Positions 1-64,000 of a DNA stretch of 64,000 bases are shown here, in pieces (position 1 is the first letter of the stretch; each line of letters opens with the position of its first letter). Source of the DNA: Cyanobium usitatum str. Tous. Its GTDB lineage: Bacteria; Cyanobacteriota; Cyanobacteriia; PCC-6307; Cyanobiaceae. The translations under genes were made by a program, and so were the position numbers. The notes under the pieces were generated by a model. It was not told where the DNA came from and did no database searches. It was given only the letters and a program-made list of their open reading frames with translations. The stretch lies in the NCBI RefSeq assembly GCF_963920485.1, contig NZ_OY986431.1:1922001-1986000 (forward strand), read 5' to 3'.

Positions 1-2
1 GC

Positions 3-125
3 CCCACATCACGCTACAGGAAGGCAAACAGAGTATTATTCGTCCCTTTCAACAAGCTATCTGAGCAGTATCAACTTATTCACCGCGAGGGAGGCAAGAT
101 CGCAAGCATCACACCACTGAGTTGA
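3..125 (+). CDS. C-terminal end of a phycobilisome linker (CpcD domain), cut by the window edge
   Basis: The frame from base 3 is open and ends at TGA 123-125. The translated tail contains RYRKANRVLFVPFNKL followed by IHREGGKIASITPLS, which is the pattern of a CpcD-type linker domain (conserved VPF/Y core, then an I-x-R-x-G-G-K-I stretch). The two following linkers end in the same way (IHRRGGRI), so this is the third member of a linker run. CpcD domains sit at the C-terminus of rod linkers and help terminate or couple phycobiliprotein hexamers. The N-terminal PBS-linker domain must lie to the left of the window, so linker type cannot be decided. By operon position it is probably a phycoerythrin-associated rod linker. 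Confidence 0.8.
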   Translation, partial: PTSRYRKANRVLFVPFNKLSEQYQLIHREGGKIASITPLS

Positions 126-258
126 CCCATTACTCCCACCAGCCCTACTTACCCAGTAACCTGCCAAGCCTGCGGGGATAAGACAAATTAGATGCCTCTA
201 AAACGTCTAGCACCGTATAATCCCCACAACAAAGCAAGTCCATCAACTCCATCTTCCC

Positions 259-1875
259 ATGACAGCAAATCAAAGCAATTCACTTGACTTCGGAGCCACT
301 CAGCTTCTTGAAGCCCCAGCGAGTTTTTCTCGCAAAAGAACAGATGACGTAGAAACTGCAACAAGCGAAGATCAATTTCGCAACCAGCAGCTACTGAATA
401 CACCTACAGCATTCACCGCAAGCGACAATGCTGCTTTTCACATCGCAGTAAGAGCTGCATACCGACAGGTATTCGGCAATGTTCAGCCGATGGAAAGCGA
501 GCGCCTACTGAGTGCCGAATCAAGACTACGCAATGGGGACATAAACGTACGAGAATTCGTACGGAGATTGGCACAATCCAGTTTTTATCGCTCACGCTTC
601 TTTGATGCCGTATCTCCGCATCGAGCAGTTGAGCTTAACTTCAAGCATTTGCTGGGCCGCCCCCCCCAGAATCAAGCAGAGGTTGCTAGCCATGTGGCAT
701 TAATCGCCACAAGTGGCTTCACAGGCGAGATCAATAGCTATCTTGATTCCGATGAGTATCTAAAGTCCTTTGGCGAGGAAACAGTTCCATACCCAACAAG
801 CTGGAACTCTCCAGTGGGCCAGCCTCAAGCAGCATTCAACAGGATCGCAGCACTTGAGCAGAATTTTGCTGGCAGCGACACAGCAGTAGGGACAAAAAGT
901 CAGCTGTTAGGAAATCTAGTTAGCGGCTACAGGCTCTCGATAAAGGTGCCTGCACAGGTGTACCGATCCAGTTCCCTTGGACAGATGGGTAGAACAGGAT
1001 CTGGATCGGCCAGCATGCTAGAGCCTGTCAAGCGGAACAATGCAGACGGAGGCGACTCAACGCCAATGCGTGGTGATCTGTACGTTGGCTTTGGACTTGG
1101 TCAGCGCCAGCAGGAAGTGTTCGAGCGCTGCAGCGGCGATTCAGCTGATCAGATTACTGCGCTGATCCGCTCGGTATACCGCCAAGTGCTGGGCAATCCC
1201 CATGTGATGGACAGCGAGCGCAACTTAACCGCAGAGAGCCAATTTGCTGAGGGAAGACTTAGCACCCGCGAATTTATAAGAGCGGTTGGACTCTCGGCCG
1301 ACTATCGCCGGCGCTTCTTCGAAACAAATGCTCCCTACCGTTTTGTGGAGCTAAATTTCAAACATATTTTGGGGCGTGCACCCGCATCTCAGGCCGAGAT
1401 GAGTGAGCATCTACAAAGGCTAGCCATTCACGGCTATGACGCAGAAATCAACAGCTACGTTGATAGCGAAGAGTATCAGAACACCTTCGGTGAGAATACT
1501 GTTCCCTACCTGCGTGTAGCAACTGAAAATGGTCGCGAACAGGTTTCCTTTAATCGGCACATAGCACTAGTTCAAGGCTATGCGGCCAGTGACACCATTC
1601 AATGTGCCTCAAGCCTGCTAAATTCGGTAGCAACAAGATCTGCACCTACAAACTGGACAAATACAACCGTACGGATTAACAGGCTTGGTGCAGCCTCTGG
1701 ATCAGCTGATCCCACATCCAAGCGGTTCCGTATTGTCGTCAATGCCCAGCCTGCAGGCGGCCGCCAACGCAACCCGAACGCCAGTTACGTAGTAAGCGGC
1801 AATGACATTACAAGCCAACTGGGATACATCCATAGACGCGGTGGTCGGATCATTTCTGTGACCGAAATCACCTAG
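259..1875 (+). CDS. Phycobilisome rod linker with two PBS-linker domains and a CpcD tail
   Basis: This 538-residue protein is a phycoerythrin rod linker. Two PBS linker domains (Pfam PF00427 type) are visible at about residues 65-215 and 295-440. Each carries the repeated block VELNFKH(L/I)LGR, preceded by AYRQVFGN or VYRQVLGN and followed by EINSY-D-EY. A CpcD-like domain occupies about residues 485-537 and ends in IHRRGGRI. Ordinary rod linkers have one PBS domain and 250-300 residues, so this protein can hold two hexamers or bridge two discs. Comparable two-domain linkers are known for PE-I in picocyanobacteria, but I cannot tell cpeC from cpeE naming with certainty. It lies between two other linkers upstream of cpeS-cpeT-cpeR and is probably co-transcribed with them. 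Confidence 0.9.
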   Translation: MTANQSNSLDFGATQLLEAPASFSRKRTDDVETATSEDQFRNQQLLNTPTAFTASDNAAFHIAVRAAYRQVFGNVQPMESERLLSAESRLRNGDINVREFVRRLAQSSFYRSRFFDAVSPHRAVELNFKHLLGRPPQNQAEVASHVALIATSGFTGEINSYLDSDEYLKSFGEETVPYPTSWNSPVGQPQAAFNRIAALEQNFAGSDTAVGTKSQLLGNLVSGYRLSIKVPAQVYRSSSLGQMGRTGSGSASMLEPVKRNNADGGDSTPMRGDLYVGFGLGQRQQEVFERCSGDSADQITALIRSVYRQVLGNPHVMDSERNLTAESQFAEGRLSTREFIRAVGLSADYRRRFFETNAPYRFVELNFKHILGRAPASQAEMSEHLQRLAIHGYDAEINSYVDSEEYQNTFGENTVPYLRVATENGREQVSFNRHIALVQGYAASDTIQCASSLLNSVATRSAPTNWTNTTVRINRLGAASGSADPTSKRFRIVVNAQPAGGRQRNPNASYVVSGNDITSQLGYIHRRGGRIISVTEIT

Positions 1876-1943
1876 AAAACACTAGTTCATTTATTCGGGA
1901 CAACTGCTAATTTCTGAACTCCCCCCCTACCAACCTAAAAACA

Positions 1944-2684
1944 ATGGAAATCGAAACTCTTAACCGGGCCAATTCGGGTTTACGCCAATCAGAAGCTCAA
2001 GCCCAGCTGAAAGCCGCCTACCGCCAGGTATTTGGCAATGCACACCTATTTGATGAAGAGCTCTCAGTCTCTGCAGAGAGTCTATTCATCAACGGCGACC
2101 TCACTGTGCAGGGGCTAGTCAATGCCCTAGCACTGTCTGACAGCTATCGGCGTCTCTTTTTTGATGCAAATGGTCCCTATCGATTTGTTGAACTCAACTT
2201 CAAGCATCTCTTAGGCCGCGCCCCACGAAATCAGGCTGAACTGAGCAAGCATGTTCAGCTCCTAGCCACAGAAGGATACGAAGCAGAAATCAACAGCTAT
2301 ATATACGGCGCCGAGTATCTAGAGGTCTTTGGCTTTGATACAGTACCTTATGACAGGGGAGTGGCAAGCCAGAAAGGTGAATCCAACCTTATATATAACA
2401 GAACACGTGCCTTGACTTCAGGCTTTGCAACTTTTGATGGTGACGGACAATCACAATTGTTAGTCAGCCTAGCGACCAGCTCGCCCCCCGGAGGAAGTCA
2501 AAAAACACCCGGGCCAGGTGGTCGCAACAACCAGCGCTACGCTATTCGCTGGACAAGTGCTAATCCTGTTGGCCTAAATCGACGCGTAACGCAAACGACA
2601 ACAGTTCCCTTCAGCTCGCTATCATCAGCGATCCAATCAATTCATCGCCGCGGAGGCCGCATCGCCACAGTAAAAGAATCCTAA
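1944..2684 (+). CDS. Phycoerythrin-associated rod linker, single PBS-linker domain plus CpcD tail
   Basis: The 246-residue protein has one PBS linker domain (about residues 22-165, with AYRQVFGN, VELNFKHLLGR and EINSY) and a short CpcD-like C-terminus ending in IHRRGGRIATV. Its size and architecture match the CpeD/CpeE type of PE rod linker, which sits inside a phycoerythrin hexamer and tunes its assembly. It starts 68 bases after the two-domain linker. No clear Shine-Dalgarno sequence precedes the ATG (the leader is rich in C and A), which is common for abundant cyanobacterial proteins. It ends just before a strong hairpin (2700-2748). Confidence 0.9.
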   Translation: MEIETLNRANSGLRQSEAQAQLKAAYRQVFGNAHLFDEELSVSAESLFINGDLTVQGLVNALALSDSYRRLFFDANGPYRFVELNFKHLLGRAPRNQAELSKHVQLLATEGYEAEINSYIYGAEYLEVFGFDTVPYDRGVASQKGESNLIYNRTRALTSGFATFDGDGQSQLLVSLATSSPPGGSQKTPGPGGRNNQRYAIRWTSANPVGLNRRVTQTTTVPFSSLSSAIQSIHRRGGRIATVKES

Positions 2685-2699
2685 ATCAAACGAGACTGG

Positions 2700-2748
2700 A
2701 GGCGGTTCAAGGTCTTAATAGTATATTAAGACAACTCTTAAGCCGCCT
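2700..2748 (+). repeat. Nested inverted repeat downstream of the linker genes
   Basis: A perfect 9-bp stem GTCTTAATA / TATTAAGAC with a 3-base loop occupies 2712-2732. It is enclosed by an outer pair AGGCGG (2700-2705) and CCGCCT (2743-2748). It begins 15 bases after the linker stop codon. There is no T-run after it, so it is not a standard intrinsic terminator. In RNA it could act as a processing or 3'-end stabilising element that separates highly expressed linker mRNA from the lyase genes; that role is inferred from position only. Confidence 0.55.
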
Positions 2749-2786
2749 GCCAAAAGTATCAACAGCAAGCACCTTGGCTGCAATCC

Positions 2787-2951
2787 ATGGATTTACAAGA
2801 CAAAGATTATCTCAAAGTAGAGTGCACTCAAATTAATCAGAACAGTGAAGAAGCGCAGCCTGCGATCAACATGATGATTGATACGTGGGTACACATGGTT
2901 CAGGCAGGTCGTCTGCCAATTGCCAGGACCACTCACAGAACCAAGGCCTGA
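2787..2951 (+). CDS. Small 54-residue protein in the cpe operon, unknown function
   Basis: An ATG-started frame of 54 codons runs from 2787 to TGA 2949-2951 and fills most of the gap between the last linker and cpeS. The predicted protein begins MDLQDKDYLKV and ends VQAGRLPIARTTHRTKA: an acidic N-terminal half, a hydrophobic centre with two adjacent Met residues and IDTWVHM, and a basic tail. No signal peptide or known domain is visible. Its position, with a stop 9 bases before the cpeS start, suggests co-translation with the lyases. Marine Synechococcus phycobilisome regions do carry several short conserved unknown genes, so this is plausible, but I do not recognise the family. Confidence 0.5.
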   Translation: MDLQDKDYLKVECTQINQNSEEAQPAINMMIDTWVHMVQAGRLPIARTTHRTKA

Positions 2952-2960
2952 GCAGCGTAG

Positions 2961-3500
2961 ATGCAGCTGGAATCTTTTGTAGCTCGGAGCCTAGGCCGCT
3001 GGCGATCCATGAGAAGTGGACATTCTCTTGCGTTTCAGCAATTTGAGGATGTTCGCAGTTCAGTATTGATTGAAGCAATTGGGCCCCAAGATCCATTGGT
3101 ACTTGAATTAATTAGAGACTGCAAGATACACGACGCCAAGCCACTGCTACCATTCCGAATGGAATGGAGTGCAGAAAGTGACTGGGAGCCAGATGGCCCC
3201 AGTGAAGTATCAGCAGGATCATGCATTCTCGTTCCAATCCCAACTAATAATCAAAAAGGAATCTTACTGCGAAGCGCTGGATATGCAGAGGCCGAGCAAG
3301 CAGTGTCAAACTATACTTTTCTAGAAGACGATACTTTTATACTCACTACCCAATATGGTCAATCAATTGCAGAAGAAAGGATCTGGTTTGTATCTGAGAA
3401 TGTTCGCTGCCGCTCATCAGTGCTGCGAACTTCAGCCGGCTCAGGAATACTGCAAACCTCCTTCGCATCTGAAATCCGACGATTAGATTCCTTCAGCTAA
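2961..3500 (+). CDS. cpeS: CpeS, phycoerythrobilin lyase (CpcS/CpeS lipocalin family)
   Basis: The 179-residue protein belongs to the CpcS/CpeS bilin lyase family. These are lipocalin-like beta-barrels that attach a bilin to the central cysteine (Cys82 type) of phycobiliprotein subunits. Visible family features are the N-terminal FVARSLGRWRSMRSGHSLAFQQFE block, the middle WSAESDW segment, and the ERIWFVSENVRCRSS strand pair near the C-terminus. A stop codon directly precedes the ATG, so the start is fixed in this frame. Its place directly before cpeT and cpeR matches the cpeS-cpeT-cpeR order known from phycoerythrin operons, which favours CpeS over CpcS. It probably loads PEB on CpeA/CpeB Cys82. 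Confidence 0.85.
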   Translation: MQLESFVARSLGRWRSMRSGHSLAFQQFEDVRSSVLIEAIGPQDPLVLELIRDCKIHDAKPLLPFRMEWSAESDWEPDGPSEVSAGSCILVPIPTNNQKGILLRSAGYAEAEQAVSNYTFLEDDTFILTTQYGQSIAEERIWFVSENVRCRSSVLRTSAGSGILQTSFASEIRRLDSFS

Positions 3501-3511
3501 CAGTATTCGCC

Positions 3512-4150
3512 GTGCCAACCATTGCCCTGAGATTCGCAAAACTACTTGCTGGACACTTCAGTAATTTTGCCCAATCACAACGCGATCCCGTAAATTTTGC
3601 CCATATCAACATCTATTTCTGCCCTCTACCATGGGAAGTATTTCAGGGGCCAGGTTTTTACTCCGAACAGAGCTATGGGCACGATCCTTGGCGACCCTAT
3701 AGGCAAGGAGTACATCGACTGATTTCGACCGAGAAGGTACAAATTGTTGAGAATTTTGGATTCGATCAACCAATTCGCTTGGCTGGAGCAGGCTTCACGC
3801 CTAAACTTCTCAAACTTATTCATCTTGAACGCCTTAAACAACGTTGCGGATGTGCGATGCATTTCCACGAAACGACACCGGGTTGCTACAGGGGAATGGT
3901 GGAGCCTGGTAATAAATGTTTAGTGCCACGCGATGGGCGGCCTACCTATCTAGTGAGTGAGGTGTTGCTTGATCACGAAAACTGGATTAGTAGAGATCAA
4001 GGTTTTGATCCAGATACCAATACCTTGCAATGGGGCTCCGAACATGGGCCACTACGTTTTGAACGCGTGGCTAGCTTTGAGAATGAAATCACAGCTGAGT
4101 GGACACATCTAAATAATTATAAAGGAGATGATCCTGAACAAATTGGATAG
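3512..4150 (+). CDS. cpeT: CpeT, CpcT/CpeT-family bilin lyase or chaperone
   Basis: The 212-residue protein shows the CpcT/CpeT family pattern: an early AGHFSNFAQS segment, CPLPWEVFQGPGFYSEQSY, then DPWRPYRQGVHRL, and a central CGCAMHFHE followed by GCYRGMVEPGNKC. The family folds as a beta-barrel that binds bilin; CpcT attaches bilin to Cys153-type sites on beta phycocyanin, while CpeT of phycoerythrin operons is better supported as an accessory or chaperone for PE loading. The start is a GTG 11 bases after cpeS. Its 3' end overlaps cpeR by 23 bases, so the two are translationally linked. Confidence 0.88.
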   Translation: MPTIALRFAKLLAGHFSNFAQSQRDPVNFAHINIYFCPLPWEVFQGPGFYSEQSYGHDPWRPYRQGVHRLISTEKVQIVENFGFDQPIRLAGAGFTPKLLKLIHLERLKQRCGCAMHFHETTPGCYRGMVEPGNKCLVPRDGRPTYLVSEVLLDHENWISRDQGFDPDTNTLQWGSEHGPLRFERVASFENEITAEWTHLNNYKGDDPEQIG

Positions 4151-4475
4151 AATAGAAGCCATGCAAGCTGATGGACCAACTATCCAGCAATTCCGTAGCT
4201 GGATTCGCTCGCAGCACCTAATTTGCCAAGGCCAAGACTTTATTTTTGAAACAATTGATCATAGTCAGCTTGAGCGTTTTGAAGCCTGTCTAAATATGCT
4301 TGATGGGCAAGTGCGGTCTGTACGAGCAATTGGAAACTGGCCCATGGGGCCCCGTCGAACATTCAAGATTCTGAGAGCTGAAGCAGCTGTGCCGAGGCCC
4401 AAAGGCCTGGAAATTCAACGCTACTGGGCTGAGCGTGGGTCCTTTCAAACCCGGTTTTCGGAAATAAGCAATTGA
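4128..4475 (+). CDS. cpeR: CpeR, phycoerythrin operon activator
   Basis: CpeR is a small (about 100-115 residue) activator needed for expression of cpeBA and pebAB in chromatically adapting cyanobacteria. The family signature is clear: SWIRSQHLIC, FIFET, then RAIGNWPMGPRRTFKI and a terminal PRP-x9-YWAERGS. Four possible starts exist. The ATG at 4128 directly abuts a strong AAAGGAG (4121-4127), which leaves no spacer, so initiation may really be at CTG 4134, TTG 4143 or ATG 4161; the last gives a length closer to homologues. Its end overlaps the end of cpeY (4445-4475) on the other strand. Confidence 0.87.
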   Translation: MILNKLDRIEAMQADGPTIQQFRSWIRSQHLICQGQDFIFETIDHSQLERFEACLNMLDGQVRSVRAIGNWPMGPRRTFKILRAEAAVPRPKGLEIQRYWAERGSFQTRFSEISN

Positions 4476-5785
4476 CGCCTACAATCCACAAAAATATCGG
4501 GATCCTGCACAGCCAAAGCGTTCTGCAAGAGCTGAAATATTTCATGGTTATTCCTAACATCAATTGAATCAAGCCCAATTAATGCGGCATAACGTAGCTC
4601 CCAGCTTGGTGTGAAATCGGAGGCCAAAAGCTGCCGCACACTTTTGCGCCATATATCAGGAAAATGTTTATTCAAAGCTAAGCAAGCAGCCGCTCTTGAC
4701 TTAGCAAATTGCGGGCGCTTGCTGTTCATGGCTTCCAGCAGCAATGCCTCAATGACAGGAGTGGCAGCGGCAGGCCAGATGTCCACACTGCCAAGAAGCT
4801 GAATGAAGAAATAGTGAGCACCATAATCATTATAAGCATCCTCCTGCCATCGCTTCCAGAAAATAGGCCAAAGCTCCTCTACTGGCCGATGCTTCAATGT
4901 GGACAATGCTAAGTAGCAACGGCTAAAGTCAGTGCCAAAAAACTCATCAAATAAAAATAATATGGTGGGTTCAGTGTCGTAGCAGTGCGCCAAGACCAAA
5001 TCTTCTGGCTGATCCCACATCAGCGAATCTAAACAAGTAAGCAGGTCAAGGCCTGCGTGTGCTTTGTTTTGGCCAGGCCAGAGTGTCCGCAGAGCTCGCA
5101 TCCTGAACACAGGGGACACGGGCGCCTTGAGGATCGAGGGCAATAGATATGAAGCCCGACAGTCAATTAAATCCTGAATCGCCGACTGCCGGTCCATTTG
5201 GTTCGGCAGGGTCAGGTGGTCTTCCAACTCTTTAAGGCGACTACTATCGCCACTAAGCTGTGCAACCCCAGCTAAGGCAGCACCGCGAACCCCTGGATTC
5301 GCTTCATCTTGAAGCGATTGAAGTACGGGCAAGGCCGCATGCACCTCTAACCCGGCAAGAGCCTGGATGAGAACCCTGCGGCTCTGGCTTGGATCATTGA
5401 GTAGCAGGCACATCGCCTCATGGAATTCAACATCCTGGCAATTGAGCTGAAGAAGGGCCCAGGCGGCATTTTCAACGAGGTAGTGATCGTTGCTCCTAAG
5501 GCAACGCCCAATGCTGGGGATGGCCCGTTGAACCCCAAGCCGGCCCAAAACTTCGACCGCTTTGCGGCGCGCAAGGTTAACCGCCTGTTCGCCAGAAGAA
5601 TTATCAATAAGCCGCAATAAAGCTTGCTCCGTCTTATCGCCGGGGAAGTTAACGAGATGGGCGGCCGCCATGTAGTAGTCGCTGGCAGAATCAAGCGAGT
5701 CAAGAGATTGCTCAAGAATCGCTAGCGCATCATGGTGGCTGAGCCCGGGATGGATATTGTCGTAACTGTTGCTGGAGCTTGCCAA
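4445..5785 (-). CDS. cpeY: CpeY, HEAT-repeat (E/F-type) phycoerythrobilin lyase
   Basis: About 446 residues of tandem HEAT-like helical repeats, with an N-terminal region (ALAILEQSLDSLDSASDYYMAAAHLVNFPG in part) and repeats such as ARRKAVEVLGRLG, AAWALLQL and RGAALAGVAQL. Length and N-terminus match CpeY, the lyase that attaches PEB to CpeA Cys82, assisted by CpeZ, which is also in this window. The open frame has no ATG at the front. TTG 5785 has GAGGA seven bases upstream and gives a family-like N-terminus; an upstream TTG at 5830 has no such site. The gene converges on cpeR and overlaps it by 31 bases. Confidence 0.87.
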   Translation of the reverse strand: MASSSNSYDNIHPGLSHHDALAILEQSLDSLDSASDYYMAAAHLVNFPGDKTEQALLRLIDNSSGEQAVNLARRKAVEVLGRLGVQRAIPSIGRCLRSNDHYLVENAAWALLQLNCQDVEFHEAMCLLLNDPSQSRRVLIQALAGLEVHAALPVLQSLQDEANPGVRGAALAGVAQLSGDSSRLKELEDHLTLPNQMDRQSAIQDLIDCRASYLLPSILKAPVSPVFRMRALRTLWPGQNKAHAGLDLLTCLDSLMWDQPEDLVLAHCYDTEPTILFLFDEFFGTDFSRCYLALSTLKHRPVEELWPIFWKRWQEDAYNDYGAHYFFIQLLGSVDIWPAAATPVIEALLLEAMNSKRPQFAKSRAAACLALNKHFPDIWRKSVRQLLASDFTPSWELRYAALIGLDSIDVRNNHEIFQLLQNALAVQDPDIFVDCRRQLLISENRV

Positions 5786-5953
5786 AATACTGTCCTCGGA
5801 AGTCAAAGTGGATGCGGCTGTGAAGCTCAAAGGAGAGCTGCTTCCAACTCTGATAGCCGGCAGGGCAAGAGCGCTGAAAGTTTAAGAGTTATGTGTCTTG
5901 ATGCAACCCAGCCAGAAAGCGTTCAATATGAGCCCATCTAAATTAGAGGCACA

Positions 5954-6217
5954 ATGGGACCCCATCAATGTGGTGCACTTCTTCTTGTTACAAGTATCAA
6001 ATCTGAAACTCCCCAGAGGGTTGCTCAGAAGCTGCGAGTTCCGCTCCATATGCTGAGCCAGACTATGCAGCAACTACACCAGAACGGAATCCCAGTTTCG
6101 TCGGTGGGTCTGATGGAGGTGGCCAACTCGGTTTCTGGAGTGGCGACCAAAGCTGCCATGGAGCCAGGCGAATCACCCAAGTCTGAACAGCAATCACCTC
6201 GCCGCCGCCGCAAATAG
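5954..6217 (+). CDS. Stand-alone CpcD-like small protein in the phycobilisome cluster
   Basis: The 87-residue protein starts at ATG 5954 with GAGG five to six bases upstream. Residues about 10-55 resemble a CpcD linker domain: LLLVTSIKSETP, then VPLHMLSQTMQQLHQNGIPVSSVG, matching the usual VPY-x-RLS-x-x-MQ-x-I-x-x-x-G-x-x-I-x-x-V pattern. Instead of a PBS-linker domain it has a short acidic and then basic tail ending in SPRRRRK. CpcD itself is a stand-alone 9 kDa rod-capping linker, so a rod-terminating role on phycoerythrin is possible. The assignment rests on pattern similarity only. It is divergent from cpeY and convergent with the next gene. Confidence 0.6.
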   Translation: MGPHQCGALLLVTSIKSETPQRVAQKLRVPLHMLSQTMQQLHQNGIPVSSVGLMEVANSVSGVATKAAMEPGESPKSEQQSPRRRRK

Positions 6218-6223
6218 TCCAGC

Positions 6224-6652
6224 TCAGCCTTGAAGCTCGAACACACCATCAGGAGCACGCCCCTGCTTAAGCAGTTCCCAGTTGATCGACTGAAGGAAAG
6301 CTGCGCTGTTCAGAGTCTCCACCACATCGACCCCCCAGTCACTCTGCTGCAGCAACGCTCCAGGGGCGCCCTGGTCGTCCTTGCGCCCACCCAAGGCCAA
6401 CAGCTGGCAATCATGATCAGTGGCCCCTGCAGAGCAGCGAAGCTGTCGCCAAGCCAGGAGTAAGGCATTGGCCAAATCGATGGGCAGCAGATCGGCTTCC
6501 ACCTGAACCAACCAGTGAGGGTGGCTGACTGCCTGAACCTGGACATCGGTGGACAGGTGTACAACGAGGCCAGCTGCCAGATCGGCCGAATTCAGGCCCT
6601 TCAGGTTGTCGGAAACCACCTGAAGGTTGTGGGAGAGCAAAAAGCGTGTCAT
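6224..6652 (-). CDS. Conserved-looking 142-residue protein of unknown function in the PE region
   Basis: The ATG-started frame encodes 142 residues with no signal peptide or membrane segment. It has a VVHLSTDVQVQAVSHPHWLVQVEADLLPIDLANALLLAW central block, a Cys pair (LRCSAGATDHDC) and a C-terminal INWELLKQG segment. I do not recognise a family. It is divergently placed to cpeF (73 bases apart) and convergent with the CpcD-like gene (6 bases apart), so it probably belongs to the set of small unknown genes confined to phycobilisome regions. An overlapping plus-strand ORF was judged a shadow. Confidence 0.55.
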   Translation of the reverse strand: MTRFLLSHNLQVVSDNLKGLNSADLAAGLVVHLSTDVQVQAVSHPHWLVQVEADLLPIDLANALLLAWRQLRCSAGATDHDCQLLALGGRKDDQGAPGALLQQSDWGVDVVETLNSAAFLQSINWELLKQGRAPDGVFELQG

Positions 6653-6725
6653 GTCCTGATCTTGTTAAGCCCACCATAGGAACGCCGCGGCTATCCCTGA
6701 TAATTTTGTTCGATAGGAGCGACCC

Positions 6726-7616
6726 TTGTCTACCGAGCTGTCCGCTACCCCCGCATCTGGCATCCAGCAACTGAGCGTTGAAGAAGCCAACATTCTGGCT
6801 GCAGAGCTTCGTTCCCAACTTCGTCAGGGGCTAGTTCCTTCATCCGACAGCCCAGCGATTGAGCGCATGGTGGCTGGTCTCGGCGATACCAGGGGCTTGA
6901 TGCGGCTCACCTTTGCCGAAAGCCTTGGAGCAGTAGGTGCTGCGGCGGTGCCAACACTGTGCCGTGCATTGCGGACTCACGAAAACGTCACCGTTCGCCG
7001 CGCTGCAGCGAAAACTCTGACCCTGATTGCAGATCCAGCTGCCTTGCCCGTTTTACTGGAAACCCTGCTCTCAGATTCGGATCCCGTCGTGCAGGGATCA
7101 GCTGTCGGAGCGATGGCTGCAGTCGGCGACCAGGCTCTCGATCCACTCTTCTCAGTGCTCGTTCATCCAAAAGCTTCGGCCATGCAGCAGGGGCTGGCCA
7201 GCTGGGGGATCGCTTTTATCGGCGCCAAGGCGCCCGAAGCACTTCGCCAAGCAGCCAGCTCGCCGGATGCCAGGGTAAGAGCGGCAGCGATAGCAGCTCT
7301 CGGCGAACAGATCCAGGCGTTGGGGGATGACCAGGCGAGACAGCTGCTCCTAACCGCGCTGGATGACCTGGACTCCGAGGTGCGGGCAGAAGCTGCAACG
7401 CTGATGGGGAAGTTGCAGGAGCCAGAATGGGCCTGCCCGCGCCTGCTCCCGCTGCTCACCGACTCGGAAGAACAGGTCCGCAAAAACGCTGCTCTATCGC
7501 TGATGAAGCTAGGGGCCAAGGATGCATTGCCTGCCTTAAAAGCAAGTGTGGAGCAGGAAGAACAACCTGGTGTCAGATTAGTGCTGGATCTAGCAATCAG
7601 TCAGCTGAGCAAGTGA
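6726..7616 (+). CDS. cpeF: CpeF (MpeU/MpeV-type), HEAT-repeat bilin lyase
   Basis: The 296-residue protein is a HEAT-repeat lyase of the MpeU/CpeF group: IERMVAGLGDTRGLMRLTFAESLG near the N-terminus, repeats such as VRRAAAKTLTLI and VQGSAVGAMAAVGD, and the family-typical QGLASWGIAFIGAKAPEALR. CpeF of Fremyella attaches the doubly linked PEB to Cys50/Cys61 of CpeB, and the CpeB here has both cysteines. The start is TTG 6726 with AGGAG six bases upstream. In marine strains the same family includes MpeU and related phycourobilin lyase-isomerases, so an isomerase role cannot be excluded from sequence alone. Confidence 0.8.
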   Translation: MSTELSATPASGIQQLSVEEANILAAELRSQLRQGLVPSSDSPAIERMVAGLGDTRGLMRLTFAESLGAVGAAAVPTLCRALRTHENVTVRRAAAKTLTLIADPAALPVLLETLLSDSDPVVQGSAVGAMAAVGDQALDPLFSVLVHPKASAMQQGLASWGIAFIGAKAPEALRQAASSPDARVRAAAIAALGEQIQALGDDQARQLLLTALDDLDSEVRAEAATLMGKLQEPEWACPRLLPLLTDSEEQVRKNAALSLMKLGAKDALPALKASVEQEEQPGVRLVLDLAISQLSK

Positions 7617-7635
7617 GGATGGCAATCGTCTCGCG

Positions 7636-8256
7636 TCAGCCCGGCTGAGGTTGACGGGCATGCAGGTCCCTAATTCGAGCGAGGGCTGATTCAAGCGTCT
7701 CGCGCACATAACTGTCTAGCTGTGGTTGGTTCTGCAGATCTCTAAGAGTCCGTTCAATTGCAGGATCATCAATCTGGGCGAGCGCATTGACAGCTGCTAC
7801 CGCCTGGGCTGGATTATCTCCACCCACCACTCTCAGCAACAGCGGCACCGCCTGCCCACCCACCTGCCCAAGGGCCATCACCGTAGCTACAGCCACAACC
7901 GGTGAGTCGTCGCCAAGCGCCTCCTCGAGGGCCTGCATCGCAGAATCGGGGAAATGTATCCCAGGCTGGTTTGAAGCCACCTGGGCATAGGCCTTCACGC
8001 AGCTAGCGCGGATAGTGCTGTCCGTGCTGGCCTTAAGAAGATCCGCTAAAGGCAGCAGGGCTGCTGCGCCAAAGGCGCCAATACCACGTACAGAGGCCCT
8101 GCGTAAAGCTATATCCGGTTGGGCCAATAAACCAAGCAGTCGAGGCAGAGCTTGCTGAGGCCAATCCCTGACCATAGCTATAAAAGCCTGGCTTTGAATA
8201 TAAGGATTAGGGTGAGCAAGGTCATCAAACAAGATATCCAATGCTTCCATTTCCAT
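7636..8256 (-). CDS. cpeZ: CpeZ, HEAT-repeat partner or chaperone of bilin lyases
   Basis: The 206-residue protein consists of HEAT-like repeats (ALPRLLGLLAQPDIALRRASVRGIGAFG, TIRASCVKAYAQV and VVAVATVMALGQVGGQAV in parts) with the length and N-terminus of CpeZ. CpeZ has no strong lyase activity of its own; it stabilises CpeY and CpeF and assists PE subunit folding. It lies downstream of cpeB-cpeA on the same strand but behind an intrinsic terminator (8293-8316), so read-through would give less CpeZ than phycoerythrin. Two in-frame ATGs (8256, 8250) compete as start. It converges on cpeF with 19 bases between. Confidence 0.85.
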   Translation of the reverse strand: MEMEALDILFDDLAHPNPYIQSQAFIAMVRDWPQQALPRLLGLLAQPDIALRRASVRGIGAFGAAALLPLADLLKASTDSTIRASCVKAYAQVASNQPGIHFPDSAMQALEEALGDDSPVVAVATVMALGQVGGQAVPLLLRVVGGDNPAQAVAAVNALAQIDDPAIERTLRDLQNQPQLDSYVRETLESALARIRDLHARQPQPG

Positions 8257-8292
8257 CCAAGAGAGGGGGTGGGAGAGGGCTCATTTTCTCAC

Positions 8293-8316
8293 AAAAAAGG
8301 AGGCCCGAAGGCCTCC
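8293..8316 (-). terminator. Intrinsic terminator after cpeA
   Basis: Read on the minus strand, a perfect 7-bp stem GGAGGCC-TTCG-GGCCTCC with a stable UUCG-type tetraloop is followed directly by a T-run. It sits 34 bases beyond the cpeA stop codon and before cpeZ, so it defines the end of the abundant cpeBA transcript and reduces transcription into cpeZ. Confidence 0.9.
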
Positions 8317-8349
8317 GTGGTTTGTCCTCAACAATTAATCAGAAACTGA

Positions 8350-8859
<510 letters not shown>

Positions 8860-8905
8860 TTAATTGAGTTGTAGTGGTTTAAAAAAAGCAATCTCTTCGG
8901 ATGAA

Positions 8906-9836
<931 letters not shown>

Positions 9837-10091
9837 ATGACCGACGGCACCACCGCTCGCGCCGACACGTCTGCAATCAACGCATCCGATCCCAGCCGGC
9901 AGGAGTTGGAGGAGTCGATTGATCAGCTAGCGGCCTACCGCGATCGACTCATCAAAGATGTGATCGGAATGGGTCAGAGACTGAAGCTTCCTCAGAAGCA
10001 AGTGGAATTCACCCTGGCTCAGCATCCCGAGCTGCAGAAGCTAGAAGCAATTCTGGCTCAGCTTGAAGCCCAGAAGTCCGAACAGGACTAA
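9837..10091 (+). CDS. Small helical protein in the PE region, unknown function
   Basis: The 84-residue protein is mostly predicted helix: a variable Thr/Ala-rich N-terminus, then ELEESIDQLAAYRDRLIKDVIGMGQRLKLP and QHPELQKLEAILAQLEAQK. The heptad-like Leu spacing suggests a short coiled coil. The start is ATG 9837. It is the first gene of a plus-strand run with the CpcS/CpeU-like lyase, pebA and pebB, so a role in PEB synthesis or loading is likely by association only. I do not recognise a named family. Confidence 0.65.
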   Translation: MTDGTTARADTSAINASDPSRQELEESIDQLAAYRDRLIKDVIGMGQRLKLPQKQVEFTLAQHPELQKLEAILAQLEAQKSEQD

Positions 10092-10140
10092 CTCCCATCC
10101 CCCTCACCCGCCCGTGGCACCCGTGGACCCAGCCCGAACG

Positions 10141-12232
<2,092 letters not shown>

Positions 12233-12240
12233 AAAGAAGA

Positions 12241-13416
12241 TCAAAGCAGGCCTATGGCGTGAAGAGGCCCACTTCCACTGATCAGCTCCACTAGAAAAGC
12301 GGAGAATCCGACCATAGCTAAGCGGCCATTCCACACTTCTGAGCTGTTGTTCCAGCCCCAAGCCCACTTGTCTTGGGGGTAGAGCTTCACAGTGCTGGGC
12401 AAAGCCGCCGCCTGGTCAAGATTCACCTCGGGCCCATCCAGGGCCTGCTGGACAAGTCGCGCAAGCCCCTGGATGAACGCAGGGTTGGTGTCAAGCGCCG
12501 GCACACGCCGAAAATTTGTGATGCCCGACTCGAAAGCCAGCTTGCGGTACTCGATGTCGATCTCTTCAAGGGTCTCGATGTGCTCGCTCACAAAACTGAT
12601 CGGCACAACCACAAGATCCTTCACACCCTGCCGCCCTAGCTCCTCCAATGCCTCGTCGGTGTAGGGCTTGAGCCACTCCACAGGACCCACCCGGCTCTGA
12701 TAAGCAAGGGTGAAAGAGTTGCTGTGGCCCAATGTGGCCTCCAACTTCTCGATGATCAGCCGGGCGCAGGTTTCGATCTCCCCTTGGTAGGGATCGCCCG
12801 CTTCTTCCACGTAGCTCTTAGGAACACCGTGGGCGCTGAAGAACACGTGGGCGCTGTCAGGGTCCGGGCAGGCCTGGATCTCACGGGCGATCAGCCCGGC
12901 CATGGCATCGATATAGCCCTGGTCGTCGTGGTAGCTGCGGATGCATCGAATCGGCAAAGCTGCAAAGACAGGATCAGCCTGACGAAGACGCTGAAGCTCC
13001 CTAAAGCTGGAACCGCTGGTGCTAATCGAGAAGTGAGGGTAAAGAGGCAGCACCACCACCTCGTCCACATCATCGGCTTTGATGTCTGCCACCGCCGATT
13101 CGGTAAAGGGGTGCCAGTAGCGCATCGCCACGTAGCTGGTGGCCTCGATCCCAAGCAGGCGCAGGGCACTCTGTAGCTCCCGCGCCTGCTGCTCGGTGAT
13201 TCGCCGCAGTGGTGAGCCCCCGCCGATGGAACGATAAGCCTCCTGCGACTTGCTCGCCCGCAGGCTGCTGATCAGCCAAGCCAGTGGTTTCTGCAGGGCC
13301 GGGCTGGGTAGCCGGATGATCTCCGGATCCGAGAACAGGTTGTAGAGGAAAGGGCCGACGTCCTGGATGCGCTCCGGACCCCCGAGGTTCAGCAGGAGCA
13401 CTCCTACCTTGGCCAT
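12241..13416 (-). CDS. hemH: Ferrochelatase with C-terminal chlorophyll-binding (HLIP-like) tail
   Basis: Ferrochelatase inserts ferrous iron into protoporphyrin IX to make heme, the source of all bilins. The 391-residue protein begins with [11 protein letters not shown] and holds the signature [20 protein letters not shown], with the catalytic His. After residue about 325 a linker leads to a C-terminal [21 protein letters not shown] transmembrane helix with the E-x-x-N-x-R-x-A-M-x-G-F chlorophyll-binding motif, as in cyanobacterial and plastid type enzymes. This tail ties heme output to chlorophyll supply in the membrane. Location beside pebAB and near heme oxygenase fits a heme-to-bilin supply role. 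Confidence 0.97.
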
Positions 13417-13584
13417 GGCTTGGCGATCATGAGGCCAAACATCACCTTACGTCTACAACTGCTGGCAACTGCACTCGCTCGGTTGAATAAGAAACGTTTA
13501 GGGACACGCCCTCACAACCAAGCCGTTCGACCGGCGCACATCAGCTAGACGATTCTGGAAAACCCGACTACCGAACTGAAGACG

Positions 13585-14415
13585 ATGGAAGGTTCAGACA
13601 ATCACGCCAAAGCAGCAGCTGATCGGCAATGGAACCTCATGCGCGCCAGCTTTGATGGCGACTGGAAGGGAATAACCACCTGGTATGGCCGCAAAGGCCA
13701 TAGCATGAACCTGAAGCAGGGCAGCTCTAACCCGGAGGCCTCGCTTTACTCCATCCGCTTCTCGGATGCGCACACGGGTGAATGGCATGGAACCGGCCTG
13801 CGATTCGCGCCCGGTGGAGAACGCCGCTTCCCCCTATATCGGCACAATTACAACCTCGGCCATAACTGCTGGCATTTTCCGCAGACGGCGGGCCAGTCGA
13901 GCCTGGAAATGGCCGGCAGCAGCGCCCGTGCTGGGCATGAAGTGAATTTCTTCAGCGGTCGCAGTCGTTCGATGCTGGTGGCGCTTTACCAGCAACAACC
14001 TGATGGTCAGATGCTGCTGGACTCAATCGCCGCCACACCCTTCCGTTGCCAACGCACCAATTCGGACCCCGAACGCGTTCAGTTCCAATCGCTGGAGGCG
14101 GTATTCGAGACCGTCTTTGGCTGGCAAGGAGTGGAGTCAGTGATCAGACCAGGATTCAATTCTGTAAATGAAACGTCAGATCAGCGGTTGGCACCATTCT
14201 GTAGCGAATTATTTATCAAGAATGAAGTGAATGGGCTATTTACAGATAATTTAATCTGCAGCCTGCCTGAGAGCTTGCCAAAGCATTCATTTAACATCCA
14301 CTTTGGCTGCATACTGGATCGTCAAAGCTTTGTGCATTTGACAATGGAGTTTGATGCCAATCACAATCTCTTGGCCTGGATAGAGCGCCGATATCAGCCC
14401 AACATGCATGGATGA
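13585..14415 (+). CDS. DUF3598-family protein (lipocalin-like), unknown function
   Basis: The 276-residue soluble protein opens with QWNLMRASFDGDWKGITTWYG, the N-terminal pattern of the cyanobacterial DUF3598 family, and has a second repeat-like half starting near VFGWQGVESVIRPGFN. Predicted structure is mainly beta strand with many Trp, His and Asn residues (HNYNLGHNCWHFP), consistent with a ligand-binding barrel. It lies divergent to ferrochelatase, with 168 bases between, inside a bilin and heme neighbourhood, so a tetrapyrrole or bilin ligand is a reasonable but untested guess. It converges on and overlaps the next gene by 22 bases. Confidence 0.7.
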   Translation: MEGSDNHAKAAADRQWNLMRASFDGDWKGITTWYGRKGHSMNLKQGSSNPEASLYSIRFSDAHTGEWHGTGLRFAPGGERRFPLYRHNYNLGHNCWHFPQTAGQSSLEMAGSSARAGHEVNFFSGRSRSMLVALYQQQPDGQMLLDSIAATPFRCQRTNSDPERVQFQSLEAVFETVFGWQGVESVIRPGFNSVNETSDQRLAPFCSELFIKNEVNGLFTDNLICSLPESLPKHSFNIHFGCILDRQSFVHLTMEFDANHNLLAWIERRYQPNMHG

Positions 14416-15311
14416 GAGAGGCTGAAGCCAAGCTGCTTAAGCTTCTCATTACTCACCCGCGCATTAAGAATTCGATCGCTGGTGTCTCTGGTCAACCACT
14501 TAGCTAGTGGCAGGCCAGCGCGCTCACAGAGCCGATCTGTGAGCTCCTGGCCGTTGTACTGGGTGTCATTGACCAGGTTGTACGTATCATTGAGGCCTTG
14601 GTCAAAGGCAAAGTTGATACCGCGAACGATGTCGTCGCGGTGAATCCAGCACGGCACATTCAGGCCATTACGCTGCACTAAGCCGCCAGCTGCACTCAGC
14701 AACATGGCCGGAATATCGCGTCCAGGCCCGTATATGCCACCGAGGCGCAACACGCAGACCTTGATCGAGTCGGAGCGGACCGACGCGATCATCTGCTCTG
14801 CTCTCACGAGCACGGAATTCACTGGATGATTTGAATCGGTTGGATCGCTCTCACTTGTGAACGCTCCCTGCCGGTTGCCATACACGCCACAGCTGCTGAG
14901 GTGAACAAGCTGCAGTGGCGAGCTGACAGGCCGACGGCTAAGAGTTTCGATCAGCCGCTGCAGGCCGCCAAGAAAGGTCTGCTCGTATTGGCTCAGCTCA
15001 ACACTGGAACTCTTCGACGGAGCGAAGGACACCAAGATGCCGTCGACATCTGTTGCGAAGTCCAGGCTGCTGGAGGGATCCGTCGAATCAAAAACCAATG
15101 GATTGTCGACTAGATCGGCCAGCTCTGGCAAGCGTTCACGCCGGGTTGTGGTGCCCCAAAGTGCGTGCCCCTCCTGCTTCCAGGATTTGGCAACCGCTTC
15201 GCCCACGTAGCCACAACCCAGGATTGCGCGACGCTCGCCCGAGGGCAGGATCGGGCGCTCTTGGAGAGACAGCAACTGATAGAGGGAGGCCAGATCTGGG
15301 GTAGAAGTCAT
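14394..15311 (-). CDS. NAD(P)-dependent epimerase/dehydratase-like protein
   Basis: About 305 residues with an N-terminal Rossmann motif (ILGCGYVGEAVAKSW), a VHLSSCGVYGN segment where an SDR would have catalytic Ser and Tyr, LRLGGIYGPGRD, and WIHRDDIV. These mark an extended short-chain dehydrogenase of the YeeZ/GalE-like group, common in cyanobacteria and annotated as nucleoside-diphosphate-sugar epimerase. Substrate is unknown. The usual Y-x-x-x-K motif is altered (Y in CGVYGN but no Lys four residues on), so catalysis may be atypical. ATG 15311 is chosen; TTG 15341 and ATG 15329 are alternatives. Confidence 0.75.
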   Translation of the reverse strand: MTSTPDLASLYQLLSLQERPILPSGERRAILGCGYVGEAVAKSWKQEGHALWGTTTRRERLPELADLVDNPLVFDSTDPSSSLDFATDVDGILVSFAPSKSSSVELSQYEQTFLGGLQRLIETLSRRPVSSPLQLVHLSSCGVYGNRQGAFTSESDPTDSNHPVNSVLVRAEQMIASVRSDSIKVCVLRLGGIYGPGRDIPAMLLSAAGGLVQRNGLNVPCWIHRDDIVRGINFAFDQGLNDTYNLVNDTQYNGQELTDRLCERAGLPLAKWLTRDTSDRILNARVSNEKLKQLGFSLSHPCMLG

Positions 15312-15443
15312 CCCGCAAAGCCCAATCATGAAGTTTTGCAACCCTAGGCCTGTCGGACGTGGGGTTGCGTTGTCACCGCTACGGATGACGCAGCCTGAGC
15401 CCTACTCCGTTCTTGTGGCAGCCTGAGCTATCGCCTTAAGCCC

Positions 15444-15686
15444 ATGCCCGTCTATTGCGTCGAAGTGCCTGGGCTACCGCCACTTGCCGTCACTTGCGCC
15501 GGCTGCAGCGGAGATGCTTTGCAACTGGCACTAAGGGAGCAGGGACTGGACAACTTCCGTGTGGAGCGGCGCAGCAAGGATGGCCGCCAGTGGTGGTTTC
15601 AGGCCAACTTCAAGCCAGGCACCATCGACCCAGACACCACTGGAGGTCTCACCCGGCTGGTGAGCGTTGATCTAATCGAGGACTGA
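15444..15686 (+). CDS. Small conserved-looking protein, unknown function
   Basis: The 80-residue protein starts at ATG 15444 and contains an early Cys pair (VTCAGCSGDAL), a helix (ALQLALREQGL), and WWFQANFKPGTIDPDTTGG followed by LVSVDLIED. No membrane segment or signal peptide is visible. It stands alone, between a divergent epimerase-like gene and convergent heme oxygenase. I do not recognise a named family. The strong codon bias and clean spacing support it as a real gene. Confidence 0.6.
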   Translation: MPVYCVEVPGLPPLAVTCAGCSGDALQLALREQGLDNFRVERRSKDGRQWWFQANFKPGTIDPDTTGGLTRLVSVDLIED

Positions 15687-15717
15687 TGGGTCCGATCCAA
15701 GCGCCGCCAACTCTCGC

Positions 15718-16431
15718 TCAGGCAGCCACCACTTCCGTGCTGCCCGAGCGCTGACGGCGGGTAAGGAAGCCAAACAGCACCTTGCCAATGGCCGCGATCA
15801 GATTGCCTTCCAGTTCCTGGAACATGGTCATGTTCAGGTGGAAGGCGTGGTTGGCCTCCTCCACAATCCGATCGGCCATGGCCTGGTCGATTGGCAGGGC
15901 GTCGAGCGTGGTGCGGTAGTTGGCCTTGAAGGCCTTCTCATCGGGGATAGCCGCGAATTCGTAGAAACGCAGGCCATCGTGCTCGCCCAGGCTCATCGCC
16001 TTTTGGGCGATGTTCTTGAGGATCTGGCCGCCGGAAAGATCACCGATGTAGCGGGTGTAGTGGTGACCCACCAGCAGCTCCGGGCACTCCAGCGCCACCT
16101 GATGCAGCCGCTCTACGTATTGCTGGGCTCCAGGGGTGGGCTTGACCGCATTGCGCCAATCGCCACCGAAGTAAAAGGCAAGGTCCTGCTCGAGACTTTC
16201 GCGCCGGTTCAGCTCAGCAAAGGCCACCGGGCCCACCACCGGATGCTCCCTAAGCCGACCAAACTCCTCCTCCATGGCGGAGTACACGAAATAAAGATCG
16301 GCCACCAGGGTGCGGTAGCTGGCCTTATCCACCACCCCCTTAAGGAAGCAGCTCACGAAGCCGGTGTTCTCCGCCATCGTGTGGGCCTTTTTGGTGCCTT
16401 CACGCAGTTGGGAGGCGAGCGCAACAGCCAT
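15718..16431 (-). CDS. ho1: Heme oxygenase (ferredoxin-dependent, biliverdin-forming)
   Basis: Heme oxygenase cleaves heme to biliverdin IXalpha, iron and carbon monoxide, and feeds PebA. The 237-residue protein has MAVALASQLREGTKKAHTMAE at its start with the proximal heme His, and the family signature YTRYIGDLSGGQILK. The open frame continues upstream to 16536, but ATG 16431 gives the standard N-terminus. Placement between pebAB and cpcEF puts the complete heme to phycoerythrobilin route within 6 kb. The roughly 190 bases up to divergent cpcE hold both promoters. Confidence 0.96.
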   Translation of the reverse strand: MAVALASQLREGTKKAHTMAENTGFVSCFLKGVVDKASYRTLVADLYFVYSAMEEEFGRLREHPVVGPVAFAELNRRESLEQDLAFYFGGDWRNAVKPTPGAQQYVERLHQVALECPELLVGHHYTRYIGDLSGGQILKNIAQKAMSLGEHDGLRFYEFAAIPDEKAFKANYRTTLDALPIDQAMADRIVEEANHAFHLNMTMFQELEGNLIAAIGKVLFGFLTRRQRSGSTEVVAA

Positions 16432-16623
16432 AGGTGCCGGTCTGAGGAACAGGTATATCGGCAGCAACTTAGAGGGGGCACCCTGGATTGGTTTGCCCCT
16501 TTGCGAAGAGTTCACGTCAGGGGTAATGGCCAGCAATGAGCGTTAGTACTGCGGCTGGCTCTCACTTATTAAGGGCCGGGCACTGGCAACATCACTTGGA
16601 GCCCGCGTCTCGCGACAGCACCC

Positions 16624-17451
16624 ATGGCCGACGACGACGCCAGCCCCCCCCAGGCAGGCGAACCCATTAGTGAGCAGGAAGCCCTGCGCCGGCTCCGCCA
16701 GAGCGAAGACTCCTCCCAGCAGTACTACGGAGCCTGGTGGCTGGGCCGAATGCGCAGCCAGCACCCAGAGGCAGTGCCCCTATTGCAACAAGCCCTGCGT
16801 CGACGCCGGCCCAGGGATAGCGGGGCCGGCGTCGAGGAGAACGCAGTAGCCCGCAATGCCGCCCGCGCCCTCGGCAAACTGGCTCCAGCAGCACAAGCGG
16901 CCATCCCCGACCTGCTCGACACCCTGCAGGACGGCGACGACGGACTACGGGAAGCGGCAGCCCGGGCCCTGGGCCAACTCGGGGCCAGCGAAGCCATTGA
17001 GGCCCTCTGCGAGAGGCTAGCCAGCGGCCCCGCCGTGGCTGGCGTCCAGCAGGCCAACAGCCACCGCCTGATGGAACCCTGCGAAGCTCTGCTGGAGGCC
17101 TTGGGCGACATCGGTGTCAACGAGCCGCGGGTGCTGGCCGTGGTGAAACCCTTCCTCGGCCACGAGAGCCCCCTGATCCGCAGCGCTGCTGCCCGCACCC
17201 TGCTGCAACTGAGCGGTGAGGCGCGCTGGGGGGAACTGCTTGTGGACCTACTTGACCATCCCCAGCTGCAGGTGCGTCATGCAGCCCTGATGGATCTAGG
17301 TGCCGCCGGCTGGCGGCCCGGATTTAAAGCCATTGCCGCCACCCTTGCCGAGAACAGTCTGAAATTGATTGCCCTGCGGGGGCTGGTGGAACAGGGCAGC
17401 GGCGACCCCGGCGACGAGGCCCTGCTGGCCTACATGGACACCTTGCTATGA
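16624..17451 (+). CDS. cpcE: CpcE, phycocyanobilin lyase subunit for alpha-phycocyanin
   Basis: CpcE and CpcF form the heterodimeric lyase that attaches bilin to Cys84 of the alpha subunit of phycocyanin. The 275-residue protein shows the CpcE opening EALRRLRQSEDSSQQYYGAWWLGRMRS in part, a catalytic-region pattern with Tyr and Trp, followed by HEAT repeats (ARNAARALGKLAPAAQAAIP, LREAAARALGQLG). Its stop overlaps the cpcF start by four bases. In strains with R-phycocyanin the same pair is called RpcE/RpcF and attaches PEB instead; the phycocyanin genes are not in the window, so the bilin type is unresolved. Confidence 0.9.
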   Translation: MADDDASPPQAGEPISEQEALRRLRQSEDSSQQYYGAWWLGRMRSQHPEAVPLLQQALRRRRPRDSGAGVEENAVARNAARALGKLAPAAQAAIPDLLDTLQDGDDGLREAAARALGQLGASEAIEALCERLASGPAVAGVQQANSHRLMEPCEALLEALGDIGVNEPRVLAVVKPFLGHESPLIRSAAARTLLQLSGEARWGELLVDLLDHPQLQVRHAALMDLGAAGWRPGFKAIAATLAENSLKLIALRGLVEQGSGDPGDEALLAYMDTLL

Positions 17452-18092
17452 GCCAGGTTTCACTGGTGGCAGCCCGGATTGCAGCCCTGCAACAGGCCGG
17501 CAGTGCCCTCGCCCTGCTGCAAGCCACCCAGGAGCTGGCCAGCTGCGCCGATGCCAGCGCCGCTCCGGTGCTGGTGGAGGTGTTGGGCTTCAACAACCCC
17601 GGTGCGGCGGTAGCCGCCGTGAAGGGGCTGATCAGCCTGGGGCCAGCGGCCGTGGAAGCCCTGTTGCAGCTCGACCCAGTGAATTACGGGGCTAGGGCCT
17701 GGGCCGTGCGCGCCCTCGCCGGCATCGGTGATGTGCGTGGGCTAGAGCTGCTGCTCGATGCCCTCGGCAGCGACGTAGCTGCCAGCGTGCGCCGGGCTGC
17801 CGCAAAGGGGCTCGGCCAACTGCAACTGGACGAGCTCCCCCCTGACCAACAGCAAGCTGTGCGGCGTCAGTGCCTAGGAGCCCTGCTGGCCGCCACTAGC
17901 GACGGCGAGTGGGTGGTGCGCTACGCGGTGGCAGTGGGGTTGGAGTTGCTGGCAGCTGGCCTGCCCGCGGCAGGACCGGAGAGGCAGCTGGCCCAACAGG
18001 GCCTGCTCACACTCCAGGAAGCGGCTGATGGCAGTCCTCCGGTGGTGCAGAGGCGCGCCAAGTTGGCCCTTTCACGGCTGGGGCTGCAATGA
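17448..18092 (+). CDS. cpcF: CpcF, phycocyanobilin lyase subunit for alpha-phycocyanin
   Basis: The 214-residue partner of CpcE, built of HEAT repeats, with characteristic FNNPGAAVAAVKGLISLGPAA in part and NYGARAWAVRALAGIGD motifs. It begins in an ATGA overlap with cpcE and its own stop overlaps the start of the phosphatase gene by four bases, so the three genes form a tight operon. Function depends on dimerisation with CpcE. RpcF is the alternative name if the substrate carries PEB. Confidence 0.9.
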   Translation: MSQVSLVAARIAALQQAGSALALLQATQELASCADASAAPVLVEVLGFNNPGAAVAAVKGLISLGPAAVEALLQLDPVNYGARAWAVRALAGIGDVRGLELLLDALGSDVAASVRRAAAKGLGQLQLDELPPDQQQAVRRQCLGALLAATSDGEWVVRYAVAVGLELLAAGLPAAGPERQLAQQGLLTLQEAADGSPPVVQRRAKLALSRLGLQ

Positions 18093-18562
18093 AGAAACGG
18101 GTGCTGTTTGTCTGCCTGGGCAACATCTGCCGCTCCCCAGCCGCTGAAGGGGTGTTTTTGCACCTGCTGGAGCAATCTCAGGCTGGTGAGCGCTTTGTGG
18201 TTGATTCGGCTGGCACCGGGGGCTGGCATGTGGGCAAGGCTGCCGATGCCCGCATGCGCGCAGCGGCCAGCCGCCGCGGCATCCACCTAGCGAGCAAGGC
18301 GCGCCAGTTGGAGCTGGCCGACCTCAACCGCTTCAACCACATCCTCACCATGGACGCCAGCAACCTGAGCCAGGTGCAGGCCCTAGTCCAGGAGGCTGGC
18401 GGCAGCAGCGTCGCCCGCATCGAGCCCCTGCTCAGCTATCGCAGCCGGTTTGATCTCAGCGAAGTGCCGGATCCCTACTACGGGGGAGACGAGGGGTTTG
18501 AGCACGTGCTCGACCTGCTGGAAGACGCCTGCAGCGGCCTGCTGCAGGCCTTAGACGATTAG
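18089..18562 (+). CDS. Low-molecular-weight protein-tyrosine phosphatase
   Basis: The 157-residue protein starts with MKKRVLFVCLGNICRSPAAE, the C-x5-R-S phosphate-binding loop with nucleophile Cys9, and ends with PDPYYGGDEGF, which holds the general-acid Asp. These are the defining features of arsenate-reductase-like low-molecular-weight phosphatases. It overlaps cpcF by four bases, so expression is coupled to phycocyanin lyase production; a regulatory link to phycobilisome assembly is conceivable but not shown. Its last four bases overlap panC-cmk on the other strand. Confidence 0.92.
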   Translation: MKKRVLFVCLGNICRSPAAEGVFLHLLEQSQAGERFVVDSAGTGGWHVGKAADARMRAAASRRGIHLASKARQLELADLNRFNHILTMDASNLSQVQALVQEAGGSSVARIEPLLSYRSRFDLSEVPDPYYGGDEGFEHVLDLLEDACSGLLQALDD

Positions 18563-20154
18563 TTCTCACCAGCGCCCGGCCAGGCCTCCTCCGGAACCCT
18601 CTGGCGGAACAGGTCCACCAGAGCCTGAATCACAGCCTCAATGGCCATACCGTCCGTAACCAGCTCCACCGCATCCTCTGCCTGGCACAGCGGCGCCACC
18701 TCCCGGCTGGAGTCCTGCTGATCACGGGCAGTTATCTGGGCCTCCAGCTCAGCCAGCGGAGGCACCGCAAAGCCCCGGCTCTCGAGGTCTTGGGCGCGGC
18801 GGCGGGCCCGCTCCGCCGCCGTGGCCGTGAGAAAAACCTTGAGCTCAGCGTCGGGGAAAACGGCGGTGCCGATGTCGCGGCCCTCGGCCACCAGCCCCCC
18901 CTTGAGCCCCATGGCCTGCTGCTGGGCCGTGAGGGCCTGGCGCACACAGCCGTGGGCAGCCACCAGGGAGACCTGGGCCGTTACCTCCGGGCTGCGAATC
19001 GCCTCGGTCACGTCGAAGCCATTGATGCTCACCAGCTGCTCGCCGGCGCCGCCAGCACTGAGCTGCAGATCCAGGCCCAGCAGAAGGGGTTCCACAGCCG
19101 CCGCAGCGGCAGGGTCGGCTCCCTGGCGCAGCACCCACCAGGTGAGGGCCCGGTACATGGCGCCGGTGTCTAGATAAACCAGGCCCATCTGGCGGGCAAA
19201 GGCACGGGTGACGGTGCTCTTGCCCGCTCCCGCTGGTCCATCAATGGCAACGATCGGCAGACGAGACATCAGAAAACAATGGTCGATCAGGCGGCTTGAA
19301 CCGCAGTGCACCGCAGCGGCGAGCAGGGCCAGGCCTTGCACTTGCTGCAATGGCTCCAAGCTATGGGGAGCCACAAGCTCCACATAATCCACCCTCAGGC
19401 CCGCCGCTTCCAGCTGCTGGGCCAGCTGGGAGGTCAGCGCTGGGGCCTGGAAGAGGCCACCACGCACTTGGGCAGCCGCAGCCGCCAAAGCAGCGGGCAG
19501 CGCCGCGGCCTGCTGGCGCTGGGAGGGGGAAAGGCGACGGTTGCGGGAGCTGCAGGCGAGCCCATCGGCCTCTCGCACTGTGGGACAGCCCTTAATGCGC
19601 AGAGGCAAGCCCAGATCCGCCACCACCCGCCTCAGGATCACCAGCTGCTGCCAATCCTTTTCGCCAAGCAGCAGGAGATCAGGGCGCACCAGGGTTAACA
19701 GGCGAATCACCACGGTGGCCACCCCCTCAAAGTGCTGGGGCCGGTGGCGGCCACAGAGCCCCTGGCGCAAAAGCAAAGGCGGCGCCACCCGGGTCAAGCC
19801 CGCCTCGCCCCGGGGGTAGATCTCCGCCACGCTGGGAGCAAACAGGGCCGTGGCACCGGCGGCGGCGGCTAGATCAATGTCGGAGCGGAGGTCCCGGGGA
19901 TAGGACTCGAGATCTTCCCCAGGACCGAACTGGAGGGGATTGACAAACACACTCAGCAACACGGAGGGGAGCTGGCCTGACCCTTGCCTCAGTGCCGCTG
20001 CCCGGCGAATCAGCTGCTGATGACCCTCGTGCAGGGCCCCCATCGTGGGCACGAAATGCAGGGGGCCCTGCTGCTGCTGCCGCCAGGCGGCTAGGTCTTG
20101 GCAAGTTTCGAGCAGGTCCAAGGAAAGAGCGGCGGCAGCCAACAAAAAACCCAC
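18559..20154 (-). CDS. panC/cmk: Fused pantoate-beta-alanine ligase and cytidylate kinase
   Basis: Residues about 20-290 form pantothenate synthetase (PTMGALHEGH, VFVNPLQF, LLGEKDWQQ), which joins pantoate to beta-alanine. Residues about 300-525 form cytidylate kinase (IDGPAGAGKST, LDTGAMYRALT, VAEGRDIGTAVFPDA). This PanC-Cmk fusion is typical of cyanobacteria, so it is expected and not a misassembly. The frame opens at a GTG (20154) whose first codons lie inside the T-run of the rlpA terminator, so the true start is probably a downstream TTG, for example the one in SLDLLE at about residue 12. Confidence 0.93.
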   Translation of the reverse strand: MGFLLAAAALSLDLLETCQDLAAWRQQQQGPLHFVPTMGALHEGHQQLIRRAAALRQGSGQLPSVLLSVFVNPLQFGPGEDLESYPRDLRSDIDLAAAAGATALFAPSVAEIYPRGEAGLTRVAPPLLLRQGLCGRHRPQHFEGVATVVIRLLTLVRPDLLLLGEKDWQQLVILRRVVADLGLPLRIKGCPTVREADGLACSSRNRRLSPSQRQQAAALPAALAAAAAQVRGGLFQAPALTSQLAQQLEAAGLRVDYVELVAPHSLEPLQQVQGLALLAAAVHCGSSRLIDHCFLMSRLPIVAIDGPAGAGKSTVTRAFARQMGLVYLDTGAMYRALTWWVLRQGADPAAAAAVEPLLLGLDLQLSAGGAGEQLVSINGFDVTEAIRSPEVTAQVSLVAAHGCVRQALTAQQQAMGLKGGLVAEGRDIGTAVFPDAELKVFLTATAAERARRRAQDLESRGFAVPPLAELEAQITARDQQDSSREVAPLCQAEDAVELVTDGMAIEAVIQALVDLFRQRVPEEAWPGAGEN

Positions 20155-20174
20155 CCGCCAGATTGGCGGATGGG
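20144..20174 (-). terminator. Intrinsic terminator of rlpA
   Basis: On the minus strand CCCATCCGCC-AATCT-GGCGGGTGGG (one A-C mismatch in a 10-bp stem) is followed by six T. It lies 28 bases past the rlpA stop and ends at the very start of the panC-cmk frame, separating a secreted envelope protein gene from the metabolic gene. Confidence 0.85.
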
Positions 20175-20202
20175 CTGATCAAGGGAGCAGGCTGGGCTCA
20201 GC

Positions 20203-20754
20203 TCACTGGAGCACTTCGAGGCGCACTTGAGCTACGCCACTGGCGGTGAGGCCTAGGGATTGGGCAGCTCCATGGGCAATGTCAATGACGCGATTGCCGT
20301 GGAAAGGGCCCCGGTCGTTGATGCGCACAACGGCGGTGCGGCCGTTCCCAAGATTGGTCACACGAACCTTGGTGCCGAAAGGCAGGGTGCGGTGGGCCGC
20401 CGTGAGGGTGCCAGGACGAAAGACTTCGCCATTGGCCGTGCGGTTTCCAAAGAAGCCGGGGCCGTACCAACTGGCCTCACCCTTGGAGCTGTGCACCACA
20501 CGGGGCGCTGGCTTGGGGGCAGGAGCGATACGGGTCGGAGGGGCCTGCTTGATCTGGGTGTCAATTGGTGACAGCTCCAAATCGACCTCGCGGATGGCGA
20601 CTGCAGGCGTTGGGCCTTGGGGCTCAGGGCTGGAAACAGCCATCGCTACAGCATCATTGCTGGTTGCGGCGAGGCTGGACTCGGCGATGGCGGGAACCAA
20701 AGCACTGCCGGAGAGAAGCAGGGCGAGGGCCCCAAGGGAGAAGGTGCTGCGCAT
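20203..20754 (-). CDS. rlpA: RlpA-like septal ring lipoprotein/lytic transglycosylase (double-psi beta barrel)
   Basis: The 183-residue protein has an N-terminal signal peptide (RSTFSLGALALLLSGSALVPAIAE in part), a Pro/Ala-rich linker, and a C-terminal RlpA double-psi barrel: GEASWYGPGFFGNRTANGE, TAAHRTLPFGTKVRVTN and INDRGPFHGNRVIDIAHGAA. The conserved Asp in INDRGP is present. No lipobox Cys is visible near the signal cleavage site and no SPOR domain follows, so it is likely a periplasmic enzyme acting on glycan strands. It ends in a clear terminator. Confidence 0.87.
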   Translation of the reverse strand: MRSTFSLGALALLLSGSALVPAIAESSLAATSNDAVAMAVSSPEPQGPTPAVAIREVDLELSPIDTQIKQAPPTRIAPAPKPAPRVVHSSKGEASWYGPGFFGNRTANGEVFRPGTLTAAHRTLPFGTKVRVTNLGNGRTAVVRINDRGPFHGNRVIDIAHGAAQSLGLTASGVAQVRLEVLQ

Positions 20755-21129
20755 AACAAACGAAACTCGCCGCTATTGCGGCAATCACCAGCCAGAGGCA
20801 ATTAGTGATTCGTCAGCGTTGGATTCGCTCTCAAACTGAATGGAGTTGAGATACGAATTCGCCTTCGGGGTTCCTATCGGGAATTGACGACAGGGCAAAG
20901 TTAACTGCTTCAGCTGGCCGTTTCGGTCAAAAACGACACCTACAAGATTGATCAGCAATTGTCATCCAAGCGGCCAGGGCAGGCGCCTACAGGGCTGAGC
21001 GGGGGTCGGCAAGGCCAGCAGGGATCAGCGACCCGAATGACAATCATCAGCGCAGCTAATCACCTGAGGCGCCAATCTGGCAATTGGCCCCGAATTTGGG
21101 CAGGTGGCATCAGAGGATCGGAGCTGCAG
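20755..21129 (+). other. Gene-free stretch between divergent rlpA and purM
   Basis: This 375-base region must hold the promoters of rlpA (minus) and purM (plus). A plus-strand frame is open through part of it, joined to purM, but its codon use is poor and it contains no family similarity, so I treat it as noncoding. I see no strong hairpin with a T-run, no tRNA-like fold and no clear riboswitch. Confidence 0.4.
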
Positions 21130-22185
21130 ATGGGTTCGCACGGGATGGACTACCGCACAGCCGGGGTGGATGTGGTCGCAGGCCGGGAGTTTGTGGAGCG
21201 GATCCGATCCAGTGTTGAAGCCACCCGGCGCCCTGAGGTTGTGGGCGGGCTCGGAGGCTTCGGGGGCCTATGCCGACTGCCCGCCGGGCTGCGGGATCCC
21301 CTGCTGGTCTCCGGCACCGACGGGGTTGGCACCAAGCTTGAGCTGGCTCAGGCCTACGGCCGCCACCACGATGTGGGCATCGACTTGGTGGCGATGTGCG
21401 TCAACGACGTCATCACCAGCGGGGCGGAGCCGCTTTTCTTCCTTGACTACATCGCCACAGGCAAGCTCAGCCCGGAGGCCATGGCTGAGGTGGTGGAGGG
21501 CATCGCCGACGGCTGCCGCCAAAGCGGCTGCGCCCTGCTTGGCGGCGAAACGGCCGAAATGCCTGGCTTCTATGCCCCGGGCCGCTACGACCTGGCCGGT
21601 TTCTGCGTGGCCGTGGTCGAGGCAAGCGCCCTGATCGATGGACGGGCGGTTAGCGCAGGGGATCGCATCCTGGCGGTGGCCAGCAGTGGGGTCCATAGCA
21701 ATGGCTTCAGCCTGGTGCGCCGCATTCTTGAGAGCCAGGCGGTCGATGAACTCACGACCCTGCCCAACAGCAACCAAAACCTGATAGACGCCCTGCTCGC
21801 CCCAACCCGTCTCTATGGAACCTTGGTTAAAGCCTTGCTTGCCAGCAAGGTGCCCATAAACGGCATGGCCCACATCACTGGCGGCGGCCTGCCTGAAAAC
21901 CTGCCCCGCTGCCTGCCCTCTGGAGTGCACGGCGTGATCGACCCAACTAGCTGGCAGCGTCCAGCTCTGTTCCACTGGCTGCAGCAAGCCGGCGAGGTGC
22001 CGGAGGCCGATCTCTGGAACACCTTCAATTTGGGGGTGGGTTACTGCCTGGTGGTGCCAGCAGCTGCAGCGGATCAAGCTCTCGCAATCTGCCAAGACAC
22101 TGGCTACGAGGCCTGGGAGCTGGGCGCGGTGGCCAATGGCAGTGCTGGCGAGCAACCGCTGGCAGGACTTCCCTTCAAGGCTTGA
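21130..22185 (+). CDS. purM: Phosphoribosylformylglycinamidine cyclo-ligase (AIR synthetase)
   Basis: PurM closes the imidazole ring of purines: FGAM plus ATP gives AIR. The 351-residue protein shows [29 protein letters not shown], the metal and nucleotide-binding [21 protein letters not shown] in part, [20 protein letters not shown] in part, and [13 protein letters not shown]. The frame is open upstream to 20959, but ATG 21130 has GGAG six bases upstream. ATG 21145 would start the homologous part directly. Confidence 0.95.
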
Positions 22186-22351
22186 TCAGCCCGGCTGCCA
22201 ATGGCCAATTGCATCAGAGTGGGCTGCTGGCCCGGTCGGAAGCCGCTCTCCTGCCTAGGGTGCTGACCTCGAAGTTGATCAACACCTATCGCCCCGGTTC
22301 CTGAGCCAGGGCGATGTTCGAGCCATACGTAGTTGTATTAGGAGTGGCGTC

Positions 22352-23041
22352 ATGACGCAATCAATAGGTTCAACTCAGCGAATAGCGGCCCCAAGCCCCT
22401 TGGGCACCTCCGCTGCACCTCCCCTCGGCAGCGGTCAACGCATCACCCGCCGCCGCAGCTCGGCCGGCCCCGTAGCCCCAACCCGGCCGCAGCGCCCCAG
22501 AGAGCTTCAGGCAGCGCCCCAGCGGGGGGGAGTGAGGCCCACCTTCCTCACCCTGCGAGATCACGGCAAGGTCTATGTAGCCGACCTGCCCCGACTCTCA
22601 GACGGCCAACTGGCCCACGTGACCAAGGAAGCGCGGGAGGTGCTTGAAAGCCTGGGCCGCCGGCTTGAAGAGCTTGAGGCTCAGCCTTTCCTATCCCAGG
22701 CCGAACAGGACACCAGGATCCGGGCTTCTACCAAGCGGGATGTCACGGAGCGCTTCCTGCGCTCAATTGATGACGAGCTGCAGCTTCGCCATAACAACCC
22801 CGCCCTGAGGGCAGCGGCTGGTGAGTCTCTGGCTCGAGCCTTCCTGGAGCTGGCACGCCACCGGCTGCCTGGAGCCACCTTCGATTCCCTGCTGCAGGAA
22901 GCCCTGGCAGCCTGCGGCCCCGAAGCGGCCGCCGAAGCTGAAAGCCTCGGCGACCACGGTCCCAGCCCTGTGGTGCCCCTGGTACGCCACCAGGCCATGC
23001 CGGTGGTGCTCACCCTCGATCCAGCCCCCCAGGCCGGCTAG
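22352..23041 (+). CDS. Hypothetical protein with disordered N-terminus
   Basis: The 229-residue protein has a Pro, Arg, Ser and Gly-rich first 60 residues (GQRITRRRSS, PTRPQRPRELQ), then a helical core (LAHVTKEAREVLESLGRRLEEL, KRDVTERFLRSIDDELQLRHNN in part) and a Pro-rich end. No catalytic motif, signal peptide or membrane segment is visible. The acidic-basic helix pattern could bind nucleic acid or a protein partner; this is speculative. It resembles clade-restricted proteins of picocyanobacteria, but I do not recognise a named family. Its stop overlaps the end of the convergent reductase gene by four bases. Confidence 0.65.
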   Translation: MTQSIGSTQRIAAPSPLGTSAAPPLGSGQRITRRRSSAGPVAPTRPQRPRELQAAPQRGGVRPTFLTLRDHGKVYVADLPRLSDGQLAHVTKEAREVLESLGRRLEELEAQPFLSQAEQDTRIRASTKRDVTERFLRSIDDELQLRHNNPALRAAAGESLARAFLELARHRLPGATFDSLLQEALAACGPEAAAEAESLGDHGPSPVVPLVRHQAMPVVLTLDPAPQAG

Positions 23042-24009
23042 TCGCTCAGGAAGGGATTGGCAGGCATGCCCACCTGCAATCCCAGCGCCAGATCATCTAA
23101 ACGGCGGCGCTCCTGCTCAGACAGGTTCCAGGCCAGGGCCGCCGCGGCCTGCTCCACCTGCTCCGGACGGCGCAAGCCGGGAATCGGCAAAGCGCCGTGG
23201 GCCCGGCACCAGTTGAGGGCCACCGCCGCCAGGCTGGCGTCGCGATTGGCGCCGATTCGGGCCATCTCAGCCTGGAGCTCAACCAAGGCGGGGGCTAGCC
23301 GGCGGAACAAAGCCCCCCTTGGCCCCCTCGGCAAAGGCCCAGCCGCCATTGATCTGGCCAGCAGCCCCAGGGCCAGGGGGCTGTAGGCGATCAAACGGAT
23401 ACCCAGCTCACGGCAGACCTCCGCCACACCGCCCGGCTGGATCGGATCGGGTGCCAGCAGCGATAGCTGTACCTGGAGGCTGCTGAGCTCCAGTCCCCGC
23501 TCGGCCAAGCGCCGGTGCACCGCCCGCAGGCGACGGGGCCCCATATTTGAAACGCCAAGGGCCGCCACCTCCCCCTGCTGCACCAGATCAGCCAGACCCT
23601 CCAGGAGGGGCCCCTCCTGCCAGGGGGCGTAGCGAGACGTGCTCCAGTGCAACTGCACCAAATCAATTCGACCGGCAAGGCGCCGTTTCGAAGCCGCAAA
23701 AGCCCGTTCATAGCCGCGGCGCCCCAGTCGCCAGGGGAAGGGGGCGAGCTTGGTAGCCACCAGCAGCTGGTCGCGCTGGGCCGCCGGTAGGGCCGCCGCA
23801 AAGCTGCCCAAAAGGGCCTCACTGCGGCCGTTAAACCTGCCAGTGCCGTAGGAATCCGCCGTATCAAAGGTGTGCAGGCCGCAGGCCACAGCCCGCCGGA
23901 AGGTGGCTTCAAGCACCGGATCCTGGCTCGGGTCGTAGCCCCAAAGAAATTGATTTCCCCAGGCCCAAGTGCCAACGCCGATGCCGGGCTGACCCACTGG
24001 ATGCGCCAT
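23038..24009 (-). CDS. Aldo/keto reductase
   Basis: The 323-residue protein is an NADPH-dependent TIM-barrel oxidoreductase: GIGVGTWAWGNQ, FDTADSYGTGR with catalytic Asp and Tyr, LLVATKLAPF with the Lys, LVQLHW with the His, ALGVSNMGPRRL, and a C-terminal PIPGLRRPEQVEQAAAAL in part that binds NADP. Substrate is unknown. The family is near-universal in Synechococcus and Prochlorococcus. The frame begins upstream at 24063; ATG 24009 gives the proper N-terminus (MAHPVGQPGIGVGTW). Confidence 0.9.
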   Translation of the reverse strand: MAHPVGQPGIGVGTWAWGNQFLWGYDPSQDPVLEATFRRAVACGLHTFDTADSYGTGRFNGRSEALLGSFAAALPAAQRDQLLVATKLAPFPWRLGRRGYERAFAASKRRLAGRIDLVQLHWSTSRYAPWQEGPLLEGLADLVQQGEVAALGVSNMGPRRLRAVHRRLAERGLELSSLQVQLSLLAPDPIQPGGVAEVCRELGIRLIAYSPLALGLLARSMAAGPLPRGPRGALFRRLAPALVELQAEMARIGANRDASLAAVALNWCRAHGALPIPGLRRPEQVEQAAAALAWNLSEQERRRLDDLALGLQVGMPANPFLSD

Positions 24010-24044
24010 CGTGGAGTTAGGTGCCAAAGCGGATACCTCCCAAA

Positions 24045-24218
24045 ATGCCCGATTCCCCCCCAACCGGCTGCGCCAGCTTGCCTAAGGCAGCCAGCTTGGC
24101 TAAGAACACCAGCGAGCCGCAGCCCCCCCTCGAGCCGGTTCTTTGCCAACACTGCGGACGCACCGCCAGCAATGGCATCAGCTGCCAGGGCAGCTGCGTT
24201 GCCGACTCGGGCTACTGA
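24045..24218 (+). CDS. Small Cys-rich protein, possible zinc ribbon
   Basis: A 57-residue protein from ATG 24045 ends with VLCQHCGRTASNGISCQGSCVADSGY. Four cysteines in a C-x2-C-x8-C-x3-C arrangement suggest a metal knuckle, while the N-terminal half is Pro/Ser-rich and probably disordered. I recall similarly ended short proteins in other picocyanobacteria, but no named family. It is divergent from the aldo/keto reductase, with 35 bases between, and followed by a secreted protein gene eight bases later. Confidence 0.6.
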   Translation: MPDSPPTGCASLPKAASLAKNTSEPQPPLEPVLCQHCGRTASNGISCQGSCVADSGY

Positions 24219-24226
24219 GCGCTCCT

Positions 24227-24730
24227 ATGGCGCGAATGTTCAGCCTGGGGCTGATGCTGCTGGCCTGGGCCAGCGCCGCCCAAGCAGGGGGTTTCGGCCG
24301 CTGGGAGATCGGGCTAAGGGGCTGCTCCCTGAGCCAGGGCCAGATGGGGCAACCCCAGCTATTGCGCGAACTGGAGCAGAACTGCGTCCGGTTGCGGCTT
24401 GAACAAAACATGGAGGGGCTGCTGAGTGTGCGCCTGATCACTCCCTCCGCCAACCAACTATTCGGCAGCAGAAGCCTGGTCTTCGCCGGTGTGCTCGCCC
24501 CCGGGCAAAAGCCGATGCGCTGCGGCGCCGATGGCGAATGCAAACCGCAATGGCCTATCCGGCTGGATGTGTCCACCGTCGCCACCAACGTGGAATTAGA
24601 CGGATCTGCAGCGCCCACCTTGCCCCGGGCCCTGCTGGCCAAGGGAAGATGCCTGCTGGAACGCCATCGCCTGAGGTGCGAGGCCAGTGATTCCAGCGGC
24701 CAGCTATGGGAAGCTCAGGCCCGCCTTTGA
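24227..24730 (+). CDS. Secreted hypothetical protein
   Basis: About 167 residues from ATG 24227. The N-terminus is a clear signal peptide (MARMFSLGLMLLAWASAAQA, cleavage after AQA). The mature part has five cysteines (GCSLSQG, QNCVRLRL, RCGADGEC, KGRCLLERHRLRCEASD in part), consistent with disulphides in the periplasm, and predicted beta strands. Upstream extension of the frame to 24143 overlaps the small Cys-rich gene and lacks a signal peptide. Function unknown. Confidence 0.7.
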   Translation: MARMFSLGLMLLAWASAAQAGGFGRWEIGLRGCSLSQGQMGQPQLLRELEQNCVRLRLEQNMEGLLSVRLITPSANQLFGSRSLVFAGVLAPGQKPMRCGADGECKPQWPIRLDVSTVATNVELDGSAAPTLPRALLAKGRCLLERHRLRCEASDSSGQLWEAQARL

Positions 24731-24765
24731 AATGAGGCGAAGCTTCAAGCCGAAGCTGTTAATAA

Positions 24766-24836
24766 AGGCGGCACCCAGATTCGAACTGGGGGTAAAGGAT
24801 TTGCAATCCTCTGCCTTACCACTTGGCCATGCCGCC
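24766..24836 (-). tRNA. tRNA-Cys (GCA)
   Basis: On the minus strand the 71 bases fold as a cloverleaf: acceptor GGCGGCA paired with TGCCGCC, D-arm with AAGTGGTAAGG, anticodon stem GGATT-GCA-AATCC, and T-arm with GTTCGAATC. The anticodon GCA reads Cys codons. Discriminator base is T; CCA is not encoded. Confidence 0.95.
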
Positions 24837-24880
24837 GGCCAGGGAGCAAACTCCCTGCAGCGGATCGTATCAGCCACGGC

Positions 24881-26131
24881 ATGTCCTCCCGTCTGCTGGT
24901 TCTGAGCAACGGCCACGGTGAGGATCTGATCGCCCAACGGGTTCTGCAGGCCCTCCGGGCACGGCGGCCCAACCTGGAAATCCAGGTGCTGCCCCTGGTG
25001 GGGCTCGGCGAGGCCTTCAGCGCCGACGTTGCTGCCGGTCACCTGCAGCGGATCGGCCCCCAGCTGCAGCTGCCTAGTGGTGGCTTCAGCAACCAGAGCT
25101 TGCGCGGCCTGGCCCGCGACCTCGGGGCGGGCCTGCCCCTGCTGAGCTGGCGCCAACTGCAACTGGTGCGCCACTGGGCCCGTCAAGGCAGCCCGGTGCT
25201 GGCAATTGGCGACCTGCTGCCCCTACTGCTTGCCTGGAGCGGCGGCGGCAGCTTCGGCTTCATCGGCACCCCTAAAAGCGACCACACCTGGGCCTCGCCA
25301 GCACCAGCGGGCTGGGCGGCCACACCGCTCGCTGATGCTTACCACCGCTGCAAGGGCAGCGAATGGGATCCGTGGGAATGGGCGTTGATGGGCAGCCGGC
25401 GCTGCCGGCTCGTGGCCGTGCGCGACCAGCTCACCGCCCAAGGGCTGCGGCGCCACAAGGTGGCAGCCCTGGCTCCTGGCAACCCAATGATGGATGGCTT
25501 CCGCCACACCCCTCTGCCGGCCGGGCTGGCAAGCCAGCGGCGCCTAATCCTGCTGGCCGGCAGCCGCCTGCCCGAAGCCCTCGGCAATGCCCGCCGGCTG
25601 CTGGGCTGCCTCAGCCTGCAGCAGCCGCGGCAGCCAACCACCGTGCTGGTGGCCTCTGGATCGGCGCCTACGGCCGCCGCCTGGGCCGAGTTGTTGGAGC
25701 AAGCGGGCTTTACGCCCCTAGCGCCTGCGGCAGCTAGCGCCGCCAGCGGAGCAATTAGCAGCTGGCAGCTGGGCCGCTGGACCCTGCTGCTTGGCCAAAA
25801 CCGCTTCGCCACCTGGGCCGGCTGGGCCGAGCTGGGCCTGGCCACTGCGGGCACTGCCACGGAGCAACTAGCGGGGCTAGGGGTGCCCTGCCTGTCGCTG
25901 CCGGGCCCGGGGCCCCAGTTCAAGCCAAGCTTTGCTCGCCGCCAGAGCCGGCTGCTGGGGGGAGCCGTGGTGCCCTGCCATTCCCAACAAGAGCTAGCCC
26001 TAAAACTGCACCAACTCCTCGCCGATCCCAGCGAATGCGCCCGGCGGGGCGCCCTGGGCCGGGGGCGGATGGGGCCCGCCGGTGGCAGCGCCCAGCTAGC
26101 CGAGCTGGTGGAGCAACAGCTGCTGGGATGA
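24881..26131 (+). CDS. LpxB-like (lipid-A-disaccharide synthase-related) glycosyltransferase
   Basis: The 416-residue protein opens with LLVLSNGHGEDLIAQRVLQA, the N-terminus of a cyanobacterial family distantly related to lipid-A-disaccharide synthase. Further conserved parts are LAIGDLLPLLLAW, FIGTPKSDHTW, WDPWEWALM, ALAPGNPMMDGF and the C-terminal GTATEQLAGLGVPCLSLPGPGPQF, the nucleotide-sugar binding half of a GT-B fold. True LpxB would also be expected elsewhere with lpxA/lpxC. The substrate is unknown; an envelope or lipid glycosylation role is inferred from the fold. Confidence 0.8.
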   Translation: MSSRLLVLSNGHGEDLIAQRVLQALRARRPNLEIQVLPLVGLGEAFSADVAAGHLQRIGPQLQLPSGGFSNQSLRGLARDLGAGLPLLSWRQLQLVRHWARQGSPVLAIGDLLPLLLAWSGGGSFGFIGTPKSDHTWASPAPAGWAATPLADAYHRCKGSEWDPWEWALMGSRRCRLVAVRDQLTAQGLRRHKVAALAPGNPMMDGFRHTPLPAGLASQRRLILLAGSRLPEALGNARRLLGCLSLQQPRQPTTVLVASGSAPTAAAWAELLEQAGFTPLAPAAASAASGAISSWQLGRWTLLLGQNRFATWAGWAELGLATAGTATEQLAGLGVPCLSLPGPGPQFKPSFARRQSRLLGGAVVPCHSQQELALKLHQLLADPSECARRGALGRGRMGPAGGSAQLAELVEQQLLG

Positions 26132-26159
26132 TGCGGCCACCCCCGCAGCTACGTCGCCC

Positions 26160-26417
26160 ATGGCCGGCATCCCCGATCGGGCCTACAACGCCGCCTGCGG
26201 CATGTTGGCCAGCCAATTGAGCATCAGCCTGGCGGCCGCCCGGCGCAAGGTCGACGTGCGCAGCTCCCAGGAGGGACTGAAAGAAACCGCAGCCAAGCTC
26301 GCCCTGGCCCAGCAGATGCTTGCTGAAGCCCAGGCCAGCGGTGAAAACCACCATGAGTTGCTCAGCTCCCAGCTGGAGGCCGTCGGCAGCGACGAGAACT
26401 TCATGGTGGAGGACTGA
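26160..26417 (+). CDS. Small helical protein, unknown function
   Basis: An 85-residue protein starting MAGIPDRAYNAACGMLASQLSISLAAARRKVD in part, followed by long helices (GLKETAAKLALAQQMLAEAQASG) and an acidic end. It resembles a short conserved picocyanobacterial protein of unknown role. It follows the LpxB-like gene by 28 bases on the same strand and converges on the exonuclease gene. Confidence 0.65.
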   Translation: MAGIPDRAYNAACGMLASQLSISLAAARRKVDVRSSQEGLKETAAKLALAQQMLAEAQASGENHHELLSSQLEAVGSDENFMVED

Positions 26418-26432
26418 GCTGGCCGGGGCCCT

Positions 26433-27143
26433 TCAGCGGTTGCCGCCGGTGGAGTGCTCAAAGAGCAGGTGAAAGCGCTGGCGATCCAGATCGGCCAACA
26501 CCGGGATGCAGCCAAAGCAACGCTCAGCCAGCTGCCAGCGCTCCTCCCGCTTCAGCATGGTTTCCAACCGATCGCGAGCGGGAAGCAGATAGCGCACATC
26601 GCCGGCGGCGTAGGCCAGCTGGACCTCAGAGAGATCTTCCACCCGGCCCCAATCGGAACTCTGGGCCTGCTTGTCGAGCTCAATGCCCACCAGCTCCTGC
26701 ACCACTTCCTTGAGGCCGTGGCGGGGGCTGTAGGTGCGGCCCAGCCGGCTGGCCACCTTGGTGCAAAAGATCGGATCGACCGCAATTGCCAAGTTTTCAG
26801 CCAGGGCCGCCACGTCAAAGCGGGCGAAGTGGAAAACTTTTTCAATCGCCGGGTTTTCCATCAAGACCTGGAGCCGGGGTGCCGAGCTCTGGCCGCGGTG
26901 GAGGCGGATGCAGCAAACGTTGTCGTGGTCGTCGCAGATCTGCACCAGGCAGAGCCGGTCGCGGCCGTGAATCAGACCCATCGCCTCGGTATCCACCGCC
27001 AGCGCCCTAGCCCCGGCGTAAAGGGCTGCCCACTCGGCATCAAGATCACCGTCAAACACGGCGAAGCGGGCAGGAGCCGGCAGATTGCTGGGAGCAGGCG
27101 AAGCGGTCACACGGAAAGGGCGAATGCCTTGCCATGCTGACAA
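26433..27143 (-). CDS. RNase D-like 3'-5' exonuclease
   Basis: The DEDD-type exonuclease domain is clear: ALAVDTEAMGL (first Asp and Glu), VFHFARFDVAAL (second Asp), and LSEVQLAYAAGDVRYLLPARD, with Tyr and the last Asp. At about 236 residues it has the catalytic domain only, without the HRDC domain of full RNase D, as in many cyanobacteria. It likely trims structured RNA 3' ends such as tRNA precursors. The frame starts at 27143; a GTG further in (VTASPAPSNL) would also fit. It is divergent from the next gene with few bases between. Confidence 0.85.
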   Translation of the reverse strand: MSAWQGIRPFRVTASPAPSNLPAPARFAVFDGDLDAEWAALYAGARALAVDTEAMGLIHGRDRLCLVQICDDHDNVCCIRLHRGQSSAPRLQVLMENPAIEKVFHFARFDVAALAENLAIAVDPIFCTKVASRLGRTYSPRHGLKEVVQELVGIELDKQAQSSDWGRVEDLSEVQLAYAAGDVRYLLPARDRLETMLKREERWQLAERCFGCIPVLADLDRQRFHLLFEHSTGGNR

Positions 27144-27170
27144 GCCATGCCCCCAAGGGGCGGCGTCACA

Positions 27171-27731
27171 ATGGGATGGATGGCCAACCTCAGCTCCACC
27201 CTGCTGCTCACCCTGCTGCTGGCCGTAGGCCTGGTTTTTTTCTTGCGCGCCGCCAGCAAGGACCGCACCACCACAGTCGAGGTGCGCTCATCGCGCCCGC
27301 CTCTGGAGGTATTGAGCCAGCTGAGCGAATGGCTGCTGCAACGCGGTTGGCGCGCCGAATCCACTGACCCCGAGCGCCGCCACCTCTGCTTCCGCGCCGA
27401 GGTGGCGGCAAGTCCCTGGTTGGCGGTGCTGCTCTCGGTGCTCGGAGCGGTGGGGGCCGCCTGCCTGGGGCTGGTGCTGCGCCAGCTGCTGCCCCAGCTG
27501 GGCTGGTGGCCCCTGCTGCTGGCCTTGCTGGGGCCGGCGGCTGGGCTGATTTATCGCAATCGGGCGATGCGGGCCGAAACCCTGGAGCTGCGCCTGATCA
27601 GCCATGACAGCGCCACGGGCAGCGCCTTGCGGCTGCGGGCCCACCGCGATGAGCTAATCGCGCTCGAATTGGAAATGGGTCCCAAGCTGGGCCTATTCAG
27701 CGACGGCAAGCTGCTCAGCTCCCCCATCTGA
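27171..27731 (+). CDS. CCB1-like protein (cofactor assembly of complex C, DUF3529)
   Basis: About 186 residues with two membrane regions: a helix at the N-terminus (STLLLTLLLAVGLVFFLRAA) and a hairpin at about residues 80-125 (LAVLLSVLGAVGAACLGLVL and WWPLLLALLGPAAGLIY). Between them lies a soluble stretch beginning TTTVEVRSSRP, which is typical for the family. CCB proteins attach heme ci to cytochrome b6 in thylakoids. The assignment is by topology and remembered pattern, so it is moderate. ATG 27171 is preferred to 27147. Confidence 0.6.
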   Translation: MGWMANLSSTLLLTLLLAVGLVFFLRAASKDRTTTVEVRSSRPPLEVLSQLSEWLLQRGWRAESTDPERRHLCFRAEVAASPWLAVLLSVLGAVGAACLGLVLRQLLPQLGWWPLLLALLGPAAGLIYRNRAMRAETLELRLISHDSATGSALRLRAHRDELIALELEMGPKLGLFSDGKLLSSPI

Positions 27732-27747
27732 CCCTCGCCTGGCAGTC

Positions 27748-28626
27748 ATGCAACGATTCCCGCCCCTGGCTTTCGTCTTGACCGCAGTGCTTGCCATAGC
27801 TGGGGGCGCTGCAGCCCAAGCGCCGCCGCTGGCCAACTTCGATCCGCTCACAGGGCCCCGCAGCCGGCTGAGCAAAAACTGGCGAGGCCTGGCTGAGCTG
27901 CCCAGCAGCACCGAAATCCTGGTGCTAGCGGGTCATGCCGATTCCCAGGGGATTGGCGGGGCCGGCACGGGGGGAGCGGCCGTCGATCTCGGCGCAGCCG
28001 CGCCGATGCAGCCGGGCATGCGCGACGAGCTCTATTGGAACCTGCTCACCGCCCAGGCGGTGGTGGCCCTGGGCCAGCAGCGGGGTCTGGCCATCCGCTT
28101 CTATGACCCACCGCTGCGCAGCATTGCTGACGGCGACGATCCCCGCACCAATTGGAGCGTGGGCAAAGCCCATGCCCAAGCCGGTGGATATGCCCTGGAA
28201 ATCCACTACGACGCCTATGGACCGGATGGTGTTGGTTCGGGCCTGATTCCACCCCTACATCGCCCCCCAACCCGCCTAGACGAAAGCCTGGCGCTGGCCT
28301 TTGGCCCCTATCCCCTGCTCTTCCGCGACGGCCTGGGCGCCCCCAAGCGTGGCATCGCCATTCTTGAGATCGGCAAACTCGAGGGCCAGCTAGAGGCATC
28401 CCTGCGGGATCCCCGCAGCCGCAATGGCGCTATCGAAGCGATCGCTGAGCGGGTGGTTTCAGCTTTGCAACGGGGTCTGGAGCAAGGCTTGAAAGCAGCC
28501 CCAGCAATTCCTGGACTGGCCGCCACCCCACCAGCGACCAGCAACCCATCACCTAATTCACCGCCTGATGGGGGGCGCAGCGGTCCGCAAGCGAACCGTC
28601 CGCAAGCCAATCCTGGGGACGAGTAA
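27748..28626 (+). CDS. Secreted protein resembling an N-acetylmuramoyl-alanine amidase fold
   Basis: The 292-residue protein has a signal peptide ([21 protein letters not shown] in part) and a middle region with [41 protein letters not shown] and [10 protein letters not shown]. The order H, E, H and E with metal-like spacing suggests a zinc amidase_3-like fold acting on peptidoglycan, but this is inferred. The C-terminal 40 residues are Pro/Asn-rich and low complexity. Its end overlaps the hemF 3' end by 74 bases on the opposite strand. Confidence 0.6.
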
Positions 28627-29593
28627 ACAGGTCTGTGAGCAGGGCCTCGCGGCTGCCAGCCTCCGGCTGATAGCCGTATTCCCAGCGCACCAAGGGCGGC
28701 AGAGACATCAGGATCGACTCGGTGCGTCCGTTGGTCTGCAAGCCGAAAATCGTGCCCCTGTCAAACACCAAATTGAACTCCACATAGCGGCCCCGCCTGT
28801 AGAGCTGAAACTGGCGCTCCCGCTCGCCATAGGGGGTGTGCTGTCGCTTCTCAGCGATCGGCAAGTAGCTGGGCAGGAAGGCGTTGCCGCAGGCACTGGC
28901 TAGGGCAAACAGCTGCTCCCAACTCTGCGGCACCGGGGCTAGTCGGTTGCTCACAGCCGCCGCAGGCCCATCGGGGTCCTGGCCCTTGTAAAGCACACCG
29001 CGGGGATCCTGGTAGTCGTAAAAGATGCCGCCCACGCCGCGGGTCTCGTCCCTGTGCTTGAGGAAGAAGTACTCGTCGCACCAGGGTTTAAACACCTGAT
29101 AAAAAGCGGGATTAACGCTGTCGCAGGCTCCTTTGAGCGTGCGGTGGAAATGCTGGGCGTCTTGCAGGAACGGGTAATAGGGAGTGAGATCGGCGCCGCC
29201 GCCAAACCACCACACCGGGCCCGCTTCGAAGTAGCGGTAGTTGAGGTGAACGGTGGGGATGTAGGGGTTGCGGGGGTGCAGCACCATCGAGGTGCCGGTG
29301 GCAAACCAGCGGTGCCCCTTGGCTTCCGGCCGCTGGCTGAGGATCGAGGGGGGCAGCTCCGAGCCCTCTACCTCTGAGAAATTGACGCCGCCCTGCTCGA
29401 AGACACGGCCGCCCTTCATCACCCGGGAGCGACCGCCGCCGCCCTCCGGACGCTCCCAGCTCTCCTCGGCGAAGCAACCTTCGGCATCAAATTCTTCTAA
29501 ACCGGCGCAAATGGAGTCCTGCAAGCCCATTAGCAGGGCCTTAGCCCTGGAGCGGGAGTCGGCCGGTGGAGCTTCCAGCAGGGCCTTAGGCAT
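28553..29593 (-). CDS. hemF: Oxygen-dependent coproporphyrinogen III oxidase
   Basis: HemF decarboxylates coproporphyrinogen III to protoporphyrinogen IX using oxygen, upstream of ferrochelatase. The 346-residue protein contains [64 protein letters not shown] and [20 protein letters not shown] in part, all core HemF blocks. The frame opens at 29632; ATG 29593 matches homologues. Together with hemH and ho1 it places three heme/bilin steps in this window. Confidence 0.96.
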
Positions 29594-29743
29594 CGACGCT
29601 GCGCCACATGGACGCTGGAAAGGTCTAACCATTTCAGCCCAGCCTCCCCCCAGACAAGTAATCGAGAGGGTCTGTCACGGCCATGGTGACGGTCAAAGGC
29701 AGCGGCAGGGCCCCTAGGATCGCAGTCTCTGATTGGATTTCCG

Positions 29744-30838
29744 ATGGCCTCTGTGGAGCAGGCTCAGGCCGCCCTCAACGCCGTTCAGGATGCCGGCAGC
29801 GGGCGCAGCCTGATCGAGCTGGGCTGGATCCAGCAGACGCGACTGGTGGACGATCGGGCCGTATTTCGGCTTGCCCTACCTGGCTTTGCCCAGAGCCAGC
29901 GGGATCGCATCGCCGCCGAAGCCAAGGCGGCCCTGCTCTCCCTTGAAGGCATCAACGACGTTCAAATTGAATTGGACCAGCCCAGCGGCGGCGCTCCAAT
30001 CGGTGCCGCAGGTCATGGTCAAGGGCCGGAACGGGGTCAACTGCCAGAGCGCCAGCCCATCCCTGGGGTGCGCCAGGTCATCGCCGTCAGCAGTGGCAAG
30101 GGCGGAGTCGGCAAGAGCACGGTTGCGGTGAACCTGGCCTGTGCCCTGGCGGCTTCAGGCCTGAAGGTGGGCTTGCTCGATGCGGACATCTACGGGCCGA
30201 ATGCCCCCACCATGCTGGGAGTGGCTGATCGCACGCCTGAAGTGAGCGGCGAAGGCGCCCAGCAAGTGATGAAACCGATCGAAACCTGTGGCATCGCCAT
30301 GGTGTCGATGGGCCTGCTGATCCAGGAAAACCAGCCCGTGATCTGGCGGGGGCCGATGCTCAACGGCATCATTCGCCAGTTTCTTTACCAAGTCGACTGG
30401 GGCGAAAGGGATGTGCTGATCGTCGACCTGCCTCCTGGCACCGGTGATGCCCAGCTCACCATCGCCCAGGCGGTACCGATGGCCGGGGCGATCATCGTCA
30501 CCACTCCCCAGCTGGTTTCCCTAGCTGATGCCCGCCGGGGCCTGGCGATGTTTCTGCAGATGGGGGTGGACGTGCTGGGTGTGGTGGAAAACATGAGCGT
30601 CTTCATTCCCCCTGATGCTCCAGACAAGCGTTATGCCCTATTCGGCAGCGGCGGCGGCTCTCGCCTGGCTGAAGAGGCCGGAGTGCCCCTACTAGCCGAA
30701 CTCCCCCTGGAGATGCCCGTGCGGGAGGGAGGGGATGCCGGACGCCCCGTAGTGCTCAGCCACCCCGATTCGATCAGCGCCCGGGGCTTTTTGGCTTTGG
30801 CCCGCCAGCTCAGCGCCGCCCATCTGGTGCCAGCCTGA
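29744..30838 (+). CDS. mrp: Mrp/NBP35-family iron-sulfur carrier ATPase (ApbC)
   Basis: The 364-residue protein has an N-terminal DUF59-like domain (about 1-95) and a P-loop ATPase with VSSGKGGVGKSTVAVNLA, LLDADIYGPNAPTMLG, IVDLPPGTGDAQLT and a VVENMS segment. The usual C-x-x-C that bridges the Fe-S cluster is not visible: after VVENMSVF the sequence reads IPPDAPDKRY. The function is delivery of Fe-S clusters to target proteins. It is followed by rodA six bases later. Confidence 0.93.
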   Translation: MASVEQAQAALNAVQDAGSGRSLIELGWIQQTRLVDDRAVFRLALPGFAQSQRDRIAAEAKAALLSLEGINDVQIELDQPSGGAPIGAAGHGQGPERGQLPERQPIPGVRQVIAVSSGKGGVGKSTVAVNLACALAASGLKVGLLDADIYGPNAPTMLGVADRTPEVSGEGAQQVMKPIETCGIAMVSMGLLIQENQPVIWRGPMLNGIIRQFLYQVDWGERDVLIVDLPPGTGDAQLTIAQAVPMAGAIIVTTPQLVSLADARRGLAMFLQMGVDVLGVVENMSVFIPPDAPDKRYALFGSGGGSRLAEEAGVPLLAELPLEMPVREGGDAGRPVVLSHPDSISARGFLALARQLSAAHLVPA

Positions 30839-30843
30839 AGCCC

Positions 30844-32121
30844 ATGCTGAGCCAGTTGGGGCGGCGAAACCCGCGATTTTTTAGTGGCCGCAGCAGCCGG
30901 CGCAGCCCCCTGGCCGACGTGGACCTGATCCTCTGGGGGGTACCGCTGGCAATGGTGGCGATCGCCGGGATCCTGATTGCCAGCACCCAGCGCCAAGCGA
31001 ATTACGCCGATTGGTACCAGCACTGGGTAACGGCGGCGGTGGGCATGGTGGTGGCCCTACTGCTGGCGCGAATGCCATTGGATCGGCTGATCCCATTTAA
31101 GTGGCCGATTTACATCGCCATGGTCGCCAGCCTGGTGGCCGTACGAGTTGTCGGCACCAGCGCCCTAGGGGCCCAGAGCTGGATCAACATTGGCGGCTTT
31201 TATGTGCAGCCCTCGGAATTCGCCAAGGTGGGCGCCATCTTGCTGCTCGCTGGGGTTCTAGCCAGACACCCGGTTGATCGTCCTGTTGACCTGATCCGTC
31301 CAGTGGGCCTGATCGCCCTGCCCTGGCTGCTGGTTTTTGTGCAACCCGACCTAGGCAGCTCGCTTGTGTTTGGCGCCGTACTGCTGGTGATGCTGTTTTG
31401 GGCTGGCATGCCTGGGGCCTGGGTGGTGCTGCTGCTCTCCCCTCTTGTGGCGGCGATCGTGGCAGGCACCCTGCCCTGGCTGCTACTGGGCTGGGTGCCC
31501 CTGATGGGCTGGCTGGCCTGGAAGAGCCTGCCCTGGAAGCGGGTGGCCCTGGCGATCAGCCTTGCGGTGCAGGGGATTTTCGCAATAGCCACCCCCTGGC
31601 TCTGGGAGCACGGCCTGCGCCCCCACCAGCGCGACAGGCTCACCCTGTTTCTTGATCCCGCCCAGGATCCCCTCGGCGGCGGCTACCACCTGCTGCAGAG
31701 CACTGTGGGCATCGGCTCGGGGCAGATCTGGGGCACCGGCTTGATGCAAGGCTCCCTCACGAAGCTGCGGTTTATCCCCGAGCAACACACCGACTTCATC
31801 TTCAGCGCCCTTGGCGAGGAAACCGGTTTTCTCGGCTCGGTGCTGGTGGTAGCCGGCTTCGCCCTGCTGATGGCGCGCCTACTGCAGATCGCAGGACGGG
31901 CCCGCAGCGACTACGAGGCCCTGGTGGTGGTGGGAATTGGGGCGATGCTGATGTTCCAGGTGGTGGTGAACATCAACATGACCATTGGACTCGGTCCCAT
32001 CACCGGCATCCCCTTGCCCTGGCTCAGTTATGGAAGATCAGCCATGTTGGTGAACTTCATCTCCCTTGGGCTGTGCGCCTCAGCCGCCCGCCGGGGCCGC
32101 ACGAGCCAGGGCCGCTGGTGA
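30844..32121 (+). CDS. rodA: RodA-type SEDS peptidoglycan polymerase
   Basis: RodA polymerises glycan strands for cell elongation. The 425-residue membrane protein has about ten transmembrane helices and SEDS motifs: GAQSWINIGGFYVQPSEFAK, FVQPDLGSSLVFG with the catalytic Asp, FLDPAQDPLGGGYHLLQSTVGIGSG in part, FIPEQHTDFIFSALGEE and GIPLPWLSYGRSAML. It starts six bases after mrp, and its stop overlaps the start of the kinase-like gene (GTGA). Confidence 0.95.
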   Translation: MLSQLGRRNPRFFSGRSSRRSPLADVDLILWGVPLAMVAIAGILIASTQRQANYADWYQHWVTAAVGMVVALLLARMPLDRLIPFKWPIYIAMVASLVAVRVVGTSALGAQSWINIGGFYVQPSEFAKVGAILLLAGVLARHPVDRPVDLIRPVGLIALPWLLVFVQPDLGSSLVFGAVLLVMLFWAGMPGAWVVLLLSPLVAAIVAGTLPWLLLGWVPLMGWLAWKSLPWKRVALAISLAVQGIFAIATPWLWEHGLRPHQRDRLTLFLDPAQDPLGGGYHLLQSTVGIGSGQIWGTGLMQGSLTKLRFIPEQHTDFIFSALGEETGFLGSVLVVAGFALLMARLLQIAGRARSDYEALVVVGIGAMLMFQVVVNINMTIGLGPITGIPLPWLSYGRSAMLVNFISLGLCASAARRGRTSQGRW

Positions 32122-33500
32122 GCCTGGCCGACCTGCGACGTTGTTTGGCTGAAGGGGTGCCAACCGGAGTTGGCAACGAGGACTGCGCGCGGCGGCAGTG
32201 GTGGGCAGCCCTGGCCACCCTGCAAGAGGATTTCCTGCTGCCCCGCCAACCCCTCCAGGGCCTATGGCTGGCCGCGCCACTGCCCGCCCTCTATGAACCC
32301 GCCCTGTTGCAGCAGCTGCAGGGCTGGGTGTGGGCCCCAAGCGATCTAGATGGCCTGCTGCCCAGCCCGGCACCCCTGCTGCCAGGAGCCGGCAAGCCAG
32401 CTCCATGCGGCAGCTTTCAGCGGCTAGCCCTGGCGGAGGAGGACGGCACCGACCCCCTCCTGATGGTGATCACTCCCCAGCTACAGGTAGCCCTTTGCCT
32501 CGATGGCCCGGCTGAAGCCCGGCGCCTGATTGTGCGCTTTGACCCAGAGGCCCTGTCCGAGGCCTTAGGCCTTATTCATGGCCGCCTACTGAGCCAGGAT
32601 CCCGCTGCCTCGGCAGACCTGCGCAGCGCCCTAGAGCGACTGGGGCCCCTGCGCAGCGACGACCAACTGGGCTTGCGCTTCTGGCCGCGGCTGGGGGAAC
32701 GGCTAGCCGCCATGGCCCCCAGCCTCACCCTGCAGCCCCTGGTGCATGGCGGCAGCGTTCGCCCAGCCCAGGCCCAGGAGCGCCAGGCCGGCGACACCCC
32801 CCGAGCGGTGAGCAGCGAACTAGCCCTGCTCGAGGCCCTCACCCACGAGGTCCGCACACCGTTGGCCACGATCCGCACCCTGATCCGCTCCTTGCTGCGG
32901 CGCAGCGACCTGCCGCCGGTAGTGCGCCAGCGCCTCGAGCAGATCGACGGCGAATGCAGTGAGCAAATCGATCGCTTCGGCCTGATCTTCCTGGCGGCCG
33001 AGCTGCAACGCCAACCAGGCTGCGAACAGCCCCTTGAAAGCCACGACCTGGCCCGCACCGACCTCAGCGCGGTGCTGCACCAGCAGCAAGAGCTGTGGCA
33101 GCGGCAACTGGCGCGCCGCGGCCTGGAACTGGAGCTGGCGGTAGCCGCTGGCTTGTCGCCGGTGCTGAGCGATCCGGCCCGGCTCGAAACCATGCTGGGC
33201 GGACTGATCGACCGCTTCAGCCGCGGCCTGCCCAGCGGCAGCCGCGTGACCGTGAGCCTGCTGCCGGCCGGCAGCAGGCTGAAGCTGCAGCTCAACAGCG
33301 AGGGCCACGACCCCAGCGAGAACGATGGGATGGGGAACGGCGAGCAGCGGGAGCTGGTGGGGCCAGTGCTGAGCTGGAACCCCACCACCGGCAGCCTGCA
33401 GCTGAGCCGTCAAGCCACCCAGCGGCTGTTCCATCGCCTCGGCGGCCGCCTCACCGAGCGCAACGGCAGCGGCTTGACCGTGTTTTTCCCGGTTTGCTGA
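32118..33500 (+). CDS. Histidine-kinase-like protein with degenerate ATP-binding domain
   Basis: About 460 residues from GTG 32118. A HisKA domain with H243 (ALTHEVRTPLATIRTLIRSL) is present, followed by dimerisation helices. The HATPase part is weak: the N-box position reads LETMLGGLIDRFSRG without the essential Asn, and the G1/G2 boxes are not recognisable, though an ERNGSGLTVFFPV end remains. The N-terminal 200 residues hold a GAF-like or novel sensor with Cys at 97 and 127. It may be a pseudokinase or phosphotransfer scaffold. The GTGA overlap ties it to rodA. Confidence 0.75.
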   Translation: MSLADLRRCLAEGVPTGVGNEDCARRQWWAALATLQEDFLLPRQPLQGLWLAAPLPALYEPALLQQLQGWVWAPSDLDGLLPSPAPLLPGAGKPAPCGSFQRLALAEEDGTDPLLMVITPQLQVALCLDGPAEARRLIVRFDPEALSEALGLIHGRLLSQDPAASADLRSALERLGPLRSDDQLGLRFWPRLGERLAAMAPSLTLQPLVHGGSVRPAQAQERQAGDTPRAVSSELALLEALTHEVRTPLATIRTLIRSLLRRSDLPPVVRQRLEQIDGECSEQIDRFGLIFLAAELQRQPGCEQPLESHDLARTDLSAVLHQQQELWQRQLARRGLELELAVAAGLSPVLSDPARLETMLGGLIDRFSRGLPSGSRVTVSLLPAGSRLKLQLNSEGHDPSENDGMGNGEQRELVGPVLSWNPTTGSLQLSRQATQRLFHRLGGRLTERNGSGLTVFFPVC

Positions 33501-33594
33501 AGGGCCGGTTTGTTGACGGGTGTGAAGAGTGCGGCAGAAGCCCCGATCCGGTCAAAAACACGGTGCTAGTTTCCGGCTGAAACGTTCCAAAGCC

Positions 33595-34026
33595 ATGGCA
33601 GCGACGGTGCTCAGCGGTCAACTCCCGAAGTACATCGGCAGCACCGGCGGCCTGCTGAACTCTGCTGAAACTGAAGAGAAATACGCCATTACCTGGAGCA
33701 GCCCGAAAGAGCAAGTCTTCGAGCTGCCCACCGGTGGCGCCGCCCACATGAATGCGGGCGAAAATCTGATGTACTTCGCCCGCAAGGAGCAGTGCCTCGC
33801 CCTAGGCACCCAGCTGCGCACCAAGTTCAAGCCCCGGATCGAGGACTACAAGATCTACCGCATCTTCCCTGGCGGTGACACCGAGTTCCTGCACCCCAAG
33901 GACGGCGTTTTCCCCGAGAAGGTCAACGAGGGACGCCCCATGGTTGGTCACAACCCCCGCCGCATCGGCGCCAACCAGAACCCCGCCAATCTCAAGTTCA
34001 CTGGCAAGAACACCTTCGACGCCTAA
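33595..34026 (+). CDS. psaD: Photosystem I subunit II
   Basis: PsaD docks ferredoxin on the stromal side of photosystem I and helps assemble PsaC. The 143-residue protein contains [37 protein letters not shown] in part, [33 protein letters not shown], and ends with [15 protein letters not shown] 33595 gives the standard cyanobacterial length; upstream frame to 33529 is noncoding leader. The 94 bases before it hold the promoter. Confidence 0.97.
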
Positions 34027-34083
34027 CTAGTCCCACTGATCAACGCACTCCTGCAACGCATCAAAATTGGCCGGGTAGGGCTC

Positions 34084-34944
34084 ATGCCTCCCCGGCCTTT
34101 GCATGGCAGACATGGCCTGGCGATCGCCTTGGTGGTGCGCAATGAGGAGCGTCACATCGGGGAATGGGCCCGCTTTCATCGGCTCGCCGGTGTGCGCCAC
34201 TTGTTCGCCTATGACGACGCCAGCAGCGACAGCACGGTGGCGGAGCTTAGGCGCCACATGCCAGCGGAGCGGCTCACCGTGATTCCGTGGGGACAGCGGC
34301 TAAGCGACCGCAGCCTCGGCCGCCCGATCCACAACCAGGTGCTGGCTTACGCCCATGCCGCCGCTAACTTCGGCGGTGCTTTCCGCTGGCTGGCCTGCAT
34401 TGACGCAGACGAGTTTTTGGTACCTGTCCAGGCAAGCAGCATCGACACAGCCCTGGAGCACCTAGGGCCCGAAGTAGTGAATGTGTCCCTGCCCTGGCAC
34501 ATGTTCGGCCGCTGCGGCCACCAGGATTCCCCTGCCGGGGGTGTGGTGACCAACTACCTGCAAAGAGCACGGAACCCTATGCAGGCGGTCAATTTCAAGT
34601 GCATTGTTGACCCTTGCCAGCTCAGGGGTGTGCGCGTTCACACCATGGACACCGGCCGACCCGCGCTCACCTGGAATGACCGTGGCGAGGCTTTCCCCGT
34701 AAAGCAACGGCACAAGTCTGTGTTCTATTCAGCCGAGCACCTGCAACTCAATCACTACTACACGCGCTCAAAGGAAGAGCTGGAGCAGAAAATTAGTCGC
34801 GGTCCCAACCTCGAGGCGAAGCGGCAGGATTATCGCCGCAAGGTGATGCGGACAGCAACCCGGATCGAAGCTCACATCCGGGAGGACCGGCAGGCGATCA
34901 ATTTCCTGGAGCGAGCGGCGGCTATGAACTCAGTTCAAAACTGA
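34084..34944 (+). CDS. Glycosyltransferase (family 92 / GT2-like)
   Basis: The 286-residue protein has ALVVRNEERHIGEWARFH, YDDASSDSTVAEL and the metal-binding WLACIDADEFLVP, plus LPWHMFGRCGHQDSP. These mark a GT-A fold transferase of the GT92/DUF23 type that extends surface polysaccharide. The C-terminus is basic and helical. It opens the accessory island between psaD and trpE and converges on the frameshifted sulfotransferase with a 10-base overlap, consistent with joint modification of a sulfated glycan. Confidence 0.85.
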   Translation: MPPRPLHGRHGLAIALVVRNEERHIGEWARFHRLAGVRHLFAYDDASSDSTVAELRRHMPAERLTVIPWGQRLSDRSLGRPIHNQVLAYAHAAANFGGAFRWLACIDADEFLVPVQASSIDTALEHLGPEVVNVSLPWHMFGRCGHQDSPAGGVVTNYLQRARNPMQAVNFKCIVDPCQLRGVRVHTMDTGRPALTWNDRGEAFPVKQRHKSVFYSAEHLQLNHYYTRSKEELEQKISRGPNLEAKRQDYRRKVMRTATRIEAHIREDRQAINFLERAAAMNSVQN

Positions 34945-35695
34945 TAACCGAACTGGTCGATCTCGGAAGCATAGAGGCGTCCAATTAGAACTTCTAGCTC
35001 TGGTGTGTAGTGGTTCCGGTATCCCCCGGGGGCACCAGCCGGTCGATGCCCTCCCTTGGAGCGGGGCAGCCAACCGTCCCAATCCAGCCCAGCATCCTGA
35101 AAAAATAACTGCAGATCCTGCTGGAGCTGCTCAAAGCGCACCACCCGATCAGCCACCACCTGATCGTTAATGGTGTACATCGGCCAGTTGTCGTGGAAGG
35201 CAAGGGGCACGATGCCGCCGAGGTCATGGCCAGCGGCCAAGGCCTCCACATAGGCGGCAAAACTGGGAGGAGTCCTTTGACGCTGAATGCGCCAGTAGTA
35301 GTCAGACACCGTTTTGTCCCAGGGGTTGCGAATGATCGCCAACTTGCGAAAGCTGGCCCACTCCTGCGGGAGGTCGCCGCAACGCAAGCAGCGGGGGCAT
35401 GGGGAGGCTTGCGGCCGAGCAGGGGCCTGTAGGCATGATCCACAGCGCGTGTGAGGGCTCGGCGATAGACACGGGGTCCGAGCAGGCGAAACAGGGGGAG
35501 CAGTCCGCGACTCTGACGCCAAGCGATGCGGCGCACCCGTTGGCTGAGCGGGATGCCCAGGGCCATGGTTTCGGCCAAGGCACTGATCTGCAGATCTTCA
35601 GGTCCAAGCAATCGGGCCAACGAGACACACAGCGAGCTGCCCGCCGCTTTGCGGCAGTGCAACACGATCAGCTGGTGGCGCTTACTAATAATCAT
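34935..35695 (-). pseudogene. Sulfotransferase broken by a frameshift
   Basis: Two minus-strand frames must be joined to give one sulfotransferase. The N-terminal part (from ATG 35695) holds LIVLHCRKAAGSSL, the 5'-phosphosulfate loop, and runs to KPPHAPA near 35395. The C-terminal part is in the next frame and continues LPQEWASFRKLAIIRNPWDKTVSDYYW in part, with the 3'-phosphate motif RNPWDK, to the stop at 34935. The switch lies near 35365-35400, where runs of five and four G occur in GGGGGCATGGGG. It may be a true inactivating indel, programmed slippage, or a sequence error. Confidence 0.75.
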
Positions 35696-35701
35696 CAGAC
35701 T

Positions 35702-36349
35702 TCAGCGCTGGGCCCGTGGGCGGTGGTGGGCCAACCAACTTTTGGCAGCTTGCAGCCAGGTAGGCAGTTGGCGGCCTCGGCTGCGGCCGATATCGCCGTA
35801 GTGCTCAGGGCGCAGGCCATAGGCGGGAAAGCGGGCGATCAAGGCCTCAATCGGATCACTATCAATGTTGAATTCCACCAGCTGCTCCGGCCGATCCCCC
35901 ATAAAGCTGCGTACCGCAGCCAGGTGGGCATCCCACTCAGCGCGCCAAGCATCCAACAGCTCTCTTTGGCTAACAAGTTTCCGCACCTTTTGTTCGCGCA
36001 TGGCAAACTCACCGTGGCCATGTAGCAAGCGAGATCTTATCCAATCCTCACGATCTCTGAAGTTGAGCAGCAAAATTGTATTGGGGTAGTCGCGCAGGAT
36101 TTCCCGAAACAAGCAATTGGCATCGAAGCTGCCGGTATAACTGCTATCAATCAGATCGCCGTAGAAAATAAATTGTTCTATTCCGGCGAATACGGGCATG
36201 CCTGCCTCGACATTGGCCCTCATGATGCCGCCAATCTTGCGGCGACGACGCAAGCGACTTGGCAACTTTTGGTGAACTGCGGGATGACCCGAGAGAGCGA
36301 ACAACTGGGAGATACTGCGAGTTGCACACTTATTGAAGCCGATTGCCAC
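35702..36349 (-). CDS. Sulfotransferase-family protein
   Basis: The 215-residue protein starts at GTG 36349 with MAIGFNKCATRSISQLFALSG in part, a phosphosulfate-binding loop of the G-x-N-K-C-x-T type. It continues FAGIEQFIFYGDL and ILLLNFRDREDWIRSR, which carries the 3'-phosphate region. This resembles the PF17784/PF13469 sulfotransferases. Its stop lies seven bases before the start of the frameshifted gene, so both form one transcription unit. A cell-surface polysaccharide or lipid is the likely target. Confidence 0.8.
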   Translation of the reverse strand: MAIGFNKCATRSISQLFALSGHPAVHQKLPSRLRRRRKIGGIMRANVEAGMPVFAGIEQFIFYGDLIDSSYTGSFDANCLFREILRDYPNTILLLNFRDREDWIRSRLLHGHGEFAMREQKVRKLVSQRELLDAWRAEWDAHLAAVRSFMGDRPEQLVEFNIDSDPIEALIARFPAYGLRPEHYGDIGRSRGRQLPTWLQAAKSWLAHHRPRAQR

Positions 36350-36504
36350 AACCCTTGGGAGAGATAGTGGCTGGATAACAAGCCCTGCCAGAATATTTCA
36401 GCAACTCCCTCAATAGTACTTGATATTTCTCGCAAGCACCAGCACAGTTTCTAGGATTGTCTTGCCCAATTGGCCGGAACCATGCCCGGGATGGGGCTAC
36501 TTAG

Positions 36505-37112
36505 ATCCAGCAGCCATATTGGCATCAGGCTATTTTCAAGCTTGATCCTCGGGGTGCCTATTCGCCGCTTGAGCCATTTTTTTACAACCGTGTACCTAAA
36601 GCGGCGAACACCTCCATAACCCAAACCTTCTTCACCCACAGTGCCTATAGCCCTCGACTGGCCCGACGTGATAATCCAAAATACAAGTTCCAAAGACCCA
36701 TCTTTCTCTCTATAAATCAAGCACACAAGCTCGAACACGAAGCTTTTAAATTCACTTTTGTACGCAATTCCTATAGCCGAGCTAGCCAGCCAGCTTTCTG
36801 GGATTTTGCCGCTATCTCGATTCAGGCGGACTTTTTTTGGACATGCACTGGGCTCCACAAGTAGAGATTCTTTGCTTACCACTCGAATGCTTTGATTTTA
36901 TTGGGCGAATAGAATCAATCGATCGAGATCTCAACCAAGTTCTACAGAGGGTCTTCAAGGTGCAATTGGAAAGCCCACTACCGCAAACAGGCCGACATCA
37001 CACACAAGCCAATCAAAAGCTCAAAGAGGCCTATGGGATGGAGGAACGGCAAATTGTTAATCGTCTCTATGTCACTGACTTCTTAAAGCTTGGCTACCCC
37101 CAAGACTTATAA
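36505..37112 (+). pseudogene. Degraded sulfotransferase remnant on the plus strand
   Basis: Reading the plus strand from 36505 gives AYSPLEPFFYNRVPKAANTS, a sulfotransferase 5'-phosphosulfate loop, and further FKFTFVRNSYSRA, the 3'-phosphate loop, in the same frame to about 36785. The protein then continues only in another frame with ASFLGFCRYLDSGG, DMHWAPQVE, FDFIGRIESI and a C-terminal LYVTDFLKLGYPQDL ending at TAA 37110-37112. The part normally between RNxYSR and the SFxxFCxYL block is missing, so an internal deletion caused the frame change. There is no proper start upstream (TAG 36502). The gene is broken. Confidence 0.75.
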
Positions 37113-37136
37113 AGGCTTCATCGCACCACAGGTTCG

Positions 37137-38675
37137 ATGTCCAAATCCGAGGATCAGGCCTTCCGCGACCAAGTGGCAGCCGGCCACAACTTCATCCCCC
37201 TCTGGAAGCGCTGGCCTGCTGATCTGGAAACCCCGCTCACCGCCTGGCTGAAGGCCGGAGCGGCCAGCAGTCATGGCGTGCTGCTGGAGTCTGTGGAGGG
37301 TGGTGAGCGCATCGGCCGCTGGAGCTTTGTGGTGTCTGATCCGCTCTGGACCCTCACCAGCCGCGGCGACCAAAGTGTGCGCCAATGGCGAACCGGCTCC
37401 GAGGAGCGGCTGCAGGGCAACCCCTTCGAGCTGCTGCGCCATTGCCTAGAGCCCCTATCCAGCCCGCCGATCCCCGGTCTGCCACCGGTGGGCCAGCTGT
37501 TTGGTTTCTGGGGCTACGAGCTGATCCGCTGGATCGAACCCAGCGTGCCGGTGCATCCGGCCGCCGAGGGTGCTCCTCCTGATGGCTGCTGGATGCTGGC
37601 CGACAGCCTGCTGGTGTTCGACCAGGTGAAGCGCCAGATCACCGCGGTGGCCTACGCCGATTTGAGTGGCGGCCAGGATCCGCAGGCTGCCTACGCCGCG
37701 GCCGCAGCCCGCATCCAGGCCCTGGAGAAGCGCATGCACGGCCCCCTGCCCGGAGCCGGCTCCCCCCTGAACTGGCACGACGCCACTGCCGCTGACATCG
37801 CTGCCAATTTGCGGACCACCAGCAACGTCGGACAGGAGGCCTTCGAGACCGCCGTGAGCCGCGGAGAAGGGCACATCGAAGCTGGCGACGTGTTCCAGCT
37901 GGTGCTCAGCCAGCGGCTGGAAACCCGCATCGATCGCGATCCCTTCGAGCTTTACCGCAGCCTGCGGATGGTGAATCCTTCGCCCTACATGGCGTTTTTC
38001 AACTTCGGCGGCTGGTATCTGATCGGCTCCAGTCCGGAGGTGATGGTGAAGGCAGAGCCCACGGCCGCAGGGGGAATTAAGGCTTCCTTGCGGCCAATCG
38101 CAGGCACGCGCCCCCGGGGCGCCGATGAGGCTGAAGACCTGGCTCTGGAGGCGGAGCTGCTGGCTGATCCCAAGGAGCGGGCCGAGCACGTGATGCTGGT
38201 GGATCTGGGCCGCAACGACCTGGGCCGCGTCTGCCAGCCGGGCACCGTCAAGGTGAGCGAGCTGATGGTGATCGAGCGCTACTCCCACGTGATGCACATC
38301 GTGAGCCAGGTGGAGGGTCTGCTGGCCGAGGGCCAAACGGTGTGGGACCTGCTGATGGCCTCCTTCCCCGCCGGTACGGTCAGTGGCGCTCCCAAGATTC
38401 GGGCTATGCAGCTGATCCACGCCCTGGAGCCCGACGCCCGAGGCCCATACTCCGGGGTGTACGGCGGGGTCGACCTGGCCGGCGCACTCAACACCGCCAT
38501 CACCATCCGCACGATGGTGGTGCTGCCCCACGCCGAAGGGGGCTGGCGCGTGCAGGTTCAAGCCGGCGCTGGAGTAGTAGCCGACTCCAAGCCCGAGCTC
38601 GAATACCAGGAAACCTTGAACAAAGCCCGCGGCATGCTCAAAGCCCTGGCCTGTCTGCTGCCGGCCCAGCCATGA
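37137..38675 (+). CDS. trpE: Anthranilate synthase component I
   Basis: TrpE converts chorismate to anthranilate with the glutaminase TrpG (not in the window). The 512-residue protein has the chorismate-binding signature blocks GDVFQLVLSQR, FYNFGG-type AFFNFGGWYLIGSSPEV, LRPIAGTRPRG, MLVDLGRNDLGR, SFPAGTVSGAPKIRAM and QAGAGVVADSKPELE. ATG 37139 region is just after the pseudogene; no leader peptide with Trp codons is visible in the 24-base gap. Its stop overlaps the gshA start (ATGA). Confidence 0.95.
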   Translation: MSKSEDQAFRDQVAAGHNFIPLWKRWPADLETPLTAWLKAGAASSHGVLLESVEGGERIGRWSFVVSDPLWTLTSRGDQSVRQWRTGSEERLQGNPFELLRHCLEPLSSPPIPGLPPVGQLFGFWGYELIRWIEPSVPVHPAAEGAPPDGCWMLADSLLVFDQVKRQITAVAYADLSGGQDPQAAYAAAAARIQALEKRMHGPLPGAGSPLNWHDATAADIAANLRTTSNVGQEAFETAVSRGEGHIEAGDVFQLVLSQRLETRIDRDPFELYRSLRMVNPSPYMAFFNFGGWYLIGSSPEVMVKAEPTAAGGIKASLRPIAGTRPRGADEAEDLALEAELLADPKERAEHVMLVDLGRNDLGRVCQPGTVKVSELMVIERYSHVMHIVSQVEGLLAEGQTVWDLLMASFPAGTVSGAPKIRAMQLIHALEPDARGPYSGVYGGVDLAGALNTAITIRTMVVLPHAEGGWRVQVQAGAGVVADSKPELEYQETLNKARGMLKALACLLPAQP

Positions 38676-39850
38676 GCGCCCCTCTGTTGCTTAAGGGTTT
38701 TGAGGTGGAGCTCTACACCGGCCGTGCCGATGGCACGGTGGTGGGCTGCAGCGCCGAGGCTGCGGCCGCCCTCGATGGGTTCGTAACCGAGCCTGATTGC
38801 CGCAACCTCGAATACATCACTCCCCCAGATGCCGACTACTCCCGGCAACTGCAACTGCTGCTCGAGCCCCGCCAGCGGCTGCGCCGCTGGCTCGCTAACC
38901 GCAATCTCACCCTGCTGCCCGGCAGCACCCTGAGCCTGGGGGACAGCCAGCGTTTTGAGCGCTCAGATCCGGCCAATCCGTATCACGGCTACATCGAGGC
39001 CACCTACGGCACCAAGGTGGTTACAGCCAGCGTGCACATCAATCTGGGGCTCACCGCAGACCACGGCCTCGAGCCAATGACCAGCCTGTTTGCAGGCCTG
39101 CGCCTGATGCGCTGCGAAGCGTCCCTGCTCCTGGCCCTCAGCGCCAGCTCGCCCTTTCTCGATGGGCTTGTAACCGCTGCCCATTCCCAACGCTGGCTGC
39201 AGTTTCCCCTGACGCCAGCGGAGGTGCCCCTATTCCTGGATCACCAGCACTACATCAGCTGGATGGGCGAGCAACTGGCCTTGGGCACCATGCAAAACGT
39301 GCGCCATCTCTGGACATCGGTGCGGCCCAATGGCGACAACCGGCCCCACGACCTCAACCGACTAGAGATTCGCATCTGCGATCTGGTCACCGATCCACTC
39401 GTGCTCTTGGCGATTACGGCCTTCGCCGAGTTGCGCCTGCAACAGTTGCTGCGAGAACCGGAGCGCTACGACCCCCTCCACGCCAGCAGCCTGAGCCCAT
39501 CCCAGCTAGCCACCCTCGCCGATGCCAACGACCGGGCCGCAGCCCGCTCCAGCCTGGATGCCACCGTGATGCACTGGCGCAATGGGGCCCCGATCCTGGT
39601 CCGAGACTGGCTGGCTCAGGAGCTGGCCGATCTGGCTCCACTTGCCGAAGAGCTGGGGCTGAGCCGGGTGCTGGCCCCCCTGCAGGGCGTCCTTGACCAG
39701 GGCAACCAGGCCATGGGCTGGCTAGCCGGTCACCAGGCTGGCCTGTCGATCCCAACCCTGCTCAACCAGACCGTCGAGGCGATGGCTAGCCAGGAGGCGG
39801 AGCTACTTGAGGCAATCGCCACAGACGGGGTGCCTGGCCCTTTGGGATGA
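38672..39850 (+). CDS. gshA: Glutamate-cysteine ligase, cyanobacterial type
   Basis: GshA makes gamma-glutamylcysteine, the first step to glutathione. The 392-residue protein belongs to the GCS2-like cyanobacterial group: [61 protein letters not shown] in part, and [13 protein letters not shown]. The start ATG overlaps the trpE stop; a longer frame to 38342 lies out of phase inside trpE and is not real. The stop overlaps the ppc start by four bases. Confidence 0.92.
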
Positions 39851-42846
39851 TCGAAAATCACTCCGCCGCCAATTCAGCTCCCATGCGGCAGTCCATGCCC
39901 ACTCCCGCTACAGCCATCGAGGCCATACCGGCTTCCCAGCGGGTCACCCGGCTGCTGGGCGAGCGTCTCGAATTGGTCGAGGATCTCTGGGAGACGGTGC
40001 TGCGCAGCGAGTGCCCCCCCGAGCAGGCCGAGCGGCTGCTGCGCCTTAAGCAGCTGAGTGACCCAAACGAGGCTGATGTCGCTGAGGCGATCGTGCAGCT
40101 AATCCGCGAGATGGATCTAGCCGAGGCAATCGCCGCGGCCCGGGCCTTCTCGCTTTATTTCCAGCTGGTCAACATCCTTGAGCAACACATCGAGGAGGAC
40201 AGCTACCTCAACAGCCTCAAAAACCAGGAAAACGGCCCCAGCGATCCCTTCCTGCCGGCCCTGGCCAACCAGACCGACCCTGCCACCTTTCGCCAGCTGT
40301 TCGCCCGCCTGCGCAGCCTGAATGTGCCCCCAGCCCAGCTGGAGAAGTTGCTGCGCACCCTCGATCTGCGGCTGGTGTTCACCGCCCACCCCACCGAAAT
40401 TGTGCGCCACACGGTGCGGCACAAGCAGCGGCGTGTGGCCACCTTGATCCAGAAACTGGAGCAGGGCAGCGGCCTCAATGGCCTTGAGCGCCAAGGCCTG
40501 CGACTCCAGCTGGAGGAGGAGATCCGGCTGTGGTGGCGCACCGACGAGCTGCACCAGTTCAAGCCGACGGTGCTCGACGAGGTCGACTACGCCCTGCACT
40601 ACTTCCAGCAGGTGCTCTTCGACGCCATGCCCCAGCTGCGCGATCGCATTCGCGCCGCCCTGAAGCTGAGCTATCCAGACGTGGAGCCGCCACGGGATTC
40701 GTTCTGCACCTTCGGCTCCTGGGTGGGCTCAGACCGGGACGGCAACCCTTCGGTGACACCGGACATCACCTGGCGCACCGCCTGCTACCAACGCCAGCTG
40801 ATGCTGGAGCGCTATCTGAAGGCGGTGACGGAGCTCAGTGACCAGCTCAGCATCTCGATGCAGTGGAGCCAGGTAAGCCCGGCCCTACTGGAATCGCTGG
40901 AAATGGACCGGCTGCGCTTCCCCGAGATCTACGAGGAGCGGGCTGCCCGCTACCGCCTCGAGCCCTACCGGCTCAAGCTCTGTTACACCATGGAGCGGCT
41001 GCGGCTCACCCACCAACGCAACCAGCAACTAGCCGATGCCGGCTGGGAGTCTCCCTGCGATGGCAGCGCTCCACCACCGCCGATGGGGGGCAGCCTGGCC
41101 CCCGCTCCCACCCAGGAGTTGCACTACAGCACGGTTGATGAATTCCGCTACGACCTGGAGCTGATCCAAGACAGCCTCGAGCGCACTGGCCTTAGCTGCG
41201 AATCGCTGCAGCACCTGATCAGCCAGGCCCAGATCTTCGCCTTCTGCCTGGCCAGCCTGGACATCCGCCAGGAGAGCACCCGCCACAGCGATGCCCTCGA
41301 CGAACTCAGCCGCTACCTACAGCTAGCCGTGCCCTACGGCGAGATGGATGAGGCCCAGCGGGTCGAGTGGCTGCTCAGCGAAATCCAAACCCGCCGGCCC
41401 CTGCTGCCGCCCACGGCCAAATGGAGCGCCGCCACAGCCGAAACCTTTGCCGTGTTCCGGATGCTGCAGCGGCTGCAGCAGGAATTCGGATCGCGCATCT
41501 GCCGCACCTACGTGATCTCCATGAGTCACACGGTCTCCGATTTGCTGGAGGTGCTGCTGCTGGCCAAGGAGGCCGGGCTGGTAGACCCAATTGCCCAGCG
41601 CGCCGGCCTGCTGGTGGTGCCGCTGTTTGAAACGGTGGAGGACCTCCAGGGGGCGCCAGCGGTGATGGGCACCCTGTTCCGCCATCCCTTCTACCTAGCC
41701 CTGCTGGGCAGTGATGGTGGCCAGCCGCTCCAGGAAGTGATGCTGGGCTACTCCGACAGCAACAAAGACTCCGGCTTTCTCTCCAGCAACTGGGAAATCC
41801 ACAAGGCCCAGATTGCCCTGCAGCGGCTGGCCATCGAACACGGCATCGCCCTGCGCATCTTCCACGGCCGGGGCGGCTCGGTGGGCCGCGGCGGTGGTCC
41901 CGCTTATCAGGCGATCCTGGCCCAGCCCAGCGGCACCCTCAGCGGCCGCATCAAGATCACCGAGCAGGGGGAGGTGCTGGCCTCCAAATACTCCCTGCCG
42001 GAGTTAGCGCTCTACAACCTGGAAACGGTCACCACCGCCGTGCTGCAGAACAGCCTGGTGAGCAGCCCCGTCGACGAAACCCCCAGCTGGAACGAGCTGA
42101 TAGGCCGGCTGGCGGCCCGCTCCCGCGACCACTACCGGGCCCTGGTGCACGACAACCCCGACCTGGTGGCCTTCTTCCAGCAGGTGACCCCGATCGAAGA
42201 GATCAGCAAGCTGCAGATCTCCAGCCGCCCGGCCCGCCGCAAGAGTGGCGCCAAGGACCTCTCAAGCCTGCGGGCCATCCCCTGGGTGTTCGGCTGGACC
42301 CAGAGCCGCTTCCTGTTGCCCAGCTGGTTTGGGGTGGGAGCTGCCCTGCAGGAGGAGCTCGACCAGGATCCTGGCCAGCTGGAGCTACTGCGCCTGCTCT
42401 ACCAGCGCTGGCCGTTCTTCCGCATGCTGATTTCCAAGGTGGAGATGACCCTCTCCAAGGTGGATCTCGACCTGGCCCACCACTACGTCCAGGCCCTGGG
42501 CCGCAGCGAAAACCGCGAGGCCTTTGAAGCAATCTTCCAGTCGATCGCTGCCGAATTTGGCCTTACCCGCGATCTGGTGCTGGCGATCACCGGCCACAGC
42601 CGATTGCTGGATGGCGATCCTGCCTTGCAGCTCTCGGTGGATCTACGCAACCGCACGATCATTCCGCTCGGCTTCCTGCAGGTGGCCCTGCTCAGACGCC
42701 TGCGCGACCAAAACCGCCAACCACCGATGAGTGAAACGAGCGCCAGCAGCAGCGACGATGGACGCACCTACAGCCGCAGTGAACTACTGCGGGGCGCCCT
42801 ACTCACCATCAACGGCATCGCAGCCGGCATGCGCAACACCGGCTAA
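39847..42846 (+). CDS. ppc: Phosphoenolpyruvate carboxylase
   Basis: PEPC adds bicarbonate to phosphoenolpyruvate to give oxaloacetate, the anaplerotic entry to the TCA branch. The 999-residue protein has all signatures: [20 protein letters not shown] with catalytic His and Arg, [43 protein letters not shown], and a C-terminus MRNTG. ATG 39847 overlaps gshA; a Met at about residue 12 is another option. It ends the trpE-gshA-ppc run. Confidence 0.97.
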
Positions 42847-42866
42847 ACCCAGCTCTGGACTCCCTC

Positions 42867-43328
42867 TTGATCCCGTTCCGCAGCCAGCCCCAAGCCCCAC
42901 GACTGAGGGAGGGCTATCACCTACTGGCCGATGGCCTGCTGCCCAGTGCCGAGGCGCTCAACCGGCTGCTGGTTGCAGCGGGTGATCAGCCCCGGCAGCC
43001 CGAGCGCTGGCAGCGAGTGCTGGAGCTGAGCGTCTGGCACTTGGGCGTGGCGGGCCCCGATGGCCGGCTGGTGGGTTTTGTCAGGGCTACCAGCGACCTC
43101 GCCCTCAATGCCAACCTCTGGGACCTTTGCGCCGATCCTGCCGATCCAGCTGAAGCAGAGATCCTGGCGGTGCTCGTCCATGCCGCCCTGGGCCGGCTGC
43201 GCCGGGAGCTGGCGGGGTGCAGCATCTCTCTTTCAGCCCCGCCCCAGGCCCTTGCTGCCCTGAAGCGCTACGGGTTTGCAGTGGATCCGGGGGGCATCCG
43301 CGCCATGGGGCTCAAGCTGGAGAGTTGA
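42867..43328 (+). CDS. GNAT-like acetyltransferase
   Basis: The 153-residue protein has the outline of a GNAT fold: LREGYHLLADGL, a strand with GRLVGFVRATSD, LWDLCADPADPAEAEILAVLV in part and a C-terminal LAALKRYGFAVDPGGIRAMGL with the typical GF turn. The R-Q-x-G-x-G/A motif for CoA is not clear, so activity is uncertain. It starts at TTG 42867, 20 bases after ppc. Confidence 0.65.
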   Translation: MIPFRSQPQAPRLREGYHLLADGLLPSAEALNRLLVAAGDQPRQPERWQRVLELSVWHLGVAGPDGRLVGFVRATSDLALNANLWDLCADPADPAEAEILAVLVHAALGRLRRELAGCSISLSAPPQALAALKRYGFAVDPGGIRAMGLKLES

Positions 43329-43441
43329 TCTCAAGCTGGGGCTTGGCCAGCAAACCACGATCCAAAAGCGACCCCCCCCCGCCGCCTGGGCCTTGACTGC
43401 CTCGGCGGTGGGGAGAGTTGGGGCGGGGAGCGCTGGGGTGA

Positions 43442-43515
43442 CGAGCATGGAGGGACTCGAACCCCCGACCCTCAGAACCGGAATCTGATGCTCTATCCAA
43501 CTGAGCTACATGCCC
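43442..43515 (-). tRNA. tRNA-Arg (CCG)
   Basis: On the minus strand 74 bases form a cloverleaf: acceptor GGGCATG with CATGCTC, D-arm TAGCTCAGTTGGATAGAGCA, anticodon loop in CAGATTCCGGTTCTG with CCG, and T-arm GGGGGTTCGAGTCCCTC. It reads Arg CGG codons, used in this GC-rich genome. CCA is not encoded; discriminator is G. Confidence 0.95.
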
Positions 43516-43564
43516 ATAACGGCACCCCGCCTGGCCTACCTTAACCGCTCACCGCATCAGACCT

Positions 43565-44692
43565 ATCCGGCTGCATCGCCTGGAGCTGCTGCGTTTCCGC
43601 AATATCAGCCGGCTGGAGCTGAGCCTGGAGGCTCCCCGGCTGCTGGTGGTCGGGGCCAATGGCGAGGGCAAATCCAACCTGCTGGAAGCGGTGGAATTAC
43701 TTGGCTGCCTGCGCTCCCACCGCACCAGTAGCGATCGTGATTTGATCCAGCACGGCGAGGCCAGCAGCCAGGTGCGCGCCCTCACCAGCGGCGGCGACCA
43801 GCTGCAGCTGGAGCTGCGCCGAAGTGCCGGCAGGCAGGCCCAGCGCAACGGCAAGCAGCTGGAGCGCCAGCTCGACCTGCTGGGTTCGCTGCGCTGCGTG
43901 GGCTTCAGCGCCCTCGACCTCGAGCTGGTGCGGGGCGAACCGGCCGGCCGGCGTCAATGGCTCGACCGGGTGGTGCTGCAGCTCGAGCCTCTCTACGGCG
44001 ACCTGCTGAGTCGCTACGGCCGACTGCTACGCCAGCGCAGCCAGTTGCTGCGGCGCGGCCTGGGGGGGGCCAGCCTGCTGGCCCTACTCGACACCTTTGA
44101 TCTGCAAATGGCCGTGATCGGCACCCGCTTGCACCGGCGCCGCTTCCGGGCGATCCGGCGCCTCGAGCCCCTGGCCGCAGCCTGGCAGGAGCGGCTCAGC
44201 GGCGGCCGGGAACAGCTGCAACTGAATTACCAAAGCGGCACCGTCTTGGCGGGAGAGGAGGCTGAGGAGCCTTGGCGTCAATCCCTGCTTGAGCAGCTAC
44301 AGCTGCAACGCCAGGAGGAACTGCGGCTGGGCCAATGCACGGTGGGGCCCCACCGGGACGAACTAGAGCTGGCCCTAGCCGGCCAACCGGCCCGCCGCTA
44401 TGGCTCGGCTGGCCAGCAGCGCACATTGGTACTGGCTCTCAAGCTGGCTGAGCTCGAGCTTGTGGGCTCCGTCCTGGGGGAGCCACCCCTGCTGCTCCTC
44501 GACGACGTGCTCGCCGAGCTAGATCCGGAGCGGCAACAATTGCTGCTCGAAGCGGTGGGCGAAGGTCACCAGTGCCTGGTGAGTGCCACCCACCTGGGAG
44601 CCTTCAGTGGGGGCTGGCAGGCCGAAAGCCAGGTGGTGCGGATGCGCGCCGGCCAGCTCGATCCGAAGATGCCAACTGACTTGGTCGGCTAG
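43565..44692 (+). CDS. recF: RecF, DNA gap-repair ATPase with no standard start codon
   Basis: RecF loads RecA at gaps together with RecO and RecR. The protein has Walker [10 protein letters not shown], a [19 protein letters not shown] signature (ABC-type) and Walker [13 protein letters not shown]. Homology runs upstream of GTG 43646 ([20 protein letters not shown]), yet from the in-frame stop at 43517 to GTG 43646 no ATG, GTG or TTG occurs. The best family-like start is ATC 43565 (IRLHRLELL), giving 376 codons including stop. It may use a rare start, or the sequence has an error. Starting at GTG 43646 would leave Walker A at the very N-terminus. Confidence 0.85.
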
Positions 44693-44745
44693 GCCTAGCC
44701 ACTTAGTTGACAGCGTATGGTTGGAAGCTTGTTTGGTCGGATTCG

Positions 44746-45252
44746 ATGACCCAGACCCTGCCCTGCCTCCACCCGAACCCGGGATGGACCGAGGCCCCTG
44801 CTGCTACCACCGCAGCCTCTCCCCTGCCTCACCAGATTTCCGAAACGGTCGGGAAACACTGCATCCTTGAGCTTTATGGCTGCGATAGCGCCAAGCTCGA
44901 CGACGAAGTCTTCCTGAGGGACACCATCACCGCAGCAGCGAAGCGTGCCGGTGCCACCCTCCTCAACCTGATCACCCACCGATTCGAACCCCAAGGGGTT
45001 ACGGGATTGGCCCTGCTGGCCGAATCCCATATCTCGATTCACACCTGGCCGGAATCGGGCTACGCGGCGGTTGATGTGTTCACCTGCGGTGATCACACGA
45101 TGCCGGAAAAAGCCTGTGCGGTGCTCGCCGCCGAGCTTTCAGCCAACGACCACAAGCTCACCAGCTTCCGCCGCGAGACGCCGCCGTCGATTGCTGAGAG
45201 CCCGCGTGATCCGTTGCAGGAGCAGGGGTTCACCGCCGCGGTGACCCTCTGA
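44746..45252 (+). CDS. speD: S-adenosylmethionine decarboxylase proenzyme
   Basis: SpeD makes decarboxylated SAM for spermidine synthesis. It is pyruvoyl-dependent and self-cleaves at the Ser in [19 protein letters not shown]. The 168-residue protein keeps that Ser, the following His, and the catalytic Cys in FTCGDHT. The N-terminal 30 residues are variable, and the last 25 ([15 protein letters not shown]) are outside the core. It begins 53 bases after recF; the gap includes no clear terminator. Confidence 0.93.
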
Positions 45253-45266
45253 TCTCGGCCGGCTAA

Positions 45267-46127
45267 TCACCGCTTGGCTGAGCCCAGTTCCCGGTTGAGC
45301 TTGCCGCTCACCAGCCCCTCCAGATCCAGCCCCACGGCGCTAAAACCCATCTCCAGGAAGGCGGCCACCAGCGCCTGCCTGGTTTCGGGCTTGGCCCACA
45401 AACCCAGGGCGCGATCCAATTGGGCGGCAGGCAGTTCAATCCGAGCTGTCTGCCCCTGGGAGCGCACGCGCACCTGGGGCCAGCCCCGTGCCAACAACCA
45501 GGCTTCCGCTGCAGCCACGCGCTGCAGCCGCTCTGCCGTGATCGGTTCGCCGTAGGGAAAGCGCGAGGCCAGACAGGGCTGGGCCGGCTTGTCCCACCAG
45601 GGCAACCCCAGGGCCCGAGAAAGCTGGCGTACGCCGGCCTTGTCGAGGCCCACCTCCGCCAGGGGCGAGCGCACACCGAATTCCTTTGCGGCCCGAATGC
45701 CGGGCCGATGATCACCCAGATCCTCGGCATTGACGCCATCGAGCACGGTCGCCCCTGCCGCCGCGGCCGCGATCGGCGCCAGCAGCCGGTGCAGCTCCCG
45801 CTTGCAGGCGTAGCAGCGCTGCTCAGGGTTACTGGCGTAGGCCGGATCTGCCAGCTCCGCCGTAGCGATCTCCCGGTGGGCGATCCGCAGCCAGCGAGCC
45901 TGCTCCGCCGCCTCCGCCCGCAGGTGGGGGGCTAGCGCCGGCGACACACCCGTAATCGCCAAAGCTGCCTCGCCGCGTTGCTCTACGGCGAGGGCAGCCA
46001 CCAGGGCGCTATCTACCCCACCGGAATAGGCCAACACCAACCGATCTAGGCACGCCAACTGCTGACGCAACGAAGCCAGCGCCAGCTCCAGCGGCGGCGG
46101 CAACGGCTCCAACAGGGAAAACAACAT
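45267..46127 (-). CDS. larE: LarE-like ATP-dependent sacrificial sulfur transferase
   Basis: The 286-residue protein has a PP-loop AYSGGVDSALVAALA, a C-x-x-C pair in EQRCYACKRELH, and KPAQPCLASRFPYGEPIT, which holds the Cys that donates its sulfur in LarE. LarE builds the nickel pincer cofactor with LarB and LarC, but those genes are not in the window; cyanobacteria often keep only larE-like genes, so the target may be another thiolation. The frame extends to 46241 and overlaps divergent cobO; ATG 46127 is preferred. Confidence 0.85.
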   Translation of the reverse strand: MLFSLLEPLPPPLELALASLRQQLACLDRLVLAYSGGVDSALVAALAVEQRGEAALAITGVSPALAPHLRAEAAEQARWLRIAHREIATAELADPAYASNPEQRCYACKRELHRLLAPIAAAAAGATVLDGVNAEDLGDHRPGIRAAKEFGVRSPLAEVGLDKAGVRQLSRALGLPWWDKPAQPCLASRFPYGEPITAERLQRVAAAEAWLLARGWPQVRVRSQGQTARIELPAAQLDRALGLWAKPETRQALVAAFLEMGFSAVGLDLEGLVSGKLNRELGSAKR

Positions 46128-46191
46128 CGCCACCAAACTCCTGCCCAGATCTTGGCAACCCCTACCCCAATGACGCCGGTAACATCCCCAT

Positions 46192-47340
46192 ATGAGCAGC
46201 ACCCAGACGCCGCAAAGGGGAACGGGCCGGGGCATCGGCATCCGTACGGCGGCCGGCAGCGATGAGCGCGCCCACGGCCAGCTGCACGTCTATGACGGCG
46301 ATGGCAAGGGCAAAAGCCAGGCGGCCCTAGGGGTGGTTCTGCGCACCATCGGCCTGGGTATCTGCGAGCAAAAACGCACCCGGGTGCTGCTGCTGCGCTT
46401 TCTCAAGGGGCCCGGCCGGGCCTACGACGAAGACGCCGCCATAGAAGCCCTGCAACAGGGCTTCCCCCACCTGATCGACCAGGTGCGCACCGGCAGGGGA
46501 GACTTTTTCAGCGCCGAGGAAGCCACCCGTTTCGACCGACAGGAGGCCCAACGGGGCTGGGACATCGCCAAAGGGGCCATCGCCAGCGACCTTTACTCGG
46601 TGGTGGTGCTCGACGAGCTCAACCCGGTGCTGGATCTGGGCCTGCTTGATGTCGAAGATGTGGCCCGCACCCTGGCGGCCAAACCCGACGGCATGGAGGT
46701 GATCTGCACAGGTCGCGGTGCGCCCCGCCAGCTGGTGCAACTGGCCGACCTGCACTCGGAAATGCGCGCCCACCAGGGCCCCGGCGGCCTGGAAGGCGTC
46801 GAGATTTACACCGGTGAAGGCAAGGGGAAATCCACCAGCGCCCTGGGTAAGGGGCTGCAGGCGATCGGCCGTGGCATCAGCCAGGACAAAAGCCACCGGG
46901 TGCTGATCCTGCAGTGGCTCAAAGGTGGCGCTGGCTATACCGAAGATGCCGCCATCGCCGCTCTGCGCGAGAGCTATCCCCACTTAGTTGATCACCTGCG
47001 CTCCGGGCGCGATGCAATCGTGTGGCGCGGCCAGCAGCAACCGATCGACTACGTGGAAGCTGAGCGGGCCTGGGAGATCGCCCGGGCCGCCATCTCTAGC
47101 GGCCTCTACAAAACGGTCATCCTCGATGAAATCAACCCGACAGTTGATCTGGAGCTACTGCCGGTGGAGCCGATCGTGCAAACCCTGCTGCGCAAGCCCG
47201 CTGAAACGGAAGTAATCCTCACCGGCCGCTGTAAAAACCGCCCTGCCTATTTCGACCTGGCTTCGGTGCACTCCGAGATGGTGTGCCACAAGCATTACGC
47301 CGAGCGCGGCGTCGATCTCAAGCGGGGCGTGGATTATTGA
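46192..47340 (+). CDS. Tandem-domain cob(I)yrinic acid a,c-diamide adenosyltransferase
   Basis: The 382-residue protein holds two complete CobO/BtuR-like domains. Domain 1 has P-loop GDGKGKS at residues 36-42 and VVVLDELNPVLDLGLL; domain 2 has GEGKGKS at 208-214 and TVILDEINPTVDLELL. Both end with TGRG or TGRC followed by an LHSEM or VHSEM segment. CobO proteins of most bacteria are single-domain (about 200 residues) dimers, so this is an internal duplication. It adds adenosyl to cobalamin or corrinoid; one half may be regulatory. It is divergent from larE by 64 bases. Confidence 0.9.
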   Translation: MSSTQTPQRGTGRGIGIRTAAGSDERAHGQLHVYDGDGKGKSQAALGVVLRTIGLGICEQKRTRVLLLRFLKGPGRAYDEDAAIEALQQGFPHLIDQVRTGRGDFFSAEEATRFDRQEAQRGWDIAKGAIASDLYSVVVLDELNPVLDLGLLDVEDVARTLAAKPDGMEVICTGRGAPRQLVQLADLHSEMRAHQGPGGLEGVEIYTGEGKGKSTSALGKGLQAIGRGISQDKSHRVLILQWLKGGAGYTEDAAIAALRESYPHLVDHLRSGRDAIVWRGQQQPIDYVEAERAWEIARAAISSGLYKTVILDEINPTVDLELLPVEPIVQTLLRKPAETEVILTGRCKNRPAYFDLASVHSEMVCHKHYAERGVDLKRGVDY

Positions 47341-47367
47341 GGCTGGATTACTTACTGAAACCAAGCC

Positions 47368-48540
47368 TCAGTAGCGCATCACACTCGGATCAACTTCCTG
47401 GCTCCAGGCGTCAATGCCTCCGGCCACGTTGATTCCCTCGATGCCGTGGCGTTTCAGAGCGATCAGGGCCTTGGCACTGCGGCCACCCAGCTTGCAGTGG
47501 ACGTAAAGGGTTTTGCCGGCCACCAGCTGCTGGATGCGTTCGACGGCCGTGCCGTTCTCGATCTGATCGAGAGGGATCAAAACGGCGCCAGGAATCACGG
47601 CGATCTCCGCCTCGGGGGGGTTGCGCACGTCGATCAGCACCAGGCCACTGGTGTCACCATCCAGCAGCACTTTGAGCTCGCCCACGCCGATGCTCTCCAC
47701 AGCTCCGGATTCTTCCTGGCCCGGGGCGGTGCCGCCAACGCCGCAAAACTCCTGGTAGTCAATAAGTTTGTCGATCACGGGGCGCTCCGGGTTCGGCCGC
47801 AGCTTCAGCTCGCGGAACTTCATCGCCAGGGCATCGAAAAGCAGCAGCCGGCCGCTGAGGGTGGTGCCTATGCCGGTGATGATCTTCACCGCCTCGGTGG
47901 CCTGGATCACACCGATGATTCCGGGCAGCACCCCCACCACTCCGCCCTCGGCGCAGGAGGGCACCATGCCCGGCGGCGGCGGCTCAGGGAAAAGGTCCCG
48001 GTAGTTAGGGCTGGCTGCATCCAGGTTGAACACCGTGGCCTGACCTTCAAAGCGGAAGATCGAGCCGTAGACATTTGGCTTACCCAGCAGCACGCAGGCG
48101 TCGTTCACCAGGTAGCGGGTGGGGAAGTTGTCTGTGCCGTCGCAGACCAGGTCGTAGCCGGAGATGATCTCCAGGGCATTTTCGCTGGTGAGGGCCGTCT
48201 CGTAGAGATCCACCTGGCAGTGGGGATTGAGCTCCAGGATGCGGGCCTTGGCAGATTCGATCTTGGGCTTGCCAACCCAGCTGGTGCCATGGATCACCTG
48301 GCGCTGGAGGTTGGAGTGGTCGACCACGTCGAAATCGACGATGCCGAGCCGGCCTACGCCGGCAGCCGCTAGATAAAGAAGCAAGGGCGAGCCCAGCCCA
48401 CCGGTGCCCACGCACAGAACAGAAGCAGCCTTGAGCCGCTTTTGCCCCTCCATACCCACCTCTGGCAGGATCAGGTGCCGGGCAAAGCGAGCCACCTCAT
48501 CGGGGCTGAGCTGGACGCCGCTGGTGTCGGGAGGAAGCAT
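47368..48540 (-). CDS. moeZ: MoeZ/MoeB-type adenylyltransferase with rhodanese domain
   Basis: The 390-residue protein joins a ThiF/E1 domain (ARHLILPEVGMEGQKRL, VGTGGLGSPLLLYLAAAGVG, VCDGTDNFPTRYLVNDAC in part) and a C-terminal rhodanese with Cys349 in VHCKLGGRSAKAL. It activates and thiocarboxylates small sulfur carriers such as MoaD or ThiS. The usual zinc-binding CxxC pairs of ThiF are not obvious. It follows the JAMM protease gene by 11 bases. ATG 48540 has GGAG-like sequence nearby (plus-strand complement is absent), so the upstream ATG 48570 remains possible. Confidence 0.9.
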   Translation of the reverse strand: MLPPDTSGVQLSPDEVARFARHLILPEVGMEGQKRLKAASVLCVGTGGLGSPLLLYLAAAGVGRLGIVDFDVVDHSNLQRQVIHGTSWVGKPKIESAKARILELNPHCQVDLYETALTSENALEIISGYDLVCDGTDNFPTRYLVNDACVLLGKPNVYGSIFRFEGQATVFNLDAASPNYRDLFPEPPPPGMVPSCAEGGVVGVLPGIIGVIQATEAVKIITGIGTTLSGRLLLFDALAMKFRELKLRPNPERPVIDKLIDYQEFCGVGGTAPGQEESGAVESIGVGELKVLLDGDTSGLVLIDVRNPPEAEIAVIPGAVLIPLDQIENGTAVERIQQLVAGKTLYVHCKLGGRSAKALIALKRHGIEGINVAGGIDAWSQEVDPSVMRY

Positions 48541-48551
48541 GGCCTCTTGGA

Positions 48552-48998
48552 TCAGGCCCCCATTCTCCATGGCAGGCGCAGGGGCGGAGCCGGAGCTTCC
48601 GGCAGCCACCAGGCAACCAACTCCCCACCAAGGTTTTGGGCCCCGAGAATCACCATCAAAGTGGATACCCCACAGAGACTGCGATCGGTGTCAGAAGGCA
48701 CGGCCCCACTGGTGGGGTGGCTGTGGGCCGAGCCCAGCAGCTCCAGCCCCTGCTCCCTGCCCCACTTCTGCGCCTGCAGCTGCTCCCTTGGGTCAATCGC
48801 AAATCGACGGCAGCGCTGCTGAGGCTGGGGCCAGACGTTGCAACACGGCCAGATCAGGCGCAGTTGCCAGTCGTAGTCCAAGCGTTCACCCAGCAGCAGG
48901 GCACAGCCCTCCTCCGGTTCGGCGCTGGCCAGGATGGGGCGCAAAACGGTGAGCAGGTGCAGATCTGCCCTGATTTGCTCTGGCGCTTGGGAGAACAC
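48552..48998 (-). CDS. JAMM/MPN domain metalloprotease (M67 family)
   Basis: The 148-residue protein carries the JAB1/MPN zinc protease pattern: early Glu in EPEEGCALLLGE, and LGSAHSHPTSGAVPSDTD, which fits H-x-H-x7-8-S-x2-D. Bacterial M67 proteins of this size remove C-terminal residues from ubiquitin-like sulfur carriers (as Mec+ does for CysO). It directly precedes moeZ, the matching E1-like enzyme, on the same strand. The start is GTG 48998. It is divergent from the CAAD gene. Confidence 0.85.
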   Translation of the reverse strand: MFSQAPEQIRADLHLLTVLRPILASAEPEEGCALLLGERLDYDWQLRLIWPCCNVWPQPQQRCRRFAIDPREQLQAQKWGREQGLELLGSAHSHPTSGAVPSDTDRSLCGVSTLMVILGAQNLGGELVAWWLPEAPAPPLRLPWRMGA

Positions 48999-49045
48999 AC
49001 CGATACCTTATGAATCATTCCAAACATTCGCCTTCCAACCGGTCC

Positions 49046-49432
49046 ATGAGCGATACCACCACCGACGCGGTTGAGCAGGGCACTGCCACTGAAGTGGAGA
49101 CTGACGCCACCTCCGGTGCCGCCGAAGTCAGCTTCAGTGAGCGTTACAGCGACATACTTGCCAAGGTGAACGGCACCCTGGACCAGGTGGACTGGAGCCA
49201 GATGGGCCGGATCGGCAAAGCCAGCGGCGTAATTCTGGCTGTGATCGTCGCTCAGATCCTGATCAAAGGAGTGCTCGACGCAATCAACCTGCTGCCCGTG
49301 GTTCCCGGCCTGCTGGAGCTGCTCGGCTTGGTGATTGTCGGCCAGTGGAGTTGGCACAACCTCACCACCAGCGAAAAGCGTGGTGCCGTGGTGGCCAAGG
49401 TCCAAAACCTCCGCAAGGAATATCTGGGCTAA
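49046..49432 (+). CDS. CAAD-domain membrane protein (CURT1-like)
   Basis: The 128-residue protein has a variable acidic N-terminus, then SFSERYSDILAKVNGTLDQVDWSQMG in part, two transmembrane helices (ASGVILAVIVAQILIKGVLD and VVPGLLELLGLVIVGQWSW) and a helix that ends with KRGAVVAKVQNLRKEYLG. This is the CAAD domain, homologous to plant CURT1, which bends thylakoid membranes and is also found fused to some cyanobacterial aminoacyl-tRNA synthetases. ATG 49046 is preferred over 49010. It ends one base before the convergent kinase gene. Confidence 0.85.
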   Translation: MSDTTTDAVEQGTATEVETDATSGAAEVSFSERYSDILAKVNGTLDQVDWSQMGRIGKASGVILAVIVAQILIKGVLDAINLLPVVPGLLELLGLVIVGQWSWHNLTTSEKRGAVVAKVQNLRKEYLG

Positions 49433-50320
49433 TCAGCAGCTATTAAGAAGCAGCTGATCAATTGTGGTTTGAGCCTGGCGTCCCCAGCCGCCGCCAAACA
49501 AGTTGGCGTGATTCAAAAGGTGATACAGGTTGTAGAGGGCGACCCGACCCTTAGCCCCAGGCTCCAGCGGCCATCCATTTTCGTAGCCGCTAAAAAAAGC
49601 CTTCGGAAACCCGCCGAATAGCTGGGCCATCGCCAGATCCACTTCCCGATCTCCCCAGAAACAGGCGGGATCGAAAATTGTGCTGCAGCCATTGCTCAGC
49701 AGGCCCGCATTGCCGCACCAGAGATCCCCGTGCACTAGCGCCGGCTCACAGTGATGGCCGCTCAGCCATCGGGGCACCAGCTCCAGCAGCTCCCGTGCTC
49801 CCCGCAGCGGCTCTCCCCGGCTAGCGGCCCAGGCCAGCTGGGGCGCCAAGCGGCACTCCGCAAAAAACACCCCCCAATCGGAGCGCCAGCCGTTGGGCTG
49901 GGGGGCTGATCCAATGAAGTTGTCTGCTGCAGCGCCGTAGCCCTGGGCTGGTGCCGAGCCGGCACTGCTGCGGTGCAGCTGGGCCAAGGCCTGGCCGCAT
50001 TGAAACCAACCACTTTCAGCTGCGGCGCCAAGTGAGCCTGCCAACTGAAGCCAGCTGAGCAGCAGCACGGCGCGATCGCCGGCCACTCCCCAGGCCAGGG
50101 GCTCTGGAATCACCAGAGCGGCGGGCGCATGGTGGGCCAACTGCTGCAGGCCGTTTAGCTCCGCCTCAAACATGGCCAGGGCGGCGGCCGCATTGGTCTT
50201 GGCAAACACGCTGCGACCATCGGCCAACTCCAGCCGCCAGGCCTGGTGGATACAACCACCCCCCAGCGGCGCCTGGGCCACCACGGCGCAGCCGAGCTGC
50301 TGCTCTACCCAGGCCTGCAT
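49433..50320 (-). CDS. Fructosamine kinase family protein
   Basis: The 295-residue protein has a Gly-rich start (APLGGGCIHQAWRLELADGR), FAKTN with the ATP-binding Lys, and LVHGDLWCGNAG with IFDPACFWGDREVDLAM, the catalytic and metal-binding loops of the fructosamine-3-kinase family. It would phosphorylate ketoamine adducts on proteins for deglycation. ATG 50320 is chosen over 50335. It diverges from crtD-like gene by 35 bases. Confidence 0.9.
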   Translation of the reverse strand: MQAWVEQQLGCAVVAQAPLGGGCIHQAWRLELADGRSVFAKTNAAAALAMFEAELNGLQQLAHHAPAALVIPEPLAWGVAGDRAVLLLSWLQLAGSLGAAAESGWFQCGQALAQLHRSSAGSAPAQGYGAAADNFIGSAPQPNGWRSDWGVFFAECRLAPQLAWAASRGEPLRGARELLELVPRWLSGHHCEPALVHGDLWCGNAGLLSNGCSTIFDPACFWGDREVDLAMAQLFGGFPKAFFSGYENGWPLEPGAKGRVALYNLYHLLNHANLFGGGWGRQAQTTIDQLLLNSC

Positions 50321-50355
50321 CGCGCGCCCGCGCACTTGGTTGCCAGCATGGCGCC

Positions 50356-51858
50356 ATGGAGAAGCGCCTCGATGTGGTGGTGGTGGGCGCCGGCATCGCC
50401 GGCCTCACCGCCGCAGCCCTACTGGCCCGGGAGGGACTAACGGTGGAACTGCTGGAAGCCCACCAGCAGAGCGGCGGCTGCGCCGGCACCTTCCGCCGCG
50501 GCCCTTACACCTTTGATGTGGGCGCCACCCAGGTGGCAGGCCTGGAACCGGGCGGCAGCCACCAGCGCCTGCTGGCCCACTTCGGTCTGCCCCTACCGCA
50601 GGCCACCCCCCTGGATCCAGCCTGCGTGGTGGATCTGGCCGATGGCCGGCCACCGGTGCGGATCTGGCGCGATCCAGCTCGCTGGAAGGCCGAGCGGGAG
50701 CAGCAGTTTCCCGGCAGCGGCCGCTTCTGGCAGCTCTGCGCCACCCTGCATGGTGCCAACTGGGCTTTTGCAAGCCGCGATCCGGTGCTGCCGCCGCGCA
50801 GCCTCTGGGACCTGGGCCAGCTGCTGCCGGCCCTAAGGCCCGCCAACCTGGCCAGTGGCCTACTCGCTGCCGCCAGCGTGGCTGATCTGCTCACGCTCAC
50901 GGGCTGTGGCGGGGATCCACGCCTGCGCCGCTTCCTGGATCTGCAGCTACGCCTGTACTCCCAGGAGCCAGCAGAGCGCACCGCCGCCCTCTATGGCGCC
51001 ACCGTGCTGGCCATGGGCCAGGCACCGCTTGGGCTCTGGCACCTGCAGGGCTCCATGCAGGTGCTCAGCCAGCAGCTGGAGCAGGCCCTGGCTGCCGGCG
51101 GCGGCCAGCTGCGACTGCGTCACCGGGTGAGCGGCCTGGAGCGCAGCAACGAGCCTGGAGGCGGGGCGGGCTGGCGGGTACGGGGCGAGCGCTTCGAACG
51201 GCAGGCCGCCGATGTGGTGCTGGCGCTGCCGGTGCAGAGCCTGCCCGCTCTGCTGGGCGAGCAGCTACCCGCGGGCTACCGGCAACGGCTGGCCCAGCTC
51301 CCCGATCCCTCCGGCGCGTTGGTGTTCTATGGCGCAGTGGAGCGAGCCCTGCTGCCTGCCAACTGCCCCGCCCACCTACAACTCGATTGGGCCGATCCGG
51401 GCACCTTGTTTGTGTCGGTGAGCCACGAGGGCGACGGCCGGGCGCCGGCGGGCCTGGCCACGGTGATCGCCAGCGTGTTCACAGCAGCGAAGCCCTGGTT
51501 TGGCCTCGAAGCCACCGCCTACGACCAAGCCAAGGCAGAAGCGCTGGCCGCCATGCAGAGGGGGTTGGAGTCGCTGCTGGGCATCAACTCAGAACAGTGG
51601 CGCCACGCTGAGCTGGCCACACCCCGGGGTTTTGAGCGCTGGACAGGGCGGCCCTTTGGCTTTGTGGGCGGCCTGGGACAGCACCCCAGCCGCTTCGGGC
51701 CCTTCGGCCTGGCCAGCCGCACCCCCCTGCCGGGCCTGTGGCTGTGCGGCGATTCGATCCACCCCGGCGAGGGCACCGCCGCCGTTGGCCTCTCAGCCCT
51801 GATGGCCTGCCGGCAGCTGCTGGCAGAGCGGGGCCAAACCCTGAACCTCAACACTTAG
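50356..51858 (+). CDS. CrtD-like carotenoid desaturase/FAD oxidoreductase
   Basis: The 500-residue protein has a dinucleotide fold DVVVVGAGIAGLTAAALLAR with E-x-x-x-x-x-GG (LLEAHQQSGGCAGTF) and a C-terminal LWLCGDSIHPGEGTAAVGLS for FAD. It belongs to the CrtI/CrtH/CrtD group; size and motifs fit the C-3',4' desaturase CrtD, which makes ketolated or myxol-type carotenoids, but CrtH isomerase paralogues look similar. The gene stands alone between fructosamine kinase and tyrA. Confidence 0.75.
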   Translation: MEKRLDVVVVGAGIAGLTAAALLAREGLTVELLEAHQQSGGCAGTFRRGPYTFDVGATQVAGLEPGGSHQRLLAHFGLPLPQATPLDPACVVDLADGRPPVRIWRDPARWKAEREQQFPGSGRFWQLCATLHGANWAFASRDPVLPPRSLWDLGQLLPALRPANLASGLLAAASVADLLTLTGCGGDPRLRRFLDLQLRLYSQEPAERTAALYGATVLAMGQAPLGLWHLQGSMQVLSQQLEQALAAGGGQLRLRHRVSGLERSNEPGGGAGWRVRGERFERQAADVVLALPVQSLPALLGEQLPAGYRQRLAQLPDPSGALVFYGAVERALLPANCPAHLQLDWADPGTLFVSVSHEGDGRAPAGLATVIASVFTAAKPWFGLEATAYDQAKAEALAAMQRGLESLLGINSEQWRHAELATPRGFERWTGRPFGFVGGLGQHPSRFGPFGLASRTPLPGLWLCGDSIHPGEGTAAVGLSALMACRQLLAERGQTLNLNT

Positions 51859-51872
51859 CCGTGTCTGGGGGA

Positions 51873-52784
51873 TCAGAGAAACTGCGGCCGCAACTCCTGG
51901 CTGCGATCGAGCTCCTGCCGCAAGCCCTGCCAGTCCCCCTGGCTCACCTGCTGCTCGAGGGCTTCCAACTGCTGCCGGTAGAGCGCCAGCGCCACTAACA
52001 GCGCCTCGCGGTTGCAGCGGGCCATCAGGGTGCCCAACTCCGGATTGCCGCCGCCCACCCGGCTGGTGTCGGCAAAGCCGCTCGAAGCCAGGGCGCGCAC
52101 TAGGCCAGCTAGATCCCCGGCGCCCGCAGCGCCCGCCCGATCAGCCGTCTGCAGCAGGGCGGCACCCACCAACACAGGCAGGTGGGAGATCAGCGCCACC
52201 GCTTGGTCGTGCTCAGCGGCGCCGCAACAGAGCCAGTGGGCCCCCACAGCCTGGGCCAAGCCCTGAACCAACGCCAGCGCCTGCGGATCGGTGGCGGCAG
52301 AGGGGGTCGCCACCCAAGGGCGCCCGCGAAACAACCCCTGCTGCCCCGCCTCCACGCCCGCCTCAGCCGTACCAGCCATCGGATGACTGGCGACAAAACG
52401 GGGATGCAAGCCCTGCCAGAGCTGCAGCACCGGCGCCTTCACCGAACCCACATCGGTGATCACCGCCTGGGGTGGCAACGCCGCCAGCAACTCCGGCGGC
52501 GGCTCCAGCAGCCGGTCTAGGGGCAGGGCCAACACCACCAGGCTGCAGCCGGCCAGCACGGCAGGATTGGTATCCACCTCGGTGGCCAGGAGCCGCTGCC
52601 GGGCTCGCTCGGCGGTGGCCTCACGGTGCACTAAGGCACGCACCTCCACGCCTTGGTGCTGCAAATCCAGGCCCAGGGAGCCACCAATCAATCCCAAGCC
52701 CACGATCCCCACGGGCCCCTGCCGCCACGGATTGACGGTGCTGCGAGCACGAGCCTGGGGGCTGGGCAAGGAATCGGGAGTCAT
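51873..52784 (-). CDS. tyrA: Prephenate/arogenate dehydrogenase
   Basis: TyrA makes tyrosine precursors by oxidative decarboxylation. The 303-residue protein has VGIVGLGLIGGSLGLDLQ (NADP fold), a conserved VITDVGSVKAPV, VASHPMAGTAEAGVEA, the catalytic His in CGAAEHDQAVALISHLPV and GFADTSRVGGGNPEL. Cyanobacterial enzymes usually favour arogenate and NADP. It converges with crtD-like gene and diverges from the next. Confidence 0.92.
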   Translation of the reverse strand: MTPDSLPSPQARARSTVNPWRQGPVGIVGLGLIGGSLGLDLQHQGVEVRALVHREATAERARQRLLATEVDTNPAVLAGCSLVVLALPLDRLLEPPPELLAALPPQAVITDVGSVKAPVLQLWQGLHPRFVASHPMAGTAEAGVEAGQQGLFRGRPWVATPSAATDPQALALVQGLAQAVGAHWLCCGAAEHDQAVALISHLPVLVGAALLQTADRAGAAGAGDLAGLVRALASSGFADTSRVGGGNPELGTLMARCNREALLVALALYRQQLEALEQQVSQGDWQGLRQELDRSQELRPQFL

Positions 52785-52843
52785 CGGGGGGCAGGAGCCA
52801 TGCCGCCAGCTTCCTACGCTTTTGATCTGTTGGCTGGCTGGGA

Positions 52844-54280
52844 ATGCTCGAAGCCCGCGCCCATCAGCAACTCAAAGCCCTGTTGCACCAGGAGGGCAGT
52901 GCTCCCTGGCCCCACCACCTCAGCCTCAGCCGCTTGGTGGCCCGCAGCCTGCGCCGCGGCGACCACACCCTGGTGCGAATAGCACCAGGCAGCGAGCCCA
53001 GCTGGTGGATCAGCCTGCTGGTACCCCTGGCCCTGAGCGAGTGCCCCCTGGCCATAGTGGTGGGCGAGGCCCAACGCCAACGGCTGCTGCAGGTGGAGCT
53101 GCCCAGGCTGGCAAAGGCCGAACCAAGCATGGCCCTGGCCTGCTTCGAGGGCGACCAAGCACCAGAAGCTGCCCGCGTCTGGCTGCTTAGCCATCAGCAG
53201 CTGGTGGCGGCCTGGCAACAGGGGTGGCTGGGGGAGCGCCAACTGGTGATCCCGGAGGCTGAACAGCTCGACGCCCTGCTGCGCCAAGCGTTGGAGGTGG
53301 TGGTCACACCCCAGCACTGGGACCAACTGCGGCGGGCCCAGCCCGCGGCCGAGTCCAGCCTGCTGAGCCTGCACCAACGGCTCAATCGCCGGGTGCTCAG
53401 CGCCCCCCGCCGTCCCAACCAGCTGGTGGCCTTGGCCCCAGACGACGAAGCTCCCCTGCGCCATCTACTGCAGCTGCTAAGCCCCCTACCCGCGCCATGG
53501 CCCGACTGGCTGGCCGCCAAGGGCGACGGCTGGACCAGCTGGGCCCAGCTGAATCCCCAACTGCTGCAATGGCAACTGCACCGCCACCCCCTCGAGCCCT
53601 TGGCGGTGCTGCGCGGTCTGCTGGAGGGGCGGGGTGCGGTGCTGCTGGGCCAACTTGCGCCGGGTAGTGAATTGGGGCTGCAGCCGGTTGTGGACCTAAA
53701 TCTCGGCGATGCGCCCCTTGCCGACCCCCTGCCCCTATTTGCGCCGCTGCGCCAACCGCTGCCGAATAGCCCGAACTACGGACAGCACCTGCTCGAGCAA
53801 AGCCGGCGCCTGATCCTTGGCCAAGCAGGGCTAACAATCGTGCTGATCGATGACGACGCCCTGCGATTGGGACTTACCAGTGGGCTGGCAGCGGAATTCG
53901 GCAGTCGCGTAGGGCACGAGAGCACCGCGCCCGAGGCTAATGGGGTGATTTGTGGCCGCTGGTGCTGGTGGCTCCAGCAGCAGGCCCGGTTGCCGCTGCC
54001 AAGCCAGATCGTGATCGCCCTGCTGCCGATCGCCAGCCTCGAAGATCCACTCACCGCTGCGCGAGTAATGGCCCTGCGCCAGGAGGGCCGCGATTGGTTC
54101 CGAGAGGGCCTGCTGCCAGATGCCCTAACCCGTTTGCAGCTCGGTGTAGCGGGGCTTAGGCGCGAGGGCGCTGGCCGACTGGCCGTACTGGATGGGCGGC
54201 TGCGGGGGCGGAGCTGGGGCCGCCAGGTGCTCGCAGCCCTGGAACCCTGGATCAACCTCACCCGCCTACTGCCTCACTGA
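52844..54280 (+). CDS. Helicase-like (DinG-related) protein lacking ATPase motifs
   Basis: The 478-residue protein follows the outline of a DinG/XPD-type helicase, for example ARVWLLSHQQLVAAW and a C-terminal SQIVIALLPIASLEDPLTAARV in part. But the Walker A region reads VRIAPGSEPSWWISLLVPLA, without GKS/T, the DEAH box is replaced by VIPEAEQLD, and the Fe-S cysteines are absent. It is therefore likely to be an inactive or repurposed helicase. Similar degenerate proteins seem to be kept in picocyanobacteria, but I cannot verify. Confidence 0.7.
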   Translation: MLEARAHQQLKALLHQEGSAPWPHHLSLSRLVARSLRRGDHTLVRIAPGSEPSWWISLLVPLALSECPLAIVVGEAQRQRLLQVELPRLAKAEPSMALACFEGDQAPEAARVWLLSHQQLVAAWQQGWLGERQLVIPEAEQLDALLRQALEVVVTPQHWDQLRRAQPAAESSLLSLHQRLNRRVLSAPRRPNQLVALAPDDEAPLRHLLQLLSPLPAPWPDWLAAKGDGWTSWAQLNPQLLQWQLHRHPLEPLAVLRGLLEGRGAVLLGQLAPGSELGLQPVVDLNLGDAPLADPLPLFAPLRQPLPNSPNYGQHLLEQSRRLILGQAGLTIVLIDDDALRLGLTSGLAAEFGSRVGHESTAPEANGVICGRWCWWLQQQARLPLPSQIVIALLPIASLEDPLTAARVMALRQEGRDWFREGLLPDALTRLQLGVAGLRREGAGRLAVLDGRLRGRSWGRQVLAALEPWINLTRLLPH

Positions 54281-54318
54281 CGTGGGATCCTGACTTCACC
54301 ATTCAAGTAGCGGAGGCC

Positions 54319-54567
54319 ATGGGGGAAGCCAAACGTCGCAGCATTCAGGGTCTGCCACCCAAGCTGGTTAAGCCGAAACGGCCCAAGGAAATTGACACCT
54401 CCCCCCGCATCGCAGCCTGGCTGCCTCTGACGCGCAACCAGGCTGATCGCTTCGTCACCCTCTCCACCAAAGGGGCCTGGATAGGCATCGGCGCCCTGGT
54501 GCTGTTCTGGCTGACGGTGCGTTTTGTCGGCCCCGCCGCCGGCTGGTGGAACCTGTCCGACGGCTAA
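54319..54567 (+). CDS. DUF2839 small membrane protein
   Basis: The 82-residue protein begins MGEAKRRSIQGLPPK, the hallmark of DUF2839, then has a basic segment and one transmembrane helix (GAWIGIGALVLFWLTVRFVG). Role unknown, likely in thylakoid or plasma membrane. It stands 38 bases after the helicase-like gene and 53 bases before the DUF1815 gene. A weak inverted repeat around GAAAAGATTAGAATCTTCTT lies after it. Confidence 0.85.
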   Translation: MGEAKRRSIQGLPPKLVKPKRPKEIDTSPRIAAWLPLTRNQADRFVTLSTKGAWIGIGALVLFWLTVRFVGPAAGWWNLSDG

Positions 54568-54620
54568 CCCGCCAAATCCTGAAGAAAAGATTAGAATCTT
54601 CTTGAATCCGCCGGGTCGTC

Positions 54621-55010
54621 GTGTTCCCACGCTTAGCCGAGCAGTACAGATCTGTGGTTCACGACCTGGTGATGAGTCTTCAGGCTCTCGCCAAAAGCCT
54701 TCAAGGCCGAGGCATTGCAGCCACTTGCTATGTGTGCGGTGATGGCCGGGATGGTCACGGGGCCTCTTTCGTCGCCAACCTCGACGCGAATCACATGGTT
54801 AGGTTTTTGGTTTCCGATTTCGGCATCAGCTGGGTGGAATCCCGCGATGGCCACGAACTGGTGAAACTGGAAGGAGCCGAAGCCATCCAGGAGCTGCAGC
54901 GAGTCGCTCAGGTGCTCCAAAGCCCCGTGGCAGCACAAGGATCGCGAACTCCATCTTCAGCCAACCTGCCTAACCCCAACCAGCTCAAGGGAGCATTCAC
55001 TCTCCCTTGA
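54621..55010 (+). CDS. DUF1815 family protein
   Basis: The 129-residue protein matches the cyanobacterial DUF1815 family: MFPRLAEQYRSVVHDLVMSL, LQGRGIAATCYVCGDG, and SFVANLDANHMVRFLVSDFG in part. It is soluble, with two Cys in TCYVCGD. The start is GTG 54621. The C-terminal 25 residues are Ser/Asn/Pro-rich, and its last codons form one arm of a strong hairpin before recA. Function unknown. Confidence 0.85.
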   Translation: MFPRLAEQYRSVVHDLVMSLQALAKSLQGRGIAATCYVCGDGRDGHGASFVANLDANHMVRFLVSDFGISWVESRDGHELVKLEGAEAIQELQRVAQVLQSPVAAQGSRTPSSANLPNPNQLKGAFTLP

Positions 55011-55015
55011 GCTGG
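54980..55015. terminator. Perfect 14-bp hairpin between convergent genes
   Basis: CCAGCTCAAGGGAG (54980-54993) pairs perfectly with CTCCCTTGAGCTGG (55002-55015), with an 8-base loop. It spans the stop codon of the DUF1815 gene and ends 10 bases before the recA stop on the other strand. There is no T-run on either side, so it may stop both transcripts by structure or protect their 3' ends. Confidence 0.6.
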
Positions 55016-55025
55016 GGCCAGCCGC

Positions 55026-56291
55026 TCAGCTAGCCACCGACAACTCTTCGAGGCCATCGCCCGCTTCAGCGAGCCCTGATGCTGCAACAGCCGCCTTAGC
55101 AGCCGCGGCGAGGGGCTTCATGGAATTGGCGGTGACCTCTGAGCCCTCCTTCAGCTTTTGCCGAGTGAGCTGTTCAATCACCTCAGCCTGGGCTGGGTTT
55201 TGCTCCAGCCAGGTGATCGTGTTATCCCGACCCTGACCAATGTTGTCGCCCTCATAGCTGTACCAGGCACCTTTGCGGACCACCACACCGGTCTCCTCGG
55301 CCAGATCCAGCAAACAGCCCAGGGTGCTGATGCCACGGCCAAACAAGATGTCGAATTCAGCGATCCGGAAGGGCGGGGCGACTTTGTTTTTAGCCACCTT
55401 CACCTTGGCGCGGATGCCGTACTCCTCGGTGCCCCGCTTAAGGGTCTGAATCCGGCGAATATCTAAGCGCACCGATGCATAGAACTTGAGGGCATTACCA
55501 CCAGTGGTGGTTTCCGGATTGCCATAGGTGACACCGATCTTCTGGCGCAGCTGGTTGAGGAATATCACGGTGCAGCCGGATTTACCGATGTTGCCGGTGA
55601 TCTTGCGCATGGCCTGGCTCATCAGGCGAGCCTGGGCACCCACCGCCAGGTCCCCCATTTCGCCTTCAATTTCAGCGCGGGGGGTCAAGGCCGCCACCGA
55701 GTCGATCACCACGATGTCCACGGCGGCTGAACGCACCAGCTGGTCGACGATCTCCAAGGCCATCTCACCGGTATCCGGTTGGGAGACCAGCAGATTTTCA
55801 ATGTCAACGCCAAGGGCCGCTGCATAGACGGGGTCGAGGGCATGCTCCGCATCCACAAAAGCAGCCACACCACCTCGCTTTTGCACCTCGGCAATGGCAT
55901 GCAGCGTGAGGGTGGTCTTACCGGAACTCTCCGGCCCATAGACCTCCACTACGCGGCCCTTGGGATAGCCCCCACCCAGGGCCAGATCCAGGGTGAGGGC
56001 GCCGGTGCCTATGGTTTCCACCCGCATGCGGGACGCATCCCCCAGGCGCATGATCGAACCCTTGCCGAAATTGCGCTCGATCTGATTCAAGACAAGCCCC
56101 AAGGCCTTGTCGCGCTCGGCCGCTGCCCGACTATCGGCAGTGGAACTATTAGCTGAAGAGGCAGAAGCCAAAGAATTAGTAGCTGAAGAGGTGGTAGCAG
56201 CAGAAGTGGCAGAAGCCGAAGCAGAACTGGCTGAGGCGCGGGAAGCAGGGGGCACGGAAGAGCTGGAGGGGGAGTTAGGGGTAGCGGGCAT
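55026..56291 (-). CDS. recA: RecA recombinase with long Ser/Ala-rich N-terminal extension
   Basis: RecA catalyses strand exchange and triggers LexA cleavage. The 421-residue protein has [55 protein letters not shown] and normal C-terminus. Before the conserved start [20 protein letters not shown], about 58 residues of Ser, Ala and Thr occur ([20 protein letters not shown] and so on), much longer than the usual 10-30. The repeat-like DNA there suggests slippage expansion. ATG 56291 is the likely start; the frame is open to 56426. A LexA-like box lies about 170 bases upstream. Confidence 0.96.
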
Positions 56292-56462
56292 AACAGCAAT
56301 CAAATGCGAAGGAACAGGCCGCAAAGACGAAAAGCAGGGCGGGAGCGAGCCGTAAATCGGCATGACCCGCAGGTACGGCCTCCAGGCAAACCCGAAGACG
56401 GCCATCCTGCGACCTCTAAACAGCAAGTGCCCCCAAAGCGGGCCGGCGTATCAATTGCTTGT

Positions 56463-56476
56463 AGTACGAGCGTACT
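56463..56476 (-). promoter_or_regulatory. LexA-like operator upstream of recA
   Basis: AGTAC-GAGC-GTACT is a perfect dyad that fits the cyanobacterial SOS consensus RGTAC-N3-D-GTWC-B at all positions but the D (here C). It is about 170 bases before the recA ATG and just after the HAD gene, so it probably serves recA. The site implies SOS-like control, which is not universal among cyanobacteria. Confidence 0.6.
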
Positions 56477-56481
56477 CTAGC

Positions 56482-57270
56482 TCACTGGGGCCATTGCGCC
56501 AGGGGGGCAGCAAATTGCTCCGGCGTCAGCCAGGCGATGTCAGCCGGCAAAGCCTCAGCGTCCTGGGGACCCAAATACCCCCAACTCACCAAAAAACAAC
56601 GCACCGCTGCCAAGCGGGAATCAGCTCGCACCGTTGCCAGCGTGGGGCGTCGGTCTTCGACAAACCAGAGCGGTCGCCCCTGATCCAGCAGCTGGTGCAG
56701 CACCTCGGGCTTGCTGCCGTGCTCGTGGCCATAGAGGGCGCAAGGCTCTAGAGCCGCAGCCGCCAACAGCCTGGCCGCAAAAGCGGCGCCCTTGGTGGTG
56801 AGCACCACCCAGTCGGCCCCTTCCTGCCCCAAGCGCAGTAATCGCTCCTTCACCCCCGGGTAAAGCCTGTGGCGGGAAAGCCAGGCAGTAGGCGCTTCAG
56901 CGATGGCGGCATTGCGGACCTGCTCGAGCTGGCGCTGCAGCCGCTCCGGCTGCCACCCCCAACGGGCCAGAGCGGCAGGTAAGGCCCCGTCGTAATCGGC
57001 CAGCAACCCCTCCAGATTGAGCTCCGGGCGGCCCAGCTCCGCCGCCATCAGCACCATCTCCCAACCCTTGTGAATCAGGGGCCGCAAGCGGACGAAACCT
57101 GCCGGTGCCTGCTCGGGAAGCGCCAGCTCTGGAGCCAGCTGCAGGGCCGCCGCCCGGGCCGACCACCAGTATTCGGGCATGCCATCCATCAGCACCCCGT
57201 CGAAATCAAAGACGATCAGGGGGCCAGATCTAGCCCAAAAGCCAGTCGCAGCAGGAGGAGCGAAAGACAT
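56482..57270 (-). CDS. HAD-superfamily hydrolase
   Basis: The 262-residue protein starts its HAD domain with PLIVFDFDGVLMDGMPEYWW (nucleophile Asp in DFDG), with WVVLTTKGAAFA for the Thr motif and FVEDRRPTLATV for the acidic motif. It is a phosphatase of unknown substrate, with a cap domain in between. It lies upstream of recA on the same strand, with 190 bases between including the LexA-like box, and just after tRNA-Gln. Confidence 0.85.
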   Translation of the reverse strand: MSFAPPAATGFWARSGPLIVFDFDGVLMDGMPEYWWSARAAALQLAPELALPEQAPAGFVRLRPLIHKGWEMVLMAAELGRPELNLEGLLADYDGALPAALARWGWQPERLQRQLEQVRNAAIAEAPTAWLSRHRLYPGVKERLLRLGQEGADWVVLTTKGAAFAARLLAAAALEPCALYGHEHGSKPEVLHQLLDQGRPLWFVEDRRPTLATVRADSRLAAVRCFLVSWGYLGPQDAEALPADIAWLTPEQFAAPLAQWPQ

Positions 57271-57279
57271 TGATCAAAA

Positions 57280-57351
57280 CTGGGTCGCTAGGATTCGAAC
57301 CTAGGAATGGCGGTACCAAAAACCGCTGCCTTACCGCTTGGCGACGACCCA
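57280..57351 (-). tRNA. tRNA-Gln (TTG)
   Basis: On the minus strand 72 bases fold as a tRNA: acceptor TGGGTCG with CGACCCA, D-arm CGCCAAGCGGTAAGGC, anticodon stem GCGGT-TTTTGGT-ACCGC with anticodon TTG, and T-arm TAGGTTCGAATCCTA. The anticodon reads Gln. CCA is not encoded. Confidence 0.95.
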
Positions 57352-57473
57352 ATGGCGCTCTGGAAGAGCTTGAACCAAACCTAATGGATGGGCTCAACCG
57401 GAATTTCCGGTACCCAGATAGTTACCCATAGAGCCCGGTCCTTCGTCAACCGCAGCAGCCACCGGCTCCAAGC

Positions 57474-59150
57474 TCAAGCAGGAAATAGCCGCAGCCGCTG
57501 CTCCACACCGCGGCCAAATACGGCGGTACGTAGCCGATAGCGATCAGCTAATTCCGCCTGCATCAGCCGCACCCTCTCGCTGCGGGGCAGCAGCTCTACG
57601 GGCTGGCCGTGGGGCAACACCACCTGTTCAACCGCCAGCCGGCATTCCTCCAGCCCGGCGAGCGCGTCATCGGCCTGGGCGCTGCAGGCAGCCACTGCGA
57701 CTGGATCCTTTTGCGCCTGGCCCTCACGATGACGCTGGAGCAGCCGCTCTAGGGCGCGCTGCAGCTGGGGCGGGGCCGCCGACTTCAGGACCAAAATCGG
57801 CAGGCCCAGTTCCTGAGCCAGACGGCGCACCTGGGGATCACGGCCGAGATGTTGGCGCAGGCTGAGTACCGCGTCAGCCAGCTCGACACTGCCCACCAGC
57901 TCCACGGGCAACTGACGGGCCCGCACCACCTGCTCCAGCGGCCCCAGGCTGAGGCCCGCTCCGTACACCCGCAACATCGCTGCAGCGGCTTCAACCGCTG
58001 GGCGCTCTGACGCCCCGTCAGCATCCTCCAACTCGGGCAGGGGTGCGGCCGCCAGCCGTGGTCGCCCATGGGGCCGCGGCGCCACCGCCTCCCTGGTGGC
58101 TGGGGCAGGCGCTGACTCCTGTTGCCGCTGCAGCTGCCCATCAGCGCCGAGCTCCCGAATCTCGGGGCGCCCCCCCTGGCCCCGCAACAGCATGTCCACC
58201 GTGCGGGCCACATCCCTGTGCACGTGCCAACGATGGCGGCTGTGCATCTCCACCGCCATGGCGAAAGTGGGCTCGGCAGCCCTCTCCAACACAGTTTTCT
58301 GCGTGCGGCGGCGGCGGGCCTCCTCATCGCCGAGCGTCACCGCCTGAATACCACCCACCAGATCGGAGAGGGTGGGGTTTTTGATCAAGTTTTCAATGGC
58401 ATTGCCATGGGCCGTGGCCACGAGCATTACGCCACGCTCGGCAATGGTGCGAGCCGCCTGGGCCTCCAGCTCGGTGCCGATCTCGTCAATAACGATTACC
58501 TCGGGCATGTGGTTTTCCACGGCCTCGATCATCACCTGGTGCTGAAGCTCCGGCCTGGCTACCTGCATGCGCCGGGCCCCGCCGATGGCGGGATGGGGAA
58601 TGTCGCCATCCCCGGCGATTTCATTGCTGGTGTCAATCACCACCACCCGCTTGCCCAGGTCGTCGGCCAGCACCCGGGCGATCTCTCGCAGGGCCGTGGT
58701 CTTGCCCACACCAGGGCGCCCCATCAACAGCAGCGACTCGCCGGCGTCGAGCAGATCGCGCACCATGGCCACCGTGCCAAACACTGCCCTGCCCACCCGG
58801 CAGGTGAGTCCCACGACCGTGCCACTGCGATTGCGGATCGCACTGATGCGATGCAGGGTGCGCTCAATGCCGGCACGGTTGTCGCCGCCGAAGCTGCCGA
58901 GTCGCTCCACCACTGCAGCCAGGTCGGCGCGCTCCAGGGGCTGATTGCCCAGGGCGCTTACCTGGCCCGGGTAACGGGCCTCAGGCACCCGGCCCAGGTC
59001 CAGCACAACCTCAAGCAACTGCTCACGCGACTCGGCGGTCGCCAGGGCCGCCTGCACCAGCTCAGGCAGTAGGGCCAGCAGGCGATCGAGGTCGTCGGTG
59101 ACGCGCTGGGTGGCGATCAAAGCAGGGCTGGACACCGAATCGCATGGCAC
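57474..59150 (-). CDS. ycf45: Ycf45-family AAA ATPase with R3H domain
   Basis: The 558-residue protein has an ATPase of the SpoIIIAA/Ycf45 type: LLLMGRPGVGKTTALREIAR, VVVIDTSNEIAGDGDIPHP, VIVIDEIGTELEAQAARTIA and VMLVATAHGNAIENLIKNPT. A Pro/Arg-rich linker follows and a C-terminal R3H-like segment (LPRSERVRLMQAELADRYRL) for single-stranded nucleic acid binding. It is conserved in plastids. GTG 59150 overlaps the ldpA stop by one base, so the genes are coupled. Confidence 0.9.
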   Translation of the reverse strand: MPCDSVSSPALIATQRVTDDLDRLLALLPELVQAALATAESREQLLEVVLDLGRVPEARYPGQVSALGNQPLERADLAAVVERLGSFGGDNRAGIERTLHRISAIRNRSGTVVGLTCRVGRAVFGTVAMVRDLLDAGESLLLMGRPGVGKTTALREIARVLADDLGKRVVVIDTSNEIAGDGDIPHPAIGGARRMQVARPELQHQVMIEAVENHMPEVIVIDEIGTELEAQAARTIAERGVMLVATAHGNAIENLIKNPTLSDLVGGIQAVTLGDEEARRRRTQKTVLERAAEPTFAMAVEMHSRHRWHVHRDVARTVDMLLRGQGGRPEIRELGADGQLQRQQESAPAPATREAVAPRPHGRPRLAAAPLPELEDADGASERPAVEAAAAMLRVYGAGLSLGPLEQVVRARQLPVELVGSVELADAVLSLRQHLGRDPQVRRLAQELGLPILVLKSAAPPQLQRALERLLQRHREGQAQKDPVAVAACSAQADDALAGLEECRLAVEQVVLPHGQPVELLPRSERVRLMQAELADRYRLRTAVFGRGVEQRLRLFPA

Positions 59151-60169
59151 TACGTACGTTCTAGCCAGGGATTAACAAGCTCCCGAGCCAGCCCCAGGGC
59201 CAGGGGGAAAAGCTCGGCATCGGCCAGCAAAGAGCGTCCCCGCCCCTGGGCCTCAAGTAGCAGGGGCTGCAACAGCCGGCGAGCCACGCCACCAAAGGCG
59301 ACGCCAGCGATTCGATGCTGCAAGGGATAGCTCCTCAACTGCGGCAGCGTGTGGCCGTTGGTGCCCCCAGCGAGCTGCACCGGGCCGGGGGGAGCCTGGG
59401 GGAGCAAGGCCGCAACCAACTTGACGGCGGCACGGGCCGTACCCGCCCCCAGATCACCACTCATCGGCCGGCCATCGAGCTGCCAGAGGGGACGAAAGCC
59501 GGCGCCGCGCAGCAGGATGAAGCGCTGCCATAGCTCCGCCACCAGCGCAGGGGGCGACTGGGCTGTGCCCTCAAGACCCGCACTCACCGCCAGCCGCCGC
59601 AGCTGCACGCCACTGGCCCGCAGCTGGCCAACCCGCTCCGCAAAGGCCACGCCGCGACCGGGGTGGGTGTGCAGTTCCACCGCATCAGGGCGCAACTGGG
59701 CAAGCAGGGGAGGCACATCAGCCCCTGCCAGCACCTGACTCCGCTCCTCAATTAGGCCGTGGGGGCAGGCCGGCAGGCAGCGGCCACAGCCGTAGCAGCG
59801 CTCCGCCAAGACTCCTGGAGCGCCAGTAGCGGCCAAGCCAATGGCCAAGGCCGGACAAACCCGCTCACAGGGGCGGGGGCAGGCCGGCGGGCAGCAAGCG
59901 GGGTCGAACCAAGCCTTGCGGAAATGGGGATCGTCGCCATCGCTGAGGCTCAACATCAGCCAGGGGCGGCTGGCTCCACGGGCTTCGGCCCAATCAATCC
60001 CGCGGCGGATCGCGGCCACCACAGCCGCATCTACCGCGCCATCTATACAGTGCACCCCGGCAAGAGAAAAGATGCCGCAGAGGTCTTCGATCGCAGCCAG
60101 ATCCTGGTTGCTAGCCCCGCAGATCAACTTGACCCAGCGCCCCGAGGCGAGAGCCTCCTCAGGCGTCAA
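59150..60169 (-). CDS. ldpA: LdpA, iron-sulfur redox sensor of the circadian clock
   Basis: LdpA senses redox state and adjusts the KaiABC period in Synechococcus. The 339-residue protein begins [20 protein letters not shown], then has cysteine-rich ferredoxin-like clusters [15 protein letters not shown] and [14 protein letters not shown], and conserved [10 protein letters not shown]. The open frame extends to 60259, overlapping ndhN, but TTG 60169 gives the family N-terminus and overlaps ndhN by 11 bases. The kai genes themselves are not in the window. Confidence 0.88.
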
Positions 60170-60620
60170 GCAGCTGCTCAAGGGGCTGCCAGCGCAGTTC
60201 CCGGGAACCGCCCATCTCCACCACAAGCTTGAGCCGGGGCTCACGCTGGCAGAGGGCAATCAGGGAGCCCAATTCAGCTTGAGATAGGACCTGCCCCTCC
60301 AACAACCAAAGCAGGATCGGCTGCGTGCCCTCGAGCAAAGCCCCCAATTGGGGCATCACCCGCTGCACCTCGCCCACGGCTGCACCCCTGCCCACGCTCT
60401 GGTGACCCAGGTGGGGCGGACGTACACCGTGCAACTGCAAAAGAAAGGCCTCAGGATCACCAAGCCCCCGCGCCGAGGTGAGCTGGGCGCGATAACCAAC
60501 GGCCCGCATCCGTCGCATCAAGCGAGTCTCTGCGCCGCCCTCAAGGGGTGCAAATAGGGCCAGAGCACCAGCGCGCTCAAGGTCCTGGCGGAAACCGCGA
60601 CCGGAGAGCAGCAGGGGCAT
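60159..60620 (-). CDS. ndhN: NAD(P)H-quinone oxidoreductase subunit N
   Basis: NdhN is a peripheral subunit of the thylakoid NDH-1 complex in cyclic electron flow. The 153-residue protein opens [20 protein letters not shown], with LRRMRAVGY-like, [20 protein letters not shown] in part, and [18 protein letters not shown]. Its 3' end overlaps ldpA, so both are co-transcribed. It starts the minus-strand run ndhN-ldpA-ycf45. Confidence 0.95.
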
Positions 60621-61074
60621 TACGGGTAATTGCTAGCTAGACACCACTTTGACAGCCCAGGACCGGTTAGGTGGTGGGGTATGTTCATCAACTGTGCCAT
60701 TGATATGTGCCCGACCGCTAGCCGGGCCTCCAGATCACGGCACACGATCACCAGTGGTGGTGATCGTCCTCGGCCAACACGGTTCCAGCAGCTTTAAAAG
60801 GTTGCAGGTGCCGTCGGGAAACTGCCAGAACGCACTGCTCTCACATCTGTTGAGTCCAGTCCGGTTCCGATAAGTCCCAGCCGCGCTGATCCGAATCAGA
60901 TCAGCCTCGCTAGCCCTTGGAAATCGCAATCCGTTGCTGGAAGCCCATGCTTCCGCGGCGAAGAGCGGCCCCTCGGCCGAGCCAGGCAACATCCTGACCG
61001 CTTCAGCTTCACCGTCCTGCATGAGCTCCCTGCTCATTGCGCTCGGTGGTCCAGCTGGCGTTGTTTCCCCTCCT
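60621..61074 (+). promoter_or_regulatory. Leader region of the S10 ribosomal protein operon
   Basis: No credible gene lies in these 454 bases between divergent ndhN and rplC. A perfect 9-bp hairpin CGATCACCA-GTGG-TGGTGATCG sits at 60745-60766. A plus-strand frame is open from 60934 into rplC but lacks family similarity before MSIGILGKK. The long leader is typical for r-protein operons that are autoregulated (in other bacteria by L4), but no known binding fold is recognised. Confidence 0.5.
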
Positions 61075-61722
61075 ATGTCTATCGGCATTCTTGGGAAGAA
61101 ATTGGGCATGTCCCAGTTCTTCAACGACGAGGGCAAGTCCATCCCGGTCACCTTGATCGAGGCGGGTCCTTGCCGCATCACCCAACTCAAAAGCACCAGC
61201 ACCGACGGCTACAACGCCGTTCAGCTTGGTTTTGGCGACATTCGCGAAAAACTCGTGAACAAGCCAGCCAAGGGGCACCTAGCCAAATCTGGTGATGAGG
61301 TCCTGCGCCACCTGAAGGAATATCGGGTCGACAGCGTGGATGGCCTTGAGCTGGGTGGCTCCATCTCCGTGACGGCCTTTGAGCCTGGTCAAAAGGTTGA
61401 TGTGAGCGGCGACACCATGGGCCGTGGCTTTTCCGGCCTCCAAAAGCGCCACGGCTTCAGCCGGGGCCCCATGACCCACGGTTCCAAGAACCACCGAGAG
61501 CCTGGCTCGATCGGCGCCGGCACCACGCCGGGCCGCGTCTACCCCGGCAAGCGCATGGCGGGCCGCTACGGCGGCAAACAAATCACCACCCGCGGCCTCG
61601 TCATCCTCAAAGTGGATGTAGAGCGCAACTTGCTGGTAGTGAAGGGTTCGGTGCCCGGCAAGCCTGGCGCCCTGCTCAACATCCGCCCGGCGAACCGGGT
61701 GGGCGCCAAAGCCGGGAACTGA
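61075..61722 (+). CDS. rplC: 50S ribosomal protein L3 (uL3)
   Basis: The 215-residue protein begins [16 protein letters not shown] and has the L3 signature [20 protein letters not shown] and the loop that reaches the peptidyl transferase centre ([20 protein letters not shown]). L3 starts large-subunit assembly with 23S rRNA. It leads the operon. The start is ATG 61075; upstream Met codons in frame are not supported. No rpsJ precedes it, as in other cyanobacteria. Confidence 0.98.
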
Positions 61723-61733
61723 GGAGAAAACCA

Positions 61734-62369
61734 ATGGCTAATTGTGTAATTCGCGACTGGCAAGGCAAGGAGGCCGGCAAGGCTGCCCTTGAGCTCAAAG
61801 TCGCTAAGGAATCGTCTGCCACAGACTTGGTGCATCGCGCCGTGGTGCGTCAGTTGGCCAATGCCCGTCAGGGCACAGCCAGCACGCTTACCCGCGCTGA
61901 AGTAGCCGGTGGCGGCCGCAAGCCCTACAAGCAAAAGGGCACAGGTCGGGCTCGCCAAGGCTCGATTCGAACCCCGCTCCGCCCCGGCGGTGGTGTGGTG
62001 TTTGGTCCCAAGCCCCGCAGCTACACCGTGGCGATGAACCGCAAGGAGCGTCGCCTGGCCCTGCGCACCGCCCTGATGAGTCGCATCGACGACATCACCG
62101 TGGTCAAGGGCTTTGGCGTTGGGCTCGATACCCCCAAAACCAAGGAAATCACCGCCGGCCTGGGCCGGCTTGGTATCGAAGCCGGCACCAAGGTGCTGGT
62201 GGTGCTCGACGGAGCCTCCGAGGCCGTGCGCCGCTCGGTGCGCAACCTCGAGAAGGTCAAGCTGATCGCTGCGGATCAGCTCAACGTGTTTGATTTGCTC
62301 CACGCCAACAAGTTGGTGGTGAGCGAGGAAGCACTCGCGAAGATTCAGGAGGTCTACGGCGATGGCTGA
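61734..62369 (+). CDS. rplD: 50S ribosomal protein L4 (uL4)
   Basis: The 211-residue protein has the L4 extension loop [20 protein letters not shown] that lines the exit tunnel. In other bacteria L4 also represses its own operon. GAGGAG lies about eight bases before the ATG. Its 3' end overlaps rplW by eight bases, so translation is coupled. Confidence 0.98.
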
Positions 62370-62664
62370 ACGTTTTTCGAGCCGGCTTGCGGATGTGATC
62401 CGTCGGCCGCTGATCACCGAGAAGGCCACCCGGGCCCTCGAGCAGAACCAGTACACCTTTGAGGTGGACCCTCGGGCTGCAAAACCCGACATCAAGGCTG
62501 CCGTTGAACAGCTGTTCGACGTCAAAGTCATCGGCATCAGCACCATGAATCCCCCTCGCCGCTCCAGGCGGGTGGGCCGCTTCGCCGGCAAACGTGCCCA
62601 AGTGAAGAAAGCAGTGGTGCGCCTCGCCGAAGGCAATGCCATCCAGCTGTTCCCTGAGTCCTGA
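62362..62664 (+). CDS. rplW: 50S ribosomal protein L23 (uL23)
   Basis: The 100-residue protein includes [15 protein letters not shown] and [19 protein letters not shown], the L23 core that forms the docking site for trigger factor and SRP at the tunnel exit. A strong GGAGG lies 12 bases upstream within rplD. It follows rplD in an overlapping arrangement. Confidence 0.98.
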
Positions 62665-62679
62665 GGGGTCTGAAAAGTA

Positions 62680-63543
62680 ATGGCTATCCGTAAATACCGA
62701 CCCATCACCCCCGGCACCCGTACTCGTGTCGCCAGTGACTTCTCCGAAGTAACTGGCCGCGAACGGGAGCGAGGCTTGGTGGTCGCCAAACACCGCCGCA
62801 AAGGCCGCAACAACCGTGGCGTGATCACCTGCCGCCACCGCGGCGGTGGTCACAAGCGCCTCTACCGCATCGTCGACTTCCGCCGCGACAAGCTCGGAGT
62901 CGTCGCCAAAGTGGCGGCCATTCACTACGACCCGCACCGCAACGCCCGCCTGGCTCTGCTCTTCTACGTCGATGGCGAGAAGCGCTACATCCTGGCTCCG
63001 GCTGGCATTGAGATCGGCCAACAGGTGATCTCCGGACCCGAGTCGCCGATTGAGACGGGCAATGCCCTGCCTCTATCTGCCATTCCCCTCGGCTCCAGCG
63101 TCCACAACGTTGAGCTCTATGCCGGGCGGGGCGGCCAGATGGTCCGCACCGCTGGTGCCAGTGCCCAGGTGGTTGCAAAAGAGGGCGACTACGTAGCCCT
63201 CAAGCTGCCTTCCACCGAGGTGCGCCTGGTGCGCCGCGAGTGCTACGCCACCCTTGGTGAAGTTGGCAACTCCGAAGTGCGCAACACCAGCTTGGGCAAG
63301 GCTGGTCGCAAGCGCTGGCTTGGTCGCCGGCCTGAAGTACGCGGCTCGGTGATGAACCCCTGCGACCACCCTCACGGTGGTGGTGAGGGCCGCGCCCCGA
63401 TCGGCCGCGCCGGTCCGGTCACCCCCTGGGGCAAGCCAGCCCTTGGCTACAAAACCCGTAAGCGGAACAAACCCAGCAATCGGTTTGTGCTCCGGAAACG
63501 TCGCCGTACCTCCAAACGGAGCCGTGGCGGACGCGATTCCTGA
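62680..63543 (+). CDS. rplB: 50S ribosomal protein L2 (uL2)
   Basis: The 287-residue protein shows [20 protein letters not shown] and the C-terminal [19 protein letters not shown] signature with the His close to the peptidyl transferase centre. L2 joins the subunits. It is full length (normally 270-290). A 15-base gap follows rplW. Confidence 0.98.
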
Positions 63544-63578
63544 TGATCAACACCGCTTTGCTGTTCGCTTAATCAACC

Positions 63579-63854
63579 ATGGGACGTTCGCTCAAAAAAG
63601 GACCGTTTGTTGCCGACAGCCTGCTTCGCAAGGTTGAAAAGCAAAACGGCGCAGATGACAAGTCCGTGATCAAAACCTGGTCACGCGCTTCCACCATCCT
63701 GCCGATGATGATCGGCCACACCATTGCTGTTCACAACGGCAAATCCCATGTTCCCGTCTACGTGACGGAACAGATGGTGGGCCACAAACTCGGGGAATTT
63801 GCCCCCACCCGCACCTTCCGGGGCCACATCAAGGATAAGAAAGGAGGCCGCTGA
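63579..63854 (+). CDS. rpsS: 30S ribosomal protein S19 (uS19)
   Basis: The 91-residue protein has [40 protein letters not shown] and [17 protein letters not shown], all S19 marks. It binds S13 and the 16S rRNA head. It lies 35 bases after rplB and four bases before rplV, in the universal order. Confidence 0.98.
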
Positions 63855-63858
63855 CGCT

Positions 63859-64000
63859 ATGGCAAACACACCTTCCAACCAGGCTCTCGCCCACGGCCGC
63901 TTCATCCGCGGTTCCGTATCCAAGGTGCGAAGAGTTCTCGACCAGATCCGTGGCCGCAGCTATCGCGAGGCCCTGATCATGCTCGAGTTCATGCCTTACC
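63859..64000 (+). CDS. rplV: 50S ribosomal protein L22 (uL22), cut by the window edge
   Basis: ATG 63859 opens a frame of 47 codons to the end of the window: [20 protein letters not shown] followed by [22 protein letters not shown] in part, which is the L22 N-terminus. AAGGAGG in the end of rpsS is the ribosome site. The rest lies beyond 64000. Confidence 0.95.

Follow-up and report, generated by a model that had tools for sequence, protein, structure and literature searches.

In the window, which is the whole stretch of 64,000 nucleotides analysed here, the region 36482–37112 of the plus strand is, judging by its alignment to an intact orthologue from Cyanobium usitatum Tous and by the Pfam matches of its fragments, a recently broken PF03567-type sulfotransferase gene, named ST2. 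With a probability of about 0.95, ST2 can be read as a recently inactivated gene for a PAPS-dependent sulfotransferase of the carbohydrate type, and as the accessory fourth gene of a cassette located between psaD and trpE. The ancestral enzyme would have transferred sulfate from PAPS to a sugar chain, which most likely belonged to an envelope polysaccharide or exopolysaccharide, and no working ST2 enzyme would be made now. The window genome (G000) is the complete genome of a picocyanobacterium and consists of one contig of 2.66 Mb.

The remnant consists of three pieces on the plus strand. The N-terminal piece (36482–36538) begins at the ancestral ATG, runs for 19 codons, and occupies a frame shared with neither of the other two pieces, and residues 4–37 of the intact query match positions 36464–36565 with 68% identity. 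The middle piece (36532–36783) carries both sulfate-donor motifs (VPKAANTS and FVRNSYSR) and is 89% identical to the intact protein. The C-terminal piece (36786–37112), which includes PASFLGFCRYLD, HWAPQ, DFIGRIESI, and KLGYPQDL and ends with a stop codon, is 98% identical to it. When fragments were compared alone with PF03567 (Sulfotransfer_2), the fragment with the donor motifs obtained 24.0 bits (E 5e-5, profile positions 9–93) and the C-terminal fragment 27.2 bits (E 5.1e-6, profile positions 156–252), so that each exceeds the curated cut-off of 22 bits. The sequence-only reading of this region as a degraded sulfotransferase on the plus strand is thereby borne out, as is its placement of the motifs, since VPKAANTS (from 36592) and FVRNSYSR share one frame (36505–36861) and HWAPQ, DFIGRIESI, and KLGYPQDL lie in another (36795–37109). 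Its statement that there is no valid start holds for the frame with the donor motifs but not for the gene, as position 36482 still carries the ATG of the orthologue, in a third frame, which retains the 19 ancestral codons up to a 46-bp deletion. Because this ATG survives there, the alignment places the gene start at about 36482 and not at 36505. As in other members of PF03567, both donor-site motifs, the HWxPQ block, and the C-terminal region can be recognized in ST2, but the fragments in the window cover only profile positions 9–93 and 156–252. A working sulfotransferase was expected to show one open frame with both donor motifs and HWxPQ; in ST2 the gene is spread over three frames. The region 36451–37112 is AT-rich, with 47% GC compared to 62% for the window; the C. 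usitatum copy has 49% GC and the ST2 orthologue in genome G283 has 68%.

An intact ST2 orthologue is present at the same locus in C. usitatum Tous (G012; NZ_PXXO01000009.1), which belongs to the same genus as the window strain. When 149 genomes were searched with the C-terminal fragment, four displayed a match, including the window genome itself; the best other match was that in G012, 98% identical and within an open frame of 320 codons, and the remaining two were 33–37% identical. The G012 locus contains a 308-codon open reading frame aligning across the entire ST2 region in a single frame, and its likely start is the ATG of MPGSG, which is shared with a 68% identical homologue and gives a protein of 250 residues. 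This intact protein matches PF03567 over its full length (82.6 bits, profile positions 9–252 of 252). Gene order and orientation are the same as in the window, and flanking proteins are 96.5–97.3% identical between the two strains. Alignment of both fragments to one intact homologue, which had been proposed earlier as a check, was thus obtained, and with a homologue at the same psaD–trpE site. Of 300 genomes sampled from the family, 44 matched intact ST2 at E 0.001; apart from the window genome only five of these exceeded 55% identity, all at the psaD–trpE site, and the rest did not exceed 36%. Searches of plasmid records gave ten distant matches from other bacteria (<60% identity), and among the matches listed five of eight fell under features named sulfotransferase family or sulfotransferase family 2 and three under none, while phage records gave no match at E 1e-5. 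A search of solved structures with the single protein returned two hits, both to a plant glycosyltransferase (E 0.045), a profile search of solved structures returned none at E 1, and NCBIfam named none of seven proteins. AlphaFold2 modelling of the intact protein from three sequences yielded a mean pLDDT of only 34.7 and no usable fold.

Gap-penalised alignment to the intact orthologue reveals two net losses in ST2, of 46 bp and 79 bp, each of which shifts the frame, and together they separate the start codon, the donor motifs, and the C-terminal half from each other. The 46-bp junction (36530–36539) lies between 36530 and 36531 as aligned, with a placement ambiguous by 8 bp, and is located upstream of the first donor motif. 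At this site the intact relative has two copies of an 8-bp repeat exactly 46 bp apart, one of which is retained in the window, and slippage between these direct repeats may have caused the loss. The 79-bp junction (36779–36785) lies between 36779 and 36780 as aligned and is followed by a stop, TAG at 36783–36785 in the downstream frame. This second deletion, ahead of HWAPQ, accounts for the segment that had been reported as missing between the motif-bearing part and the C-terminal half. It excises the block around VLSAYLDKVGR..HQG.RFL.WA, which is nearly unchanged in five aligned intact proteins, and leaves incomplete the RNPxSRVLSAY-and-following block, which we take to be the binder of the 3'-phosphate and whose lost part is highly conserved in intact homologues. 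The two deletions together remove or cut into 43 codons. Of these, 28 are invariant across four intact homologues, in which 127 of 250 codons are invariant overall. Six further invariant positions are altered in the window, one of them to a stop.

Two readings under which a product of ST2 would still be used were weighed against this record of lesions. That the strain possesses an intact gene and the lesions were introduced in sequencing or assembly is very improbable. The ST2 lesions are indeed seen in one genome only and may be specific to this strain, and the lesion in the neighbouring gene STa concerns one base, but base-calling errors do not typically remove 46 or 79 bp and one of the two losses is situated at a direct repeat. 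Moreover, long neighbouring genes such as those for TrpE (512 aa) and for PEP carboxylase (999 aa) have uninterrupted frames, and the deletions are accompanied by nonsynonymous changes, some of them at invariant residues. A slightly smaller chance still is given to the idea that the pieces remain in use and that a functional or regulatory product is made either from the C-terminal piece by itself (91 aa, starting at a TTG) or from the fragments jointly. The 98% identity of the C-terminal piece, with the same residue in 106 of 109 codons, would agree with such a use, as would the overlap of its end with an element before trpE, but this piece is devoid of both donor-binding motifs and the conserved block ahead of it is deleted. 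The polarised changes of the window lineage within it, five synonymous and three nonsynonymous, are too few to show either constraint or its absence.

It had also been noticed that a 143-codon open reading frame with a GTG start covers the remnant on the minus strand (36451–36882), and this frame is indeed present and uninterrupted. Of all readings considered, the one in which it is a real gene and the resemblance of the plus strand to sulfotransferases is fortuitous was judged the least probable, with hardly any weight left to it. Neither a Pfam nor an NCBIfam model matched the antisense frame, its counterpart in the intact relative is split across three different frames, and on the plus strand there are two above-threshold matches to PF03567 and an alignment to an intact gene; the antisense frame was therefore rejected as a gene. 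The observations by which the sulfotransferase assignment might have fallen, a plus strand resembling no sulfotransferase or a conserved minus-strand frame, were both looked for, with the results just given. The antisense strands of four other homologues showed a weak likeness (28–42% identity), which a conserved gene on the plus strand would yield. An annotation pipeline that favours the longest open reading frame could predict a spurious protein on the minus strand, on top of the dead sulfotransferase.

Pairwise dN/dS between the window strain and C. usitatum Tous is 0.12 for ST2, compared to 0.13 for trpE, 0.11 for GT92, 0.08 for psaD, 0.16 for STa, and 0.21 for ST4. As the ratio for ST2 is still as low as those of intact genes, most of its divergence must, on these estimates, predate the decay and have arisen under constraint, and the decay would be late. 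When changes were polarised with one outgroup, 14 synonymous and 13 nonsynonymous changes were assigned to the window lineage and 9 and 1, respectively, to the lineage of the relative (Fisher P 0.056). When three outgroups were used on an alignment at codon level and 16 unpolarised changes were left out, the window lineage showed 12 nonsynonymous and 8 synonymous changes and that of the relative 2 and 9 (Fisher P 0.057). These marginal differences may point to a recent relaxation of constraint on ST2 in the window strain. The proposal of a recent gene loss fits with the nonsynonymous excess, marginal as it is, and with the high identity of the flanking proteins.

The cassette has the gene order psaD – GT92 (+), STa (−), ST4 (−), ST2 (+) – trpE. 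On the left it is flanked by psaD (33592–34026, plus strand; PF02531 PsaD, E 3.6e-72) and on the right by trpE (37137–38675, plus strand; PF00425 and PF04715), which encodes anthranilate synthase component I. The first cassette gene (34084–34944, plus strand) is open and encodes a glycosyltransferase of 286 aa assigned by Pfam to GT92/Glyco_tranf_2_4, and the third, ST4 (35702–36349, minus strand), is open as well and encodes a protein of 215 aa matching PF17784 (Sulfotransfer_4). The second gene, STa (34935–35695, minus strand), is sulfotransferase-like but below the Pfam cut-offs, the intact protein reaching 16.7 bits with PF03567 where 22 are required. In the window a 1-bp deletion between 35372 and 35373 divides STa into two pieces in different frames, so two of the four cassette genes, ST2 and STa, are broken there; in nine of ten genomes STa is a single stop-free frame, and the single-base lesion could be a sequencing error. 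The description of the locus as part of a surface-modification island agrees with the presence of GT92 alongside three sulfotransferase or sulfotransferase-like genes, but the cell-surface role of the cassette and its substrate are inferred from family names. Eight of ten other open reading frames of the window were named by Pfam (phycobilisome linker, HEAT repeats, Mrp-type NTPase, FtsW/RodA, histidine kinase, PEP carboxylase, SMC-like protein, and pantoate ligase/cytidylate kinase), and the surroundings of the cassette are ordinary chromosomal ones. A scan of 33950–37200 revealed neither promoters nor terminators, whereas shuffled sequences gave more. Titles and abstract openings of the literature on Cyanobium, picocyanobacterial sulfotransferases, phage resistance, and psaD/trpE contained no description of the cassette.

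The distribution of the cassette was analysed with one genome per species. Within the genus of the window strain it was found in 2 of 16 genomes, the window genome and G012, and the other 14 have 100–125 nt between the psaD and trpE matches. In a second genus, GT92-STa-ST4 occupies the same place in the same order in 8 of 13 genomes and the interval is 116–146 nt long in the remaining 5; ST4 was matched in 12 of these 13 genomes, four times weakly (24–34% identity) and at another location. STa at E 1e-30 or better was detected in 10 of 400 genomes drawn from the family, all from the two genera and all at the psaD–trpE site. ST2 is less constant, occurring in four of the eight carriers of the second genus and in six of the ten carriers overall, in one of which it is broken. 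In the cassettes that lack it (G267, G246, G045, and G275), tblastn with four ST2 queries at E 1e-3 revealed no remnant in the gap between ST4 and trpE, the weak hits in these cassettes falling on STa, and no motif was seen by eye in the translated gaps. The cassette is dispensable, as most genomes of the genus do without it, and it is decaying in the window strain, where the neighbouring STa is frame-shifted in addition to ST2. Taken alone, ST2 is an ordinary pseudogene, and it is the patchy cassette that gives it some interest. The locus presents one cassette at one site as a series of present, empty, and decaying states in related picocyanobacteria, and this series could be used to ask what role sulfated surface sugars have.

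In a FastTree phylogeny of psaD and trpE from 28 of 29 genomes (all but G291), the window strain forms a group with G001 and G005, which have no cassette (supports 0.92 and 0.96), and G012 is placed just outside. Between the window strain and G012, dS is 0.12 for STa, 0.18 for ST4, and 0.26 for ST2, compared to 0.14 for trpE and 0.16 for psaD. Values in the range of the flanks or somewhat above fit descent of these three genes from one shared ancestral copy. For GT92 dS is 0.55, which does not fit one shared ancestral copy; as this is far above the 0.12–0.26 of the other three genes, it suggests that GT92 was replaced by recombination in one of the lineages. Loss of an ancestral copy from G001 and G005 by recombination with an empty allele and transfer of the cassette between close relatives both fit the data. 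Over the first 96 nt of trpE (37137–37232) the window is 83–84% identical to G001 and G005 and 90% identical to G012; beyond these it is 93–100% identical to G001 and G005 in nearly every stretch (90% at 576–671) and as close to them as to G012. This edge within trpE is likely a recombination edge. A wider speculation is that freshwater picocyanobacteria have a fixed exchange site in the psaD–trpE interval, at which a surface-sulfation cassette has been repeatedly gained, lost, and switched off by flank recombination and small deletions, perhaps as the sulfated sugar serves as a handle for phages or grazers, with the window representing a switch-off in progress; taken as a whole this seems rather unlikely.

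As to function, the genome of the window strain contains the APS kinase family, and the sulfate donor can therefore probably be made. A whole-genome search with PF03567 detected eight places. Two of these are the ST2 fragments and the other six, including one that scores just under the cut-off, are located at other loci, so sulfation by this family could continue even with ST2 lost. Export, polymerase, or flippase genes were not found between psaD and trpE, where the interval is filled by the four genes; by analogy, the cassette probably decorates a surface or released polysaccharide, one made elsewhere as the cassette is without export genes. The xss cluster for synechan of Synechocystis sp. 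PCC 6803 is, as outlined in PMC8205485, large and of the Wzx/Wzy type, and comprises eight glycosyltransferases together with two sulfotransferases. On gene content, by which alone the two were compared, the cassette resembles xss as outlined there in having sulfotransferases beside glycosyltransferases, GT92, STa, ST4, and ST2 lying side by side, but it differs in that it has a single glycosyltransferase along with three genes of sulfotransferase or sulfotransferase-like type and leaves no space for export genes.

Minor observations concern the two ends of the interval. The ST2 stop codon overlaps a TATAAAGGC element (37105–37120) before trpE, and the same nine bases precede trpE in 9 of the 10 carriers and at 14 of the 19 empty sites; the element is perhaps part of the trpE promoter. 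At the other end, a run of at least five T in a terminator-like hairpin no more than 140 nt 3' of psaD is present at 18 of the 19 empty sites and in 7 of the 10 carriers. The five-T run is absent from the window (34024–34090), G012, and G267, where a hairpin with only three T was seen by eye, and in these three psaD transcripts may read into GT92.
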